64,000 nt of DNA from contig JANXOF010000089.1 of NCBI GenBank assembly GCA_025353725.1, positions 1 through 64,000 of the forward strand. The letters run 5' to 3'. The notes beneath the pieces were generated by a model that was not told the DNA's origin, did not search any database, and saw nothing but the letters and a program-made list of their open reading frames with translations. The translations under genes were made by a program, and so were the position numbers. This document shows positions 1-64,000 of the stretch, piece after piece (positions within the stretch are counted from its first letter, which is position 1; every line of letters begins with the position of its first letter). The stretch is from Polyangiaceae bacterium. GTDB lineage: Bacteria; Myxococcota_A; Polyangia; Polyangiales; Polyangiaceae.

Positions 1-1
1 T

Positions 2-190
2 CCGCCGTATTCGCCTGACTTCAATCCCATCGAACGATGTTGGGGCCTGGCAAAGCAACACATTTGCCGTATCGCTCCCAGAAATGCGGCTGCGCTTCGC
101 AAGACGGCTCACGCCGCCCGGCATCGCGTTCGCCCGCATCACTGCCGCGCGTTCTTCGAGCATGCGGGCTACACGTGTCGACTCAAGTGA
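2..190 (+). CDS. IS630-family transposase, C-terminal fragment (cut by window edge)
   Basis: The frame is open from the first bases and translates to a 62-residue tail beginning PPYSPDFNPIERCWG, the signature of the last catalytic block of IS630/Tc1-mariner DDE transposases (the final Asp/Glu lies in the DFNPIE segment). It ends with a TGA at 188-190. There is no internal start codon, as expected for the 3' end of a gene that begins to the left. The element cannot be called complete: no inverted repeat was recognised downstream. It sits beside other broken genes, so this edge is probably a site of insertion and decay. Identification rests on the motif and is firm; whether the full gene is intact is unknown. 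Confidence 0.8.
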   Translation, partial: PPYSPDFNPIERCWGLAKQHICRIAPRNAAALRKTAHAARHRVRPHHCRAFFEHAGYTCRLK

Positions 191-674
191 ACTCTGGGAT
201 TAGATCGGCGCATGGGTCTGCGGTCGTCCAGCCACGTTTCGGAGCGCGGAGTCGATACTTGTTGATTGTCATCATTTGGGTGGAGTCGCATGGCCGCCAC
301 CGTTCTGTTGTGCGCGTGTGATGCTCACGCGTGACTTTCCATCCCGCGTGGCGGTCGAAGGACCGCCGAGCTTTTGCTTCGGCTCGCAGATTCTTCTCGG
401 CCACGCGTCGTGTTTCGACCACCACGTCGAGTTCGCTCAGCACCGGGACGCCGTATTCGTCGGCAAGGCGCATCGCCGCGTGAGCCGCCGAAAGCGGACG
501 TACGAGCGACGAGAGCCGCAGCGTCACCGAGAGTGTCGTGTCACTGTTTCCCGCTCGTTCGACGAGGTCGTCGCTGATTCGACCCCACGCGTGAAGGCGC
601 CTTCTCCCGGGAGCTCGCAGGTGGAAACGAACGACCGCTTTCGCGCCAAGCTCATGATAACGCGCTAGCTGAGA
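183..674 (-). pseudogene. Unidentified coding remnant without a clear start
   Basis: The minus-strand frame is open from a TGA at 675-677 down to a stop at 183-185. From about 660 to 300 it has coding-like codon use (mostly G/C third positions), with a sensible amphipathic stretch around AHAAMRLADEYGVPVL. The first usable start is GTG at 527, which would drop about 49 coding-like codons, so the 5' end seems to be missing. Codon use deteriorates below about 300, near the transposase stop. I do not recognise the family. It may be a piece of a gene broken by the neighbouring insertion sequence, or a short real gene starting at 527. Confidence 0.35.
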
Positions 675-1033
675 TCAAACGGGGGTTCCGCGTCGAATGG
701 CCACTCCGCCTCCTCGTTCACGTCCCAAGACCGGAATTGAATCGCGCGCGCATCCTGCGCGAGAGATCGCGCCACTCGCAGCATACCTTCGCTCTTGTCG
801 GTCGCAAAAATGGTCGACGACGGCGCTGCCTTCGCGATCCGGCGGGCGAGCGCTCCCGTCCTGCATCCAACCTCAAGAATCCGGGCAGTTCCCATCTCAA
901 TCATAGGAGCTATCAGTTCGTTGAACATCGCTTCTGACGCGGGCTCGCGTGCGCGGGCCTCCATGCGGTTCGCTGCGGCTTCCGCCTCTCCTGTCAAATC
1001 CAAATCTTTGTAGTTCGGAATTCCAATAATCAT
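665..1033 (-). pseudogene. Truncated class I SAM-dependent methyltransferase
   Basis: The 122-residue product starts normally with ATG at 1033. It contains methyltransferase motif I (LEVGCRTG, residues 53-60), the acidic residue ending strand 2 (D79, in FATDKSEGM) and the motif II region (D104). It stops right after the PPFDLS segment, where complete enzymes continue with motif III and the rest of the Rossmann fold. Typical proteins of this group are 200 or more residues, so about half is missing. The following reading frame (674-183) does not look like the missing half. The gene is therefore probably truncated by rearrangement and inactive. Substrate unknown. Confidence 0.6.
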
Positions 1034-1074
1034 GACGTAATGATCTGCTATCGTATTGGGTTGTCGTTGATGAG

Positions 1075-1446
1075 TTATACTTTTTCAACCGCCACGGACG
1101 GATCGAGAAAACGGAGGTCGTCTGGGTCACTGGTCAACACGACGGCGTTGCGCTGCCGCGCCACGATAACGACACAGGCATCCACGATGTCGCGCGTTTT
1201 CGTTCGAGCGCAAAGTGTGCCGACGGCCTCTGCGAGAAGGCCATCGAATGCGACGATGGTAGAAAATCGGCTGTAGGCAAGCGATCTCAAGAGCACCTGT
1301 TCTTGAGGCTTGCGCCATACTTGCGCGAGGACAGGAGCGGGAATCAAAACGGGAGTACGCCGCAGGGTAGCTTCTCTGACGAGAGCTCTCATCTTATCGG
1401 TCTTTCTCTCAAAAGCGATCAGTGCGCCGGCATCGAGGAGGATCAC
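1075..1446 (-). CDS. PIN-domain toxin, VapC-like
   Basis: The 123-residue protein has the PIN nuclease layout: an N-terminal acidic strand (LLDAGALIA, D5), a central helical part, TRDIVDACVV (D86 and D89) and a C-terminal TSDPDDL block (D107, D109, D110). PIN toxins of this type are metal-dependent endoribonucleases that block translation. The start chosen is GTG at 1446, which overlaps the stop of the upstream antitoxin gene as GTGA, a usual sign of translational coupling. A TTG at 1470 would add eight residues (MGKTSTPH), but it lies well inside the antitoxin frame. Together with the gene at 1443-1670 it forms a toxin-antitoxin module in an otherwise decayed accessory segment. Confidence 0.8.
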   Translation of the reverse strand: MILLDAGALIAFERKTDKMRALVREATLRRTPVLIPAPVLAQVWRKPQEQVLLRSLAYSRFSTIVAFDGLLAEAVGTLCARTKTRDIVDACVVIVARQRNAVVLTSDPDDLRFLDPSVAVEKV

Positions 1447-1670
1447 GTGCGGAGTACTCGTTTTGCCCAAACCTGTGCAGCTTTACTCGGAAGACCAAGC
1501 TCCGCATCCATGGCGTCGAGCGTCTCGACAAGACTGTCTCGTTCAAGCTTTTCAACGAGCGCCATACTTACGTAGGCACTCAGTGTCTTTGCGCGCTGAG
1601 ACTTGACGGCGCGCTTTGCGCTGCGAAGCACTTCTTCGGGGACCGTCACGGCAACTTTAAGCATCGTCAT
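1443..1670 (-). CDS. Antitoxin of the PIN module (ribbon-helix-helix-like)
   Basis: This 75-residue protein has a short N-terminal strand (MLKVAVTVPEEVL) followed by two helices, including KTLSAYVSMALVEKLERD, the pattern of a MetJ/Arc-type DNA-binding domain. The C-terminal part (DAMDAELGLPSKAAQVWAK) is where such antitoxins usually contact the toxin. Expected roles are neutralising the PIN nuclease and repressing the shared promoter. ATG starts are possible at 1670 and 1664, and the latter gives the typical MLKVAV opening. The stop overlaps the toxin GTG start by four bases. An inverted pair ATACTT/AAGTAT lies across the promoter region just upstream and could be its operator. Confidence 0.75.
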   Translation of the reverse strand: MTMLKVAVTVPEEVLRSAKRAVKSQRAKTLSAYVSMALVEKLERDSLVETLDAMDAELGLPSKAAQVWAKRVLRT

Positions 1671-1698
1671 ACTTCTATCCTACCTTTGCTCGGCTCAA

Positions 1699-1726
1699 AG
1701 TATAGTCGAGGCTAGTCAGTCGCCAA
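1699..1726 (-). promoter_or_regulatory. Candidate promoter and operator of the toxin-antitoxin operon
   Basis: On the minus strand a TTGGCG (1726-1721) and a TATACT (1704-1699) are separated by 16 bases, a reasonable sigma70-like match upstream of the antitoxin ATG at 1670. The -10 box overlaps AAGTAT (1698-1703 on the plus strand), whose inverted copy ATACTT lies at 1669-1674. Autorepression by the ribbon-helix-helix protein through this inverted pair is an inference. Confidence 0.4.
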
Positions 1727-1836
1727 CAAAGGTAGAAATAGCTGCGAGGGTAGCGAGCAACGCGAGTTTCGCGCTGGAGGCTTGTGAAGTCTGCCGTCTG
1801 GTACGGTAGGAGAGCTTTGCGCTAGGGTGCTAACCG

Positions 1837-2190
1837 ATGCGCCGTCCGCTCGACCCGTTACGTCCGCTACATTCATTTGTTGCCATGTTCCCGATCGTTG
1901 TCGCGCTCGCTGGCGGGTGTCATCCGCCGTCCGAACCCGGAAGCTGTGCACGCGAGAGCGAAAGCGCCTGCACCGAGTACACCGCGCGCGAAGCTGCGGC
2001 CGCCAAGCGAATGTGCGTCAATCAAACGTGGACTGAGCGAGGCTCGTGCCCGAAGAGCGGCGTCATCGGCGACTGCGTGCACGAAGGCGGCGCGGTGGTC
2101 GACCACATCTATGCGGGCGCCCCTAATCAGTTTACCGCGGCGACTGCGCAGAAGCTTTGTGAAGCAAAGGGGGGCGTCTGGAGGTCATGA
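1837..2190 (+). CDS. Small Cys-rich lipoprotein, function unknown
   Basis: The 117-residue product has a hydrophobic N-terminal segment ending in the lipobox LAGGC (C28), so it is probably a lipid-anchored periplasmic or outer-membrane protein. A second ATG at 1885 would place the lipobox closer to the N-terminus (MFPIVVALAGGC) and may be the true start. The mature part contains several cysteines (SCARESESAC, MCVNQTW, SCPKSG, DCVHEGG, LCEAKGG), suggesting disulfides. Small lipoproteins of this style are common in Myxococcota genomes. I recognise no domain. It is convergent with the mannosyltransferase gene that follows. Confidence 0.6.
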   Translation: MRRPLDPLRPLHSFVAMFPIVVALAGGCHPPSEPGSCARESESACTEYTAREAAAAKRMCVNQTWTERGSCPKSGVIGDCVHEGGAVVDHIYAGAPNQFTAATAQKLCEAKGGVWRS

Positions 2191-2248
2191 AACGGACGTA
2201 TTTCTTGCGGGTTCGCAGTCGCGCTGCCTGCCAGCGCCTGAGTGTCTA

Positions 2249-3832
2249 TCACTTGAGTCTGTAAAGAGAACGGAATCGAATCGCGCGGAGCGGCGGTCGC
2301 ACCGCCTCGTCATATCTACTTGCCAGTTCCGCGAACACCAATGCCAACGGCGGGTAAGCGAAAAATGGAACCTCAGACCAAACAAGTGACGCTCGCGTGC
2401 CGAGCGCGGGAACGCCTGACCAAGGACGCGGAGTGTCGACGACAAGCCACTCGCGCGCGTTTCCCGTGCTCAGATGTTGCGCAATGACGTCGGGTGCCAC
2501 TTTTTCGATATCGTAAATGTGTCCGTGAAACGCGGGTAATCCGAGGTCGAATTCAGGCAGCGCGTAGGTCTTCAAGTCGCCGGCGAGCGCGCGGTCGTGC
2601 TGAATGAATTCCTGGAATCTGACGTGGTGGTTCCATCCGAGTGGCCAGAATGCCAGGACGAGCATCATCGCGAAACTCCACACGCAAAGAGCTTTCGCGA
2701 GTCGCCCGTTACGGTGCCTCCAGCCCCAGGTAGCCACACGGTTCGCCCGGCCCGACGACGGCGCGATGGCCATGACGACGAAGTTCGTCGCAAGAATCGC
2801 AACAGGAAAAATGAACCGTTCTTCCTTGTGAGCAAGAACGTTGTGCAGCAAAAGAAACGGAAGCGTCACCCACGTAATCGGATGACGCGGATGGCGTAAC
2901 CACGCGAGGCTCGCCGCAAGCAACAGCGCGACAACGACGGGGAAGAAGACGTTCGCGGGAAGGAGCCAGGCGTACGCAAAGGGTAGGCTCCTTCCGAACA
3001 GCGTGGCTGCTCCCTCGACGATGTTCGCTTGCAGATACTCCCACGGCGGAAACGACCATGCGCCATAGCCCCAGCGGTCGACGAGCGCGCCCACGCCGAC
3101 CATCGCGAGCCCTCCGCCTACCAGTGCGCCAAGCGCCCGGAGGTGTATGCGCCCGACGAAGCGAAGCCAGGCGATAAGTCCGAACGTAAGGAACGCCGTC
3201 TGAAAACGTAGCTCGAATGCGAGACCTAGGAGCGCGCCGATAAGCAGCTGTCGCGCTAAGGGAAGACGCGGCATATCCCAGCCGGTTTTCGTCGACCTCG
3301 CGCCGCGGAGCGCGATGGCCCAGCCCAACGTGAAGGCCGCCATGGAAAGCGTCTCTGACGACGTTCGTACGAACAGGTACGGAAGGAACCCGAGGAGCGT
3401 CGCGACCCGGACGTGCAGTCGCTTTTCATCCGCTCCTGAGAGCCACGGAAGGGTGGTTTGGAGGAACAGCGCAAGCGCCGCCCATGACGCGACCCCCGTG
3501 AGCAAACGGAAGGCAAACGCGAGGTGAAACGTATCGTGGATGCCGACGGACCCGGCCACACGCGCGACGAGCCAGTAGAGCCATGGTTGCATCCACGGTC
3601 GCATCTGCGCCGCGTGCTCCCACGGCAGCATCCATACCGAAGCCGTGCCGAGCTTGAACCAAACGAGTTCTAAGACTTGAAAGTATTCGTCGATATGAAA
3701 ATACGCGTTGCTAAACCACGCTGTGACGCACGTGAAGCCGAGGTTCGCCGCAAGGTACCGTCGCACGAACCGAGCGGTCTCTTTCATGTCCGCCGCGCCG
3801 CGCGGTTCTGCCTTCTCTTGGGGGCGGTTCAT
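2249..3832 (-). CDS. GT22/Alg9-like mannosyltransferase, integral membrane
   Basis: The 527-residue protein is a polytopic membrane protein with about ten hydrophobic segments. It carries the loop motif HIDEYFQ (residues 46-52) just after the first membrane segment, matching the HxDExFQ motif of the Alg9/PIG-B/GPI mannosyltransferase group (GT22), which use lipid-linked sugar donors. It also has MRPWMQPWLYWLVA and VLAHKEERFIFP, the latter like the HKExRF signature of that family. The function expected is transfer of a hexose to a lipid-linked or surface glycan; the acceptor is unknown. ATG at 3832 was chosen because it lies 22 bases after the rarA stop, while a longer frame would overlap rarA. 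ATG at 3787 (MKETARF) is also possible. Confidence 0.75.
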   Translation of the reverse strand: MNRPQEKAEPRGAADMKETARFVRRYLAANLGFTCVTAWFSNAYFHIDEYFQVLELVWFKLGTASVWMLPWEHAAQMRPWMQPWLYWLVARVAGSVGIHDTFHLAFAFRLLTGVASWAALALFLQTTLPWLSGADEKRLHVRVATLLGFLPYLFVRTSSETLSMAAFTLGWAIALRGARSTKTGWDMPRLPLARQLLIGALLGLAFELRFQTAFLTFGLIAWLRFVGRIHLRALGALVGGGLAMVGVGALVDRWGYGAWSFPPWEYLQANIVEGAATLFGRSLPFAYAWLLPANVFFPVVVALLLAASLAWLRHPRHPITWVTLPFLLLHNVLAHKEERFIFPVAILATNFVVMAIAPSSGRANRVATWGWRHRNGRLAKALCVWSFAMMLVLAFWPLGWNHHVRFQEFIQHDRALAGDLKTYALPEFDLGLPAFHGHIYDIEKVAPDVIAQHLSTGNAREWLVVDTPRPWSGVPALGTRASLVWSEVPFFAYPPLALVFAELASRYDEAVRPPLRAIRFRSLYRLK

Positions 3833-3854
3833 AGGTGCGAAGGTCGCGTTGCGT

Positions 3855-5240
3855 CTAATCGTCCGAGTCGCGGCGCGTGCTTGCGGCGGTTCGCAAGGCC
3901 GCAAGGCGCGCTCGAATGCGTAATTCTTCGCCGTGCGCGGTCGGCTCGTAGAGGGTTTCGCCTACGAGCTCGTCGGGAAGATACGTTTCGCCCGGGACCA
4001 CGCCGTCTTGATAGTCGTGGGCATACTTGTAGTCTGCACCATATCCGCCTTGCTTCATGAGCGTCGTCACGGCATTGCGAAGCTTCATCGGTACGGGCAA
4101 GCTTCCGTGCTGTTCGATGAGCGCTTTTGCTCGGTGCCACGCGTTTTTTACGGCGTTCGACTTTGGTGCACACGCGAGATAGAGAGCCGCGTGTGTCAGG
4201 GGGTAAAGCCCTTCGGGCAATCCCATGCGGCGGAACGCAGCGTCGGCGCTCGACACTACGACGAGTGCGCGCGGGTCGGCATTGCCGATGTCTTCGCTCG
4301 CGAAGATAAGCATGCGGCGCATCACGAAGAGTGGGTCTTCACCGGCCTCGAGCATGCGCATCATCCAATAGACAGTCGCGTCCGGATCGGAGCCGCGCAT
4401 CGACTTGATAAACGCGCTCACTACGTTGTAGTGCTCTTCTCCCGCCTTGTCGTAGAGCAGCGGCGCATTCTCCTCTGAGGCCGCAAGCAGCTCTGTGGTG
4501 ATGGATGCGTGACCGCAAGAGCGGGCATAGTCGACCGTGGCCTCCAGCATCGAAAGCGCGCGGCGTGCGTCACCGCGTGCGAGTCGCGCGAGACAGCGAA
4601 TCGCTTCCGGATCGGCCGTTACGCCGCTTAGCCCAAGGCCTTGCGAGCGATCGTCTACCGCCCGCTGTAGAATAAGGACAAGCGATTCCTCGGTCAGCGA
4701 CTCGAGGCGAAACACTTTGCATCGCGAGAGGAGCGCCGCATTCACTGCGAACGAAGGGTTCTCGGTGGTCGCCCCGACGAGGGTGATGGTTCCCGCCTCG
4801 ACATGCGGCAGGAACGCGTCTTGTTGGGCCTTGTTGAATCGATGAATCTCGTCGACAAAAACGAGTGTTCGCTCGCCGCGATACGCGAGTCGCTCCTTCG
4901 CCGCGGCGACAATATCGCGGAGTTCTTGGAGGCTTCCGAGAACCGCCGAGAATCCCACGAACTCGGACTTCGTGCGTGTGGCAATCACTTTGCCGAGTGT
5001 CGTCTTGCCGACGCCCGGCGGGCCCCAAAGGAGCATCGACGGGACGCGGTCGTTTGCGATGGCGTTTGCCAATAACTTACCGGGCCCAAGGAGGTGCGCC
5101 TGGCCCACGTAGTCGTCGACGCTTTCCGGGCGCATACGCTCGGCGAGGGGAACCGCACCTGTCGTGACGGCGTCGCGCCGTGCCGCTGCAGCGAAGAGCG
5201 TGCTCGGCTCGAAACCGCTTTTGGTTCGAGGGCGTGTCAC
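3855..5240 (-). CDS. rarA: Replication-associated recombination protein A (AAA+ ATPase)
   Basis: The 461-residue protein matches RarA/MgsA/WRNIP1: an N-terminal MRPESVDDYVGQAHLLG block, Walker A GPPGVGKT (73-80), Walker B DEIH (130-133), sensor 1 GATTENPSF, and the C-terminal tetramerisation part (MRGSDPDATVYWMMRMLEAGEDP, then the GYGADYKYAHDY segment). It acts at stalled replication forks with the polymerase, SSB and recombination proteins. Length is normal for the family. The start used is GTG at 5240, and a GTG at 5273 would add 11 residues. The mannosyltransferase gene follows 22 bases downstream on the same strand, probably co-transcribed without functional link. Confidence 0.93.
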   Translation of the reverse strand: MTRPRTKSGFEPSTLFAAAARRDAVTTGAVPLAERMRPESVDDYVGQAHLLGPGKLLANAIANDRVPSMLLWGPPGVGKTTLGKVIATRTKSEFVGFSAVLGSLQELRDIVAAAKERLAYRGERTLVFVDEIHRFNKAQQDAFLPHVEAGTITLVGATTENPSFAVNAALLSRCKVFRLESLTEESLVLILQRAVDDRSQGLGLSGVTADPEAIRCLARLARGDARRALSMLEATVDYARSCGHASITTELLAASEENAPLLYDKAGEEHYNVVSAFIKSMRGSDPDATVYWMMRMLEAGEDPLFVMRRMLIFASEDIGNADPRALVVVSSADAAFRRMGLPEGLYPLTHAALYLACAPKSNAVKNAWHRAKALIEQHGSLPVPMKLRNAVTTLMKQGGYGADYKYAHDYQDGVVPGETYLPDELVGETLYEPTAHGEELRIRARLAALRTAASTRRDSDD

Positions 5241-5392
5241 GGCCTGGACCCTAGCAGAAACGCAACGCCGCACGATGAGCGGCTGGCGACGCTATTTTCG
5301 CTTTCGTCAAGGCGCGCGTCGAGCGAATCGTGGCGACCGAACCGATGAGAATCGCGGGTTCGCCCAGCTTGTGATTTCGTAGCGCTCGCGGC

Positions 5393-7423
5393 ATGAGTTC
5401 ACTGGTGTCGAGCCCGCGCGCCGTAATCATTCCTTTCGGTGTACCGGACGACGGTCGAGGCTTGGGGCTTGGCCTGGCGGCTTTGGTGCATAGTTTCGCG
5501 CAAATCGATGGTGAGAGTGTCGCGCTCGCGCAGCTGCTCTCGACGCGACAGGCGACGCAACCTTCGCCCCGGTATGACCGAAGCAAGCGCGAGCAAGGCG
5601 CCGATATGGAGCGTGAGGACCGCGCGAGCGCTTCCGACCAGGCGCGCGCCATGCTCGAGACACGGAATGAGGCCGGGCCTGTTGAGGCGTTCGTTCCGCC
5701 GAATGCGTGGAAAGGCCTGACGGGAGCGAGCTCCGCGCCGACGGGAGTGCGTTACGTAGTGACTGGTGTGTTTGAGCCGCCGACGGCGGGCCGTGGGTTG
5801 ATTCAGCTTCTTGTTTTCGATACGCGGGACGGTCGCACCCGCGCGAGAGTCGAATCCCACGTTGAGAGCGAACACGCGGGTCGTGGCCTCCTTGCTGCGC
5901 TCGATGAGCTCTGGTCGCAGCTCGACGGCGGGCTCGGAACGATGCGTGACATCGGCGACCTTTCCTGGGAAGCGCTTGAGAGCGTGCTCCGCGCGGAGCG
6001 TTGCTCGCTCCACGATCCGCTTCGCGGCGGTCCTCATGACCGACTCGCTGCGATGGTGCACCTCGGGCGCGCGATCGGAGACGCCCCCGACGCACGCTTT
6101 CCGGCAAGCCGCCTCGCCCGCCTCGCCCTCGATGTCGCGACGTTTGCGGCCGCCGACCGAAAGCTCGCGGCCGCCGCACTGCGAGCCCTTCTGAGTGCCA
6201 CGAACGACGCCCCGTTGAATGCGGACTTGATGGAGGCCGTCGCGGCGCTCACGCTCTGCATGGGTCAAAAAGAGGAGGCTGAGCGTCGGGCGCTGGAAGC
6301 TATCGCGGTCGATCCCCGACGACCTCGACTTTATGCGTTGCTTTCTGAAGCGCGCCGGGTGCGGGGCGATTTGCCTGGCGCGCTCGTGGCAATTGAGGAG
6401 GGGTTCCTGCACGCTTGCGGGACGAACGACCCGCTTCTCAATACCGAGCGCGGGATCGTGCTGGCGGAGAGGGGAAACGCCTTTGATGCCGAGCGTGCCT
6501 GGCGCATGGTTCTGGAGAATTCCTGTCCTCTCTACGCACCGGCCTACACAAATCTAGCGTCGCTCGTGATGGAGCGCCGCGATACGGTCGCAGCGGCTCG
6601 TCTCGTGGACGATGCCTTGGCTCAAGGGCCCGCACATCCTGACGTTTTGAAGCGCGCGATTCAACTCGCGCTGGCGGCGGAGCCGGAGGGCTTGGCTCGT
6701 GCGGCGCGTGTTGCAAAGCTTGCGTACGCGCTCGTCGAGCAAGTGCCGAACGACGCATGGGCTACGCTTGTCCTCGCTCGAACGCTCGCGGAGACCGGCG
6801 ATAAGCTCGCGGCTGAGCGTCGCTTTCGCCACGTCGAGCAGATTGCGCCTGGTTCGTCCGTCGCCGCAGAGGCTCAGCGCGCGTGCTTCGCGCTCGAAGA
6901 TCCGCATGCCTCTCTCGAGATCGACGCGGTTTTACGTGCGGCCTACGAGGCTGCAGCCGCCGATCTCCACACCATTGCAGCACGCGCCCGAAACCTCGCG
7001 CTCGCACACTCGGTGTGGCCTGCTTACTTCGCGTTGGGGATCGCAGAGCGTCGGCTCGAGCAGTGGCGTTCCGCGTGTGAGGCTTTCGCCGAGGCGCTGC
7101 GCGTCTCACCGGGGTGCACCGCCGCGCATCTCGAAATGGTGGCCGCATTTGTCGCTCGCGGGGAGCCTGGCGCCGCCCTCGAGCACGCCCGGCGTGCCTG
7201 TGAGCTTGATGGAGAAACGGCGCGCACGCTCGCCGTTCTCGCTACCGCCTTGCTTGCCTCCGGACAACGCGAAGAGGCCGCGAGCGCTATCGATCGCGCG
7301 CTTGCGATGGACGTCACCGACGAAGCGAACCGCGCTCTCGCCGAGCGGATTCGATCCGGCCGCTCAGGTCCCACCGCGCTCGCGCGTTGGAAAAATACGC
7401 TCGCCCGCTGGCGAAAGCGCTAG
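5393..7423 (+). CDS. Large TPR-repeat protein
   Basis: This 676-residue soluble protein has many Ala/Leu-rich helix pairs with TPR spacing, for example in AVAALTLCMGQKEEAERRAL, VIWN-free PRLYALLSEARRVRGDLPGA and the C-terminal HAVWP-like SVWPAYFALGIAERRLEQW region. The first 100 residues are different and contain GVPDDGRGLGLGLAALVHSF and a segment that may form a small alpha/beta domain (RYVVTGVFEPPTAGRG, LIQLLVFDTRDGRTRARV). No signal peptide or membrane segment is evident. TPR proteins usually act as scaffolds, and nothing nearby tells its partner. It is divergent from rarA and convergent with the PLP-homeostasis gene. Start ATG at 5393 without a strong ribosome site. Confidence 0.7.
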   Translation: MSSLVSSPRAVIIPFGVPDDGRGLGLGLAALVHSFAQIDGESVALAQLLSTRQATQPSPRYDRSKREQGADMEREDRASASDQARAMLETRNEAGPVEAFVPPNAWKGLTGASSAPTGVRYVVTGVFEPPTAGRGLIQLLVFDTRDGRTRARVESHVESEHAGRGLLAALDELWSQLDGGLGTMRDIGDLSWEALESVLRAERCSLHDPLRGGPHDRLAAMVHLGRAIGDAPDARFPASRLARLALDVATFAAADRKLAAAALRALLSATNDAPLNADLMEAVAALTLCMGQKEEAERRALEAIAVDPRRPRLYALLSEARRVRGDLPGALVAIEEGFLHACGTNDPLLNTERGIVLAERGNAFDAERAWRMVLENSCPLYAPAYTNLASLVMERRDTVAAARLVDDALAQGPAHPDVLKRAIQLALAAEPEGLARAARVAKLAYALVEQVPNDAWATLVLARTLAETGDKLAAERRFRHVEQIAPGSSVAAEAQRACFALEDPHASLEIDAVLRAAYEAAAADLHTIAARARNLALAHSVWPAYFALGIAERRLEQWRSACEAFAEALRVSPGCTAAHLEMVAAFVARGEPGAALEHARRACELDGETARTLAVLATALLASGQREEAASAIDRALAMDVTDEANRALAERIRSGRSGPTALARWKNTLARWRKR

Positions 7424-7456
7424 CGACCCTTGCCTCCGTGTTGCGTCACGCGGCGG

Positions 7457-8181
<725 letters not shown>

Positions 8182-8185
<4 letters not shown>

Positions 8186-8973
8186 GGCCGCCTCCGTCGA
8201 GCTCGCCACACCATGACGTCGGAGTCTTGTGCGAGCGGACCACCCTTGAAATCGCCTTGAATCTCGACGGTTTCGAACCCGTTGTAGTGCAAAAGCGCCT
8301 CCCACTCGCGAGGGAAGTATTGGCGTTGCGCGAGCGGCACCATGAACGGCTCTTTCCCGCGCGCCTTCGGCTCGAAGCACATCGAAACAAACAAGATCTG
8401 ACGCAGCCTGTCGTAGTCAAAAATCTCGCGGTAACCGACCAGTCCCGCCGTTGGGTGGACGAATGGCTTCATCGCGTACGACGTCCCGGGGTCGTCGGCG
8501 AGGTCTTCGAGGATGGGCATCGACAGGTCGAGCACAAGCTCTCCTCGTGGCTCGATGTGGTCGCGGACGCGTTCAAGCCAGCTCTCGACGTCCTGCCGAG
8601 TGTACAAGTGCAACGCCGTATTAAAAGGGCAGATGACGAGCGGGAATCGCTGGTCCAACCGCACCTTTCGCATGTCGCCCTTGCGGACTTTGACCCGAGC
8701 GCGAAGCTCTGGAGGCTGCCGCTTTAACCGAGCGCGCAAGTCGGCGAGCATGGGCGCCGACTGGTCAATGCCGAACACAGTTGACCCTCCGCGCGCCATG
8801 GGAATGGCGATGCGGCCGCTCCCAATTCCGTACTCGAGAACTCGCTCATGCCGTTTCGCGAGATGCGTGTAAAACGCAACATCTTCAGTTCGCTTCGCGT
8901 AACTGCACGCGTAGTAGGTGGGATCCTCGAAGTGGGCGCGCGCACCCGCCTCGAGTTCGAGGTCTCTTTTCAG
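8182..8973 (-). CDS. Class I SAM-dependent methyltransferase, apparent CTG start
   Basis: The frame encodes about 263 residues with motif I LEYGIGSGRIA (residues 46-56), an acidic strand-2 end (GIDQSAPML), motif II-like VICPFNTALHLY and a C-terminal strand with ERIR-type SDVMVWRARR. If the first ATG (8799) were used, the product would start inside motif I and lack the SAM-binding loop, so the true start must be upstream. Between the in-frame stop near 8986 and motif I no ATG, GTG or TTG occurs; the only plausible start is CTG at 8973, seven bases after the rpoZ stop. Alternatives are a sequencing error or frameshift from rpoZ. The downstream gene overlaps by GTGA. Substrate unknown. Confidence 0.75.
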
Positions 8974-8980
8974 GTGACGC

Positions 8981-9223
8981 TCAGGTCACGCCGGTGCGGG
9001 CGACGTGCTCAATCCACTCCTGGACGACCTCGTTGCTCGTGCGGTCAAAGCGCACTTTGCCCGCCGCAATTTCGCGTAGCGCCGTGACGGCGGCCTTGTT
9101 CTTCGAGTGAACGAGCGGAGCCGCACCCTTCATGAGCTGGCGGGTTCGACGTGCCGCAAGGATCACGAGGGCGAAGCGGTTTTCCTCACGCTCTAGACAG
9201 TCTTCGACGGTGACGCGCGCCAT
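8981..9223 (-). CDS. rpoZ: RNA polymerase omega subunit
   Basis: The 80-residue protein starts [20 protein letters not shown] and continues [13 protein letters not shown], the classic omega-subunit sequence. Omega assists folding and assembly of the beta' subunit in RNA polymerase. The ATG at 9223 is chosen over an in-frame upstream ATG at 9253 because [11 protein letters not shown] is the conserved N-terminus. Two minus-strand genes follow closely (a methyltransferase and the YggS-type gene), a small rpoZ-led operon. The intergenic region upstream (9224-9364) includes short inverted pieces (AGCACTT at 9308-9314, AAGTGCT at 9344-9350) but no convincing promoter. Confidence 0.93.
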
Positions 9224-9364
9224 GGCATGCTCTCGTTCGTGACGATGGGCCAAAAGAAGCCCGATCGCGTGGGCCGCGAACGCTAGTCGCGCTGTATGGA
9301 CCGCGCAAGCACTTCTAAAAGACCAACCAATTCAAGTACTTAAAAGTGCTCTTTCGTGGCGCAC

Positions 9365-10090
9365 TCAGCCCGCAACAAGCTTTCGCGGGCCGCTCTCGAA
9401 CAGGATGTGGGCGCGGCCGGCTTCGCTCCCGACCACGACGCCGGCGCCAAACTTCGGGTGCTCCACAACGTCGCCGACAGCCACTTTTACTGTCGCCGAG
9501 TAGGCACTGCGCGTTCCCTTCGCGGCCGCAAGCGCGCGGTTCCAATCGCTGCCGTTCGGCGCTGCCGGAATCGACCCGGAGGTCCGTTCGATCGCTTTGC
9601 CCCCCGCGGTTCTGTCGTGCAGCTCGCGAACGGTGTCCGCGGCGAGCCGTTGTAACCGCTTGCGAGCCGCCTCCGGGTCGCCCAAGCGGCTACTCACGCG
9701 CGTGCGCAGGCGGTCCAACCGCGCCGAATCCTCCTCGGAAAGCGGATGAAGGTCATCGTCTGCGACCGTGAGGAGATCACGAACCTCGGGGTTGAGTCGG
9801 CCGCCGGCGTCGTCGAGCATTCGACGCAATTTTGCTAGAAACTCGCTCGGCGACCACGCCGAAGTTCGCGGACCGGCAACCTCTTCGTACGCGTGAAGGA
9901 GCAGAAACCGAGCCTGCGACGGGTAGCGTTCGTGCAAAACGGCCCAGCCTTGCTCGACGGGCATCTGACTCGACGCATTGCGCGTCCAGATCGCGTAAAC
10001 GATAGAGCGATCGCTACTTTCTCGCGTGACCTCGACGCTTTTTTTCGAGACGCCTGGCTCGGTCTTCTGGTCGTCGATGTCCTCAAACAT
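9365..10090 (-). CDS. Protein with C-terminal UvrD-tail-like domain
   Basis: The 241-residue soluble protein has an N-terminal helical part of unknown type and a C-terminal segment GDVVEHPKFGAGVVVGSE (206-223) followed by HILFESGPRKLV. That segment matches the Tudor-like fold found at the C-terminus of PcrA/UvrD helicases, where it contacts RNA polymerase. The middle is helical and charged (LRTRVSSRLGDPEAARKRLQRL). No catalytic motifs are visible. ATG at 10090 was chosen because the upstream extension to 10267 is Ser/Arg/Pro-rich and overlaps the next gene's frame. The gene lies just upstream of rpoZ on the same strand, which fits a transcription-related role, but this is inference. Confidence 0.6.
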   Translation of the reverse strand: MFEDIDDQKTEPGVSKKSVEVTRESSDRSIVYAIWTRNASSQMPVEQGWAVLHERYPSQARFLLLHAYEEVAGPRTSAWSPSEFLAKLRRMLDDAGGRLNPEVRDLLTVADDDLHPLSEEDSARLDRLRTRVSSRLGDPEAARKRLQRLAADTVRELHDRTAGGKAIERTSGSIPAAPNGSDWNRALAAAKGTRSAYSATVKVAVGDVVEHPKFGAGVVVGSEAGRAHILFESGPRKLVAG

Positions 10091-10106
10091 GGGAGCTATC
10101 GGTCGA

Positions 10107-10346
10107 TCAGGTGGTGCCGGTCGCGCCGAACCAGGCCTCGGCGATGGCATAGAGCGTATCTTCGCTCGCCGCGTCACCTTCGGGCACGCCGTTTGCGGCG
10201 CCAAACGTGTACACGATCCGGCCGACGGGGACGCCCTTGACGAGGACGGTGAACGTGTCGTCACCAAGCTCTTGAATGGCGTAGGTAGTTCCTTCGAGTG
10301 CGACGGTCTTGGTTGCTACGTCGGCGACAGCGGGAGAGGTCGTCAT
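10107..10346 (-). CDS. Conserved-looking small hypothetical protein (79 aa)
   Basis: This small acidic protein begins MTTSPAVADVATKTVALEGT and contains beta-rich, regularly alternating segments (TYAIQELGDDTFTVLVKGVPVGRIVYTF) ending in a helix (TLYAIAEAWFG). It has no signal peptide, cysteines or membrane segment. Codon use is good. It ends 16 bases before the UvrD-tail-like gene on the same strand, so the two may be co-transcribed. I do not recognise the family. The start used is ATG at 10346 rather than an upstream one at 10379, because the extra residues are unlike a protein. Confidence 0.55.
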   Translation of the reverse strand: MTTSPAVADVATKTVALEGTTYAIQELGDDTFTVLVKGVPVGRIVYTFGAANGVPEGDAASEDTLYAIAEAWFGATGTT

Positions 10347-10436
10347 GCGCGCGTCTCTAGCACGCCCGACAGCGCGCAAAACGCGGTTTCGAAAGCGTTT
10401 GCGCGTCCGTGCTTCCCGTGTCAGTCCCGAGGCCGA

Positions 10437-10658
10437 ATGGAGCCCACGATCTCGCCGTGGCCGAAGGTCTGCAAGTGCGGCGAGACTTGGTCGCGAACCG
10501 AGTGGCCCGAGCTCCCGCCGATTGGCCGTTACTTTGCCGGAACAGACGGGTGGATGGAGCTCCGAACGTGCGTTTGCGGCGGGACGCTGGTCGCGACTGC
10601 GGTAGCGCTTGGCGAAGGTGAGGCTCGCGGGATCGCGTCTTCGCCGTCCTCGGTTTGA
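10437..10658 (+). CDS. Small CxC...ELRxCxCGxTL putative zinc-binding protein
   Basis: The 73-residue product has two CxC pairs: VCKCG (C12, C14) and RTCVCGGTL (C45, C47), separated by a Trp/Pro-rich stretch (TEWPELPPIGRYFAG). The arrangement suggests one structural zinc site. The ATG at 10437 is preceded by a GAGG about seven bases upstream, a good ribosome site. The same frame is open much further upstream, but that part lies antisense to two minus-strand genes and lacks coding character. I have the impression that the ELRxCxCGxTL ending recurs in small Myxococcota proteins, but this is memory, not a search. Function unknown. Confidence 0.6.
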   Translation: MEPTISPWPKVCKCGETWSRTEWPELPPIGRYFAGTDGWMELRTCVCGGTLVATAVALGEGEARGIASSPSSV

Positions 10659-10720
10659 GCGCGCGTCCTCGGTTTGAGCGCTCGAAGCAGGAGCACTTCG
10701 CTACGCTGACCGTGCTCGGC

Positions 10721-12013
10721 ATGAAAGGCATAAAAGACACGCCAAGCGTACCGCCTCCACGCCCCTCGCAGGCGCATCGCTCCAGAGAGCAGCTCGCGGA
10801 CTACTTGCTCGAGATCGGCGCGACGCTCGCCTCGTATGGCTGCCCGAGTTACCGACTCGAGGACGTCATACGCCTCGTCGCCGATGTCGAGGGGTACCGC
10901 GCCGAGCCGTTTGCGCTGCCGACCGGGCTCTTTCTCCGCGTGGTCGAAAAAGAGCGCGGCGTTGTTCCGGTTCCCGAAGTGCATCGCATGACGCGCCTCT
11001 CCGATTGGGGCGTCGACCTTGACCGCCTGACGGCCGTGGATGCGCTCTTCAACGATGTTGTCGAGAGGCGGACGACGATCGAGCAAGCGCGCGCTCGGAT
11101 ACGCGAGATCGTCAAACGTCCGCCGCTGTGGTCCCCCGAGCTCGTTTGGGCCGCGACCACGGTAGCCGCGGGAGCCGCCGCGGTCTTTTTCCGCGGACAG
11201 CTCGTCGACGTGTTGGTGGCTGCTGTCGTGGGTGCGGCCATCGGCGGTACCCGCGTGCTGCTCGATCGAAAGCCGGCGCAGCGGTTGCTCTCCGAATTTC
11301 TTGGCGGCCTTTTCGCCGCCGTTTGCGCGTGGCTTGCGACGCGCCTGTGGCCGTCGGCGTCACCGGAGGTGATCGTCCTCGCCGGAGCGATCTCGTTATT
11401 TCCAGGCATGACGTTCACGACGGGGTTGGCTGAGGTGGCGCAAAAGAACCTCGTGTCGGGCGGTGCGCGGCTCATGGAGTCCGCGGTGACACTGCTCATG
11501 ATTTTGTTCGGTGTCGCGCTTGTGGCAGGGGTCGAGAAGCTTGCGGGGATCACGCTTCCGCTCGGAAACGCCATTCGCGTAGGACTAGGCTTGCCGTACC
11601 AGGCCGCGGCGCTCGTGGTCTCTTCACTCGCGTTTGGGATCACGTTCCAAGTTCCGCGCCGCTACATGTGGGCGGCTCTCGTGTCAGGCGCGACCGGCTA
11701 CACGGTGACGGCCCTCGCCGTGCGCTACCTGCCCGAAGCCCCCCACGTCTCCGCGTTCTGCGCGGCGCTCGCCGTCTGCGTGCTCTCGAACGTGCTCGCG
11801 CGTGTCACGGGCCGCCCTTCCCAGCTCTTCCAGTTGCCCGGCATGATCTTGCTCGTGCCTGGTAGCTTCGGCTTCGTAAGCCTAGGCCAACTCCTCGCGA
11901 AAAAGCCCGAAGAGGGCGTGCAAGCGGCCTTTACGATGGCGTTCGTAGGCGCCGCGTTGGTCATCGGAGTTCTCGTCGCAAACGTCGTCGCCCCCGCCCG
12001 CAAACTTCTCTAG
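10721..12013 (+). CDS. ThrE-family threonine/serine exporter (DUF1212-DUF3815 fusion)
   Basis: The 430-residue protein has the DUF1212 N-terminal domain (LEIGATLASYGCPSYRLEDV, then residues around GLFLRVVEKE), about five membrane segments (for example VWAATTVAAGAAAVFF, LGGLFAAVCAWLATRL), the conserved LFPGMTFTTGLAEVA block and a second membrane bundle ending in GMILLVPGSFGFVSLG. This matches ThrE of Corynebacterium, which exports threonine and serine using the proton gradient. Length fits the fused form. ATG at 10721 was chosen because an extension to 10655 overlaps the small zinc-type gene. Substrate is inferred from the family only. Confidence 0.82.
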   Translation: MKGIKDTPSVPPPRPSQAHRSREQLADYLLEIGATLASYGCPSYRLEDVIRLVADVEGYRAEPFALPTGLFLRVVEKERGVVPVPEVHRMTRLSDWGVDLDRLTAVDALFNDVVERRTTIEQARARIREIVKRPPLWSPELVWAATTVAAGAAAVFFRGQLVDVLVAAVVGAAIGGTRVLLDRKPAQRLLSEFLGGLFAAVCAWLATRLWPSASPEVIVLAGAISLFPGMTFTTGLAEVAQKNLVSGGARLMESAVTLLMILFGVALVAGVEKLAGITLPLGNAIRVGLGLPYQAAALVVSSLAFGITFQVPRRYMWAALVSGATGYTVTALAVRYLPEAPHVSAFCAALAVCVLSNVLARVTGRPSQLFQLPGMILLVPGSFGFVSLGQLLAKKPEEGVQAAFTMAFVGAALVIGVLVANVVAPARKLL

Positions 12014-12034
12014 TTCGTTGCACTCTGCGTCATC

Positions 12035-13642
12035 CTACTTTTTGGTGAGGCACTGGGGCTTGGGGTGGCGGGTGCCTCGTGCGTCGACTGTAAACGGTGT
12101 GTCGCACTCTTCGCGCGAAAGTGAGCCGCTGACGACACCGCGAGGGGACCGCCCTGAGCCTGTAGCGGTCGCGATGGGCGGGTTTCGCTGAACGCCAATC
12201 ACGATGGCCGACTCGCTCTCCGCAGGCGTCGTCGCTCCTTCGGCGGTGGGGGCGCGCGTCGGCGCCGGGTCTGGCGCGGTCTGCGCCCAACGAATTTTGA
12301 ACAGCAAGCTGCCCCCTAGAACGACTACCCCGCCCATGACGATCGCGAGGATCCGCTTCGCTCCGTGAGGAAGCGCGCGAGCTTGGTAAGCCGCGCGCGG
12401 CCTTACGGTAGCCGAGGGCGTTTGGGGGTCCGAAGCGAGCATCGTTTCCCGCTCGTCGTCGCGTTCGGCGCTCGTCGCGTCGGCCTCGTCGCTTGCCCCG
12501 GCTGCCTCGTCGCGATCGCTCGGCACGACGCCACTCGTCATGTCGGTGAGGCCCGAGGGGAGATCACGCCAGGACATCGGCGGCGGAATCGAGCTCGACG
12601 TCTCGCTCTCCACGCGATCAACGAGGTCCTGCCGCCAGTCGATGGTGTCTCCGGCGACCGCGTGTACCCACGCCCCGATCTCGCGTGGCGTTGCCACGGC
12701 GAGCGCGCCCTCGAGAGCGGTTGCCATTTCACGCGCCGACGACCACCTGTGGTCAGCGTCGCGCTCGAGTCCCTTCATGACAATCGCATCGAGCCCATGG
12801 GGGAGGTCGGCCACCAAGGAACTCGGACGACGCACGTCTTCGTTGATGATCGCGTAAACGAGGGACGGAACGTCGTCCGCCTTGAACAGGCGCTCCCCCG
12901 TGAGTGTCTCCCAGAGCACAACGGACGCCGAGTAGACGTCCGCGCGCCGATCGATGGCGCCTTTGGCGAGCTGCTCGGGCGACATGTAGGCGACCTTGCC
13001 TTTGATCTGGTCGGTGCGTGTCTCTTGAACGCGGTTGGTAGCTTTGGCGATACCGAAGTCGAGCAGACGTGTCACGCCATCGACACCGACATGAACGTTT
13101 TGCGGCGATACGTCTCGGTGAACGAGTCCCAAGGGCTGCCCCTTCTCGCTCTTTGCGTCATGCGCGGCGTGAAGGCCCTCGAGTGCGCCCGACACGATAG
13201 CGACCGCGAAGCGTGGTGGTACGCGTTCGCCGCGTTCGCGCACGTTGCGTACAATGCGCGAAAGCGTCTCGCCCGCCTCGTACTCCATGACGAGAAAGAG
13301 CTCGCCATCGTCCGAAACAACATCAAGCGTAGCGACGACGTTCGGGTGGCGAACGCGCGCCGCGAGCCGCGCCTCTTCGAGGAACATCGAGACGAATTCA
13401 GGATCTTTCGCGAGGTGCGGGTGCAAGCGCTTGATCGCCACGGTGCGCGCGAACCCAACCGGGCCAAGGAGACGCGCAAGATGCACGGTCGCCATACCGC
13501 CGGCGGCGATCTCGCCGTACAGCGCGTATCGCCCCAGGCTTCCGCGGTAATCCGCGCTACCGTGTTCCGCCACTTGACGCCGAAGATACCACTCTTGCCG
13601 AAGGCCTGAAACCGGCAGCGGGACCGTTTCGTGTCGATCCAT
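12035..13642 (-). CDS. Membrane-anchored Ser/Thr protein kinase
   Basis: The 535-residue protein has an N-terminal Hanks-type kinase domain: glycine loop EIAAGGMATVHLA (44-56), lysine K71 in VAIKRLH, HRDVSPQN catalytic loop (175-182), DFGIAK (195-200) and MSPEQLAKG in the activation segment. HRDVSPQN instead of HRDLKPEN is usual in myxobacterial kinases. A single membrane segment (ILAIVMGGVVVLGGSLLF, about 430-450) is followed by an 85-residue Pro/Thr-rich outside part with two cysteines (EECDTPFTVD, KPQCLTKK). ATG at 13642 is used. The frame extends to an ATG at 13699 that would share two bases with the divergent ctaA start. The phosphorylation targets are unknown. Confidence 0.9.
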   Translation of the reverse strand: MDRHETVPLPVSGLRQEWYLRRQVAEHGSADYRGSLGRYALYGEIAAGGMATVHLARLLGPVGFARTVAIKRLHPHLAKDPEFVSMFLEEARLAARVRHPNVVATLDVVSDDGELFLVMEYEAGETLSRIVRNVRERGERVPPRFAVAIVSGALEGLHAAHDAKSEKGQPLGLVHRDVSPQNVHVGVDGVTRLLDFGIAKATNRVQETRTDQIKGKVAYMSPEQLAKGAIDRRADVYSASVVLWETLTGERLFKADDVPSLVYAIINEDVRRPSSLVADLPHGLDAIVMKGLERDADHRWSSAREMATALEGALAVATPREIGAWVHAVAGDTIDWRQDLVDRVESETSSSIPPPMSWRDLPSGLTDMTSGVVPSDRDEAAGASDEADATSAERDDERETMLASDPQTPSATVRPRAAYQARALPHGAKRILAIVMGGVVVLGGSLLFKIRWAQTAPDPAPTRAPTAEGATTPAESESAIVIGVQRNPPIATATGSGRSPRGVVSGSLSREECDTPFTVDARGTRHPKPQCLTKK

Positions 13643-13697
13643 CTGTCGCGCGTCTTGCTTGCCGTAACGCACGCTCGGGTCTACGTCCCCCCACGTC

Positions 13698-14750
13698 ATG
13701 GCTGTTTTTTCTGCCTCGCCCGTCAGCCGCTCGAACTCTTCAAACTTCTCGAACCTCGCGAAATTTGCGTGGGCCGTACTCGCCTACAACCTGCTCGTCA
13801 TCGCGTGGGGTGCGTTCGTTCGCGCGAGCGGGTCGGGGGCCGGGTGTGGGCGTCATTGGCCTCTCTGCAATGGTGAGGTCGTACCCCGGGCGCAGAGCAT
13901 GGCTACGGTGGTCGAGGTCTCTCACCGCGTGACGAGTTTTCTCGCGCTTGCCGCTGTGGTCGTCATGATGGTCAGGACACTGCGCACTGTGCCGCGCGGC
14001 CATCGGGCTCGTCGCGCTTCGATTGTGTCGACCGTTTTTATCTTCGCCGAGGCACTCATTGGCGCCGGACTCGTCCTCTTCGAATTGGTCGCGCACGATG
14101 CGTCAATGAAGCGAGGGCTGTCGATGATTCTCCACCTCGGAAATACGTTTCTCCTCCTCGGGGCGCTGACCGTGACGGCGTGGACCCTGACCGTGGAACG
14201 CAGCCCGAACGGTTCTGCGCCACGTCTCGAGTCGCGAACTCATTCGCTTTTGAAGGGTATGGTCGGAGCTGCGCTGGCAGCCGTTCTCTTCCTCGGAGCG
14301 AGCGGATCGATAGCGGCGCTCGGCGACACGCTTTTCCCCGTAAAGTCGCTCCGTGAAGGGCTTGCGCAGGATCTCTCGCCCCTCGCTCATACGTTTTTAC
14401 GCCTGCGCTTGCTTCACCCCTTCCTCGCGCTCGCGACGGGCGCACTCGTTTTTTTGAGCGCTACGCTCGTCCGAGCGACGACACGCATAGCGCGCACTCG
14501 CTTGCTCTCACGTTTGGTGACGGTGGCTTTCGCGATGCAGTTCGCGGTCGGCCTTCTCAATGTTTCGTTGCTCGCCCCGATCCCGATGCAGGTCGCCCAC
14601 TTACTTATGGCCGACGCGATGTGGATAACGCTTGTTTTGATGGGGTGGGAGGCCGTCTACGGCGCCTCGCGCGAACGGCATTCATCCCACACGCCAAACG
14701 CGCGCGAGCTTAGCGAGGCGGCTTACCCGCCCGCTCGTCAGCCTCACTGA
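13698..14750 (+). CDS. ctaA: Heme A synthase (COX15/CtaA family)
   Basis: The 350-residue polytopic protein carries the CtaA landmarks: GAFVRASGSGAGCGRHWPLC near residue 37, EVSHR (heme-ligand His) in the second helix, HLGNTFLLLGA for the third, and later conserved His residues (HTFLRLRLLHPFLA, QVAHLLMADAMW). These enzymes oxidise heme O to heme A for aa3-type oxidases. Eight hydrophobic segments can be followed. No ctaB or cox genes are nearby. The start ATG at 13698 shares bases with a possible divergent kinase start (CATG), and no ribosome site is obvious. The end overlaps the convergent BFD gene by 41 bases. Confidence 0.9.
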   Translation: MAVFSASPVSRSNSSNFSNLAKFAWAVLAYNLLVIAWGAFVRASGSGAGCGRHWPLCNGEVVPRAQSMATVVEVSHRVTSFLALAAVVVMMVRTLRTVPRGHRARRASIVSTVFIFAEALIGAGLVLFELVAHDASMKRGLSMILHLGNTFLLLGALTVTAWTLTVERSPNGSAPRLESRTHSLLKGMVGAALAAVLFLGASGSIAALGDTLFPVKSLREGLAQDLSPLAHTFLRLRLLHPFLALATGALVFLSATLVRATTRIARTRLLSRLVTVAFAMQFAVGLLNVSLLAPIPMQVAHLLMADAMWITLVLMGWEAVYGASRERHSSHTPNARELSEAAYPPARQPH

Positions 14751-15006
14751 CCGAGGCGAGGCCCGCAAGGTCGGCGAGGCGAAGCGGGTGGTAAGGTGGA
14801 CGCGGCGTAAACGGAATCGACGCGTCGAAACCGCGCTCTGTCAGCAGTTTCGCGCAGAGTGCGACGCATCCTTTCCCTTGGCACCAGCCCGTGCCGAACC
14901 CTGTGTAGCGCTTGAGCGACTCGATGTCGTTGTGGCCGCGTGTAATGGCGTCCTCCAGCTCGTGGAGCGTGACGTCTTCGCAGCGGCAAACGAGTACTTT
15001 AGCCAT
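14710..15006 (-). CDS. BFD-like [2Fe-2S]-binding protein
   Basis: The 98-residue protein has CRCE near the N-terminus (C7, C9) and GWCQGKGC (C42, C47), the four-cysteine pattern of BFD-like [2Fe-2S] domains. Such domains occur in bacterioferritin-associated ferredoxin, in nitrite reductase and in FAD-linked amino-acid oxidase/dehydrogenase small subunits; the ITRGHNDIESLKRYTGFGTG segment especially recalls the latter group. The tail contains PFTPRPPYHPLRLADLAGL, also typical of oxidase subunits (RPPYRPVPL). The partner FAD subunit is not in the window. It ends convergently inside the last codons of ctaA. Confidence 0.85.
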   Translation of the reverse strand: MAKVLVCRCEDVTLHELEDAITRGHNDIESLKRYTGFGTGWCQGKGCVALCAKLLTERGFDASIPFTPRPPYHPLRLADLAGLASVSEADERAGKPPR

Positions 15007-15025
15007 CGCAGCGGCGCGGATTCGC

Positions 15026-15406
15026 TTAGTTGCCGGTGTATTCGCAGCGTGCGTCGCACGTTTCGAAGACGGTAATCTGCGCGAGCGAAGGAAGCTTTGG
15101 TTTCATGGCGTCCCAAATCCACTTCGCAAGGTTTTCGCTCGTGGGGTTTTCGAGGCCGGGCAAGTCGTTCAAGTAGTTGTGGTCGAGCTGCGCGTGCAGA
15201 GGCTGCCAAATATCGTAGATGACTCCAAAATCGATGAACCAGCCGGTGTCGGGGTTCACGGGGCCAGCGACGGTGAGCTCGATTTTGAAGGAGTGACCAT
15301 GGAGTCGCTGGCACTTATGGCCGGCGGGCACCTTGGGGAGCTTGTGGGCGGACTCGAAACGGAATTCGTGGACAAGGCGAACATTCACAGTCGCCGAGCA
15401 TACCAC
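15026..15406 (-). CDS. queD: 6-carboxytetrahydropterin synthase-type enzyme (QueD/PTPS)
   Basis: The 126-residue protein has the PTPS fold signature: H21 (FESAHKLP), C32 (GHKCQRLHGH), H36 and H38 as zinc ligands, LDHNYLND (D75, H76), PTSENLA (with E91) and E115 in VFETCDARCEY. QueD makes 6-carboxy-5,6,7,8-tetrahydropterin in preQ0/queuosine synthesis; the GHKCxxLHGH spacing favours QueD over eukaryotic-type PTPS. No other queuosine genes were found here. The start is GTG at 15406; a GTG at 15388 is possible. It is divergent from the 42-residue basic protein gene. Confidence 0.88.
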   Translation of the reverse strand: MVCSATVNVRLVHEFRFESAHKLPKVPAGHKCQRLHGHSFKIELTVAGPVNPDTGWFIDFGVIYDIWQPLHAQLDHNYLNDLPGLENPTSENLAKWIWDAMKPKLPSLAQITVFETCDARCEYTGN

Positions 15407-15476
15407 GACAACCGTCTCAGCTCACTTGCCCGGGCGTCAGCGTTCGGGTACACCCGCTACCCCCCGAGGAGCACCT

Positions 15477-15605
15477 ATGTATCTCAACCTATCTAAAAAA
15501 CCTCGCAAGTCGTCCCGCGGCAAGACCAAACGCTACCGTGCAAAGCTTGCCGCTAAGGATCGCGGTCGTCGGTCGCGCGTTTACCAAGCTCACCGCTGCA
15601 CCTAA
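15477..15605 (+). CDS. 42-residue highly basic protein
   Basis: A short gene encodes MYLNLSKKPRKSSRGKTKR followed by a KLAAKDRGRRSRV helix, with about 15 Lys/Arg residues in 42. The ATG at 15477 has a strong GAGGAG ribosome site at 15466-15471, better than almost any other gene here, which argues that it is translated at a high level. Composition resembles small ribosome-associated or nucleic-acid-binding proteins, but I cannot name a family. The same frame is open further upstream only because it runs antisense to queD. Confidence in the gene is good, in any function low. Confidence 0.7.
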   Translation: MYLNLSKKPRKSSRGKTKRYRAKLAAKDRGRRSRVYQAHRCT

Positions 15606-15718
15606 ATTCCGCTTAGCTTCGTCACGTTCGGCGGACTCGCGAGCTGCGCCTTCGAGGAGACGCGCTCGATCGCAGTCCGCATGTCTCCGCCGAAGCAGCG
15701 TCGTGTATGTGACCGGTT

Positions 15719-16591
15719 ATGATTGATTACGACGCGAAGTCGTGGGTTCGCATCCTGTTGCGCGTACGGGGCTCTGTCGCCCCGAGACTCGTCGCTCGGA
15801 CGCTCATGACGACTACGCTCGGCGTCCTGGCTGCATACATGTATGGCCACTTTCGATTTCACACGCCCGCAGTCGCTCACACCATGATTGGAGCGGCGCT
15901 CGGCCTGCTTCTGGTGTTCCGAACGAACGCATCGTTCGACCGATGGTGGGAGGGCCGTAAACTGCTGGGTGGCATCGCGAATCGTTCGCGCGATTTGACA
16001 CGCCAACTCGTCGCCTACGTTCCGGAGGGTTCGCGCGCTCTCGCCGCCGACGCGACCCGTCTTTTGGGCGCCTTTTTCCCGTTGGCGATGCAAGGCTTGC
16101 GCGGCGAAACAGACCTCGCGAAGTCGGGCGCGCCGCTCACGTCCGGTGAGCGTGCTTCACTCGAGCCGTTGACTGCCCGCGCGACCGTCGTCCTCGCGTG
16201 GATTACGAGCCGCGTTGACGCCCTCGCGAGAAACGGAGCGATCACCGAGGCACGGCTTTTGGCGATGGACGCAAATCTCACGGCCCTCACCGATTTTCAC
16301 GGAGGGTGCGAACGCATTGCGCGCACACCCATTCCGTTTGCTTATGCGCAGCACATTAAGCTCTTTGTGACCCTTTGGTGTTTCACCGTCCCCTTCGCCA
16401 TCGTTGATGCGATGGGGGGATACACCTGGATTGCCTCTTCCATCCTCGCTTTCGCGCTGTTCGGAATCGATGAAATCGGCGTCGAAATCGAGGATCCGTT
16501 TGGGTACGACGCAAACGATTTGCCTATCGATCGCATCGTCGCTCACGTCGAAAAGACGATGGCCGACATTCGCAGCTCGTCGCTCGGATGA
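15719..16591 (+). CDS. Bestrophin-family anion channel protein
   Basis: The 290-residue protein shows the bestrophin/UPF0187 pattern: MIGAALGLLLVFRTNASFDRWWEGRKLLGGI (residues about 57-87, in the conserved FRxxxSYxRWWExR block), a membrane-helix pair near the N-terminus and another at IKLFVTLWCFTVPFAIVD, and the C-terminal IDEIGVEIEDPFGYDANDLP block. In the family these proteins form pentameric anion or cation channels in the inner membrane. Length fits bacterial members. ATG at 15719 was used. Neighbouring genes give no hint of a specific role. Confidence 0.9.
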   Translation: MIDYDAKSWVRILLRVRGSVAPRLVARTLMTTTLGVLAAYMYGHFRFHTPAVAHTMIGAALGLLLVFRTNASFDRWWEGRKLLGGIANRSRDLTRQLVAYVPEGSRALAADATRLLGAFFPLAMQGLRGETDLAKSGAPLTSGERASLEPLTARATVVLAWITSRVDALARNGAITEARLLAMDANLTALTDFHGGCERIARTPIPFAYAQHIKLFVTLWCFTVPFAIVDAMGGYTWIASSILAFALFGIDEIGVEIEDPFGYDANDLPIDRIVAHVEKTMADIRSSSLG

Positions 16592-16616
16592 GACCAGACG
16601 AGCGCTCGCGAACCAC

Positions 16617-17213
16617 TTAGGCGCTGCTGCTGCCCTTTTTTAGCTCTGTGAGTACCAACTTAGCGACCTGTTTCAAGGTGTCGAATACGCCTATTCCGGT
16701 CCGTGCGACGGCTTCGAAGTCGGGCACGTTGGTCGGATTCAACATTCCGCGCAGCTCGTCGACAGACGCCACGTTTGGCAGGTCTCGCTTGTTGTACTGC
16801 ACGACGTACGGCAGTTTATCAAGCAAGTAGCCCTGCTCGGCGAGGTTCGTTCGAAGGTTCTCGACGGATTCGAGGTTTGCCTCCGTTCGCTCGACCTGCG
16901 AGTCGGCAACGAAGACGACGCCGTCAACACCCTTCAAAATCAGCTTCCGCGACGCGTCGTAGAAGACCTGCCCAGGCACCGTGTAGAGGTGAAAGCGCGT
17001 TTTGAAGCCACGGATTTCACCAAGCGACAGAGGCAAAAAGTCGAAGAAGAGCGTCCGCTCCGTCTCCGTCGCGAGGCTTATCATTTTGCCTTTCGCTTCG
17101 GGGTTGGTCCGCTCGTAGATGTATTGGAGGTTGGTGGTCTTTCCGCAAAGGCCGGGACCGTAGTAGACCAACTTACAGTTGATCTCGCGTGCCATGTAAT
17201 TGATGAAACTCAT
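16617..17213 (-). CDS. mglA: Polarity GTPase MglA
   Basis: The 198-residue Ras-like GTPase has [10 protein letters not shown] (P-loop, K25 and T26), TERTLFFDF with R53, [13 protein letters not shown] with Q82, and NKRD (141-144). These match M. xanthus MglA, in which R53 and Q82 are the intrinsic catalytic residues exposed by MglB. MglA sets the leading pole for gliding and pilus-based motility. The gene lies 22 bases after mglB on the same strand, the conserved mglBA order. Homologues exist in non-motile deltaproteobacteria, so motility is not proven by this pair alone. Confidence 0.95.
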
Positions 17214-17235
17214 CGCTTGATCTCGCGCGCGTTCA

Positions 17236-17715
17236 TCAGTCGTTGAAGAGGTTGTCGATGTCTTCGTCCGTAATTTCGGCGAACGGAGAATCTGCCCCGG
17301 GTTCGTGGACCTTCTTCAAGAGAGACTCGAAGATGTGATTGAGCTCCTCGCTGGCTTTTTTCACCCGGAGGCGAACGAGGCCGAGACTCGACCGCGCGTC
17401 GAAAATTACGACCAGAATGACGCGGTTTCCGACGAGCTGGATGTGAATGTTGGCTTTTTCGCCCTCGTGGAACTGGGTCGCAAACTCGTTCTCTTTGAGG
17501 AGTTTCGCCATTCCACCCGTCGCCGCAATGTTGCCGGCCGTGAGCGAGGCTAAGCTGGTCGTATCGACGTTTTCGATGTCGCCGGCGGCAGCGATGAGCT
17601 GACCGTTCTTGTCGACGATGAAAACGACCTTGGCGTTCGCGTCGCGAACCAAACGGTCTACGACCGTCTGAATCTGATTGAACTCCTCCTCGTACATCAC
17701 CATCTGCGGACTGGC
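17236..17715 (-). CDS. mglB: MglA GTPase-activating protein MglB (roadblock/LC7)
   Basis: The 159-residue product begins [17 protein letters not shown] and contains [35 protein letters not shown] and [17 protein letters not shown], a close match to M. xanthus MglB throughout, including the C-terminal [13 protein letters not shown] tail that regulates MglA binding. MglB dimers sit at the lagging pole and stimulate GTP hydrolysis by MglA. ATG at 17715 is taken because the 11 residues of an upstream start at 17748 are not typical. It is the first gene of the mglBA pair; a 214-base intergenic stretch upstream has only weak inverted repeats. Confidence 0.95.
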
Positions 17716-17929
17716 CATCGAACCTCTCGCGTCTTTCGTGCCTCGCATTCGGTGTGACTTCGGCGCCGTTCAGTCAACGGGCCGCAGAACCAAGTGCAGG
17801 AGACCCCTCAGTACTATCTGAGTCTAGGTTCGGACAGCAAGGGCATGCGAACGTGATTCGTCGCCGACGGAGCCGAGACCTTGCCCATTCGCATAAGTCT
17901 CGCATTTTCGTCGGCGATGAGGCGCTCGG

Positions 17930-18514
17930 TTAGGTGGCCACCTCGAACGTCGTGAGCGCGATGAGGCGTCCAGACGCCGACTTTCCTACGACGACGAGAA
18001 TGACGGGGCCCGTGACTTGATCGCCATTTGGAGTGACGTCGAAGCTGAAAACGCGAAGTCCCGTAAGATTCGACTGCATGATTCGTCGTGCTTTCACGTA
18101 GGCCTGCTCCACGTTCTCGCCGCCGTCTTCGAGCCTTGCGAAAAGCTCGTCGAACGTTTCGAATTCTTTCACCGTCAGGTGGGCGATCGTGCGGGGGGCG
18201 AGGTCTTTGTTGAGCTTGCGGTCCAGCGCTTCGATGGATCGCCCAAGGTGCTCCACGACCGCCGCCGTGGTGACCTCGCCTGCGTCGCGCGCGTCACTGA
18301 CCAGGGCCGACCAGTCGTACTCGCTCTCACTGACGTACTGCGTTCCACGAAGTGCCTTTTGCAGGCTAGAAACCAGTGCAGAATCCGTCGAAGGGCGGCT
18401 TAGGGCGGTCTCTGAGGAAGCGCTTTCGTCGGGGCTTGCTGACTCGTTCGAGCAGCCGGGCATCGCGGTAATCAGGACGAGGGCCGCGGGCACAAATAGG
18501 GATGAGTAACGCAT
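17930..18514 (-). CDS. Lipoprotein with a NuiA-like (nuclease inhibitor-like) domain
   Basis: The 194-residue protein has a lipoprotein signal (MRYSSLFVPAALVLITAMPGC) followed by a Ser/Glu-rich linker. The main domain contains GTQYVSESEYDWSALVSDA near its start and ends PVILVVVGKSASGRLIALTT, which resembles the order of motifs in NuiA-type nuclease A inhibitors (SESEYPxE...; GxxxDGxxxGL). I rate the family match as moderate. If right, it would sit in the periplasm or on the outer membrane, unlike the cytosolic cyanobacterial inhibitor. ATG at 18514 is chosen as it directly precedes the signal. The gene is divergent from the lipoate-ligase-like gene. Confidence 0.6.
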   Translation of the reverse strand: MRYSSLFVPAALVLITAMPGCSNESASPDESASSETALSRPSTDSALVSSLQKALRGTQYVSESEYDWSALVSDARDAGEVTTAAVVEHLGRSIEALDRKLNKDLAPRTIAHLTVKEFETFDELFARLEDGGENVEQAYVKARRIMQSNLTGLRVFSFDVTPNGDQVTGPVILVVVGKSASGRLIALTTFEVAT

Positions 18515-18604
18515 GGCGAGATCGAAGCTCCGTAGTTTGGTGCGAAAGTGTCGCTTATGTGAGGTAACGTCGGGTGCTATGACGCACGAGCTGCGGGTGC
18601 GCAA

Positions 18605-19612
18605 GTGACGTTGCGAATCGTTCGGCTCCCGGGCGCGACCTCCGCCGAATTGGTCGCGTCTTCCCGAAACGCGCTCGACTGCGGGCTCTCCCATGCCGCT
18701 TCGTTGCGCCTCGCGGTTCCGTCGATCAGCGCCCTGATTCTTGGAGCGATGCAGCGTTTCACCGAGCTTGATGCGGCGCACGTCGATCCGCACTTGCAGG
18801 TGATGCGCCGCGGTTCGGGCGGTGGCGAGGTCGTCGTCGGACCCGGAACGGTGTGGATGCAGCTCGCGCTCTCGGAGTCGAGTGCGCTGCTTCCGTGTCC
18901 GCCGTCACGGCTTCTCAATCGCTATGTGCGTCCGCTTCTCCGGGCGCTGACGAAGCTTGGCGCGCTCGCGCACTACTTCGACCGGGATTGGGTCAGCGCG
19001 TCGAACGGGGGCATCAAAGGCCCGGTAGCCCAGCTTGCCTTCGCGCATGACGCAACGACCGGGCGTGCCCTTGTCGAGGCGTTCATTGGAGTCACTACGC
19101 CGTTTGCCGTTCGCGCAAGGCCGTCCTTTTTGGGTCAAGCGCCGCTCACGTTGCGGGAGCTTGGCGTGGCGCCCGATGGCGATAGCGACGCCGACCGCGT
19201 CATCGACGCGCTCGTTCGCGCTTACAGCAATGCCTACGAGAGTGGCGCGCTCGCCACCGACGGCCCGCAGCCTCTCGCCGACTCGCTCGAATCGTTCGAC
19301 GTGGATGACGACCCGCGACGAGACCTCGCCTGGGTTGCGACCCGCGAAGATGCCATCGGAACCGTGGCCGCAGGGTGCGACGCCACGGGCCGTTTCCGTG
19401 TAGGGGGTGAACTTATGGCGTCGCGCGACGCGCTCGCGGCGCTGGAGGACGAAGTCATGGAGGCCTCGACGCGCGGCACGGTCGACGGTGCGCGGATCGA
19501 CCGTGCTCTCACGAAGTTAGGCGCGCCCGGCGTTGCGATGTTCGGCGTGCGAAACCTTCGATCGCTCCGTGACGTGATTGACGAAGCGCTGATCGCGGGC
19601 AACGGGTACTAA
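18605..19612 (+). CDS. Lipoate-protein ligase A-like protein
   Basis: The 335-residue protein has RRGSGGGEVVVGPGTVWMQL (68-87), the RRxTGGGxVxHxxG motif of the LplA/LipB/BPL fold, and K138 in GGIKGPVAQLAF, where the ligase lysine is expected. A C-terminal helical part (ALEDEVMEASTRGT, LTKLGAPGVAMFG) is not typical. The HD of normal GGGxVYHDxG is replaced by VGP, so activity may differ from LplA. The only start in frame is GTG at 18605; a nine-codon ATG frame (18579-18608) ends over it as GTGA. Cargo could be lipoate, octanoate or another acyl group. Confidence 0.7.
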   Translation: MTLRIVRLPGATSAELVASSRNALDCGLSHAASLRLAVPSISALILGAMQRFTELDAAHVDPHLQVMRRGSGGGEVVVGPGTVWMQLALSESSALLPCPPSRLLNRYVRPLLRALTKLGALAHYFDRDWVSASNGGIKGPVAQLAFAHDATTGRALVEAFIGVTTPFAVRARPSFLGQAPLTLRELGVAPDGDSDADRVIDALVRAYSNAYESGALATDGPQPLADSLESFDVDDDPRRDLAWVATREDAIGTVAAGCDATGRFRVGGELMASRDALAALEDEVMEASTRGTVDGARIDRALTKLGAPGVAMFGVRNLRSLRDVIDEALIAGNGY

Positions 19613-21063
19613 AACCGTCCGCGCATCCAGGCCGTGTAGCCCGTGATGTGTTTGGACGGCGGAGGGGTATCCACGGCGTGCATGGTGTCGACCGCGTAAC
19701 TCAATTCGCTAATCACTTGCAGGTTTTTGGTCGGGTTCAGTCCGGCCATCAGCGTGAAGGTGTCACGCGCATTGTCTTTGACGGAAGAGTCAGTCGTGTA
19801 CGTGTCGAACCGAACCCCTGCGAGTGCCCATTCGGTCAAGTCTTGTTCGGCGCGAAGGTAAAGTCCGCGCTCGTTCATATTTCTCGGTTCGTCCGAGAAC
19901 GTCGCAGGAATCACGGGTAGGGCGAACCCATACTTCACGCCCGTATCCATGTTTTGAGCGAATAAAAGCTCGCCGTAAGCGCGCGTGTTTCCGAGCTTTG
20001 GGAAGAACTTGTGGTCGAACGTGGCGCCGATGTTCACGCCTTTTCGCGTGAAATTTTTGATACGTAACTGCGCGGGGTCGACGCGTTGCGAACTCCCGAG
20101 ATAGCCCCACAAGCTGAACGTCAAGGGGCCGAGCTTATAGGACGCCATTCCGAAGACGTCCTTCGAGCGATTGAGGTCCGGGAGCAAGACGAACGTAGGC
20201 TCACCGAGGCGCTGCCCGTTGAGTACGCCGACGTTGGTCACGAGACGCTCTTTGAGGGCGATCGTCTTGACGCCAACGCCAAGATCGCGCTCCGTCGGAA
20301 AGAAGTTTTGCGACGCCCAGCTTCGCTCAATGAAGGGCCGCGTCATGGACGACTCAAGCAGCTCTGCACGGAAAGGAACCTCGAACAAGCCGCCTTTGAC
20401 TTCGGTGCGGATGTCCTTTGACCACTGAATCTTACCGACCGCCTCGGCGTTGCGCGCGATCGTTCCCTGGGTGGCCGACGGGCCTCCCGCGGGAAAGACG
20501 TCGACTTGAAGAAAAACGCGTAAGAAGTCGTTTTCGTAGAATGTACGGAGGCGCGTCCGGCGCAGGCGAAACAGGTTTGTGTTCGTCGTTGTCCCGTCGG
20601 GTTTCGCAATAATGCTGTTCGCGCCGATGCCGTCGGGAAGCTTGCCGCTCTGGAGGTTCGGCGACGCGGCGTCGTTGACCGACTGAAGCAAGTACTGAAG
20701 CTGGACGTAGCCTTGCACCTTGAAGTGGCGAAGCGGACCGAGGTCCGTTTCAAGCGTTTTTAGGCGCGCTTCATCGAGTGCCAGTTGCGCCTCGAGCTCG
20801 CGCATGCGCTCTTTTGCTTGACCAAGGTCCGGGCTCGTCGCGACGGCTCCAGGGAGAGCCGGTGCCGCGATGGGTACCGCCGGCACGGGCGGCGGTAGAA
20901 TCGGCGGATCGGCTCCGCTTGCGGGGCTCGGCTCCCACGTCTGCGCGGGCGCGGGTTGGGGAAGCCCTTGGGCGCTGGCGTTTGTTGGCCAGAGCGCCCC
21001 CACCATCCCCAAGGCGTTGACGAACGAGAACCGGCCGAGCGCCATCCGAACACGATGTTTCAC
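19609..21063 (-). CDS. OprP/OprO-type outer-membrane porin
   Basis: The 484-residue protein has a signal peptide ending around NASAQG, a Pro-rich stretch, a coiled coil (LGQAKERMRELEAQLALDEARLK is split by a short proline-free linker) and then many amphipathic strands with aromatic girdles, ending in WMRGRF, an outer-membrane C-terminal phenylalanine. The N-terminal coiled coil plus FKVQGYVQLQY and the later RRTRLRTFYENDF block recall phosphate-selective porins O and P. The substrate is not predictable. It overlaps the convergent ligase-like gene by four bases. Membrane insertion by BAM is expected. Confidence 0.75.
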   Translation of the reverse strand: MKHRVRMALGRFSFVNALGMVGALWPTNASAQGLPQPAPAQTWEPSPASGADPPILPPPVPAVPIAAPALPGAVATSPDLGQAKERMRELEAQLALDEARLKTLETDLGPLRHFKVQGYVQLQYLLQSVNDAASPNLQSGKLPDGIGANSIIAKPDGTTTNTNLFRLRRTRLRTFYENDFLRVFLQVDVFPAGGPSATQGTIARNAEAVGKIQWSKDIRTEVKGGLFEVPFRAELLESSMTRPFIERSWASQNFFPTERDLGVGVKTIALKERLVTNVGVLNGQRLGEPTFVLLPDLNRSKDVFGMASYKLGPLTFSLWGYLGSSQRVDPAQLRIKNFTRKGVNIGATFDHKFFPKLGNTRAYGELLFAQNMDTGVKYGFALPVIPATFSDEPRNMNERGLYLRAEQDLTEWALAGVRFDTYTTDSSVKDNARDTFTLMAGLNPTKNLQVISELSYAVDTMHAVDTPPPSKHITGYTAWMRGRF

Positions 21064-21139
21064 GAGGCCGGACGTACCAACTTTCAGCCTTCTCTACGTG
21101 ACAATTCCGTAACGGAAGTGCACCAGTTCGCCACGACGG

Positions 21140-22060
21140 TTAGTAGTCGAAGGTGCTTCGCGGGTTGATCGCGCTGCTGTTGGGCTCGGGATAGAACTCG
21201 AGGTGCATGTGGGGACCGCTCCCGATCCCCGTATTGCCTACCTTGGCAATCACTTGTCCTTTTTTCACGCAATCGCCGGTCTCGACGAGAATCTTGCTGT
21301 TGTGACAGAACCGTGTCGACGACCCATCCGGGTGCCGGACCCAAACGACCGAGCCACAGGCACCGCGGTTGTAGCCGACGTCGATGACGCGGCCGTCTTC
21401 GGCAGCTAGGACGGGAGTTCCCGTGGAAGCCGCGATGTCGATTCCTGCGTGTCGGCGCGAGCAGCTATCGCGGCAGTCCCCAAAGTTGCCCGTGACCGGC
21501 CCGTGCACGGGTTTGATAAAGTGAGGCTCGAAGCTCGAATTCGACCCGCAGGACGACACCGACGCCGTCGGTGCTTCGACTCGGTCCGGCGTGGTGGTGG
21601 TTTCATAATGTGCGTCGCGGGTATCGACCCAACCCGAGATTCCGCACGCCTGACCGCCTACGCCGCGCTGTTCGGTGGCGAAGGTGACAAAGTCGAAGCC
21701 GTCCGTGTGCGTCGGTACCCACGAGAGCTTGTACGACCCATTCGGAAGGATGCACTTGCCAAGGTCGGAGGCGACGCGCGAAGAACGAAGTACGGCGCCC
21801 TCCGTGGTCCGTCGCTCCGTATGCAAAGGGTCGACGACGTCATCGGTCTGACCTCCGCTTGCGCCTCGCGGTGAACCTCCCGCCGTAGGCGCCGGGCTTT
21901 GACCTACGGCCTTGATGACAAGAATGTGTTGCGTGACGACGGCGCTTGCGTTCGATTCGGCTTCCTCGAGGCCGTCGGTGTTGCAACCGACTACGCTCGC
22001 GACGGCCACGACGCCTGCGGAAAGTACGAAAAACAGAGACGAAACGGACGTTGTTCTCAC
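21140..22060 (-). CDS. M23-family peptidase lipoprotein (LytM domain)
   Basis: The 306-residue product has a lipoprotein signal with VVGC (C26) and a C-terminal LytM domain: RRHAGIDIAA (H204, D208), the catalytic H253 in RFCHNSK and GPHMHLEF (H284, H286). All zinc and catalytic residues of a peptidoglycan endopeptidase are present. The middle region (SNASAVVTQHILVIKAVG) is low-complexity. It likely cleaves peptide crosslinks or binds peptidoglycan at the envelope. Extra cysteines in the domain (GDCRDSCSRR, NRGACG) suggest a disulfide. The start is GTG at 22060, chosen as it directly precedes the signal. Confidence 0.88.
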   Translation of the reverse strand: MRTTSVSSLFFVLSAGVVAVASVVGCNTDGLEEAESNASAVVTQHILVIKAVGQSPAPTAGGSPRGASGGQTDDVVDPLHTERRTTEGAVLRSSRVASDLGKCILPNGSYKLSWVPTHTDGFDFVTFATEQRGVGGQACGISGWVDTRDAHYETTTTPDRVEAPTASVSSCGSNSSFEPHFIKPVHGPVTGNFGDCRDSCSRRHAGIDIAASTGTPVLAAEDGRVIDVGYNRGACGSVVWVRHPDGSSTRFCHNSKILVETGDCVKKGQVIAKVGNTGIGSGPHMHLEFYPEPNSSAINPRSTFDY

Positions 22061-22242
22061 AATGCACCTGCCTGTGCGCAGTGGTAGTTGCGCAGATTAC
22101 GTAGCTGCACGCATCGGGCCATGTCGCACTGGGCAGATTTAGCCTCAAACGGCCGCTTATACCTGCCTACAGTGGACCCGCATTTTCCCGTCGAGGTGGA
22201 TAAAAGAACCACCCGTGCGGGCCTTGGCGGCTTCGAGGTGAC

Positions 22243-24297
22243 CTACGTAGCCCGAGCCTTCGCGCCGCGTTCCCACACGCGGGCTTCGCGGAAGGTTCGA
22301 ACAAGGTCACCATCGAGATGCTGGTCCTTCACGCCAAACTCCAAAATGTCGATGGCGCGTTCGACGGGGAGGGCCTTCTTATAAGGGCGGTCACTCGCCG
22401 TCAGCGCGTCGAAGATGTCTGCGATGCTCATCATCTTGGATTGGACCGGAATCTCGTCGGCGCTCAATCGATTCGGATAGCCCGTCCCGTTTAGGCGCTC
22501 GTGATGCGCCCCGGCGATCTGCGGGACCCGGCGGAACGCTTTGCCCCAAGGGATGGTCGACAGGAACCGAAACGTGTGGACGACGTGCGTAGTGATTTCT
22601 TCGTACTCGTTCGGCGTGAGCGTTCCACGCTTTACGCTGAGGGCGATGGCTTCGTCAGCGTCGAGGAAGAATTTTGAGGCCCCGCGCAAATCGACGTACG
22701 TAGACTTTGCGAGTTGCTCTATCCGCGCAAAATCGCCAGCTGCGAGTACCGTCGGCTCGTTGGCGCCCAGGATCGCCTGCCATGAAGCCTCGAGCTCCGC
22801 TTGCCGTTCAAGGAACTCCGTGTCGAGCTTTGCAAGCTCGGACTTCTGTGCGCCGCGTTCGAGAGCGGCGAGCTTGCGCCTAAGAATGTCCGTCTCGACG
22901 GATTGTGCGATGAAGTCAAAGCGACTTCGAATAAGCTCAATTTTTTCTTCGTAGAGCTTGTGCGCCTTGACGAGTACTTTTTCGCGGACACCGATTTTGC
23001 CAAAATCGTGAAGAAGACTTGCATATTCCAGTTCGCGTAGGTCTTCGCTCGTGAAGCGAGTCGTCCCGTACGGGCCGCACGTCGCGACGCTGACGACCTT
23101 GGCGAGTTCGACAGTGAGGTCGGCGACGCGACGGGAGTGACCGCTCGTCGTCGGGTCCCGTGACTCGATGGCCTCGACACTGGCTTTCACAAAGCCCTCG
23201 AAGAGTTTCCGAATCTCGTCGTAAAGCATGGCGTTTTCGAGCGATGCGCCAGCCTGCGCGGCGACCATGCCGAGCAGCTCTTCCGAGCGTTCGTCGAACG
23301 GCACGACCTGCTCGTCGATGTCGTCCTGTGAGCGCAGCTTGGCTTCGGAATCCTTCTTCTTGTTAATAAGCTGAATGACGCCGATGACTTCATCGCGCTG
23401 TGAGATGAGTGGGACTGTAAGAATCGACTTTGTGCGGTAACCGATCTTTTCGTCAAACCTACGATCGAATCCGTACGGCGCACGCGGTGAAATGTCGTAC
23501 GCGTCTACAATATTGATTGGATGTTTGCCGAGCGCCGCGCTTCCTGCGATGGATTGCGTGGAGATGGGCATGACGAATTCACGAGAGTCGTAGTTCACCG
23601 ACTCGTTTTGGGAGAGCTTGAAGCGTAGCGTTGGCTCGTCTCCGGTTTCATTTTCCACGACGTAAATGCTGCCCGCGTCGGCACCGGTCACGAACCGGCT
23701 TTTTTCTAGAATGATCGCGAGAAGTTTGCTCACGTCGCGCTCGGTCGTCATCGCTCGTGCGATCGTGACGAGCTCGCCACTCTCGTAACGGTAGCGCCGG
23801 AGCCGCTTTCCCTGGCGCTTCGCGCTTCCTTTGGTCTCGATGAGCTCGAACGCTCGGGTCGCCGCGAGAAACACTTCGTCGAGCGACGGGCTGCTCGAGA
23901 CGATGCTGGCGAGGCCGCGACGGATGGCTTCGTCAACGTCGACGTCGCTCGGAGTGCCGAGCAAGATCAGCATCGCAGTCCCCTCGACTACACGTGCCGT
24001 GAAGGGCTTCAAAAGCTCGCGAGCCCGGTCCCAGACCGCCGCCGGAGCGAGCACGACCATGAGGTCCTCCCTGGTGATGGCCACGAGAAGGGGGTGCGGT
24101 CGCAAGACGAGGTCGTCGCCGAGCCGTGCGTCTTGAGCCAACTGGCTTTTGATGCGGTTCATCAACGTGACGCTCGATGTGACGGGGTGAGGCGCGTCGC
24201 ATGGACTGTCAGCGCGCGTCGAGTCGTCTACAGTCTCTTTGGTGCGGTCGTCGGACACGCCGATGACGCTATCAGAAGCTAGGCTTTGCGAAACCAC
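22243..24297 (-). CDS. GAF/HD-GYP putative cyclic-di-GMP phosphodiesterase
   Basis: The 684-residue protein has an N-terminal domain of unclear type (about 60-160), a GAF domain (175-360; GADAGSIYVVENETGDEPTLRFK, VIGVIQLINKK) and a C-terminal HD-GYP domain. The latter has GHSRRVADL (386-394), LLHDFGKIGV (428-437) and HHERLNGTGYP (598-608), with ADIFDALTASDRPYKKA after it. All metal and GYP residues are present, so it should cleave c-di-GMP. A helical, charged insertion of about 100 residues separates the first HD half from the EEITTHVVHTFRFL helix. GTG at 24297 is the longest start; ATG at 24162 (MNRIKSQ) is possible. Confidence 0.88.
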   Translation of the reverse strand: MVSQSLASDSVIGVSDDRTKETVDDSTRADSPCDAPHPVTSSVTLMNRIKSQLAQDARLGDDLVLRPHPLLVAITREDLMVVLAPAAVWDRARELLKPFTARVVEGTAMLILLGTPSDVDVDEAIRRGLASIVSSSPSLDEVFLAATRAFELIETKGSAKRQGKRLRRYRYESGELVTIARAMTTERDVSKLLAIILEKSRFVTGADAGSIYVVENETGDEPTLRFKLSQNESVNYDSREFVMPISTQSIAGSAALGKHPINIVDAYDISPRAPYGFDRRFDEKIGYRTKSILTVPLISQRDEVIGVIQLINKKKDSEAKLRSQDDIDEQVVPFDERSEELLGMVAAQAGASLENAMLYDEIRKLFEGFVKASVEAIESRDPTTSGHSRRVADLTVELAKVVSVATCGPYGTTRFTSEDLRELEYASLLHDFGKIGVREKVLVKAHKLYEEKIELIRSRFDFIAQSVETDILRRKLAALERGAQKSELAKLDTEFLERQAELEASWQAILGANEPTVLAAGDFARIEQLAKSTYVDLRGASKFFLDADEAIALSVKRGTLTPNEYEEITTHVVHTFRFLSTIPWGKAFRRVPQIAGAHHERLNGTGYPNRLSADEIPVQSKMMSIADIFDALTASDRPYKKALPVERAIDILEFGVKDQHLDGDLVRTFREARVWERGAKARAT

Positions 24298-24347
24298 ACG
24301 CGGAGTTCACAGAGTCGTGTGGCTTTCGCTAAGGTGCATCACAGCTC

Positions 24348-24992
24348 ATGGCCGCAAACCTCGCCTCACTACGTATCGACTACGCACTTTCCGGACTCGA
24401 CGAGAGCGACGCGGATCCGTCGCCGCTCGTGCAACTGGAAACGTGGCTGAGCCAAGCCATTGAAGCCAAGCATCCGGAACCGACGGCCATGACGCTCGCC
24501 ACGGCCACGTTAGAGGGGGAGCCTACGGCGCGCGTGGTTCTCTTGAAAGGGCTCGACGTTCGCGGGCTCGTTTTTTTCACGGGCTACGCGAGTGACAAAG
24601 GAAGACAACTCGCGGTGAACCCACGCGCGAGTGCGAGCTTTTTCTGGGTGCTCCTCGAGCGTCAGGTTCGGGTCACGGGCGTGGTCGCGAAGGTCTCGCG
24701 AGAGGAGACCGAGGCGTACTTCCGAAGTCGCCCACGCGCGAGCCAACTTGGCGCGTGGGCTTCGAACCAGAGCGCGGTACTCCGCGACCGCGAAGAGCTC
24801 GAAGCTCGCCTCGAAGAGATGCGCATACGGTTCGGGGACGGGGATATTCCGTGCCCGCCTGAGTGGGGTGGCTACAGGCTGTCTCCGGATCGGTTCGAGT
24901 TTTGGCAGGGCCGTCCGTCGCGACTCCACGACCGCCTGCGCTATTCGCGACGTGAGGCTTCGTCGTGGACGATGGATCGGTTGTCGCCCTAG
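24348..24992 (+). CDS. pdxH: Pyridoxamine/pyridoxine 5'-phosphate oxidase
   Basis: The 214-residue flavoprotein matches PdxH over its length: ATLEGEPTARVVLLKG, GLVFFTGYASDKGRQL, NPRASASFFW, RQVRVTGVV, YFRSRPRASQLGAWAS and the C-terminal PEWGGYRLSPDRFEFWQG and RLHDRLRY blocks that bind PLP. It makes pyridoxal 5'-phosphate using FMN and oxygen. Length is typical. The ATG at 24348 is 50 bases from the divergent HD-GYP GTG, so the promoters must be compact if that long start is right. The sigma-like small gene follows convergently. Confidence 0.95.
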   Translation: MAANLASLRIDYALSGLDESDADPSPLVQLETWLSQAIEAKHPEPTAMTLATATLEGEPTARVVLLKGLDVRGLVFFTGYASDKGRQLAVNPRASASFFWVLLERQVRVTGVVAKVSREETEAYFRSRPRASQLGAWASNQSAVLRDREELEARLEEMRIRFGDGDIPCPPEWGGYRLSPDRFEFWQGRPSRLHDRLRYSRREASSWTMDRLSP

Positions 24993-24998
24993 CGGATT

Positions 24999-25340
24999 CT
25001 AACGTTGAAGAACTTTGGCGAGTGCGAGTGCGTGGCGCACGTCCTCTTCTTCGAGGCCAGCGTGTGCGGCGATTTCGCTCGCAGTCGCGGTTCTTCCTAG
25101 CTCGCTGCGGAGACGTCGCGCGGTCACAAGCACCCTCCGTAAGCGCGCTTCACCTGAGCCACCGTCGGGTGTCACGATCGTTCGGCCCGCGGCTTCGAGC
25201 GCGGTCAAGAGGGCGTCGATCTCGGGGGATGTGACGGCGCGCGTGCCGAGAGCTTCTCCGACCGCGTCGAGCTCGATTTCACGTTGGTCTGAGCTCGCGA
25301 GGAGAAGCGCGTCGAGAACGATTTGGAGGTCGTGTCGCAT
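24999..25340 (-). CDS. Small protein with sigma70 region 1.1-like and region 3-like segments
   Basis: The 112-residue protein starts MRHDLQIVLDALLLASS and includes EIDALLTALEAAGRTIV, which recalls the domain 1.1 of primary sigma factors (a small helical bundle). After a Gly-rich linker, RRVLVTARRLRSELGRTATASEIAAHAGL resembles sigma region 3 (R-x-LxxxLGRxPTxxEIAxxLGL). Regions 2 and 4, which bind the -10 and -35 boxes, are missing. A region-3-like helix-turn-helix could bind RNA polymerase or DNA. ATG at 25340 is used; an upstream extension to 25424 overlaps the next gene's frame. Similarity is by eye, so moderate. Confidence 0.55.
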   Translation of the reverse strand: MRHDLQIVLDALLLASSDQREIELDAVGEALGTRAVTSPEIDALLTALEAAGRTIVTPDGGSGEARLRRVLVTARRLRSELGRTATASEIAAHAGLEEEDVRHALALAKVLQR

Positions 25341-25371
25341 GGATTCTTCGATGCGATCGAGGCTAAAAATT

Positions 25372-25911
25372 CTATGCGCTTGCGGCGTCTGTCGACGCAG
25401 CAGGCCAAAGCTTGCGGAAGCCAACCGCGACTAACGTGCCGTCTTCGCGCGCTACAAGCGCACCGTAGCGGCATTTTTCTACGAGTTTACCGCTCAGCAA
25501 TTCACCCTCGTCATCCGTGTATCTTACCGCTTGGTCCTCGCTAATCAGACTGAAGACATGAGCGTCTGCGGCGATTTGACGGAGATCGTTTGGCGTCTCA
25601 CCCTCATAGGCGTGGACGGCCTCCGGCGGGACGCGTCGCAATCGCTTGCCATCGACGAGGATGTGCACCTCGTCGGCGTTGGCAAAGACTACGACGGCGA
25701 CGTGGGCTTCACCGTCATTGGCGAACACTTTGACGACGCGGCCAAGAGCGAGTCCGGGCGGTGCGGGCTCCTCGTCGTTCGTGCGTCCCCCAAGCCTGTT
25801 CCGAGCGTCGTCGAGCGTTGGTTTTTTCAGGGGACGGATCTTCTCGTTGGGCACACGCGGGCGCGGGGTCGAGGCTTCGGGGAAAAGCGGCAGCGTGATT
25901 TTTTTGCCCAC
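25372..25911 (-). CDS. Conserved hypothetical protein (179 aa)
   Basis: The protein has a basic, Pro-rich N-terminus (MGKKITLPLFPEAS, PRVPNEKIRPLKKP) followed by a beta-rich region (PPGLALGRVVKVFANDGEAHVA, ADEVHILVDGKRLRRVP) and a second beta-rich part near the end (GALVAREDGTLVAVGFRKLWP). It seems to be a soluble two-part protein with SH3-like or beta-barrel segments. No catalytic motif can be seen. It ends 31 bases before the sigma-like gene and starts 20 bases after the helicase stop, so the three are probably one operon. The helicase partner suggests an RNA or DNA link, but this is inference. Confidence 0.6.
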   Translation of the reverse strand: MGKKITLPLFPEASTPRPRVPNEKIRPLKKPTLDDARNRLGGRTNDEEPAPPGLALGRVVKVFANDGEAHVAVVVFANADEVHILVDGKRLRRVPPEAVHAYEGETPNDLRQIAADAHVFSLISEDQAVRYTDDEGELLSGKLVEKCRYGALVAREDGTLVAVGFRKLWPAASTDAASA

Positions 25912-25931
25912 GCATCGAAGCTACCACGCTC

Positions 25932-28487
25932 TTAGTGTCCGAAACGTTCGAGCGTGAGGACAGGGACAGCGGCTGCTCGCGAGGCCTCGAGATCGACGAC
26001 GACCTCGAGATACCAATCGTTATCCTCCTCGGGATCGAGCAGCGCTTGTCGCACACGCCACGTGACGTCTCCCTCTTCTACCGCCATGTGTTTCGGGCTG
26101 CGCGCCTCCGGATCGAGGCGAAGGGTGCCGTGTTCTTTGAAGTAGTCGACGAGCTCGGCCTCGAGAAAAGCCGGATCGCACGCGACGGACACCGCGCCCG
26201 TGCTCTCGGCCGGGCTCGGGGTAAGCACGCGCGCGGCCTCGGCGTAGTTTTTGCGCGCAAGTTCGCGCATAAAGCGAAAAATCTGGTTGCGCACGAGCAC
26301 CATGAACCCGCGCTTGTCTCGCGTGATGTCCTTCGAACCCGCAGGCTCGAGCTCCTCGGTTTCGGGTCGCGCCTCGATGCGCGCCTCGGGGTTCTTCATG
26401 CGCTCCCATTCGTCGAGGAGGCTCGCGTCGACTTGACGGACGATGGCGCCGAAGTAGGTCGCGACGTCCTCAACGGCCTCGGTTTTGGCCCACTTGGGGA
26501 GCGTCTGCATGAGCGCTTTGTATACGTCTGACAGATAGCGAAGCAGCACGCCCTCGACGCGCTCGAGGGCGTATTCGCGGACGTACTCCGCGAACGACAT
26601 AAAGTTTTCGTACATCTCCCGCGCGATCGATTTTGGCCGAATGTTGTCGTCCTTCACCCACGGGTGCTTTGCGGCAAAGGCGTTAAAAGTGCCGTAGATG
26701 AATTCTTTTTGCGGTTTCGGGTATTCGAGTTTCTCGAGCTCGGCCATCCGTTCTTCGTATTCGATTCCCGCGGCCTTCATTTCAGCGACCTTGTCGCCCT
26801 TTAGTTTGTCGAGCTGACGCGCGAGGATGACCTCGGGGTTCTCGAGCATGGATTCGACGAGCGTGAGAAGGTCGAGCTCATACGCGGGGTCTGACGGCAC
26901 GAGCAGTTTCGCCGTGTCGAGAAGATAAAGAGAAAGGGCGTGGTGGATAGAAAAGTCTTCGCCGAGGTCGTCATTGACGATGATCTTCCGCCGTCCGGCG
27001 TCGTCATACGCGACGTCGAGAATGTCGGCCTCGCGAAGTGATTTGACCATCTCGAGTGCCGTGCGCCCGAGGGCACGTTGGTGCGCGGGTCGCTCGTGCG
27101 ATGCCTTGACGAGGCGTGCGAGTGCCATGCACCCGCCGTCTTCCTCGCGCGATAAAACGCTGACCACCATACCATACGACAGCGCAAAGCGTGACACGAG
27201 CGGCTCAGGCGACCAGGTGACAAGCTTGTCGAAGGTGGTTTTATCCCAATGGATATACCCCCAGTCAGGTGGCTTCTTTTTGACGATTTTTCTCTTTTTC
27301 CCGGGGTCGTTTCCGGCTTTGGTTTCGAGGCGAAGGTTCTCGATGACATGTTCGGGTGCTTGCGCAACCACGCTGCCCGCCGTGTCGTAACCTTTGCGAC
27401 CTGCGCGGCCACTGATTTGCTGGAAGTCGCGAACTTTGAGGATCGCCGTGTTTTCTCCGTCGAACTTGCAAAGTTTCGTGAAGAGCACGGTGCGAATCGG
27501 TACGTTGACACCGACGCCGAGCGTGTCGGTGCCGCTAATGATTTTTAGTAATCCTTTTTGCGCGAGCTTCTCGACGATGAGTCTGTACTTCGGCAAAAGC
27601 CCTGCGTGGTGAATGCCAATTCCGTGACGCAAAAAGCGCTGGAGCTCCTTGCCATACGGGCTGTCGAAACGCGCGCCGAGAAGGGCGTGATGAATCGCCT
27701 TTTTTTCCTCTTTTGTGCAGTAGTCCATGCTCATGAGGTTTTGCGCTTCTTCGGCGCAGGCGCGCTGAGTGAAGTTCACGAGATAAATCGGGTGCTTTCC
27801 CTCGCCGACCAACTTGTGGACGCGCTCGTGAAGCGGAATCTCGCTGTAGGTGAAATCGAGCGGCACAGGCCTTTCTGTGGACCGCACGATCGCCGTACGA
27901 CGTGAATTCAGCGCTTCAAGGTGCTTTTTGAACGGTTCAGGGTCGCCGAACGTCGCGCTCATCAGGAGAAAACGCGTGTTTGGTAGTGCGAGTAGCGGGA
28001 CCTGCCATGCCGTGCCTCGCTCGCGATCAGAGTAGTAGTGAAACTCGTCGATGACGGCGAGGTCGACGTCGGCTCGCGGGCCGTCGGCAAGAGCGATGTT
28101 TGCGAGGACCTCGGCGGTCGCGCAAATGATGGGCGCGTTGCGGTTGACGGAGGCGTCACCGGTCATCAGCCCGACGTTCTCGGCGCCGAAGGTTCGAACG
28201 AGAGCAAAAAACTTTTCGTTCGCGAGCGCCTTGATCGGACTCGTGTAGTAGGAACGCTCACCGCGCACGAGTGCGTCAAAGTGAGCGGCCTCTGCGACAA
28301 GCGACTTGCCGGATCCCGTCGGCGTGTTGAGGATCACGTTGGCGCCGTCGAGAAGCTCGAGGATCGCTTCCTCCTGGGCGGGGTACAATTCCAGCTCACG
28401 TGCGCTCAGGTAGGCAAGAAAAGCGTCGAGAATAGCGCCGCTCGAAGCGTCACTCGGGGGAAGTTCGCGCAGCGTGCCGTCGGACAT
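25932..28487 (-). CDS. Ski2-like DEAD/DEAH-box helicase with DUF3516 C-terminus
   Basis: The 851-residue protein has a superfamily 2 helicase core: TPTGSGKS (55-62), TSPIKALANEK, ATAEVLAN, DEFH (147-150), SAT (177-179), the unwinding motif V region GTDTLGVGVNVP and motif VI QISGRAGRKG. The DEFH-type motif II and TSPIKAL motif Ia are those of the Ski2/Mtr4/Brr2 class. The C-terminal 400 residues match the DUF3516 pattern, with basic and aromatic blocks such as PQKEFIYGTFNAF and REMYENFMSFAEYV. These proteins are RNA or DNA helicases of poorly known role in actinobacteria and myxobacteria. It heads a probable operon with two small genes. Confidence 0.9.
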   Translation of the reverse strand: MSDGTLRELPPSDASSGAILDAFLAYLSARELELYPAQEEAILELLDGANVILNTPTGSGKSLVAEAAHFDALVRGERSYYTSPIKALANEKFFALVRTFGAENVGLMTGDASVNRNAPIICATAEVLANIALADGPRADVDLAVIDEFHYYSDRERGTAWQVPLLALPNTRFLLMSATFGDPEPFKKHLEALNSRRTAIVRSTERPVPLDFTYSEIPLHERVHKLVGEGKHPIYLVNFTQRACAEEAQNLMSMDYCTKEEKKAIHHALLGARFDSPYGKELQRFLRHGIGIHHAGLLPKYRLIVEKLAQKGLLKIISGTDTLGVGVNVPIRTVLFTKLCKFDGENTAILKVRDFQQISGRAGRKGYDTAGSVVAQAPEHVIENLRLETKAGNDPGKKRKIVKKKPPDWGYIHWDKTTFDKLVTWSPEPLVSRFALSYGMVVSVLSREEDGGCMALARLVKASHERPAHQRALGRTALEMVKSLREADILDVAYDDAGRRKIIVNDDLGEDFSIHHALSLYLLDTAKLLVPSDPAYELDLLTLVESMLENPEVILARQLDKLKGDKVAEMKAAGIEYEERMAELEKLEYPKPQKEFIYGTFNAFAAKHPWVKDDNIRPKSIAREMYENFMSFAEYVREYALERVEGVLLRYLSDVYKALMQTLPKWAKTEAVEDVATYFGAIVRQVDASLLDEWERMKNPEARIEARPETEELEPAGSKDITRDKRGFMVLVRNQIFRFMRELARKNYAEAARVLTPSPAESTGAVSVACDPAFLEAELVDYFKEHGTLRLDPEARSPKHMAVEEGDVTWRVRQALLDPEEDNDWYLEVVVDLEASRAAAVPVLTLERFGH

Positions 28488-28654
28488 TTGTGAGGGACAC
28501 TAGCAGAGGGCAAAAGGCTTCACGTGGCGAGCTCTCGATCCACGTTTCCGACCGGATGGCGCGGCCCTGGAGATAGCCGTCTAGCGAATCGTTCGACGTC
28601 CGCGCCGAAACTCTACAGGCTTCCGCGAGGCATCCGGATTGCAGCGGTACAACC

Positions 28655-29008
28655 ATGACGCATTCGCAAGCCCTTCTCGTGTCGGCGGCCCTGGCGGCCT
28701 TTGTTGCCGTTGTTTCGATCGAATGTACGGCGGGCGCCGCGTCAGATGATTTCGACAGGCAAGCCGCAGCGTCGGTGCTTTCGTCCGTCGATCTGGCTAA
28801 GTGCAAAAGCACGAATGCGCCGCGCGGGGAGGGTCACATTCTTGTGAAGTTCACGCCCGCTGGAGCGGCGATTGAGGCGGTGGTCGACAAGGGGCCGCTC
28901 GTGGGAACACCCGTTGCAAAGTGCATCGTCAAAGAGTTCAAAAAAGCGAAGGTCCCAGCTTTTAAGGGCGACGTGGTGCAGGTGGGGAAGTCGTTTCGTT
29001 TCGAGTAG
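28655..29008 (+). CDS. Small secreted protein, function unknown
   Basis: The 117-residue product has a signal peptide (about residues 1-30, ending near TAGAAS) and then a small domain: LAKCKSTNAPRGEGHILVKF, DKGPLVGTPVAKCIVKEFKK and a C-terminal PAFKGDVVQVGKSFRF. The pattern of two cysteines about 46 residues apart with CIxxxFKxxxVPxFxGxxVxVxKxF recurs in myxobacterial envelope proteins related to the C-terminal AgmX/PglI/TonB-type domain. It would fold like a small TonB-C domain in the periplasm. No partner is obvious. ATG at 28655 was used. Confidence 0.6.
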   Translation: MTHSQALLVSAALAAFVAVVSIECTAGAASDDFDRQAAASVLSSVDLAKCKSTNAPRGEGHILVKFTPAGAAIEAVVDKGPLVGTPVAKCIVKEFKKAKVPAFKGDVVQVGKSFRFE

Positions 29009-29041
29009 CGACGGCGTGCGGCGCTCCGCTAGCGTGAGCGC

Positions 29042-29788
29042 GTGCGACGCGCGGCATGTCTCGAGCTCGGCCCGCGGGGCATAACGCTTTTTAGTTTTTG
29101 CCTGGCGTTTGCGATGACGTTCGAGCGCGCGGCGAAGGCCGAGGACGCGGTTTTGGACTACGCCGACGGTCCGGAAGCGTGCCGAGCGTTCGCGTCGCGA
29201 AACGAGAGAGAGCTCGCGGCCTGGAGCAAAACGCAGCCCCCGATCCCGTATGCCTACCCGCAAGACGATAACGTCCTCGGCGCGCCGTGGGGGAAGCTTA
29301 CGTCGGGCGTCAGCGCGACTTACGACCTCATGCTCGCGAGTCTCCTTCCGCACTTCGGCGCCCAGCTTCGCGCGGATTCGCCTGCGCTCGTCGTCTCGTG
29401 GCCGTGGCAGGTGCCACTTGGCCCGGCGTTCACGTGTTCGCGCCGCCGGGGGTCTTTCACGATGCGCGACTTTCGCTCGCATCGCTTGCTGGTGGAGCCG
29501 GGCATCATCGCTGGCCAGCGCGGTGTGGGCGTTTTCGTACGACCGGCGTACCGATTCCTGTACCACCCGAGCGACTGGGTAGTTGGTGCGGGGGGAGGCG
29601 TTGGCTCCACCTTCGAGCTTACGGGCAACCGCGAACCGCCGCGTCCGTCACTGAGTCCCGAGGCCGTGATCCAGTTCGGTCACTGCTGCGAGGCGAGCTA
29701 TTTTACGCTCGCCATGCGCTTCGATCGCTTCTTCGCGGGCGAGAATCGAAGCATCCTTTGGGGGAGCCTCGGGTTTACCTTCTTTTGA
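29042..29788 (+). CDS. Putative secreted/outer-membrane beta-barrel protein
   Basis: The 248-residue protein has a signal peptide (to about AKAED, residue 33) and a mature part of amphipathic beta strands with aromatic residues (VGVFVRPAYRFLYHP, EASYFTLAMRFDRFF), ending IPWGSLGFTFF-like SILWGSLGFTFF, the terminal aromatic seen in outer-membrane barrels. Two CxxR-like cysteines (FTCSRRRG, GHCCEA) occur. The start is GTG at 29042. It follows the small secreted gene by 33 bases and ends about 48 bases before tRNA-Ser. No family recognised. Confidence 0.55.
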   Translation: MRRAACLELGPRGITLFSFCLAFAMTFERAAKAEDAVLDYADGPEACRAFASRNERELAAWSKTQPPIPYAYPQDDNVLGAPWGKLTSGVSATYDLMLASLLPHFGAQLRADSPALVVSWPWQVPLGPAFTCSRRRGSFTMRDFRSHRLLVEPGIIAGQRGVGVFVRPAYRFLYHPSDWVVGAGGGVGSTFELTGNREPPRPSLSPEAVIQFGHCCEASYFTLAMRFDRFFAGENRSILWGSLGFTFF

Positions 29789-29793
29789 GACTC

Positions 29794-29822
29794 TTGCGCG
29801 GCGGGCTCGCTCGCTGTATGTC
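29794..29822 (+). promoter_or_regulatory. Candidate promoter of tRNA-Ser(GCT)
   Basis: A TTGCGC (29794-29799) and a TATGTC (29817-29822) are 17 bases apart, and the tRNA begins 14 bases after the second box. This fits sigma70-type spacing, though each box has two mismatches to consensus. Confidence 0.45.
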
Positions 29823-29836
29823 TCGAGGCCCACTCA

Positions 29837-29924
29837 GGAGAGGTGACCGAGTGGCCGAAGGTACCCGCTTGCTAAGCGGACGTCCGTCAAAAGCGGACCG
29901 CGGGTTCGAATCCCGCCCTCTCCG
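29837..29924 (+). tRNA. tRNA-Ser, anticodon GCT
   Basis: An 88-base sequence has the acceptor stem GGAGAGG/CCTCTCC (7 pairs), D-loop GACCGAGTGGCCGAAGG, anticodon stem CCCGC with loop TTGCTAA, a long variable arm (GTCCGTCAAAAGCGGAC) and T-loop GGGTTCGAATCCC. The long variable arm and GCT anticodon identify a serine tRNA reading AGC/AGU. Discriminator is G (29924). No encoded CCA follows. The next base begins a 126-bp palindrome. Confidence 0.97.
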
Positions 29925-30050
29925 CTGAACGCGTGCATAACGAGACGATACCGGCGCGCTGCCGGCGTCGGTCCTCGTCTACGTACATGAGTACGTTTCC
30001 TCGGGCCTTCTTGGCAGCGCTTGGTCTCACCTCGCTCTGCACGCGTTCAG
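29925..30050. repeat. 126-bp imperfect palindrome immediately 3' of tRNA-Ser(GCT)
   Basis: The outer 13 bases CTGAACGCGTGCA (29925-29937) are perfectly inverted at 30038-30050. The inner arms continue with partial complementarity (CGAG...ACC...GCGCTGCC against the reverse of GGCAGCGC...GGT...CTCG), and the centre is ACGTAC-ATGA-GTACGT (29981-29996). The symmetry centre of the outer repeats (about 29987.5) coincides with that of the central hairpin. So the whole segment can form one long interrupted hairpin. It carries no reading frame of interest. It could be a REP/MITE-like element, a structured RNA or a tRNA terminator. Confidence 0.8.
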
Positions 30051-30075
30051 GGCGCCTGCTGACGGGAGCGCGGCG

Positions 30076-30351
30076 ATGAAAATCGGCGGGGTGATTGGGG
30101 TGGGGGTAGTCCTTTAGGAGGCGCCGTGGTGTTCGGCATGCAGGGCTGCGGCCAGCTATCTGACGAGGCGCGGAATACCGTTTGTCGAGAGAGACGGTGA
30201 TAAGGATTCAGCGGCGAAGGTGGCCATGAATGCGACGCTTGAAAGGGCGGGGCTGGCAGAGGTGAAGTCGCTACCCGTGATGGATATTCGGGGAATCGTC
30301 ACGGTTGGTTTCGCTCCGTGCGTTGTGGATTTCGCATGGGCGCGCCAGTGA
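30076..30351 (+). pseudogene. Broken glutaredoxin-family gene
   Basis: From 30118 the frame reads EAPWCSACRAAASYLTRRG, then IPFVERDGDKDSAAKV, SLPVMDIRGIVTVGFAPC and ends at TGA 30349-30351. This is a glutaredoxin/NrdH-like fold: redox site WCSAC, cis-Pro in LPV and a GF-type ending. An in-frame TAG (30115-30117) lies two codons before the WC motif. The ATG at 30076 upstream gives only 13 codons (MKIGGVIGVGVVL). No start codon lies between the stop and the redox site, so an intact protein cannot be made. It may be a recent nonsense or indel mutation, or the 5' end was replaced. Confidence 0.6.
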
Positions 30352-30597
30352 TGCGTTTCAACGGCGCCTCGCGAGTCGGGCGGGCTGCGGAAGCCATTGG
30401 CCAACCAAGCTCCGCATCGTGAGCGTCGTCACCATCCTGGAGCAGGCGGCAAAGCAAGGCTTTCCCGTTGACCGAGGCACGCGAGACGCCGCGCCTCTCT
30501 AGGATGCCGACGCTCGTCTTTGGCGCGCCGGCGGAAGACGCTTCGTCGAAACGAGATAGGCGGTACTAGCGACGTAGAAATCGTAGCGCCGCGCGTT
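30352..30597. other. Non-coding stretch between glutaredoxin remnant and 7-bp repeats
   Basis: I see no convincing gene, RNA or promoter here. Short open frames are present on both strands, but none has a ribosome site or protein-like sequence. Together with the palindrome and the repeats it makes a gene-poor segment of about 720 bases between two tRNA-Ser genes. Confidence 0.5.
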
Positions 30598-30648
<51 letters not shown>

Positions 30649-30649
<1 letters not shown>

Positions 30650-30735
30650 GGAGGGGAAGAGATTCGAACTCTTGGAGGGCGTTAACCCTCGCCGGTTTTC
30701 AAAACCGGTGCCTTAGACCACTCGGCCACCCCTCC
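30649..30735 (-). tRNA. tRNA-Ser, anticodon TGA
   Basis: The minus strand gives an 87-base tRNA with acceptor stem GGAGGGG/CCCCTCC, D-arm GGCCGAGTGGTCTAAGG, anticodon arm CCGGT-TTTGAAA-ACCGG (anticodon TGA), a long variable arm (GAGGGTTAACGCCCTC) and T-arm AGAGTTCGAATCTCT. The discriminator is G and no CCA is encoded. It reads UCA and other UCN codons and is oriented towards tRNA-Ser(GCT), about 720 bases away. Confidence 0.97.
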
Positions 30736-30883
30736 AGACTGGCGGACAACTGTAGCAGCTTTCGCTCGTCTGTGGGGCTCGTGAGCGTGCGAAAGAGGTC
30801 GATCGCATCGTTGCTGTCGTGGTCGTCGGGTACGCGGCGTCTAGCCAGACCCGTCCGGCGGCGGCTGGTGAAGAGAACAAGCC

Positions 30884-31816
30884 CTAACGAAGGGAGTCAA
30901 TCTCGGACCGAGGGACGCCGAGACGGGTCAGCGCGTCGACCAACCGATCCGCGTTCACCGAAACGAGCGTCGGCATGCCGCCGGATAAGCCGAGGACGTC
31001 CAAAAAGTTCAACCCGCTGTCAAAAGGTGCGGCAAACGTCAGCGTTTCGCGGTCAAGAAGGAGTGCCATCGAGGCTCGTTCTTGTCCGAGTAGGAGAAGC
31101 ATTGTCTTGTCGTAGCGAACGCCTTTTCCCGTCACATCGAGGAAAGCTATGGAGGTGCATCGCTTGTTGGAAGGCTTCGTGAGCTCGATTTTTCGGTAGC
31201 CCCGCGCGAGCTCTGAGGTCGCCCGTTCGACCGTGTCGAGTTCCGCGCCTGCGGCGTCGATGTCGAGCCAGAGCGAATCGTCCGCCAGCCCATTGGCGAG
31301 GTGCCGGACCACCAGCCCGAGCAGCGCGAGATCGCGGCCACGCGCTCGAATCGCCCGGTCGAATCGTTTTGCCTTCGTCGATGGCACCCCCATTCGTGTA
31401 TCGATGGCGCGCGCGTCGTCGTCCGCACCGGGGTACGGTTCTAGTCCTTCGCGTAGCCACTTCGCGGCGCTGCAAAGACCGTCGAAATCCGTGTGGCACA
31501 CGATGGTGTCGACCTTGCCCACGCGCGCGCACAGCTCGGGCGTAACCATCTCAGGGCACGCGCCATGTTCCGCCTTCGTCGCGAGCACGAAGCGCGGGTC
31601 GTTTTTGTATTCTACATGCAAGGCATGATCGTGATGGTCTACCCACGCGGCAAGGCGCGACCCGAGGCCGTCGATCAACGGCTTCGTGATCTTTTCAAAG
31701 CCGCCACCCGACGCCTCCGACGCGAACGCGACGTCGACGACGACGACTCGTCCAGTCAGGCTGCTGGCCTTCGGTAGCTTGCGGGGCGTTGCAAACGCGA
31801 GCTCGGCGCGGATCAT
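30884..31816 (-). CDS. DHH-phosphoesterase-like protein with reordered motifs
   Basis: The 310-residue protein has AWVDHHDH (D60 to H64), a DHH signature, and HTDFDGLCSAAKW (108-120), which resembles motif I HxDxDGxxSA of DHH phosphoesterases. In typical RecJ, NrnA or GdpP proteins the HxDxDG motif comes first and the DHH later; here the order is reversed. A strand with VVVDVAFA (24-31) lies before the DHH. The C-terminal half contains GGMPTLVSVN (residues about 280-289) and could correspond to a DHHA1-like part, but no clear GGGH is seen. A nuclease, pyrophosphatase or dinucleotide phosphodiesterase role is plausible. It is divergent from hisIE, 33 bases apart. Confidence 0.6.
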   Translation of the reverse strand: MIRAELAFATPRKLPKASSLTGRVVVVDVAFASEASGGGFEKITKPLIDGLGSRLAAWVDHHDHALHVEYKNDPRFVLATKAEHGACPEMVTPELCARVGKVDTIVCHTDFDGLCSAAKWLREGLEPYPGADDDARAIDTRMGVPSTKAKRFDRAIRARGRDLALLGLVVRHLANGLADDSLWLDIDAAGAELDTVERATSELARGYRKIELTKPSNKRCTSIAFLDVTGKGVRYDKTMLLLLGQERASMALLLDRETLTFAAPFDSGLNFLDVLGLSGGMPTLVSVNADRLVDALTRLGVPRSEIDSLR

Positions 31817-31849
31817 TCGCCGTTACAGTAGTCTCAAAACGTTTGGCTT

Positions 31850-32530
31850 GTGGTACCCGGAGGCGTGGAATTCGACGAGCACGGTTTGCTTCCGGTTGTC
31901 GCGCAAGATCACCTGACCGGTGAAGTGCGCATGGTTGCCTTCGCCACGTCGAAAGCGGTCGAACTCACGCTGCAAACGGGTCGCGCCACGTTCTGGAGCC
32001 GTTCGCGCGGAGAGCTTTGGGAGAAGGGCCGCACCAGCGGAAACTGGATGGCCGTCAAAGGGGTCCTCGTAGACTGTGACGAGGACGCGCTTATTTATCT
32101 CGTCGAGCCGACCGGTCCGACATGTCATACGGGCTCGCCTTCGTGTTTCTTCAGGCGCGCCACGCTTGCGGGCGGGTCGGTCTCGACGGTCGATGCGCCG
32201 GTGCTCGCCCCGACGCTTCTCGCGCGGCTCGAGTCGGTTTTAAAGTCGCGAAAAGCGAGCGATGCGAAGGCAAGCTACGTCAAGAGCCTCTACGAGGCTG
32301 GGGCTTCGAAGATCGGCGAAAAGCTTGTCGAGGAGGCGGGCGAATTGGCGCGTGCCATAGCCGGCGAGGACGACAGCCGGGTCGCCGCCGAAGCCGCGGA
32401 TGTCGTTTTTCACGTCATGGTCGCGCTGCAATCACGCGATATTGCCTTCGTTGACGTGCTTCGTGAGCTGGACCGCCGCACCGGAACGAGCGGTCATGAC
32501 GAGAAGCGCGCACGAAGCGGCGCAGGCTGA
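31850..32530 (+). CDS. hisIE: Bifunctional phosphoribosyl-AMP cyclohydrolase / phosphoribosyl-ATP pyrophosphatase
   Basis: The 226-residue product has a HisI half (FWSRSRGELWEKGRTSGN, VDCDEDALIYLVE, GPTCHTGSPSCFF with the zinc and Mg ligands) and a HisE half (YVKSLYEAGASKIGEKLVEEAGELARAI, EAADVVFHVMVAL). Both activities of steps two and three of histidine synthesis should be present. Other his genes are not next to it. The start is GTG at 31850; no ribosome site is evident, though the gene reads cleanly from there. HisIE fusions of 200-230 residues are the common bacterial form. Confidence 0.94.
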   Translation: MVPGGVEFDEHGLLPVVAQDHLTGEVRMVAFATSKAVELTLQTGRATFWSRSRGELWEKGRTSGNWMAVKGVLVDCDEDALIYLVEPTGPTCHTGSPSCFFRRATLAGGSVSTVDAPVLAPTLLARLESVLKSRKASDAKASYVKSLYEAGASKIGEKLVEEAGELARAIAGEDDSRVAAEAADVVFHVMVALQSRDIAFVDVLRELDRRTGTSGHDEKRARSGAG

Positions 32531-32545
32531 TAACGTCATCAGCCT

Positions 32546-35161
32546 ATGGGGCAGAAAGTCCTCGTCTTCGAGAGTGACGCGACCTTCGCCGCCGACCTGC
32601 GCAATGAGCTGACGAAGCTCGGTTGTAGCGTGCAGGTTGTCGACGACGGAAACACCGGGTTGCAACAGGCCACTACCCTGCGGCCCGACCTTATTTTGCT
32701 TTCCATCGAGCTTCCACGCATGAACGGGTTCTCCGTCTGCAATAAGCTCAAGAAGGATCCGTCGCTCAAGGACGTTCCTTTGATCATCATGTCGACGGAG
32801 TCGAGCGAGGAGACGTTCGAGCAGCACCGAAAGCTCCGAACACGCGCGGAGGACTATGTGCACAAGCCCATCGTCTTCGGCGAGTTGCTCGCTCGAATTC
32901 AGCCGTTCGTGTCGCTGCAGGCGACTCCGCCTTCCGCGGTCGACTCCGCCACCGGCCTTCCTCCCCCACAAGCGAACTGGAGCGACATTGAGGAGTTGGA
33001 TGGCGACATCGTCATCGATGACATGAATTCGCTTCGACCCGTGTCGCGTCCTCCGGCTGACAGCGTAAGGGCCTCCCGTCCTGCGACTTCCATACCTCCG
33101 CCCTCCGCGGACCTCATCGAGCACGTGAATGGCAACGGAAGCGAGTCACTCGAGGCTGCGCTGCGTGCGGCCCGTGAGGCGCCCCTTCCGCGCATCAGCG
33201 AGCGACCTGCCCGCGCAAGCACTCGTGCGCCATCGGGTGACGATGGATCGGTCGCGCTCGCGGAAGGCTTACAGCGCGACGTCGAGGCCGCCCACGCGCG
33301 GATTCGCGGGCTCGAAGAGGCCCTCGATCGCGCCGATGCTGAGAGGGTTCGTTCGGATGCCTCTCGTGCGGACGATGGCGCTTTGGCGGAAGAGGTCGAG
33401 CGGCTTCGTAAGGACAACGAAGACCTTCGGACCAGGATTTCTGCGTCAGGCAGCACGACGAAAAGCAGCGGGATCTCGAGCCGCGAGTTCTTGGACCTTC
33501 GTGAAGCGCTCAACAAGAAAGACAAAGAGATCCTCTCGTTTCGCGAGGGATTTGCGAAAAAGGACAAGGAGCTCGTCGACGTTCGGGATCGTTCGCTCGC
33601 GTTCGAGCGGCAAAAAGCCGACCTGGACGACAAAGTGCTCGAGCAAGAGCGCGAGCTCGCCGATCGCCAAGACAAGATCGAGTCCCTGCAGGCCGACAAA
33701 GACCAGGCAAAAAAGGCTGGCGATGACTTCAAGCGCCGTTCGGAGCGAGCGCAGGCAGATACGGAGAGCGTAAGGCGCGACCTTGTCGACCTGCGCGAAC
33801 GTCAGGCGCAAGCCCTCGATGCCCGTGTTGCCGAAATAGCGGAATTCAAGGCCCTGCATGCGGTGGCGCTCGAGGAAGAGCGAACCGCGCGTGCGGCAGC
33901 GGCCGCTGAGGCCGAGCAGCTTCGCACGCGTGAACATGAGGAGGCCGCTGGCGAAAAACAGCGTGCGCTTGAAGACGCGCAGCGTGTTGCCGACGAGGCT
34001 TCGCGCGAACTGGAAATCGCTCGAACATCGGAACACGAGGCAAGGCTTGAGGCTTCGCGTCGAGCCCACGCGGAGGAGACCCAGCGTCTTCAGGCGATCC
34101 ACGCAAGGGCCGTGGACGCCTGGCGAGAACAGGAAAGCGCGGCTGCGGTTTCAGCCGCGTCCGCGAAGGAGGCCGCCCTTGCGTCGCTCCGGTCCGAACT
34201 CGAGGCCGAGCGCACGGAGGCTCTCGAAGCGTTGGACGCCACGGCCAAAGCGAACGCGGCTGCGCTCCAAGAGGAGGCTTCGGTTCGTTTACGCGAGGCA
34301 AAGGAGGCGGCCGCGAACCGGCTGGCCGCGGTGGAGCGTGATGCGACAGCCGTCGTGGCTGCTGCACTGACCCGGACCGCTGAAGCGGAGAACGTCAGCG
34401 CGGAACGCGTGGCTGCGGCTGAGCGAGAGAGTTCTGCGCAGCTTGTGGAGGCGGCCAACGCAGCGAAGGACGCCGAACGCTCAGCGAGCGCGCGTGTCGC
34501 CGCTGCCGAGCGGGACGCCGCAGAACAAATCGCGGCGGCCGTTCGCGACGCCAACGAACGCGTCATGTCCGCCCAACGGGAAACCGTGGAGCGACTTGCG
34601 GCCGCCGAAGACGAGGCTTCGCAAAAACTCGAAGCCGTCGAGGCGTCAGCTGTAGAGAAAATCGCGGCGCTCGAGACGCTCGCATCGGCGACGCTGAGTG
34701 CGGCCGAGACCGCGGCATCCGCGCAAGCGGAGGTGGCTTCGCGCGAAGCCGCGATGGCGCTTTCGGCCACAGAGCAACGGGCGTCCGCCCAACGAGACGC
34801 GCTTGACGCTCGGATCGCTGAGCTTGCCTCTCACCTTGAAACGGCGCGCATCAGGGAGGCGTCGTTGGAGCAGCATGCCTTTGAGCTCGACGCTCAACTT
34901 GGCGCGATGACCTTGGTCAAAGGCGGGATCGAGAAAGAGCTCGAGGCAGCGATGAGCAGACTCGTCACGCTTGAAGCCGATTTTGCCGCAGCGAGGTACT
35001 CGCTCGACGAAACCAAGATCCACCTGGTGACGCAGACGTCGCGCCTGGAGAAGGTTTCGGCGAAGATTGAAGCCGACAAGACGTCTCTTGATCGCGCCAA
35101 AGACGCACTCGCAGTCGCGCTTTCGCAGATCGAGGAAGCGGAGTCGCGCTCGGTGTCCTGA
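32546..35161 (+). CDS. FrzS-like pseudo-receiver with long coiled coil
   Basis: The 871-residue protein has an N-terminal receiver-like domain (1-122) beginning MGQKVLVFESDATFAADLR, with DLILLSIELPRMNG, GKLKKD-like NKLKKDPSLKDVPLIIM and DYVHKPI. The phosphoacceptor position holds S53 instead of Asp, so canonical phosphorylation is unlikely; K107 is kept. A Ser/Pro-rich linker (about 125-225) leads to a very long Ala/Glu/Arg coiled coil up to the C-terminus. This layout and the receiver sequence recall M. xanthus FrzS, which moves between poles to control type IV pilus motility. The window also has mglBA. Function by homology only. Confidence 0.75.
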   Translation: MGQKVLVFESDATFAADLRNELTKLGCSVQVVDDGNTGLQQATTLRPDLILLSIELPRMNGFSVCNKLKKDPSLKDVPLIIMSTESSEETFEQHRKLRTRAEDYVHKPIVFGELLARIQPFVSLQATPPSAVDSATGLPPPQANWSDIEELDGDIVIDDMNSLRPVSRPPADSVRASRPATSIPPPSADLIEHVNGNGSESLEAALRAAREAPLPRISERPARASTRAPSGDDGSVALAEGLQRDVEAAHARIRGLEEALDRADAERVRSDASRADDGALAEEVERLRKDNEDLRTRISASGSTTKSSGISSREFLDLREALNKKDKEILSFREGFAKKDKELVDVRDRSLAFERQKADLDDKVLEQERELADRQDKIESLQADKDQAKKAGDDFKRRSERAQADTESVRRDLVDLRERQAQALDARVAEIAEFKALHAVALEEERTARAAAAAEAEQLRTREHEEAAGEKQRALEDAQRVADEASRELEIARTSEHEARLEASRRAHAEETQRLQAIHARAVDAWREQESAAAVSAASAKEAALASLRSELEAERTEALEALDATAKANAAALQEEASVRLREAKEAAANRLAAVERDATAVVAAALTRTAEAENVSAERVAAAERESSAQLVEAANAAKDAERSASARVAAAERDAAEQIAAAVRDANERVMSAQRETVERLAAAEDEASQKLEAVEASAVEKIAALETLASATLSAAETAASAQAEVASREAAMALSATEQRASAQRDALDARIAELASHLETARIREASLEQHAFELDAQLGAMTLVKGGIEKELEAAMSRLVTLEADFAAARYSLDETKIHLVTQTSRLEKVSAKIEADKTSLDRAKDALAVALSQIEEAESRSVS

Positions 35162-35215
35162 ACGCTCTGTCTCCCGAAGGCTCTGCGTGCGCTCGACGCG
35201 CGCGCCCCTAAAGCG

Positions 35216-36550
35216 CTAGATGTTCGCGCGCGACAGGAGCTTTTTCGATTCACTTCGGGCCTTGGCGAGAACGGCACCGCGGTCCAAAAGCTGGTGTTCT
35301 CCGTGCCGAACCACATGGACGCCGTCGATGAACACGTGTTCGACGTCGCGAGATGTGCACGCATAAACGAGGCGGGAGTAAACATCGCCGCCCGGCTCTA
35401 CGTGCGGACCGTCGGTCCGAATCACGACGACGTCTGCCCGTTTGCCAATCTCCAGTGAGCCGGTGAAGGAATCGATGCCTAGCGCTCGGGCGCCGTCGAG
35501 CGTCGCTAAACGAAACGCCCGGGCCGCAGGAAGCGCGGTTGTGCCGCTACGAACCTTCGCGAGCAGCGCCGCGTGGCGGAGTTCAACCCACGGGTCGAGG
35601 TTGTTGTTGCACGGCGCGCCATCCGCACCCAGGGCGAGCTGAACGCCGCGTGCGTCGAGCTCCGCGACGCGGGCTATCCCCGAACCGAGCTTTAGGTTGG
35701 CGCTGGGGCAATGAACGATGCGCGTGCCGTCGTGCGCGACCGCGTCCGCTTCCTCGTCTCGAAGCTGAACGCCGTGCGCGAGGATCGTGTTGTTGCCTGA
35801 AAATCCCCAGCGCCGCAGCATCGCGATGTCGTCGTCGCCGAGGGCTTGGCGGACAGCCTCGCGCTCGTCCGGATGCTCCGCAACGTGGCTGTGAAGCAGC
35901 GCGCCAGAGGCTCGCGAGCGCTCGGCCGCACCGCGAAAAAGCGCTTCTGTGCACGAGAGGATGAATCGCGGCGCGTACGCGTAGCCGAGGCGTCCGTCTG
36001 CCTTTCCGGCCCACGCGTCGCGCAGCGCGTCGGATTCGCGAAGGCTGCTCGCCGTCGTTTCGCGGAGGCGCTCGGGCACGCCTTCCCCTTGGTCCATCAT
36101 CGCCTTGCCGCCAAAGGCGCGTATGCCTGCGCGTGCGCACGCATCGAAGACGGCGTCATATCCGTGTACTGTACCCATATCGAGGATGGTAGTGGTCCCC
36201 GCGAGCATCATTTCGAGCAGTCCAAGCTCCGCACTTGCGCCGAGCGATCGCTCTGTATGCGCGGCCTCGAACGGCCAAATCCGATGCTTGAGCCACTCGA
36301 GCAGCGGCAAGTCGTCGGCGTTACCCCGGAACAGGACCTGACAGAGGTGGACGTGCGCTTGTACGAGACCCGGGGTCACCGCGCAGCCGCTCGCATCGAG
36401 CACGCGAACGATTCCTCCTCGAAGAAGGCTCTTCGGGACGTTTCCTAGCGCCGCGATTCTACCTCCGTCCATGAGTAGGTCGCCTTTGACCACCGGACTA
36501 CCTTCGTCTGCGCACGTGACAAGCTTCCCGCCTCGAATCAGCGTCTTCAC
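35216..36550 (-). CDS. Amidohydrolase, cytosine/SAH deaminase-like (ATZ/TRZ family)
   Basis: The 444-residue enzyme has VTPGLVQAHVHLCQVLFR (metal His pair), HSHVAEHPDE, ILAHGVQL, HCPSANLKLGSGI and GADGAPCNNNLDPW with the metal/catalytic Asp, the usual arrangement of the MtaD/SsnA/TrzA branch. Family members deaminate S-adenosylhomocysteine, 5'-methylthioadenosine, guanine or s-triazines; the exact substrate cannot be settled. GTG at 36550 is used, since upstream residues up to 36751 are Arg-rich and antisense to a gene. It is divergent from the DUF4388 response-regulator gene. Confidence 0.85.
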   Translation of the reverse strand: MKTLIRGGKLVTCADEGSPVVKGDLLMDGGRIAALGNVPKSLLRGGIVRVLDASGCAVTPGLVQAHVHLCQVLFRGNADDLPLLEWLKHRIWPFEAAHTERSLGASAELGLLEMMLAGTTTILDMGTVHGYDAVFDACARAGIRAFGGKAMMDQGEGVPERLRETTASSLRESDALRDAWAGKADGRLGYAYAPRFILSCTEALFRGAAERSRASGALLHSHVAEHPDEREAVRQALGDDDIAMLRRWGFSGNNTILAHGVQLRDEEADAVAHDGTRIVHCPSANLKLGSGIARVAELDARGVQLALGADGAPCNNNLDPWVELRHAALLAKVRSGTTALPAARAFRLATLDGARALGIDSFTGSLEIGKRADVVVIRTDGPHVEPGGDVYSRLVYACTSRDVEHVFIDGVHVVRHGEHQLLDRGAVLAKARSESKKLLSRANI

Positions 36551-36612
36551 GTTGCGGGCGAGCTTACGCCGTTTCCGGCGGTGTTGTCCCGATGGTAACG
36601 TCTCGAAGGCCC

Positions 36613-37872
36613 ATGACTGCCCGCATCCTCGTCGTGGACGATAGCCCGACCCTCCGGCGCGTTGTGTCGGGCATCCTTGAGCGTCACGAGTTTGAGGTTT
36701 TTGTCGCCGAGGATGGCGACGACGCGCTCGTGGCGCTCCGCGAGGGCCCACGGGCAGCCGACTTGATCCTCCTCGATTTCGTGATGCCGCGCATGAACGG
36801 CTACCAGTTTTGTCGTGCGCTTCGTGCAGACCCTGCGTTGGCAGGCATCCCCGTCGTCCTTATGAGCGCAAGGAGCGACCGAATTCGTGACCAGTTCGTC
36901 CAGCAGACAGGCGCTATCGACGCCATCGCGAAGCCCTTCGACGCCGAGGCGCTCGTCGCCGTCGTGGAAAACGCTCTTCGCCGCATTGACGTGGGGTTTG
37001 CCAGCCCGCCTCGCGTGATGGATCTTGACCCGGACGAGCCGCGCTCCGTCGCACCCCCCGACCTTGAACAGGAGGCGCCGATATCTCGCGTTCTCAGAGA
37101 TGCGCGAGGCGAGCCTGCGCTGTCGGGCGACTTAGCCGTGCTGCCCATCGGGGCTATTTTGCAGCTGCTCCAGCTCGAGAGCCAGACGGGGGTTCTGCTC
37201 TGCCGGAGCGGAACGGCCGATGTCGTCGCTACCTTTCGGAAAGGGCTCATCGATCTCGTTCAGTCAAGTGGTGCGGGTGACGAGTTTCGCTTGGGTCGCT
37301 ACTTTGTCGAGGAAGGGATCGTTACGCCCGCAGAGATCGACGACCTTATGGCGCGCGTTCATGCGCTGCACGCGAGTGACGTTTTGAGCGGGAACACCGA
37401 GCGACCGCTTCTTGGAGCCGTGCTGCTCGCGTCCGGGAAGGTCTCCGAGGAGCAACTTCGAACCGCGCTCGAACGGCAATCGAGTGAACTCCTTTATGAG
37501 GTGTTGCGGTGGCCCATCGGGCGCTTCGAGTTTCGCGTCGAGCCCGCGAATGAGATCGCGAAGCGAGCGCAGCTGGGGCTTCCGGTGGTGTCCGTTGTGA
37601 TGGAAGGCTTTCGACGCGTCGACGAGTGGCGGGTCCTCGAGCGCACGCTGGGGAGTTTCGATGCTGTACTCGTGCGAGATGACCTCGCGCTTTGCACGAT
37701 CGATGCGAACGCCCTTCCGGCGAAAGAAAGATTCGTCCTTGAAGCGGTCGACGGCGAACGCGCCGTGCGTGCGATTATCGCGGCCAGTCACCTGTCGAGT
37801 TTCGACGCCTGCCGTGCGCTCGTGCAGTTCCTCGAGGCCCGTGCTTTGCGACGAAAGACGGCCATCGAATGA
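36613..37872 (+). CDS. Response regulator with DUF4388 (PATAN) domain
   Basis: The 419-residue protein has a receiver domain (MTARILVVDDSPTLRRV, phosphoacceptor D55 in LILLDFVMPRMNG, conserved K in AIAKPFD). After a linker it has a DUF4388 domain (ALSGDLAVLPIGAILQLLQLE, GVLLCRSGTADVVATFRKG) and then a helical part similar to the same family (YEVLRWPIGRFEFRVEP, which recalls the second PATAN half). Such proteins work with chemosensory kinases in Myxococcota. The stop overlaps cheW as ATGA. ATG at 36613 chosen; M at 36592 is possible. It probably receives phosphate from the CheA encoded at 39.1 kb. Confidence 0.88.
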   Translation: MTARILVVDDSPTLRRVVSGILERHEFEVFVAEDGDDALVALREGPRAADLILLDFVMPRMNGYQFCRALRADPALAGIPVVLMSARSDRIRDQFVQQTGAIDAIAKPFDAEALVAVVENALRRIDVGFASPPRVMDLDPDEPRSVAPPDLEQEAPISRVLRDARGEPALSGDLAVLPIGAILQLLQLESQTGVLLCRSGTADVVATFRKGLIDLVQSSGAGDEFRLGRYFVEEGIVTPAEIDDLMARVHALHASDVLSGNTERPLLGAVLLASGKVSEEQLRTALERQSSELLYEVLRWPIGRFEFRVEPANEIAKRAQLGLPVVSVVMEGFRRVDEWRVLERTLGSFDAVLVRDDLALCTIDANALPAKERFVLEAVDGERAVRAIIAASHLSSFDACRALVQFLEARALRRKTAIE

Positions 37873-38279
37873 CGGGCGGCGTGGTGTTCCGTGTGGCCGA
37901 CGCGCTCTTTTTCTTGCCCGCTACGGTAGCCCGCAAGGTGCTGCCGATGCCCGATGTCGCTCGTGTGCCAGGTGCGCCCGAAGATCTCGTCGGTATTGCG
38001 CTTGTCGAGGGCGAGATCGTGCCCGTCGTTGCCGTTGGCGAGCTCGAACGCCGTGCTGAACGCAGGCCCAAAAGTGATCGATCTCGCGTCGACAATCGGC
38101 CGATGCTCGTGTGCTCGTATTTAGGAGAAACCATCGCGCTGGTCGGCCTCGATATGGTCGTTACCGGCCATCTCGACGGTCTCGAAGGGAACCGCGTCAC
38201 TCATGAAGGAGTTCACGTGCCTATCTTCGATGTTGCGGGTGTGATGAGCCGACTGCGCGAGGGGCGGTGGGCGGTCTAA
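37869..38279 (+). CDS. cheW: CheW-like coupling protein
   Basis: The 136-residue protein is a single CheW domain: VVFRVADALFFLPATVARKVL, GAPEDLVGIALVEGEIVPVVAVG and ETIALVGLDMVVTGHL give the two-barrel SH3-like pattern. The ATG overlaps the stop of the response-regulator gene (ATGA), so the two are translated together. CheW links receptors to CheA. The N-terminus is short and there is a Lys/Arg-rich loop (ERRAERRPKSDRSR). 42 bases separate it from the next gene. Confidence 0.85.
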   Translation: MTGGVVFRVADALFFLPATVARKVLPMPDVARVPGAPEDLVGIALVEGEIVPVVAVGELERRAERRPKSDRSRVDNRPMLVCSYLGETIALVGLDMVVTGHLDGLEGNRVTHEGVHVPIFDVAGVMSRLREGRWAV

Positions 38280-38321
38280 CGTCTCTGGAGCTTCCTAGCG
38301 TTCGGCTGTAACCTGCTTGCT

Positions 38322-39101
38322 ATGGCGGCGCCCACGGACAGTTCGAAGCGTCGCGTGTTTCGGTTGCTTCGTCGCCGCGCAGTCACCGGCGGCCCCGCTT
38401 CCGGGCGGAGTACCGTCGAAGAGGGCGCGCTGTGGTCCGCGCACCAGCGCGCAGCCGTCGCCGTTCGTTATTCGGGCGAATCCGCGCAGCGCATGGCGTC
38501 GCACAGCGCGAAACAGCGAGGTACCGTCGAGGCCTTGTCCGATCGCGCGCGTGCCGTCGCCGCGCGCGCGCGGGACCTTGAAGCCGGCTTCGCTCGCGTG
38601 GTCGACGCGTTTGCTCGACTCGAGCTCGTGGCCCTCAACGTCGGGCTTGAAGCCGCGCGGATGGCGGAGGGGGCCTCCCAAGCCATGAGCCTCGTGGCCG
38701 CGGAGGTGCGAGAGCAGGCCAGCCGTGGTTCCGAGGCGTCGCGTGAACTCTCTACTACGCTTGCTGAGATTGGCAGCGAGCTTGCTCAAGTGAACACGAG
38801 CCTCGATCGCACGCGCGAGTCCGTGGCAGAAGTGGCTCAAGAGGCCGCTCGTGTTGGTGGCGCGTCGGCCGACGCTGAGCGTGCGCTCATTGAACTCGGG
38901 GACAGACTTCGGAAGGCTACGGGTAGCGATCCGGAAACCGCGCGGGCGATCGACGAGGCGACAGATCATGCGCGCGCGTTGCTTGCTTCGCTCGGTACGC
39001 TGAGCGGGAAGGTCCCGCAGGCGCTCGTCGTGAGCGCACTTCGTCCGGTGCTCGAGCCGCTCTCGCGCATGCTCGACGGTGACGACGACGACCAGTCCTG
39101 A
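38322..39101 (+). CDS. Soluble MCP-like signalling-hairpin protein
   Basis: The 259-residue protein has no membrane segment. Residues 95-135 (AFARLELVALNVGLEAARMA, then SLVAAEVREQASRG) correspond to the signalling tip of methyl-accepting chemotaxis proteins (E-x-NLLALNAAIEAARAGE and VAxEVRxLAxxS), flanked by helices with a heptad pattern. No sensory domain can be seen; the N-terminal 60 residues are basic and unstructured. It may bind CheW/CheA and take its signal from a partner. Located between cheW and cheA in the same orientation, with 9 bases to the cheA GTG. Confidence 0.75.
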   Translation: MAAPTDSSKRRVFRLLRRRAVTGGPASGRSTVEEGALWSAHQRAAVAVRYSGESAQRMASHSAKQRGTVEALSDRARAVAARARDLEAGFARVVDAFARLELVALNVGLEAARMAEGASQAMSLVAAEVREQASRGSEASRELSTTLAEIGSELAQVNTSLDRTRESVAEVAQEAARVGGASADAERALIELGDRLRKATGSDPETARAIDEATDHARALLASLGTLSGKVPQALVVSALRPVLEPLSRMLDGDDDDQS

Positions 39102-39110
39102 GAGAGCGTA

Positions 39111-41204
39111 GTGGTGCAACCGACCGACCCAGAACTTACCCGGCTCCTTACGATGGAGCTTACGCGTCACCTCTTCGGACTCGAGGCGGCGCTCGGGAGG
39201 ATCGACGCCGAGAGTCTTGAGTTGACGCGTCGTTCTGTGCACGCGCTGAAGGGATCGGCGGGGCTCGCGGGTGAGCCGGAACTCGCGGGCGCGATGCAAC
39301 GACTCGAGCGACGCCTTCGCGACGGCGAGCAAGCGGCACTCGCGGACATCGTGGAGACGATCAAACACGCGATTCGAAGGCTTGCCCTAGGAAAGTCGGC
39401 GGTAGACCGCGCATGGCCTGAGCCGCCGCCGGATCTCGTGGTCAGTACGTTGGAGCCAGCGCTGAGGTCGCAATACGTCGCGGAGGTTACGGATCGCCTC
39501 GCACAAATCGATGAGGCGCTCGGAAGTGCAACGGATGCCGTTGACGCTGCAGGCTCGATTTATAGGCATATTCACACGATGAAAGGCGCTGCCAGTGCCG
39601 TAGGCGACGAGCCGATGGCGTGGTTTTGCCACGGACTGGAGGAACAACTTCGCGTCGGCGGGTCAAACCGAGAAACGGCGACGCTCGCGCTGCAAGAGGT
39701 CGCAAAATTTCGTGTGGTGCTCGGCGGTTTACTCGATGAGCCCGAGGCTGCACTCGCGACGCTGCGCGGAATGCCCGCAGGCGCACGCGGATCGCAGCGG
39801 CCGCCGCCTCGCGCGGTCGGCGCGTCGGACGATGAAGTAAGAAGCTCGGATGGGGACGCTACGATTCGCGTATCTGCCCAGTCGGTCGACCGTTTGCTCG
39901 ACCATATCGACGGCATCGCGGTTGCCCGCGAACGCGTTGCGGCGCGAGTGGTTCGAGCGAGTGTCCAGGCGCGGACTCTGCGAAAGCTGCGTGGGGAGCT
40001 GGCGGAGGCGCTGCGCCTCATTGGGCCTCCGCGGCCGTGGGGAGCACCGGCTGCAGCCCTTCGCCGGGTAGAAAGTGCAGCTCACTATCTTGTCGTCTTG
40101 AGCGACGAGCTTGATCGCGTGGCGGAGCAGCTCGAGGAGAGCGACCTCGCTCTCAAAAGCAATGCGGGCGCTGCAAAAAAACTGTTGTCGACGATGCGCC
40201 AAACATCCTTTCGAGGAATGTTTGCGCGTCTCTCTGCGGCAGCGCTCGCAGAAGCGCGACGCACGGGTCGCCTACTCGCCGTGCGCACCGTAGGAGCTGA
40301 CGAAGCTATTGATCGGCGCGTTGCGGAGCAGCTCGTCGAACCGTGCTTGCAGCTTGCACGCAATGCGGTAGCGCACGGAATCGAGACTCCCGAGGTCCGC
40401 GAGGCGCTGGGCAAGCCGCGCGAAGCGACGCTCACGTTTTCAGCGCGAAAGCTTGCAAACCGTCTCGTGGTCACGATCTCCGATGATGGCGCCGGAGTCG
40501 ACGTGTCGGCCGTTCGCGCTCGCGCCGTCGAAGCGGGCGTCGTCACCGACGTGCTCGCCGACGCGGCGGATGACCAAACTCTTTTAGAGCTCCTATTTTT
40601 GCCAGGATTTTCGATGCGCGGACAGAGTCCTGATTTGCTTGCGGGCCGTGGCATTGGTCTCGACATCACGCTCGCGTCCGTGCGAACGCTCGGCGGGTCG
40701 ATTCGTCTTTCGAGTCGGCCACGATGGGGCTTCGAGGCACGGATTGACGTCCCCATAGAGACTGGACTTGCGAAAGTTCTCTGGGTGACAGCGAGCGGCG
40801 TCGAGCACGCTTTGCCCGCCTTCTACACGCGTCGCATTCGGCTGAACGACGGGCCCTTCGCAGAGCGTGTTCCACACCTCGCCGCATGTCTCGAGCCGTG
40901 TGCGAATGAGCGCGCGATATTCGTGGTTGACCTCGACGTGGGCCTCGAAGCTACGTCACCTCTTACACTGGGCGTAGACGCCGTGGGGACGACGGAAGAA
41001 GTGCTCGTGCGCGAGCTTTCTCCGCGGCTTCGCAGTCTTGGTCCGTTTGCGGGAGCCGTCGTCCGCGGCGATGGCTCTCTGCGTTTGGCCCTCGATGTTC
41101 ACGCGTTGGCGCCGCGTGCCCGAGCGCTTGGGCGTGTCCCTGAGGGGCGAGTCAGCGAACCTCCGTCGCGCCCTCCGCCATCGAGGCACCCACGGGTTTC
41201 ATGA
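39111..41204 (+). CDS. cheA: CheA-type histidine kinase with two Hpt domains
   Basis: The 697-residue protein has Hpt1 (HALKGSA, H44), Hpt2 (HTMKGAAS, H155), a P3 dimerisation helix pair (SAQSVDRLLDHIDGIAVAR...), a P4 ATPase domain with the N box LQLARNAVAHGIE, G1 DDGAGVD and G2 GRGIGLDIT, and a P5 CheW-like domain. All catalytic boxes look intact. No attached receiver is present, so the phosphoryl group probably goes to the DUF4388 receiver upstream. The start is GTG at 39111, 9 bases after the MCP-like gene. The stop overlaps rimI as ATGA. No cheR or cheB is next to it. Confidence 0.9.
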   Translation: MVQPTDPELTRLLTMELTRHLFGLEAALGRIDAESLELTRRSVHALKGSAGLAGEPELAGAMQRLERRLRDGEQAALADIVETIKHAIRRLALGKSAVDRAWPEPPPDLVVSTLEPALRSQYVAEVTDRLAQIDEALGSATDAVDAAGSIYRHIHTMKGAASAVGDEPMAWFCHGLEEQLRVGGSNRETATLALQEVAKFRVVLGGLLDEPEAALATLRGMPAGARGSQRPPPRAVGASDDEVRSSDGDATIRVSAQSVDRLLDHIDGIAVARERVAARVVRASVQARTLRKLRGELAEALRLIGPPRPWGAPAAALRRVESAAHYLVVLSDELDRVAEQLEESDLALKSNAGAAKKLLSTMRQTSFRGMFARLSAAALAEARRTGRLLAVRTVGADEAIDRRVAEQLVEPCLQLARNAVAHGIETPEVREALGKPREATLTFSARKLANRLVVTISDDGAGVDVSAVRARAVEAGVVTDVLADAADDQTLLELLFLPGFSMRGQSPDLLAGRGIGLDITLASVRTLGGSIRLSSRPRWGFEARIDVPIETGLAKVLWVTASGVEHALPAFYTRRIRLNDGPFAERVPHLAACLEPCANERAIFVVDLDVGLEATSPLTLGVDAVGTTEEVLVRELSPRLRSLGPFAGAVVRGDGSLRLALDVHALAPRARALGRVPEGRVSEPPSRPPPSRHPRVS

Positions 41205-41677
41205 GCACGTTTGCTATCGATAACCTCGCTGAGTGCGACCTCGACGCGGCCCTTGCGATTGACTTGAGTTCCTTTGCGCCGAGCGAGCTGGGAGGGTCTC
41301 CTTCGTCCGCACGCGCGGTTCGAGAGACAAGTTTGCGAGAGGAGTTCGCGCGTTCCTGGTCGACGCTGCGTGCCGCACGAGGTCACGACGGCACGGTGGT
41401 CGGGTACTCCCTGTTCTGGCAAGTGGTCGATGAGGTTCACTTGCTCAACGTCGCGGTCGCCCTTCCGGCGCGACGAAACGGCGTTGGCCTTGCGCTCATG
41501 AACGACCTGCTCCGCTACGCACGTGACCATGCGATCGTGCGAATCCTGCTCGAGGCTCGCGTCGGCAACGTGGCCGCCATTGCGCTCTACGAGCGCCTTG
41601 GGTTCAAGCGATTCAACGTGCGGCCGCGCTATTATGCCGACTTCGAGGACGCGTGCGAGATGTCGCTCGACCTGTAA
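41201..41677 (+). CDS. rimI: RimI-type GNAT N-acetyltransferase
   Basis: The 158-residue protein has the GNAT core: VDEVHLLNVAVALPARRNGVGLALMNDLL (motif A with RxxGxG/A) and LLEARVGNVAAIALYERLGFKRF, then YYADFEDACEMSL, which strongly matches RimI, the ribosomal protein S18 N-alanine acetyltransferase. It starts in the ATGA overlap with cheA, so it is translationally coupled to a signalling gene. The coupling may be chance. Length is typical. Confidence 0.88.
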   Translation: MSTFAIDNLAECDLDAALAIDLSSFAPSELGGSPSSARAVRETSLREEFARSWSTLRAARGHDGTVVGYSLFWQVVDEVHLLNVAVALPARRNGVGLALMNDLLRYARDHAIVRILLEARVGNVAAIALYERLGFKRFNVRPRYYADFEDACEMSLDL

Positions 41678-41719
41678 AAAGGGCTCTCGCTTCGGGATTC
41701 GGTTACATTCGATGGCTCC

Positions 41720-44533
41720 ATGCGCAGACTCGTAGGTCCGTTCTCGGTCGCGGCGGTCCTTGTCATGGCGACGGCGAAGCCCTCGCTCGCGGAAGGGCAG
41801 GGGACGGCCTCAGGTGCGCTTGCCACAGGTCTCGCCGAGCTTGCGGCCACGGACTACGCTGCGGCGGAGGCGACGCTCGCTACCGTAAGGGGAACACGTG
41901 AAGCTGAGGCGAACCTAGGCCTCGCTCGGGCCGCCTTGGAGCAGGGAAAGTACGTCGACGCGCTGAAGTACGTACACGCTGCCGAGTCGTCGGCAGCCTT
42001 CAGGGTGAGGGCTCAGGTGTTGAGAGCGCAGGTGCTCGCGGAGAACGGTAAGCGACCAGAAGCTATTAAAATTCTTGAATCGGCGACGGCGGGAAAGGGG
42101 GCGGACGTTCGACGTGCGCGCCTGCTGCTCGGTGAATACCTCATCGACACGGGGCGGCGCTCAGACGCCGAAGACCCGCTGCACAAGGTGATCGAAGACT
42201 ACAACGAAGGCACGATTACGTCGCAAGACGCCGAGGGGAACGCTCAGGTCGGTCGCGCGGCGTTCTTGCTCAGAAGTCCGAAAGACGCGAACACGGCGTT
42301 TAAAGAGAGCGAGCGCGCCGATAAAAAACGCGTCGAGACGCTTCTCTGGGCAGCCTCGCTCTTTCTCGACAAGTACGACCCGGGACATGCCGAGGAAGAA
42401 CTCAAACAAGCGCTCGCTGTCGCGCCAAAGCGCGCCGACAGCCTTGTCCTCTTCGCCCGGGTGAAGCTTGAACAAAGCCTGGATTTTGACGAGGCGGCCA
42501 AGCTGGTTGAGCAAGCACTCACGATTCACCCGAAGCATACCGGTGCCCTCGCGGTTCGTGCCGGACTTGCGCTCCGGGATATGAATATAGCCGGCGCAGA
42601 CAAAGCCATCGCCGAGGGTCTCGTGGTCGATCCGAACCACCTCGAACTCCTTAGTCTGAAGGCGGCCTCTCGCTTTCTCGACGATGACCTCCCGGGGTTC
42701 GAAGCGACAAAGAAGCAGGTTCTTGCACGCAATGGCCAGTACGCACGGCTCTACACGATGGTCGCGGAGTATGCAGAGTGGGAGCATCGTTACGACGACA
42801 TTGCCACGATGATGAAAGAGGCGACGAAGCTCGACCCCGACGACGGCCGAGCTTGGGCGGAGCTTGGCTTGACCCAGATGCGCGGCGGTGACGAGAATGC
42901 GGGGTTAGAGAATCTAAAAAAAGCTTGGAGTAAAGACAAGTTCAACGTCCGAGTCTTCAATACGCTCAATATGTACGAGCAGGAAATCGCAAATCAGTAC
43001 GAATTGCGGACGGACGGCGTCTTCAAGGTTCGTTACGCAAAGGACGAGCGCGCGGTCCTGGAGCGCTACGTTCCTCGAATGTTGGCTGAGTCCTTTGCTT
43101 CGATGAAGGCTCGGTACGGGTTCGTGCCTAGCGTGCCTGTTCAAGTTGAAATGTACGCTTCGCGCGAGGCGTTTAGTGTGCGGACGAGCGGATTGCCTAA
43201 TATTGGTATTCAAGGCGTGTGTTTCGGTCGTGTTATTGCAGCCATAAGCCCGAAGGCCGAATCGTTCAATTACGGCAATGTGCTTTGGCATGAGCTCGGT
43301 CACGTATTTGCTATTCAGTTGTCGAAAAATCACGTGCCCCGCTGGTTCACGGAGGGCTTGTCGGAATACGAAACCATTGCGCGGCGACCCGAGTGGGCAC
43401 GAGAGCTCGATGCGGAGCTTTACCAAGCCATTCAAGGCGGCAGGCTCCCAGGCGCTGTCGAAATGAATCGCGCCTTCACGCACGCGACGGACGCGAACGA
43501 CGTGAGTGTCGCGTATTACGCCGCAAGTCAGATGCTGATTTGGACCGTCGAGACGTTCGGGATGCCAAAAGTGGTCGAGGCACTTCGCCTTTGGGGTTTG
43601 GGAAAGAAGACGCCTGAAGTTCTCAAGGCTGCGTTCGGCGTCAGTGCGTCGGACTACGATACCGCGTACCGCGCTTGGCAATTGGCGAGGCTGTCACGCT
43701 ACAAGGATCGTTACGTTTTCGGCCTCAAACCGAAAGATCTCGACGAGGCCAAAAAGAGCGCTGCCGCGTTGCCGTTGAATACCAACGCGCGCCTCGAACT
43801 CGCGCTCTCCTTGCTGCGCGCGCGAAAGAGCAAGGAGGCGAAGGCGGAGGTCGATGCGATACTTCTCCGCGATTCCAAGAACCCCGACGCTCACTATGTG
43901 GCTGCGCAGCTTGCCCTTGGCGACAAAGACCTTGAGGGCGCGCGAAAACACCTTGAGACGATGCGTGCGCTGGGTCATGACGGGTTTGCGATCCACACGT
44001 TGCTTGCCTCCGTGGCCGGAGCGCAGAAAGACGAGCCTCGAAGGCGTTCTCATCTTGAAGCGGCGCACCGCCTCGACCCGAGTCAGAGCGAGCCTCTCAA
44101 GGGGCTTTACGAGCTCGCAAGCGCCTCGAAGCGCGAGAGCGACGCCCTCGACGCGTTGCAAAAACTCGCGCAGCTCGAGCAGCACGATCACGAAGTTTGG
44201 CGCACGCTCCTCGAAAAGCTCGTCGCGGCGAAGCGCTGGCCGGAGGCGCGCCGCGCCGGTGAAAGCGCCATCTTTGTCGACGTTTTCGGTGGGGGAACGC
44301 ATGCGCTCTATGCGCGCGCCTTGGCCGCTTCCAACGAGCACGACAAGGCTGCGTATGAGCTGGAGACCGCGTTGCTTTGCGGGGGCAAGCCCGAGGCTAA
44401 AGCGACGCAGCACGCGCTTCTCGCGCAGGAGCTCCTCATTCTTAAACGGGTGAGCGAAGCGAGGAGTCATCGTGACGAGGCGCTCAAGCTCGATCCAGAG
44501 AACGTGGAGGCGAAGGCCGTGAAGCTGCCGTGA
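41720..44533 (+). CDS. Secreted TPR protein with gluzincin (peptidase MA-like) domain
   Basis: The 937-residue protein has a signal peptide (to about PSLAEG, residue 26), an N-terminal series of TPR-like repeats (roughly 35-430), a metallopeptidase domain and a C-terminal repeat region. The peptidase has HELGH (H524, E525, H528), with VPRWFTEGLSEYE (third ligand Glu) behind it, and VYASSQMLIW-like VAYYAASQMLIWTVE. This is the peptidase-MA/DUF1570 gluzincin layout. It may act on periplasmic or outer-membrane proteins. Because the HExxH is complete, activity is likely. It is followed closely by the adenosine deaminase gene. Confidence 0.75.
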   Translation: MRRLVGPFSVAAVLVMATAKPSLAEGQGTASGALATGLAELAATDYAAAEATLATVRGTREAEANLGLARAALEQGKYVDALKYVHAAESSAAFRVRAQVLRAQVLAENGKRPEAIKILESATAGKGADVRRARLLLGEYLIDTGRRSDAEDPLHKVIEDYNEGTITSQDAEGNAQVGRAAFLLRSPKDANTAFKESERADKKRVETLLWAASLFLDKYDPGHAEEELKQALAVAPKRADSLVLFARVKLEQSLDFDEAAKLVEQALTIHPKHTGALAVRAGLALRDMNIAGADKAIAEGLVVDPNHLELLSLKAASRFLDDDLPGFEATKKQVLARNGQYARLYTMVAEYAEWEHRYDDIATMMKEATKLDPDDGRAWAELGLTQMRGGDENAGLENLKKAWSKDKFNVRVFNTLNMYEQEIANQYELRTDGVFKVRYAKDERAVLERYVPRMLAESFASMKARYGFVPSVPVQVEMYASREAFSVRTSGLPNIGIQGVCFGRVIAAISPKAESFNYGNVLWHELGHVFAIQLSKNHVPRWFTEGLSEYETIARRPEWARELDAELYQAIQGGRLPGAVEMNRAFTHATDANDVSVAYYAASQMLIWTVETFGMPKVVEALRLWGLGKKTPEVLKAAFGVSASDYDTAYRAWQLARLSRYKDRYVFGLKPKDLDEAKKSAAALPLNTNARLELALSLLRARKSKEAKAEVDAILLRDSKNPDAHYVAAQLALGDKDLEGARKHLETMRALGHDGFAIHTLLASVAGAQKDEPRRRSHLEAAHRLDPSQSEPLKGLYELASASKRESDALDALQKLAQLEQHDHEVWRTLLEKLVAAKRWPEARRAGESAIFVDVFGGGTHALYARALAASNEHDKAAYELETALLCGGKPEAKATQHALLAQELLILKRVSEARSHRDEALKLDPENVEAKAVKLP

Positions 44534-44555
44534 CTCCCTTGTGATACCTTGCGGA

Positions 44556-45734
44556 ATGGCGCACACGATTCCGCTCGAGGTCATCGAGAAGCTTCCCAAA
44601 ACCGACCTTCACGTCCACCTCGACGGGTCGCTTCGGCTCAAGACCATTCTCGATCTCGCGGACAAGCAGCGTGTGGAGCTCCCCGCATCGAACGAGGACG
44701 GCCTCCGAAAGGCGATGAACCTCGGCGAAAATTGCGGTTCGCTCGTCGAATATCTGAAGGCTTTTGACGTGACCCTTCGCGTGCTCCAGACGGCCGACGC
44801 GCTCACACGAACGGCCTTCGAACTCGCGGAGGACGCCGCGAAAGAGAACGTTCGGTACATGGAGGTGCGCTACTCGCCGATGCTTCACACGCGCCGAGGG
44901 TTGGCGCTCACGACCGTTGTCGAAGCGGTGCTTGAAGGGCTCCGAGCCGCGCAGGACAAGTACGGCATCGAGTCGAACGTTATTATCTGCGGGATTCGTA
45001 ACGTATCCGCCGAGAGCTCGCTCGAAATGGCGGAGCTCGCGGTCGCGTACAAGAACCGCGGTGTCGTTGGCTTCGACCTCGCCGGGGCGGAGTACGACCA
45101 CCCGGCCAAGCATCACCGTGCCGCGTTTCAACTCGTGCGCGACAACAACATCAACGTCACGATCCACGCGGGCGAGGCCTACGGGCCCGAGTCGATTCAC
45201 CAAGCCATTCACGTTTGCGGCGCGCACCGCATCGGTCACGGATGCCGCCTCCGTGAGGATGGCGACCTCCTCCACTACGTCAATGATCACCGGGTGACGC
45301 TCGAGTGTTGTCCGTCCTCGAATGTGCAGACGGGGGCGATTCGCGACCTCGCAAGCCATCCGATCAAGTTTTACAAAAATCTCGGCCTCCGCACGACGGT
45401 CAATACTGACAACCGACTCGTGACGAATACCACGGTCTCGAAAGAGCTCTGGCTGTGTCACTCGGTCATGGGATTTACGTTTGATGACCTGAAGCAGGTC
45501 ATTTTGAGCGGCTTTAAAAGCGCATTCTTGCCGTTTCACGTCAAGCAGCAGTACCTACGCCGCGTGAGCGACGAGCTGGATGCTTTTGTCCACGAGCAGG
45601 CCGAAGAGTCGTCGCGTAACGTGGGCCAGTCGCCGCCCGCGAGCGCGTCGCGCGCTGTTCGGTCGAGCGCACCGCCAGCCACTGCGTCCACACCGTCTGC
45701 GGTAACCGTGCAGATTGCACATAAAACGAGCTGA
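44556..45734 (+). CDS. add: Adenosine deaminase
   Basis: The 392-residue enzyme begins MAHTIPLEVIEKLPKTDLHVHLDGSL (zinc HxH) and has VRYMEVRYSPMLHT, GFDLAGAE, VTIHAGEAYGPESI with the catalytic His/Glu, HRIGHGCRL, LECCPSSNVQTGAI and NTDNRLVTNTT, all as in Add. It converts adenosine to inosine. The C-terminus has an extra Ser/Pro/Ala tail (about 40 residues, SPPASASRAVRSSAPPA) not needed for catalysis. ATG at 44556 is used; a start at 44541 would add five residues. It is the adenosine branch rather than adenine. Confidence 0.92.
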   Translation: MAHTIPLEVIEKLPKTDLHVHLDGSLRLKTILDLADKQRVELPASNEDGLRKAMNLGENCGSLVEYLKAFDVTLRVLQTADALTRTAFELAEDAAKENVRYMEVRYSPMLHTRRGLALTTVVEAVLEGLRAAQDKYGIESNVIICGIRNVSAESSLEMAELAVAYKNRGVVGFDLAGAEYDHPAKHHRAAFQLVRDNNINVTIHAGEAYGPESIHQAIHVCGAHRIGHGCRLREDGDLLHYVNDHRVTLECCPSSNVQTGAIRDLASHPIKFYKNLGLRTTVNTDNRLVTNTTVSKELWLCHSVMGFTFDDLKQVILSGFKSAFLPFHVKQQYLRRVSDELDAFVHEQAEESSRNVGQSPPASASRAVRSSAPPATASTPSAVTVQIAHKTS

Positions 45735-45772
45735 GTAAGGCAAACGGACAGCAAGAGCAAAAGACCGTACCC

Positions 45773-46204
45773 ATGCCGTCACTCGCCGAGCTGCGCGCGT
45801 TCCTCGCGTCTGAGGTTCCTCACTGCACCGCGGAGCTCTTGACAGCGAGCGACGGGATGGCCCGGATGCGCGAAGCGTTCGATGAGCGCCAATTACGTCC
45901 CGGCGGCACCATTTCAGGTCCGGTCGTCATGAGCCTCGCGGACGTCGCGAGCTATCTTGCGCTGCTCTCGCGCATCGGGATCGTCCCTCTCGCCGTGACG
46001 TCGAACCTCAACATTTCCTTTCTGCGTCGCCCAAAGGCCGAGCGCGCCCTTCTTGCCGATGCGACCTTCCTCAAGGTGGGCCGCAAGCTAGCCGTCGCAG
46101 AAGTTCGTGTCACTTCGGAGGGCGATGAAGAACTCGTCGCGCACGCGACGGTCACGTACGCAATCCCGGTGTCAGCGAAAAGTCGCATTTTGGGCCTATT
46201 TTAG
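45773..46204 (+). CDS. PaaI-family hotdog-fold thioesterase
   Basis: The 143-residue protein is a single hotdog domain: LRPGGTISGPVVMSLADVASYLAL (the long central helix), PLAVTSNLNISFLRRP, ALLADATFLKVGRKLAVAEVRV and ATVTYAIP. These motifs match the PaaI/YigI-type acyl-CoA thioesterases. The catalytic Asp is likely the one in SLADVAS; substrate unknown. It follows the adenosine deaminase gene by 38 bases in the same direction. Confidence 0.82.
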   Translation: MPSLAELRAFLASEVPHCTAELLTASDGMARMREAFDERQLRPGGTISGPVVMSLADVASYLALLSRIGIVPLAVTSNLNISFLRRPKAERALLADATFLKVGRKLAVAEVRVTSEGDEELVAHATVTYAIPVSAKSRILGLF

Positions 46205-46303
46205 GCCATTCGTACACATTTTCGACGCGGGACGCGGACGCAAGCGCGGAGGCGAATGGCATGAGACTTGGGCTACGGGAAGAAATCCGGTAGGTACGAC
46301 GTT

Positions 46304-46326
46304 CACGGTTGTCCGACACAACCGTG
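46304..46326. repeat. 9-bp perfect inverted repeat upstream of the ABC operon
   Basis: CACGGTTGT (46304-46312) and ACAACCGTG (46318-46326) enclose a 5-base loop. A T-rich run follows about 20 bases later (from 46347), too far for a standard intrinsic terminator. It lies between the thioesterase and ABC operons, so it may be an operator or a weak terminator. Confidence 0.5.
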
Positions 46327-46399
46327 GCCTGACGCAAGCAGTTGAGTTTTTTGTTTTCGTTCTAATGTTCCCCTCGCTTTTGAGCTTTTCGGAGGTTGG

Positions 46400-47524
46400 A
46401 TGTCCACCGACGTGATGATTTACGCGAACGGCCTATCCAAGCGGTATGGCTCGTTCCGCGCTCTCGATGACGTGAGTTTCGAGGTTCGCCGTGGCGAAGT
46501 TGTAGGCTTTCTCGGCCCTAACGGCGCCGGCAAGTCAACAACGATGCGCATCTTGACGTGCTTTATCGCGCCGACGTCCGGCACGGCGAAGGTGCGCGGG
46601 CAGGACGTCTTCGACGACACCTTGGCTGTTCGATCGAGCCTTGGCTACCTGCCCCAGCGTGCCCCGCTGTACCTGGAGATGACGGTCTACGAGTACCTTC
46701 GCTTTGCGGCGAAGGTTCGCAACATTGACGATAGCCTCTTCAAGCAGCGCGCCCGAAATGTGGTTGAGGTCTGCGGGCTCGCGCAGTCTCTCTCGAAAGA
46801 GATTCGGCAGCTTTCGCACGGCTACCGGCAACGCGTCGGCCTTGCGCAGGCGCTCATTCACGACCCGCCCATCCTGATCCTCGACGAACCCACGAGCGAC
46901 CTCGACCCCAACGAGAAGGCGGAGTTCCTCAATTACCTCAAGCAAATCGGAAAGGACCGCACGGTCCTCCTCTCGACGCACAACCTGAAAGAGGTTGAGA
47001 GCGCCTGCGCACGAGCCATTATTGTGTCTCGCGGCCGAGTCGTTGCGGACGGCGCGCTCGACGAAATTCGAGCGAAGAGCGGCCGCGTTCGCTACATCGT
47101 CTCAGTCCAGGAATCGATCGGCGCGTCGGCGTACCGCGGTACGGGCGCTCCACCCAAGCAATCGGACGTCGAGCGCGCGCTCTCCGGCCTCAAGGGAGTC
47201 AAGAAAGTCGCAGAGCTACCGACCGACGACCGCGCTCACCAGTACGCCATCGATGGCGACGACGGCGACGACATTCGCGCGGACATTTTTCGGATGGTGT
47301 CCGACAAGGGGTGGGTTCTGCTCGAACTGCACCGCGATACGCAAACGCTCGAAGACGTTTTTCGGCAACTCACGATCGGTGACGAACGCCGCAACCGTCA
47401 GCTTGGCCCGGTCGCGGAGACCTCCAACGCCTCGGACGAGGACGATTCGGACGACGAAGACGAGGATGACGATTCGGACGACGAAGAGACCGCACCGATC
47501 GAATCCAAGCGGGGCAAGCGATGA
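46400..47524 (+). CDS. GldA-like ABC transporter ATPase
   Basis: The 374-residue protein has a full ABC domain: Walker A GPNGAGKST (39-47), Q-loop, signature LSHGYRQRVGLA, Walker B LILDEPTSDLDP and H-loop LSTHNLKEV. It has a C-terminal extension of about 150 residues, where a DUF4162-type part (YAIDGDDGDDIRADIFRM) is followed by a very acidic tail (EDDSDDEDEDDDSDDEE) before SKRGKR. A GGAGG ribosome site lies at 46391-46395. It heads an operon with a permease (ATGA overlap), a GldG-like protein and a DUF4340 protein. The set resembles the GldAFG transporter of gliding Bacteroidetes. Confidence 0.85.
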   Translation: MSTDVMIYANGLSKRYGSFRALDDVSFEVRRGEVVGFLGPNGAGKSTTMRILTCFIAPTSGTAKVRGQDVFDDTLAVRSSLGYLPQRAPLYLEMTVYEYLRFAAKVRNIDDSLFKQRARNVVEVCGLAQSLSKEIRQLSHGYRQRVGLAQALIHDPPILILDEPTSDLDPNEKAEFLNYLKQIGKDRTVLLSTHNLKEVESACARAIIVSRGRVVADGALDEIRAKSGRVRYIVSVQESIGASAYRGTGAPPKQSDVERALSGLKGVKKVAELPTDDRAHQYAIDGDDGDDIRADIFRMVSDKGWVLLELHRDTQTLEDVFRQLTIGDERRNRQLGPVAETSNASDEDDSDDEDEDDDSDDEETAPIESKRGKR

Positions 47525-48447
47525 ACAGCGAAACGATCGAAAAAGACAGCAAGAAGAAACTTCTGGCTGCCGGGCAAGCTGCAGAAGCGGCCCGCGAAGC
47601 CGGGCATGACGAAGACAGCGAGGAGTCGCACGAGTCATCGGCCGAGCCCATGACGAGCGCTTCGCACGGTGAGAAGGCGATTCTGCATCGACCGAGCTCG
47701 GCGAGCATGGTCTGGACTCTTGCGCAGCGAGAGATCCAGGCGAACCTCAACTCGGCGATTACGTACATCGTGATTGCCGCGAGTTTGGTCGTCGTGGGGC
47801 TCTACTTCTTCTTCTACAAAGGCGGATTCTGGCAGGTTGACCGTGCCTCGATGGCACGGATGTTTGACTCGATTCCCTTCGCTCTCTGCTTCTTGACGGT
47901 GCCGCTCTTCACGATGCGCTCGCTCGCGGACGAGAAGCGCGTCGGCACGATCGAGTTGCTCATCACGATGCCGGTCAAGGACAGCGAAGTCATCCTTGGT
48001 AAGTTCATCGGTTCGCTCGCGATGGTCGCCCTGCAAATCGCGCTGCTCGCGGCGTATCCGATCGTCATGTTCTCTCGCGCGCCGTTCTGGCACTTGGGTG
48101 AGCTTGACTGGAGCCCGTTCTGGGTTGGGATGCTCGGGCTGCTTCTCCTTTCGATGGCGGGCACGGCCATCGGGGTCATGTGGTCGTCGTTCACTGAGAG
48201 CCAGATTCTGTCGTATTTCGCCACGATGCTCACGCTCGTCGCTCTCTACGCCATTGGCTCGGTCAGCATCGTCGAATTCCTGCAGGGCTGGCCCGGAGAC
48301 GCGATTTCTTTCGTTAGTCTCCAAAGTCGCTTCGAGCCCTTCGCGAGGGGTCTCATCGACTCGCGCGCGGTCATCTACTTCCTCTCCCTTACGACACTCG
48401 GTCTCGTGGTCGCCTTCCGCTCTCTCGAGAGCCGGAAGTGGTCATGA
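47521..48447 (+). CDS. GldF-like ABC-2 permease
   Basis: The 308-residue protein has a charged N-terminus (about 75 residues, many Glu/Ala) and then six membrane segments, including ITYIVIAASLVVVGLYFF, ALCFLTVPLFTM, MVALQIALLAAYPIVMF and MLTLVALYAIGSVSIVEF. RSLADEKRVGTIELLITMPV in a cytosolic loop is the conserved ABC-2 (GldF) motif. It starts in the ATGA overlap with the ATPase gene. It probably forms the channel of the exporter with the ATPase. Confidence 0.85.
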   Translation: MNSETIEKDSKKKLLAAGQAAEAAREAGHDEDSEESHESSAEPMTSASHGEKAILHRPSSASMVWTLAQREIQANLNSAITYIVIAASLVVVGLYFFFYKGGFWQVDRASMARMFDSIPFALCFLTVPLFTMRSLADEKRVGTIELLITMPVKDSEVILGKFIGSLAMVALQIALLAAYPIVMFSRAPFWHLGELDWSPFWVGMLGLLLLSMAGTAIGVMWSSFTESQILSYFATMLTLVALYAIGSVSIVEFLQGWPGDAISFVSLQSRFEPFARGLIDSRAVIYFLSLTTLGLVVAFRSLESRKWS

Positions 48448-48485
48448 TCCGGACCGTATAAAGACTTCTTCGAGGCATACAGAAC

Positions 48486-50327
48486 ATGGCCATGGAACGA
48501 AAGAAGAAGGCGGCGACCGAGAGCGGTGCGCTCGTCCTTGTGATTGCGCTCATCCTTGTCGGAATAAACGCGCTCAGCTACTTCATGTATTTCCGGAAGG
48601 ACACCACGAATGCCGAGCGCTACACGCTTTCGGCAGGTAGCGGTCGGCTTCTGCAGTCGATGAAGGGTGACATGAAGGTCGAAGCCTTCGTCACGAAAGG
48701 CCTGCCGAAGCTCGACGCCTTCGTGCGCGACCTTCGCGACCTCCTTCAGCAATACAAGGAGTCGAGCAAGGGCAAATTCGACTACGTCATCATCGAAGCA
48801 AAAGATGAGGAGCAGAAGAAAAAGGCCAAAGAAGCCGGGCTCCAAGAAGCGCAGTTCGGTGAAGGCTCGGACACCGAAGACAAGGCCGAATTCGCGAAGG
48901 GCTACATGGGCCTGGTGCTCAACTACGGCGCCGAACGCGACACGATCAAGGTGCTCTCACCCGACAACAACACGGGCATGGAGTTTTGGATCACCAACAA
49001 GATCCGCGAAGTTCGCGACAAAGGTGACGGCCTAAAGCACAAGGTCGGCGTACTCACGGGGCATGACGAGATGAAGCTCTCTGAGGCGAACCTCGTTCCG
49101 TCGAACAGCGGGCAGAAGCCGAACCTCCAGGGCATCGTCTCGCAATACTTTCCGTTTTATCAGTTCGTCGACGTCGACTTGAAGAACGGCGACGCCGAGG
49201 TCGACGAGTCGCTCGACGGCCTGCTGATTACGCAGCCCGGGAAAGATTTGTCTGAGAAAGAGCTACGCCGCATCGACCAGTTCGTCATGCGCGGCAAGAG
49301 CCTCGCGGTCATCGCCTCGGCGGTGAACGTCAAGGCGAGCGATGCCACGATGAACGGCACACTCTCGACGCACGGCCTCGAGAAACTTCTCGACGGCTAC
49401 GGTATTGAGATGCGCAAAGACGCGCTTCTGGAGTTCGGTCGCCCGTTTCGCGTGAACGTGTTCACGCAGGGCGGACCCCAGACGATGCGGTTTCCTCCGC
49501 TTCACGACGTGCGCGCGGACTTCCGCTTCACGGGTGACGAGCAACTCCTGGATGACGGCTTTGCGGCGTTCTTCCGAATCAACCAAGTCCCGTTCCCGTT
49601 CCCGTCGTCGCTCGTGCTTCACCGAGAAAAGCAACCGGACGTCGCCGCCGACAAGTTCAAGGTTCTCGCACGGACGACGCCGAAGACGCTGCGCGAGACC
49701 GGCGACACGATCGACATGAAGCCGATGCGTCAATGGAGACCAAAGGGCGAGTTTAGCCAATTCAACCTGGCCGCGACCCTTGAAGGGAAAGTCAAGACCG
49801 CGTTTCCGGCTGGTGACAAGATGGGCGTCGAGTCGCCTGCGCAGTCCGCGAACACGGCTCGCGTGCTCGTGATTTCGTCGTCTCAGTTTTTCGCCAATCC
49901 GTTCGCGCGCGCCGGAAACGGACCGGAAATGCCTCAGCAAATGGGCATGATGATGCCGGGTGGTGGAGGCGACGAGATGCTCCAACAACTCGCGACTCCA
50001 TACGCGCAGCAGATCCTTACGAATACGATTCTCGTGTTCAAGAACATGCTCGATTGGGTTACCGGCGACGTCGACCTCCTCGCCGTTTCCGCGAAAATCC
50101 TTCAGGAACCGGGCCTTGCCTACGGCGACGTGTCGAAGCCGAACTTCGACGACATGACCGAAGACCAGCTCAAAAAGCAGGACGACGGCATGAAAAAGGA
50201 GCGGAAGAAGGTCCAGCATCTCGTGGAGGGCTCGCTCATTCTTGGGCTACCAGCACTCTTCGCTCTTCTCGGCGTAGCCCTCTGGCAACGTCGCAAGTCT
50301 TCGCGCGAAAACGTTCAGCTCGCCTGA
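48486..50327 (+). CDS. GldG-like ABC auxiliary protein
   Basis: The 613-residue protein has an N-terminal membrane segment (ALVLVIALILVGINALSYF, about 18-36), a large periplasmic part with the ABC_transp_aux/IFT52-like pattern (VLTGHDEMKLSEA, DGLLITQPGKDLSEKELRRIDQFV, GKSLAVIASAVN) and a C-terminal membrane segment (LILGLPALFALLGVALWQRR). A Met/Gly-rich stretch (PQQMGMMMPGGGGDEM) precedes the last helix. In gliding Bacteroidetes, GldG works with GldA and GldF. It follows the permease by 38 bases. Confidence 0.85.
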   Translation: MAMERKKKAATESGALVLVIALILVGINALSYFMYFRKDTTNAERYTLSAGSGRLLQSMKGDMKVEAFVTKGLPKLDAFVRDLRDLLQQYKESSKGKFDYVIIEAKDEEQKKKAKEAGLQEAQFGEGSDTEDKAEFAKGYMGLVLNYGAERDTIKVLSPDNNTGMEFWITNKIREVRDKGDGLKHKVGVLTGHDEMKLSEANLVPSNSGQKPNLQGIVSQYFPFYQFVDVDLKNGDAEVDESLDGLLITQPGKDLSEKELRRIDQFVMRGKSLAVIASAVNVKASDATMNGTLSTHGLEKLLDGYGIEMRKDALLEFGRPFRVNVFTQGGPQTMRFPPLHDVRADFRFTGDEQLLDDGFAAFFRINQVPFPFPSSLVLHREKQPDVAADKFKVLARTTPKTLRETGDTIDMKPMRQWRPKGEFSQFNLAATLEGKVKTAFPAGDKMGVESPAQSANTARVLVISSSQFFANPFARAGNGPEMPQQMGMMMPGGGGDEMLQQLATPYAQQILTNTILVFKNMLDWVTGDVDLLAVSAKILQEPGLAYGDVSKPNFDDMTEDQLKKQDDGMKKERKKVQHLVEGSLILGLPALFALLGVALWQRRKSSRENVQLA

Positions 50328-50344
50328 CAGGACAACGGACAACG

Positions 50345-51424
50345 ATGGAACGCTCGACACAGCTTTGGATTGGTGTGGTCGTCCTTTCGGCTCTTGGGGG
50401 AGCTGTCTACAAGGTGTCGAAGGACGACGCGATGAAGGGAAGCTCCACGACGACCACGTCGGCGGACTTGCCCGACCTCAAAACGCCCGATGACCTCGAC
50501 AAAATTACGATTACCAACGCCGAAAAGGGCGACGTCGTGCTCGAGAAGAAAGGCGATGTCTGGGAGCTCACGAAGCCTCTGGTGGCGAAAGCCAATCAAG
50601 CCAACGTGAAGCAGCTCCTTGACAACATGAAGGAGCTCAAAGCCAAGGAAGTGATTTCTGCGGCTCCTTCCGAGGAGCAGAAGAAAGAGTTCCAGTTCGA
50701 CAAGGACAAGGCTGTCCACGTCGTCGCGCAAAAGGCGTCGGATAAGAAGCTTGACGCGAGCTTCGGTAAATCCGGCGCGCGAGGGCAGATGGCGATGGTC
50801 GACGGCAAGCCGAGCATCTTCGCCGTCAGCGGGTACTCCAGTTATCTCTACGCGCGCGAAGTAAAAGGCTGGCGCGAGACAGAGATTTTCAAGTTCGACG
50901 ACGCGAACGCCAATCAAGTCACGATCGTGAATAAGAACGGTACGTTCTCGTTTACGAAGGGCGATAAGTGGGCAGGTACCTTCAAGGACAAGGCGATTGC
51001 CGAGTTCGACGAAGAGAAGGTGAAAGACGCACTCCGCGCGCTCAAAGCGCTGAACGCGGACGACTTCGGCGACGGGAAAGCCTTCGCTGATACAGGCCTC
51101 GACAAGCCCGAGGCTACGGTGACGGTGACCCTCAAGGACAACGCCGGCAAGTACGTCCTACGTGTCGGTAAGACGTCGACGGGCACGGCCCGCTACGCCC
51201 AGAAAGATGGCGACCCGACCATCTTTGTCATTCCGCAATACACGGCGGAGTGGGCGTTTGCCGAGTCGACCAAGTTCACGAAATCGAAGGACGCGGGCGC
51301 GGCCAAAGGCGGCCCGTCACCGATGGGCATGCCAGGTATGCCACCGGGGATGCAGATGCCGCATGGCATGGGTGGTCCGCACGGTGGCACGGGTGAAGAC
51401 GACGGCGACCCGCACGGTCACTGA
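50345..51424 (+). CDS. DUF4340-domain membrane-anchored protein
   Basis: The 359-residue protein has one N-terminal membrane segment (LWIGVVVLSALGGAVYKV), then DUF4340-like repeats: ITITNAEKGDVVLEKKGDVW, LTKPLVAKANQANVKQLLDNM, DASFGKSG and TVTVTLKDNAGKYVLRVGK. DUF4340 proteins are usually encoded beside GldG-type genes, as here (17 bases after the GldG-like stop). The C-terminus is a Met/Pro/Gly/His-rich tail (about residues 325-359, with MGMPGMPPGM and MPHGMGG) that might bind metal, but this is speculation. Start ATG at 50345 chosen because the upstream extension overlaps the GldG-like gene. Confidence 0.82.
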   Translation: MERSTQLWIGVVVLSALGGAVYKVSKDDAMKGSSTTTTSADLPDLKTPDDLDKITITNAEKGDVVLEKKGDVWELTKPLVAKANQANVKQLLDNMKELKAKEVISAAPSEEQKKEFQFDKDKAVHVVAQKASDKKLDASFGKSGARGQMAMVDGKPSIFAVSGYSSYLYAREVKGWRETEIFKFDDANANQVTIVNKNGTFSFTKGDKWAGTFKDKAIAEFDEEKVKDALRALKALNADDFGDGKAFADTGLDKPEATVTVTLKDNAGKYVLRVGKTSTGTARYAQKDGDPTIFVIPQYTAEWAFAESTKFTKSKDAGAAKGGPSPMGMPGMPPGMQMPHGMGGPHGGTGEDDGDPHGH

Positions 51425-51443
51425 GCAGGAAGAAAGACGACCG

Positions 51444-52517
51444 ATGGACCTCTTCGGACACCTCAAGGCGTACGACTACGGCGAAGTTCACTTCAGCCAC
51501 GACAAGGCGACCGGCCTGAAAGCGATCGTCGCCATTCACGACTCGCGCCTCGGCCCGGCGCTTGGCGGCTGTCGTTTTTTGCCCTACGAGACCGACGAGG
51601 ACGCGCTTGTTGACGCCCTTCGACTTGCGCGCGGCATGACCTACAAGGCGGCGCTCGCAGGGCTTGCGCACGGGGGCGGGAAAAGCGTTCTCATTCGACC
51701 GAAGCAGCACTTCGACCGGGTCGCGCTGTTTCGCGCCTTCGGTCGCTTCGTTGACAACCTCGGCGGTCACTACATCACCGCTGAGGACAGCGGTACGGGT
51801 CTCGAGGACATGGAGGTCCTCCGCACGGTGACTCGCCATGTCACGGGCGTCGATATGGCGAACGGCGGATCGGGCGATCCGTCACCGTTCACGGCGCTTG
51901 GCGTTCGACGCGGCATCGAGGCCTGCGTCAAGTTGAAGCTCGGACGCAGCTCGCTTGAAGGCGTTCACGTCGCCGTGCAGGGGGTAGGCCACGTCGGCTA
52001 TCACCTATGTAAAGAGCTTCACGCTCAGGGCGCGAAGATCTCTGTCGCCGATGTTGACCCGCTAAAAGCCGAGCGGGCGACGCGCGAGTTCGGCGCAACG
52101 GTCGTGTCACTCGAGAAGATCTTCGAAACGCCGTGTGACGTGATTGCTCCGTGCGCGCTTGGCTCGGCTCTAAACGACCTTACGATTCCGAAGCTCGCGG
52201 CGAAGATTGTCGCAGGCGCAGCCAATAACCAACTCGCGCAGCCGCGCCACGGTGACGACCTCCACGCACGCGGCATTCTCTACGCCCCGGACTACGCGAT
52301 CAACGCCGGCGGTCTCGTGAATGTCGCGCAAGAGGTTCTCGGCTACGACGAGAAGAAGTCACGCGACAAGACTCTCGAAATCTACGACACGATCTTGGAG
52401 ATCGCGGACCGGAGCTCCAAGACTGGAACGCCGACGTACGTCATCGCCGATATGATGGTCGAAGAGAAGCTCGCGAACTTCTCAAGAGCTAAGGCTACGA
52501 GTGCGCCACTAGCTTGA
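51444..52517 (+). CDS. Leucine/Glu/Phe/Val dehydrogenase family protein, probably leucine dehydrogenase
   Basis: The 357-residue protein has GPALGGCRFLPYE, MTYKAALAGLAHGGGKSVLI (K68 and K80, the substrate and catalytic lysines) and the NAD-binding block VAVQGVGHVGYHLCKEL. DSGTGLEDM and NGGSGDPSPFTALGV are typical of leucine dehydrogenase. It oxidatively deaminates branched-chain amino acids using NAD. The AGGAAG upstream (51426-51431) is a fair ribosome site. It follows the DUF4340 gene by 19 bases and may share its transcript, though the function is unrelated. Confidence 0.88.
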   Translation: MDLFGHLKAYDYGEVHFSHDKATGLKAIVAIHDSRLGPALGGCRFLPYETDEDALVDALRLARGMTYKAALAGLAHGGGKSVLIRPKQHFDRVALFRAFGRFVDNLGGHYITAEDSGTGLEDMEVLRTVTRHVTGVDMANGGSGDPSPFTALGVRRGIEACVKLKLGRSSLEGVHVAVQGVGHVGYHLCKELHAQGAKISVADVDPLKAERATREFGATVVSLEKIFETPCDVIAPCALGSALNDLTIPKLAAKIVAGAANNQLAQPRHGDDLHARGILYAPDYAINAGGLVNVAQEVLGYDEKKSRDKTLEIYDTILEIADRSSKTGTPTYVIADMMVEEKLANFSRAKATSAPLA

Positions 52518-52552
52518 GCGTAGAGGCGTATTCAGCTTTAGTTCGCTGAGCT

Positions 52553-53425
52553 TTACGGCGCCAACGACGCGACAAGTCGAAGATAGTCGGGTAGCGTCGC
52601 GCAGTTGACGCGCTCGAACCAATGCGAAGGCACCGCGGTGCCTTGGTTCGTCACGCGTCGTGTCACCGGATCCCAGTCGATTCCGCAGATAAAGTTCTTG
52701 CCTTCGACAATTGGCCAACGGTCGAGCAAGCACCATTTTTGAGCCGGATCGGTGTGTTTTACCATCGCAAAAGCGTGATCGTTTGTCGAAGCGCACATTC
52801 GGATTTCGTTTTCCGCGAAGCCTGCCTTGTAGGCGAGACATGCGCCGACCTCACCGCCCTCGCCGCAGTTGCCGTACTGACGAAACGCTGAGCCCTCAGG
52901 CAGAAGGTTGTCGACGAGCTGCGTGATGACTTGCCCGCACCAAACTCGCGCACCGTAGCGCGCTGCCTTGCTAATATTTTTTTCTTGGTCCGCACGCACT
53001 CCGGTCAACCAAGCCGTCTCACCGGCACCGCTTGGCAGCTTGTGGAGTGAGGTCCCGACGAAGTGCGCGTACTCATTCATCTGAGTGTCGAGTGCGGCGT
53101 ACTCGTGGGGTATTGACTTAGGCCATCGATAAACTGTCTTGCCGCCCACGGTTCCCAAGTCTTTGACACGAATGATAGGCTGTCCGGCGGTAGCCACTTT
53201 GTACTGACAGCCGGCGGCCTCCACAGTCGTAATTCCGAACGGAGAGCAGTCGTCACTCGTCGTTACCTCGAACCCTTGGTCGAATAAGTCGGAACCGCTG
53301 CGTGTGGAATCTGTGAGGTGGAATGCCGCTACGCTTTCTGTCTCGGCGTCTCCTCCCGCCGAGCATGCAAAGATTCCCGAGCCGAGGAACAGCGGAAGAA
53401 GAAGCGACCGGTTCGAGATTTTCAT
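52553..53425 (-). CDS. Lipoprotein with possible Cys-His-Asp catalytic triad
   Basis: The 290-residue protein has a lipoprotein signal (SGIFAC, C21). The C-terminal half contains YGNCGEGGEVGACLAYKAGF (C187), NDHAFAMVKH (H217) and WCLLDRWP (D235). The Cys, His, Asp order and spacing, and the NCGE and DHAF motifs, resemble transglutaminase-like or papain-like cysteine enzymes. Extra cysteines in the first half (DDC, AGCQY) may form disulfides. No family can be named with confidence. It would be at the outer membrane, where a peptidase or amidase role is plausible. Confidence 0.6.
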   Translation of the reverse strand: MKISNRSLLLPLFLGSGIFACSAGGDAETESVAAFHLTDSTRSGSDLFDQGFEVTTSDDCSPFGITTVEAAGCQYKVATAGQPIIRVKDLGTVGGKTVYRWPKSIPHEYAALDTQMNEYAHFVGTSLHKLPSGAGETAWLTGVRADQEKNISKAARYGARVWCGQVITQLVDNLLPEGSAFRQYGNCGEGGEVGACLAYKAGFAENEIRMCASTNDHAFAMVKHTDPAQKWCLLDRWPIVEGKNFICGIDWDPVTRRVTNQGTAVPSHWFERVNCATLPDYLRLVASLAP

Positions 53426-53596
53426 AGCTTACCGAGAGGCACATTGTGTGCCGAAGTGAACTCTTCGTTTTCGCCGTCGATAGTAGAAAAACAGCGCTAT
53501 TCGCGAACCACCCAGGTGGATTAATCTAGCCACTTTGGAAAGCTCATCCGTGATGCTTCGACTACCGAAGCCGTCTCGGTTTGACGCGGAGCTCAG

Positions 53597-54346
53597 TTAG
53601 CGTGCGGCATCGTTCGGGGCTTCGTCCGAGAATTCGAGCGGGTAAGCGACCGTGACCGAGCCGCCGTGTGCAGGCGGGCGGAGCGCGAGCGTGGACATCG
53701 ATTCACGCATGCACGTCGTCATTCTCTCATCGGCAAGGCCGCCGTCTTCGTGGTCGGCTTCGACATCTTCGATGATACCTCCGAGCTTCTCATCGGCGAC
53801 GATGGTGAAGCGCATCTCGACACGCCCCTTGGCGTTCTTCTTGCGGCTGAGAAGCTCCTCGAAACATGTTTTCGCCATCGGGAGGAACTCCGCGCGAACG
53901 ACCTCCTGAACGTAAGCGGGATCCATCGCGCCGCCGTCGTTGGCGATCGGAGCCGGGACGAATCGCCCTGCCTTGGCGGCCGCTGCCACTTCGGGTTCAG
54001 CCGCTGTGGCCCAGCCCGCCAGGATTCGTTGCCGAAGTTCGTCGCGTACCTTGCGATCGACGATGGTTTTTTGGATTGCGCCCGCTTCACCATAGGCGAC
54101 GTTTCGTATCCCAGCCGAGCCTGCGGGCGTCGTGAGCTCGTCAGCTGAGAAGCCGACGCCCGGCTTGGAGAGTGGTATGTGGCGACTCCCACCGCTTATC
54201 CCAGCCCAAAAAACGAGTCCAATGACGGCCACTAACGTACCTACAAGGCCAAGAATGAACGTCTTCCCTTGAATCGGTTTGACTTTCGTTCGTTCACGGG
54301 TCGACGAGGAATCGGATTTCTCGGGCGGTTTCACGCTCCGTATCAT
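53597..54346 (-). CDS. AgmX/PglI-type C-terminal domain protein
   Basis: The 249-residue protein has a basic cytosolic N-terminus, one membrane segment (TFILGLVGTLVAVIGLVFWA, 29-48) and a periplasmic C-terminal domain with VVRAEFLPMAKTCFEELLSRKKNAKGRVEM, DERMTTCMRESMSTLALRPPAHGGSVTV and YPLEF. The pattern of two cysteines and V(T)VxYPLxF endings is that of the AgmX/PglI/TonB-like C-terminal domain seen in gliding-related and other myxobacterial proteins. The role is probably structural in the envelope. It is divergent from the radical SAM gene (42 bases apart). Confidence 0.7.
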   Translation of the reverse strand: MIRSVKPPEKSDSSSTRERTKVKPIQGKTFILGLVGTLVAVIGLVFWAGISGGSRHIPLSKPGVGFSADELTTPAGSAGIRNVAYGEAGAIQKTIVDRKVRDELRQRILAGWATAAEPEVAAAAKAGRFVPAPIANDGGAMDPAYVQEVVRAEFLPMAKTCFEELLSRKKNAKGRVEMRFTIVADEKLGGIIEDVEADHEDGGLADERMTTCMRESMSTLALRPPAHGGSVTVAYPLEFSDEAPNDAAR

Positions 54347-54388
54347 GCCAGGCTTTTCCCTTTCCGTAGCTCGTTATAGGGTCAATGC

Positions 54389-56283
<1,895 letters not shown>

Positions 56284-56287
<4 letters not shown>

Positions 56288-56772
56288 GTTCCACCACGCG
56301 CAAAAGTGAGCCGCCGGACGCGAACGCGCAGTTCGCCGGTCTCGGTTCGACGCTCGATTTTATGAGGCTCCTTTGGGCGCTTGATCACGGACTGCAGCTT
56401 AGATCCAAGCGGATGGAGGTCGAGATCGGTGTCACGAGCATGCAACGCGTCGTGATTCGCCTGATTGGTCGATTCCCGAACGTCACTGCCGGACGCCTTG
56501 CAGAGCTCGTGCACGTTCATCCGAGCACATTGACTGGAGTTCTCAGGCGTGTCGTTGATCGCGGGTTCGCCGAGCGTGAACGTGACCGAACCGACGCGCG
56601 CGTGGCGAGGTTCATCCTTACGGCCCAGGGCGAAGCCATCGACGGCTCACAGGTCGGGACTGTCGAAGCCGCCGTACGGCGAGCGCTTGCGAGGCTCGAG
56701 GCCGACCAGGTCGATGCCGCGCGTATCGTGATCTCGGCGGTGGCCGACGAGCTTGCCCGCGCCGATCGCTGA
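56284..56772 (+). CDS. MarR-family transcriptional regulator
   Basis: The 162-residue protein has a winged helix with VTSMQRVVIRLIGRFPNVTAGRLAELVHVHPSTLTGVLRRVVDRGFAERERDRTDAR, a typical MarR DNA-binding core (recognition helix around VHPSTLTGVLRR and a basic wing). It is dimeric in the family and usually senses a small ligand. The GTG start overlaps the radical SAM gene's stop as GTGA, so both are made together. It may control the same operon. Confidence 0.85.
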
Positions 56773-56781
56773 GTGGCTGAT

Positions 56782-59319
56782 TCAGGCTTCCTTCGAGACG
56801 GGCGCGACGGCGTCGACGACGATGGACCCGTCTTCGACGTCGACCGTCGCAACGTCGCCTGAGCGCAGAAGACCTTTCAAGATCATCTCCGCGATGGGTG
56901 CCTCAATGTGGCGTCCGATGGCCCGTCGCATCGGGCGCGCTCCCATTTCTGGGTCGAACCCGCCCGCGTCGAGCAGCGCGTCGACGGCTGCGTCACTCGC
57001 GTCCAGGTGGACGCCTCGCGCGCGTTCGAGGTCTGCCGCAAGCGCTCGAAGCATGCGCCTCGCGACTTCGGCTACGTCTTCGCGCGAAAGGGGAGCGAAC
57101 GCGAGCACCTCATCGAGCCGGTTGAAGAGCTCTGGCGGAAGAGCCCGACGAGCGGCCTCCGTGACCGCGACTTGGTAGGCCGAGACTGCACGCGCCCGCG
57201 AATCGCTTTGCCCCGTCGCAGGTCCGAATCCGATGCGACCGCGCGGAGTTGCCGTCGGCGAAACCTCGGCGCCAAGGTTCGACGTGAGGAGAATGACGGT
57301 ATTTGTAAAGTCCACTGTTCGTCCGCGTCCGTCCGTGAGCCGCCCTTCGTCGAAAACGCCGAGGAACCCTTCCAGTACGTCGCGGTGTGCCTTTTCGATC
57401 TCGTCGAGCAAGATCACCTGATAGGGCCTTCGCCGCACCGACTCCGTGAGTTGGCCGCCGGCCTCGAAGCCCACGTAGCCCGGTGGAGCGCCGACGAGCC
57501 TAGAAATCGCGTGCGATTCTGAATACTCGGAGAGGTCCAGACGCGTCATCGCGTCCGCGGAGTGGAAAAGGCACTCCGCGATCGCTTTGGCGGTCTCGGT
57601 TTTTCCGACGCCGGTGGGCCCGAGCAAGAGGAAGGTGCCGATCGGCCTTCGCGACCGAAACCCTGAAGCGTTCCGGCGCAGTACCTGGGCGATGCGCGAG
57701 AGGGCATCCACGTGGCCCACGATGCGCTCTCCAAGTATCGCTTCGAGGCGAAGCAATCGTCCCGCGTCACTCTCGAGCAGGCGCTCTTCGGGCACCCCGG
57801 CGAGTTCACTTACAACCTCTGCGATGTGGGTCGGTTCGACGCGTGACTCGCCCCGGCGGCGCACGCGAGCTCCGGCTAAGTCCAAGATTTGGACCGCCTT
57901 GTCCGGAAGGGCCTTGCTCGACAGGTACCGCACGCTCCACGTGACGGCTTTCGCCAACGCGTGCTCGTCGTAGGTGCAACCGTGGTGCTTCTCGAAAAGC
58001 GGGGCGACGCCCTCGATGGCGAGCAGCGCCTCCTCGGGCGTGAGCTCGCACACTTCGATGGCCGTAAAGCATCGGGCGAGCCCGGGATTGCTTTCGATGA
58101 CGCGTCGGTAGTCTGTTTCCGTGGTGGCACCGATGCAGACGACGTCGCCGCGTGCAAGAGCGAGACGCAGTTCGCTCGACGCTTCGTCACCCGCATCTTG
58201 CCCAAACAAGACGTGCATCTCGTCGAAAAAAAGGATGACGCGTCCCTTGGCGCGTGCGACTTCCGCTTTGAGTTGCCCCATGCGTTCGGCCAGCGAGCCG
58301 CGCACGCTCGTGCCCGCAAGGAGAGCGGTTGGCTCGATGCTTACGAGGATCTTTTCCTCGAAGCACGCCACGTCGTCGCCGTTCGCGATTCGCCGTGCGA
58401 GGCCATGCGCGATGCTCGTCTTGCCGACTCCTGGTGCGCCAATCAGGCACGCATTGTTGGCGTGGCGCTTGGCAAGTACGTCGAGTGCGCGCTCGATTTC
58501 GGCTTCGCGGCCCACGACCGGATCGAGCTTGCCGCGCGCGGCAAGATGAGTGAGATTGGTCCCTACTTGGACGAGGAGCGGAAAGTGCTTCGCATCGAGG
58601 GCGAAACGGCTTTCGTGCGCCCCAGGCGTGGATAGCGAGGGTGCGTTTGTGCTTCCCGTCGCTTTGCGTTTGCTCTTCGCCACGCTGGGTGGCGCTACTG
58701 TAGGCACCGGGGCGTCGGCCACGCGGCGCTCGACGACCGTGGGCGAAGCGTTCGGAGGTGCAGCGGCGGACCGGTCGGTACTCCGAGGGGCGGTGAGCCT
58801 CGCGGCAAAAGGTTTGGGGGCGGGCCGCTTCGGTGTCGTGTTGCCCGAGGGCCTATCGAAGGCCGCACTTACGGCAAGCGAAGCCGGGATCCTCCGCGGC
58901 GGTGCGAGGCCCATGGCGAGCTGCATAGCGGAGGTCCGCAGCCGCGTGACGTCGGTTCCGCACTGCACCAGCGCGCGATGAGCTGCGGTCCGGGTCTCCT
59001 GACAGAGGGCAAAAAGGACGTGAACCGACCGAGCTTCCGTACGACCGGCGCCAGACCGGCTTGCAAGTTCGCGCGCTCGCTGGAGGGCGCTGGCGATGGC
59101 GTGCGCGGCGTCGTCGACGGTAATCCGCGCCGCTTTGAGTAGCACTTCGGCGTCGAGCCTTCGGTCGAGCAAAAGTTGAGCGGCATCGTCATGCCCGCGA
59201 GCGAGCGCCGCAAGCAGGTGGGTCGTCGTAGGCTTCTGCCCTCGCTCTCGAGCGAGCTCCTCGGCGGCTCGGCGAAGCGCGACAAGCGCTGTTTCCCGGG
59301 TCGGTAGCGCCTTTTGCAT
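56782..59319 (-). CDS. ClpA/ClpC-like AAA+ unfoldase
   Basis: The 845-residue protein has an N-terminal Clp-N double repeat (about 1-140), a Ser/Pro/Ala-rich linker of about 100 residues (140-240), a first AAA+ domain (Walker A GAPGVGKT 294-301, Walker B DEMH 366-369, Arg finger near R416) and a second AAA+ domain (Walker A GPTGVGKT 567-574, later LLDEIEKAH). No long M-domain is present, so it is ClpA-like rather than ClpB. A ClpP-binding loop was not verified. The extended linker is unusual. ATG at 59319 chosen; an ATG at 59337 would add six residues. Confidence 0.85.
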   Translation of the reverse strand: MQKALPTRETALVALRRAAEELARERGQKPTTTHLLAALARGHDDAAQLLLDRRLDAEVLLKAARITVDDAAHAIASALQRARELASRSGAGRTEARSVHVLFALCQETRTAAHRALVQCGTDVTRLRTSAMQLAMGLAPPRRIPASLAVSAAFDRPSGNTTPKRPAPKPFAARLTAPRSTDRSAAAPPNASPTVVERRVADAPVPTVAPPSVAKSKRKATGSTNAPSLSTPGAHESRFALDAKHFPLLVQVGTNLTHLAARGKLDPVVGREAEIERALDVLAKRHANNACLIGAPGVGKTSIAHGLARRIANGDDVACFEEKILVSIEPTALLAGTSVRGSLAERMGQLKAEVARAKGRVILFFDEMHVLFGQDAGDEASSELRLALARGDVVCIGATTETDYRRVIESNPGLARCFTAIEVCELTPEEALLAIEGVAPLFEKHHGCTYDEHALAKAVTWSVRYLSSKALPDKAVQILDLAGARVRRRGESRVEPTHIAEVVSELAGVPEERLLESDAGRLLRLEAILGERIVGHVDALSRIAQVLRRNASGFRSRRPIGTFLLLGPTGVGKTETAKAIAECLFHSADAMTRLDLSEYSESHAISRLVGAPPGYVGFEAGGQLTESVRRRPYQVILLDEIEKAHRDVLEGFLGVFDEGRLTDGRGRTVDFTNTVILLTSNLGAEVSPTATPRGRIGFGPATGQSDSRARAVSAYQVAVTEAARRALPPELFNRLDEVLAFAPLSREDVAEVARRMLRALAADLERARGVHLDASDAAVDALLDAGGFDPEMGARPMRRAIGRHIEAPIAEMILKGLLRSGDVATVDVEDGSIVVDAVAPVSKEA

Positions 59320-59382
59320 AACCGCCAAACCTTGCACACGTTGGCGTTTACGGCCAAGAAGTTGGCAGGCGGCGCGCGGTAC

Positions 59383-59967
59383 TCAAGCGGTCGTGACGTA
59401 GCGAGTGGCGCGCCGCTGAGCGCTCGTCGCCGGCCAAACGTAAGAGATGTCTTCGTCGATGCGCGCGCCCTCAATGGTCGGCGGGGCGTCGCGAGCGACC
59501 AATACCCAGGTCGCGCTGGCGAGACGCAGCGCGAGCGGAACCCACTCGGTCGGAGGGAGGGTAGCTCTCGACAAAGCCACGTCGAACGCGTTTGGCGAAT
59601 GCGAAGCAACGGCCTCGCCGCGCTCACGAAGGATCACGACGTCGGGTCGGCCAATCGTGCCCAAAACAGTCCGCAGAAACGACGTTCGCTTCGCGAGCGG
59701 CTCGACAAGCGTGACCTTTAGATCCGGACGCATGATAGCTAGCGCAAGCCCGGGAGCGCCCGCGCCCGTCCCGACGTCGACCACGCGTGCGCCGACCGCC
59801 ATACGCTTCGCGAGAACCGACGCATCGGCCAGCATCAAATCGGTGAGCTCGCCGTGGGTGCGCGCGGCCGTGAGGTCGATTCGCTTGTTCCACTGTTCGA
59901 GCAGTAAAAGCCATTGCTCGAGTGGTGCGCGAGCGGTGTCGTCGATCGAGTAAGCTGTGAGGTCCAC
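59383..59967 (-). CDS. rsmG: 16S rRNA (guanine527-N7)-methyltransferase
   Basis: The product (194 residues from GTG at 59967) has the RsmG pattern: LEQWNKRIDLTAARTHGELTDLMLADA, VVDVGTGAGAPGLALAIMRPD with the SAM loop, LVEPLAKRTSFLRTVLGTIG and LSRATLPPTEWVPLAL. It methylates G527 in the 530 loop of 16S rRNA. A longer frame to 60060 is less typical. It lies just after the Clp-like gene on the same strand, 63 bases downstream of it in transcript order reversed, that is, the Clp gene follows it. Confidence 0.9.
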   Translation of the reverse strand: MDLTAYSIDDTARAPLEQWLLLLEQWNKRIDLTAARTHGELTDLMLADASVLAKRMAVGARVVDVGTGAGAPGLALAIMRPDLKVTLVEPLAKRTSFLRTVLGTIGRPDVVILRERGEAVASHSPNAFDVALSRATLPPTEWVPLALRLASATWVLVARDAPPTIEGARIDEDISYVWPATSAQRRATRYVTTA

Positions 59968-60013
59968 GCGTTGAGTGTGGCGCTGTTCTTCCAAAAAGGA
60001 TAATCGGAAGAAC

Positions 60014-61126
60014 GTGTCCCTTGAACGTCCCTCCCCTCTCACGGTTCCTCCCGCGGGCACCGTTGACTTCCACCCTCTCGAGGAGCTTATTCAACGAACC
60101 TTTGCGGCGTCCGAGCTAACCGCGACGCCTATGCCCGGGGGAGCGTCGACACGTCGCTACTTCCGCGTCGCCCTGCCGAACGACAAGAGCGCGGTCGCGA
60201 TGTTCGTTCCCGAGGGGGCGAAGCCCGAAGAGGTGCAAATGGCCGACGCGGGCGCCTTGGGCGTACGTTGGCCTTTCCTTGAGGTGCGCGACTTGCTTGC
60301 CGAGCGCGGCATTGAGGTCCCCAGCGTCCTTGCTGAAGACACTCAGCGCGGATGGCTGGTCATCGAAGACCTTGGTGACGATACGCTCGCCAATTGGCTC
60401 CTTCGCAATCCGGGCGACAAGCGTGCGCTCTACACCAAAGCCGTGACGGACCTCGCAAAGGCACAAAAAGCGCTCGCAAAGCTCCCGAAAGGATCCGTCG
60501 TCGCGGGCCGCACGTTTGACCATGAGCTGCTTCGTTGGGAGATCGAGCACTTCCGTGAATGGGGGCTCGACGCTCGCGACAAGCGGCTGTCGGCGGAAGA
60601 CTCCGAGCGATTCTCTGCCATCGCCGATCGCCTCGCGAAGCGCGTTGCGGACTTGCCTCAGGGGTTCGTGCATCGCGACTACCAGTCGCGAAACCTCATG
60701 GTTGTTGACGACGGCACGCTCCGCCTCGTGTGGATTGACTTCCAGGACGCGTTGCTCGGCCCTCGCGTCTACGATCTCGTCGCGCTGTTGAACGACAGCT
60801 ACCAAGAGTTCGACCGCGCGTTCGTCGAGGAGCGCCTTGCGGAGTACGCCGAGGCTGCGAAGCTTTCCGCGAAGGCCTGCGCGCAGCTGGTCGATGAGTT
60901 CGACTTGGTCACGGTTCAGCGCAAGCTGAAAGACGCCGGGCGCTTCGTGTTTATTGACCGAAAGAAGGGCAATCCGTCGTTTCTTCGCTTCGTTACGCCG
61001 ACGGTGCGAAAGGTCGATAGCGCGCTCGCGCGCCTCGCTCCGCACGACCCCGACATGAGAGAGCTCCGCGAAATTCTGCAACGCACTCTCGGCGACGAGC
61101 TCACGCCCTCGGACACGGGACGCTGA
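60014..61126 (+). CDS. APH-family sugar/aminoglycoside kinase-like protein (AmgK-like)
   Basis: The 370-residue protein has the APH kinase fold: PMPGGASTRRYFRV near residue 40, VIEDLGDDTLANWL (hinge region), FVHRDYQSRNLMVV (catalytic loop, 219-231) and WIDFQDALLGPRVYDLVAL (D242, metal Asp). HRDYQSRN and IDFQDAxxGP are typical of AmgK, the N-acetylmuramate/N-acetylglucosamine kinase of peptidoglycan recycling, and its relatives. The start is GTG at 60014 with a GGAAG just before. No murU gene is adjacent, so the role is inferred. Confidence 0.8.
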   Translation: MSLERPSPLTVPPAGTVDFHPLEELIQRTFAASELTATPMPGGASTRRYFRVALPNDKSAVAMFVPEGAKPEEVQMADAGALGVRWPFLEVRDLLAERGIEVPSVLAEDTQRGWLVIEDLGDDTLANWLLRNPGDKRALYTKAVTDLAKAQKALAKLPKGSVVAGRTFDHELLRWEIEHFREWGLDARDKRLSAEDSERFSAIADRLAKRVADLPQGFVHRDYQSRNLMVVDDGTLRLVWIDFQDALLGPRVYDLVALLNDSYQEFDRAFVEERLAEYAEAAKLSAKACAQLVDEFDLVTVQRKLKDAGRFVFIDRKKGNPSFLRFVTPTVRKVDSALARLAPHDPDMRELREILQRTLGDELTPSDTGR

Positions 61127-61142
61127 GCCGCGCACGCTCTCG

Positions 61143-63260
61143 ATGAACGATCCGCGCAAACGTTCGCGCAGTGGTTCAGAGTTACCCCCGGCCAAAACCG
61201 TCGAGGTAAGGCCGGCGGGGCTCTGGTTGCGCGACGTGGGCGAGCTCGTGCCGATGTGGGCAGGCGCGATGCATTACTGGCGTCATTCGCCAGACGATTG
61301 GGGCCCCTGTCTCGACGCCATGAAGGCGATGGGGCTACGCATCGTAGACACTTACGTGCCTTGGGGTGTGCACGAAACAGCGCCCAGTACGTTCGACTTT
61401 GGCGAGCGCTACGCGCGTCTCGATGTGGCTCGGTTCCTCCGTCTGATCGCCGACAAGGGCATGAAGGTGCTCCTGCGACCGGGGCCGCATATCAATGCAG
61501 AACTCACGTACTTTGGCTTGCCCGAGCGCGTGGTGTGGGACCGCGAGTGCCAAGCGCGAACGCCGCAGGACAACCCTGTCATTCTGCCGATGGTGCCCGT
61601 CGCGTTTCCGGTGCCAAGTTACGCGAGCGACGCGTTTCACGACGAGACGGCGCTTTGGTTTGAGGCAGTGGGCCGCGAGCTTGCCCCGCTGCTTTACCCT
61701 CACGGGCCTATCGTCATGCTTCAGGTCGATAATGAGGGCGCGCTCTACTTTCGCGACGGCCCGTACGACCAGGATTACCACCCGGACGCAGTCCGTAGGT
61801 TCCGCAGCTTTTTGCGCGATAAATACTCGAGTGTGACGTCATTCCGCGAGGCGTGGCGGGACGCGAGCCTAACGTTCGCCACCGTTCCGCCACCGGTTCG
61901 GTTCGACGCCACGCAGGCCGACGAACTTGCACGCCATCTCGATTGGATGGAGTTTCACGAGCATCTGCTCGCGGACGCCATGGGACGCTTTGGTCAGGCC
62001 CTCGAGAACGCCGGGTTCACGTCGGTGCCGACGCTGCACAACTTCCCGCTTGGCGAGGCCGCGTCACCTCTCAACGCAAGTCGCATCGGCGAGGTCGTCG
62101 ACCTTATCGGGCTCGACTACTACCATGCCGCCACGCCGCAGCATCACATGGCCATTCTTCGTCGCACGGGGGAGCTTGCCACGCGATGCGAGGGGCGCCG
62201 CGTTCCGCCGTTCGGCGCGGAGGTGGGCGCGGGGTTTCCGCCTTTTTTTCCGCCTCTCGACGACGCGGATTCGCTCTATACGCTGATGGCTGCGTTGGCC
62301 TACGGTCTGCGTGGTTTCAACCTCTACATGGCGGTCGATCGCGATCGTTGGGTCGGGGCGCCGATTGATGTCCACGGCGTCCCGCGGCGCCTCGCGAGCG
62401 AGTACCGCGCGCTCATCGAGGCGCTCGAGAAGGTGCAATTCAACACGTTACGGCGCGCAACGCCGGTCAAGTTGGTCGTCCCGCGTGCGCTGCGGCGCCT
62501 CGCTCGCGCGACCCACGCGTTTGGTCCGATTACGCCGACGGCGTTTCATATTGCTGGCGCGGGCCCGCTTGAGAGTTGCCTGGAGGAGGACTTCGGACTC
62601 GGCGAAGCGGGCGGAGTTGGGGAGGTTGCGCCCTTGGCCGGAGAGTCGTTCGTGCGCGCGTTCGAGCGTGCGCTTTTGCTGCGCGGCGTCCCCTTTTCGT
62701 ACGCGGGCGGCGAGAGTCTCGAGATGAGCATCGCGGGCGCATCGTGGATTATCTGCACGACCGCGGGGGGCCTAAAGCCCGACGTCGTCGCCTCGCTACG
62801 TGACGCTACGTCACGTGGAGTCCACGTAACCATAGGCCCGCGCGTTCCCGAGCGGGATGGGTCCATGCGACGCCTTTTGAAGCCACACGACGTAAGCGGA
62901 CTCGAGGTGGAAGCGCTCGCGGACCCTTCGCGGGCTGACGTGCTTGTCGCGCGGCGTATCGATGAACTCGCGCTTCCCGCGTACCCCGTCGACCTGCCTG
63001 ACGTTCACGTGACGTTGCACGAAACCGCCTCTGGCACTGCGCGCGTTGCTTTCGTCATGAACCCGACCGCGCGTGCTGTCGTCGCGACCGTCGGCCTTGG
63101 CCGAGCACGCGTGCTGAATGACTTGCTGCCCCGGCCCCGCGCGGTGAACCGAATCGAGCCGCATGCCGGTACCGGCGCTTTTGTCGTCGAAATCCCCGCG
63201 CGTACGGCGCGCATGTTCGCGGTGGATGACTCCGTTTTGGCGGTCGTTCAAAAGGCGTAG
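61143..63260 (+). CDS. GH35/GH42-like beta-galactosidase
   Basis: The 705-residue protein has a TIM-barrel start (GAMHYWRHSPDDWGPCLDAM, YVPWGVHETAPSTFDFG, KVLLRPGPHINAE), an acid/base motif QVDNEG (E198) and a probable nucleophile region PFGAEVGAG (E360), as in GH35 and related GH42 enzymes. The C-terminal part (about 500-705) includes a trimerisation/amidotransferase-like region and a beta domain. Signal peptide not obvious, so it may act in the cytosol. Sugar specificity is unknown. It follows the APH gene by 16 bases and overlaps the convergent barrel gene by 13 bases. Confidence 0.82.
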   Translation: MNDPRKRSRSGSELPPAKTVEVRPAGLWLRDVGELVPMWAGAMHYWRHSPDDWGPCLDAMKAMGLRIVDTYVPWGVHETAPSTFDFGERYARLDVARFLRLIADKGMKVLLRPGPHINAELTYFGLPERVVWDRECQARTPQDNPVILPMVPVAFPVPSYASDAFHDETALWFEAVGRELAPLLYPHGPIVMLQVDNEGALYFRDGPYDQDYHPDAVRRFRSFLRDKYSSVTSFREAWRDASLTFATVPPPVRFDATQADELARHLDWMEFHEHLLADAMGRFGQALENAGFTSVPTLHNFPLGEAASPLNASRIGEVVDLIGLDYYHAATPQHHMAILRRTGELATRCEGRRVPPFGAEVGAGFPPFFPPLDDADSLYTLMAALAYGLRGFNLYMAVDRDRWVGAPIDVHGVPRRLASEYRALIEALEKVQFNTLRRATPVKLVVPRALRRLARATHAFGPITPTAFHIAGAGPLESCLEEDFGLGEAGGVGEVAPLAGESFVRAFERALLLRGVPFSYAGGESLEMSIAGASWIICTTAGGLKPDVVASLRDATSRGVHVTIGPRVPERDGSMRRLLKPHDVSGLEVEALADPSRADVLVARRIDELALPAYPVDLPDVHVTLHETASGTARVAFVMNPTARAVVATVGLGRARVLNDLLPRPRAVNRIEPHAGTGAFVVEIPARTARMFAVDDSVLAVVQKA

Positions 63261-63985
63261 CGGACGGAGGCACCACCATCGACGGCGAGAGGGAGGTCGC
63301 TCGCGCCGTTGGATTTTTTGAATCCCGTCGCATCACGAAGGCCAACGCTCAGACCGAGAGCGAAGTGTCTGTCGCGCTGGTACCACTCGACGCCACCTCG
63401 GCCACCGACGTAAAGCCCAAGGCTCTCGGCCTTTCCAAAGCCTAGGATTTCGAGGGACTGGCTGCGGATATCGACTTTCATCGCTCCAAGCGTCCCCTGA
63501 ACGTACGCGCCCACACGAGGCGTGATGCGAATCGTGAACCGAGCGCCGCCTCCGAAGCCGAAGAGGGGAAACGCCCGTGTGCGGGGCTGCGGCTGAGAGC
63601 CCGAGGTGTCCGAGAAACCAAGCTCGCCCTCGCCGAGGACCATGAGCCACCGAAGCAGTTCAACACCGACCTGCGCACGGACCCACACCGCAGGCGGTGA
63701 GAGCTTTCCGAACTGGCTTAAAAATACGAGGCTCCCGAGCGATGCGTCGACGACGAGCGACTTCGAATAAGGCGGGGGCGGCGGCGACTCCGGAGCAGCC
63801 AGCGGAACCTCCACGGCAGTGAGGCTTCTCGTGTCTTTCTCGAGGTCGACCTGCTCGGGCAGGACCATAATTTGCGAATCTTCGGTGGGTGCCCGCGGCG
63901 TCTCTGCGAAGGCCGTCGCGGTGTAAGAGGCGGAGGCCGCGCTCACGCTCGCCGTAGCCGCGCAAACGAAGCGAGCCCAAGACAT
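63248..63985 (-). CDS. Outer-membrane beta-barrel protein
   Basis: The 245-residue protein has a signal peptide (to about TATAFAE, residue 28), a Pro-rich linker (PESPPPPPYSK) and amphipathic strands such as FTIRITPRVGAYVQGTL and YVGGRGGVEWYQRD, ending in SVRYAF with the terminal aromatic for BAM recognition. The pattern suggests an 8- to 10-stranded barrel. Similar to envelope proteins in gliding or surface complexes, but no family can be assigned with confidence. Its start (63985) is 15 bases from the window end. Confidence 0.7.
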   Translation of the reverse strand: MSWARFVCAATASVSAASASYTATAFAETPRAPTEDSQIMVLPEQVDLEKDTRSLTAVEVPLAAPESPPPPPYSKSLVVDASLGSLVFLSQFGKLSPPAVWVRAQVGVELLRWLMVLGEGELGFSDTSGSQPQPRTRAFPLFGFGGGARFTIRITPRVGAYVQGTLGAMKVDIRSQSLEILGFGKAESLGLYVGGRGGVEWYQRDRHFALGLSVGLRDATGFKKSNGASDLPLAVDGGASVRYAF

Positions 63986-64000
63986 GGGTTCGAGGCTATC

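Follow-up and report, generated by a model that had tools for sequence, protein, structure and literature searches.

The window analysed here is a 64,000-nt stretch from a Polyangiaceae bacterium (assembly GCA_025353725.1, contig JANXOF010000089.1, forward strand). On its plus strand a tRNA-Ser(GCT) gene occupies positions 29837–29924 as delimited by Rfam (RF00005, 53.8 bits); the gene found by ARAGORN is one base longer. The 3′ end of this gene is abutted by a full-length palindromic element of 126 bp (29925–30050, plus strand) so that, by the Rfam boundary, the first base past the tRNA discriminator is also the first base of a 13-base outer arm, CTGAACGCGTGCA (29925–29937). The partner of this arm, TGCACGCGTTCAG (30038–30050), is its perfect complement. 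The apical hairpin ACGTAC-ATGA-GTACGT is located at 29981–29996. The original prediction, made from the sequence of the window, was accurate in all these points; its statement that the apical hairpin and the outer arms have the same centre was slightly too strong: small asymmetric loops, not shared by the two halves, put the centres (29988.5 and 29987.5) one base apart. The core of the element (element positions 22–104, 29946–30028, plus strand) is the part with sequence common to copies in relatives, as judged from invariant columns and from long BLAST matches. It includes a conserved GATACC (29947–29952), which pairs with GGTCTC (30023–30028) across a conserved mismatch.

Without gaps the element is symmetric at 54 of 126 positions (43%), and by this measure its site is absent from the 15 best palindrome centres of the window. 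With small asymmetric loops allowed, the fold spans the whole element, at −71.5 kcal/mol as RNA. The mean for 200 shuffled sequences was −41.9 (SD 3.8), which gives a z-score of −7.75, and no shuffle was as good. The covariance model R1 scored the element at 126.7 bits (E = 8.6e-27), the element itself being one of the 17 R1 training sequences. Once contiguous short palindromes are set aside, one further pair of perfect 13-bp inverted arms no more than 250 bases apart occurs in the window, at 46843/46999 (46843–47011, 169 nt end to end). The tRNA-Ser(TGA) gene at 30646–30735 (minus strand) carries no hairpin element; directly behind it lies a tandem array of GATTGCC heptamers (30598–30646).

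A second full copy was found by BLAST in the same genome (G000; 6.6 Mb, 98 contigs), at G000:C5:54293-54418, with 90% identity (E = 1.1e-42), flush behind a different tRNA-Ser gene, tRNA-Ser(GGA). Existence of this copy places the window element beyond chance and agrees with the prediction of one element rather than of fortuitous pieces. The two copies have 13 differences, four of which make up two compensated pairs: element positions 8/119 (C-G to G-C) and 57/72 (A-T to G-C). No third copy was detected in this genome by R1 with 150 candidates scored.

The search for further copies in the host genome and in other Myxococcota, as had been proposed, revealed a family of dispersed copies, which together with the second copy rules out a chance palindrome. 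BLAST matches at E ≤ 0.01 were present in 14 of 57 other genomes. Matches of ~80 nt or longer, mostly covering positions 22–104 of the query, came from five genomes (G004, G007, G011, G020 and G035), with a maximum of seven per genome. At E ≤ 0.01 R1 matched 43 of the 108 family genomes (at most 32 candidates scored per genome), and at E ≤ 1e-4 it matched 47 of the 377 phylum genomes (nine candidates scored per genome). The largest number, 59 matches at E ≤ 0.01 with 150 candidates scored, was in G035. Sequence-pattern matches outside Myxococcota were not borne out: 33 of 56 stretches were scored with R1, and none of the 22 stretches without a myxobacterial title matched. Most of the distant copies retain a GTAC-loop-GTAC-like apex and CTCC-T-GSC-like motifs.

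For detailed comparison we fetched 60 regions around copies. Removal of 18 opposite-strand duplicates and one partial 25-bit match reduced 100 R1 matches to 81 copies, from 70 loci in 10 genomes; these are the best-scoring copies fetched rather than a random sample, and genes around them were called by our own script. A set of more distant copies was reduced from 47 matches to 45 by removing two on the opposite strand; two of its loci, L066 and L070, are identical to L139 and L143 of the 81-copy set. The upstream gene is out of view for L048, at a contig start, and for L137:102, located 101 nt from the start of its stretch.

The element belongs to a family of DNA palindromes of 126 bases located, nearly always in sense orientation, right at the ends of tRNA and protein genes. 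A stop codon in sense orientation lies between −7 and +9 nt of the element start in 61 of the 81 copies. In a stricter test a sense stop codon was within 12 nt of the start in 63 copies and a tRNA end in four more (Ser, Ser, Ala and Leu), compared with an antisense gene abutting the other end in 2 of 81 copies and with 65 of 3000 random positions. Among the 45 distant copies, 22 abut a stop codon and five a tRNA, three of the latter at a single orthologous tRNA-Arg site and two at tRNA-Glu; one case is antisense. Copies beside other tRNAs, for which a search had been proposed, exist for Ser (twice), Ala, Leu, Arg and Glu, though protein-gene ends are the commoner site. Pfam domains were detected in 9 of 10 upstream proteins scanned (10 of 62); they are of unrelated kinds, including DnaB helicase, transketolase, sigma-70 and DsbA. 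Hairpins of this sort are no ordinary feature of gene ends: a perfect stem of at least 10 bp was present at 7 of 167 other gene ends vs 47 of 66 element-bearing ends.

Genes that carry an element have a convergent next gene in 40 of 51 cases, compared with 65 of 199 for genes without it (p = 7e-9). TAG stops are over-represented (37 of 62 element stops vs 54 of 238 others), most strikingly in G105 (14 of 14). The tetramer CTAG is present at 23 of 62 element stops and at 15 of 238 others; CTAG as a general target was rejected, given that 25 of the 62 element stops are TGA or TAA. When upstream flanks of 400 nt from five genomes were compared, no two matched at E ≤ 1e-4, hence the 5′ junction is sharp. 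A flanking direct repeat of 2 nt or more is absent in 70 of the 81 copies; the remaining 11 have repeats of 2–3 nt.

The same genes exist in relatives without the element, which therefore has been gained or lost; mobility of the family is inferred from comparisons of this kind rather than from movement seen directly. The tRNA-Ser(GCT) gene has no element in eight genomes of the same genus, nor has tRNA-Ser(GGA) in the seven genomes of the genus with readable flanks. R1 scoring of 26 tRNA-Ser loci placed a tRNA-flush element solely at the two loci of G000, with weak matches (17.7 and 21.6 bits) elsewhere. In G007 the element caps an alpha/beta-hydrolase gene. Near full-length matches to this gene exist in each of the 12 genus genomes (69–92% identity in the other 11), and its 3′ end has an R1 match in G007 alone; G008 (L298) has a 51-bit match on the opposite side of the gene, and there are two weak matches elsewhere. 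In G004 and G009 the hydrolase stop abuts the stop of the convergent gene as TGATCA; in G007 the element and about 50 bp lie between these two convergent genes. For the copy site at a sigma-70 gene of G105, the comparison with G106 and G107 yielded distant homologues only. Dispersed copies, patchy presence and empty sites all speak for the REP- or MITE-like mobile palindromic repeat that was among the options first considered. In G010 (L299) a different hairpin of roughly 170 nt sits flush at the hydrolase stop, at the same junction as the G007 element. As this hairpin is out of reach of R1 it was read by eye and by folding; perhaps it represents another subfamily.

Between aligned copies the outer arms (29925–29937 and 30038–30050 in the window) differ in sequence and stay complementary, as seen from symmetry and from the alignment. 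Double changes affect 31 of 41 pairs, and the covariation score is 0.511, compared with 0.142 in shuffles and 0.07–0.11 with partners slid. The original prediction took compensatory changes as a sign of a structured RNA. The compensatory variation turned out to be massive; the conclusion from compensation to RNA fails for the tRNA's own transcript. On the sense strand the 81 copies have 30 G-U cells among 3067 paired cells, and 134 A-C cells; 27 tRNA-Ser genes of the same genus, used as a control, have 11 and 1 (Fisher test, p = 3e-7 for all pairs and 0.003 for outer arms). Three columns contribute 85 of the 134 A-C cells. In the outer arms, with one recurrent mismatch column left out, the counts are 22 G-U and 31 A-C, near-equal numbers that are as compatible with a strand-symmetric process as with a hairpin of the bottom strand. 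The template strand of the gene is the better folder in 78 of the 81 copies with RNA parameters and in 76 with DNA parameters (39 and 44 of the 45 distant copies, respectively), and the outermost 13 bp alone show a polarity of 48 vs 12. These counts are not independent, since core mismatches are inherited by descent; R1, whose training sequences were of the other strand, tolerates G-U pairs, so that its choice of orientation is expected, if anything, to oppose the polarity. Because G-U is no commoner than A-C and the template strand folds better, the pairing looks kept on DNA and not on the sense transcript. Maintenance on DNA is thus the more likely case, be it as a bottom-strand hairpin, as a cruciform or by copying of one arm from the other.

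These counts bear directly on two explanations in terms of RNA. The element could be a 3′-UTR or tRNA-trailer hairpin of the sense transcript with a part in stabilising, processing or terminating the RNA of the upstream gene, as the sense orientation at transcript ends, the strong fold, the compensatory changes and a core kept at an orthologous tRNA-Arg in three species (see below) would lead one to expect. We regard such an RNA as improbable, given that G-U is rarer than A-C, unlike in tRNA, that the antisense strand folds better and that relatives do without the element. An intrinsic terminator (a GC hairpin followed by a T-run) finds no support: at least five Ts within 10 nt behind the element occur in 6 of 81 copies, and no terminator-like site was detected at the window element. 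Selection could instead act on a hairpin of the bottom strand, transcribed for instance by read-through from a convergent gene; on that strand the same cells become 134 G-U vs 30 A-C, the folding is better, and convergent neighbours are frequent. The concentration of these cells in three columns and the outer-arm counts (31 vs 22), far from the tRNA ratio, weaken the case, and a scan of both strands for the sigma-70 consensus gave no promoter-like site in the surroundings of the window element. We therefore find an antisense RNA very unlikely. No Rfam family matches the window element above the gathering score on either strand, which excludes a known RNA family there.

Some copies look constrained where they sit. 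In genus g57, of which three of four species were compared at this site, the element is found behind the same tRNA-Arg(TCT) gene in G080, G081 and G083. Core identity is 82/84 for G080 and G081 and 76/84 for the pairs with G083, while the 0.5 kb upstream has identities of 401/526 for the former pair and 367/522 and 377/521 for the latter; the difference between core and flank has p-values from 4e-7 to 2e-4. Since G080 and G081 have one R1 match each (32 candidates scored), gene conversion is unlikely. Conservation of the core in three species hints that some copies may have a role for the host. One could go further and propose that the family as a whole is kept by selection as DNA punctuation, similar to BIMEs, with folded or looped DNA between convergent genes that blocks read-through or collects supercoils. 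The excess of convergent neighbours would agree with this proposal, as would the conserved core of copies that are single finds in their genomes; REPs have been reported from intervals between convergent genes, a place of expected supercoiling (PMC1525189). The patchy presence of the element speaks against it: at E ≤ 0.01 R1 leaves 6 of the 12 genus genomes and 65 of the 108 family genomes without a match (at most 32 candidates scored per genome), and two copies in G000 stand against 59 matches in G035. To host punctuation as the explanation we assign a low likelihood.

A candidate mover was indicated by a locus of G105 (L113:1714-2481; L113 is the same as L250), where an inverted pair of elements brackets the remnant of a DUF772 (IS1182-type) transposase beside the ends of two convergent genes. 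An IS1182-type transposon, or its MITE, that inserts by stem-loop replacement might accordingly have these hairpins as its long terminal repeats. Interiors of four of the five G105 pairs share sequence, downstream flanks are common to 83 copy pairs, and every G105 element stop is TAG. IS1272, of the IS1182 family, is reported to replace stem-loops without target duplication (PMC5678879). Against this, four pairs in G035 share interior stretches of 22–34 nt only, and this DUF772 transposase was detected at E ≤ 1e-10 in G105 alone among 10 element-bearing genomes. DUF772 was not found in G035, G000, G007, G011 and G004, and both Y1_Tnp (PF01797) and DUF772 are absent from G035 at E ≤ 1e-5 despite its many R1 matches. 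Across the family Y1_Tnp is present in 32 and DUF772 in 42 of 108 genomes. R1 detected no element around 44 Y1/DUF772 loci (43 distinct; best score 17.1 bits, E = 0.11); elements beside a Y1 or DUF772 gene were seen in G105 only, and the bracketing pair has no counterpart at the other DUF772 loci examined. Neither transposase tracks the element across genomes, and neither is supported as the general mover. Because IS1272 is reported to replace stem-loops and REPs are known IS targets (PMC1525189), either direction is possible: the IS may own the hairpins or may have landed on them. Ownership by an IS1182-type transposon seems to us quite improbable.

Integron-type integrases offer another comparison. 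An attC site is a hairpin behind a stop codon, with the bottom strand as the active folder, and has the boxes R″ (RYYYAAC) and R′ (GTTRRRY). Like attC, the element is a hairpin directly behind a gene with the bottom strand folding better, and IntI genes above the cut-off are common in the family, with 28 of its 108 genomes carrying one. Unlike attC, the element has no R boxes, no array and no link to an integrase: both boxes occur together in 0 of 81 copies (the 5′ box alone in one), the copies are dispersed, and IntI at E ≤ 1e-20 was not found in G000, G004, G007, G011 and G065, with a fragment below the cut-off in G035. We rejected the identification with attC; use of the elements as attC-like sites by an integron-type integrase is extremely unlikely. 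In G104, a genome of the same family (contig C115, L324), an integron integrase is accompanied by six attC-like sites on one strand, canonical-looking (GCCTAAC...GTTAGGC type, 56–78 bp) and without a match to R1.

Among known repeats, the element is most readily compared with REPs and BIMEs. According to PMC3733652, the GTAG and CGTC super-families consist of dispersed imperfect palindromes, mostly intergenic, at gene 3′ ends, often with convergent neighbours and patchy across species, and the element shares this intergenic, gene-end and often convergent placement. In the species shown there, REPs between convergent genes are mostly under 20 bp from both 3′ ends and others are near the upstream 3′ end; GTAG REPs often supply a TAG stop. 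The same text gives REPs a length of 20–40 bp, a tag (GTAG or CGTC) that stays unpaired at one end and frequent G-T pairs, whereas the element has 126 bp, free outer arms, a conserved asymmetric core and G-T pairs rarer than A-C. A REP tag just outside the foot was present in 1 of 81 copies for GTAG and in 1 of 81 for CGTC, so that by length and tag the element falls outside the REP definition. The association of REPs with RAYT (Y1) genes has no parallel here, no R1 element having been detected at the Y1 loci examined.

TIRtrons/TIRYT likewise form families of long repeats that can be self-complementary; a Y1 tyrosine transposase is flanked by them (PMC3733652), unlike the R1 elements, none of which lies beside a Y1 locus examined. 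YPAL/RU-2 of Yersinia (about 167 bp) and RU-1/ERIC (127 bp) are of the same length class and are also dispersed, gene-adjacent small mobile repeats. A copy of RU-1 has been described at an ORF 3′ end (PMC2759123, PMC2267715). The comparison rests on lengths and descriptions; in the present family the outer arms vary from copy to copy, and the junctions lie exactly at stops and tRNA ends. With IS1272/IS1182 (PMC5678879) the family has in common palindromic targets and lack of target duplication, as well as the remnant between the G105 hairpins; the IS inverted repeats are of 16 bp vs hairpins of 126 bp, and the transposase is missing from most element genomes tested. In the broad sense the elements are MITEs (dispersed, gained or lost between relatives, with inverted ends); for a strict MITE one would require flanking direct repeats, lacking in most copies, and an autonomous partner, suggested in G105 only. 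The best reading is to file the family as a new variety of gene-end palindromic repeats, REP/MITE-like in placement. Among the top matches listed in a search of the open-licence PMC literature, no element of this kind is named for Myxococcota.

Taken as a whole, the observations are best explained by a Myxococcota family of mobile palindromic DNA repeats, moved as a folded DNA strand and placed at gene ends; we estimate the probability of this reading at about 0.58. The element probably acts as a folded DNA strand: it would move as a folded single strand or as an extruded cruciform, handled by a hairpin-recognising enzyme. Its entry or survival at gene ends could be due to the short non-coding gaps between convergent genes, with junctions that are often palindromic or contain TAG. 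The arms may stay near-perfect through copying of one arm from its partner on the DNA itself, by fold-back or template-switch correction, or because folded DNA is needed. Some copies might since have acquired a role for the host where a gene ends, as suggested by the one genus in which the core is conserved at its site and a single copy per genome was detected. A bolder version, which we hold tentatively and think more doubtful than not, is that of a new class of mobile DNA in which a folded bottom-strand hairpin is aimed at 3′ ends of tRNA and protein transcription units, free arms are rewritten by fold-back copying and some copies serve the host as gene-end punctuation. On balance, the original interpretation is partly supported.

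With these repeats a long-palindrome family would join the gene-end repeats, in a phylum for which the literature listings consulted name none. Since the arms change freely yet remain complementary, with G-U intermediates scarce, the family may provide a natural test of how base pairing is kept at the DNA level without selection on a transcript. It also raises the question of what machinery can position DNA precisely where a gene ends, and in the direction of that gene, at tRNA and protein genes alike.

Several copies have a composite structure. Tandem direct duplications of the element were observed at L157:1511-1752 (135 bp apart, behind a tRNA-Glu gene) and at L154:1501-1773 (151 bp apart). 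Loci L094 and L129 appear by eye to carry nested copies, in which an old element, truncated near its apex, is represented by its 5′ part between the gene stop and a complete new element; the nesting lies just upstream of the element start (minus strand, position 4125/4126), and the 3′ part of the old element was not seen. Distant copies from other Myxococcota families (L153, L155, L165 and L167) lie within a longer palindrome with a common arm, CTAGGAGCCTGACCC(A/G)AG, as recognized by eye.
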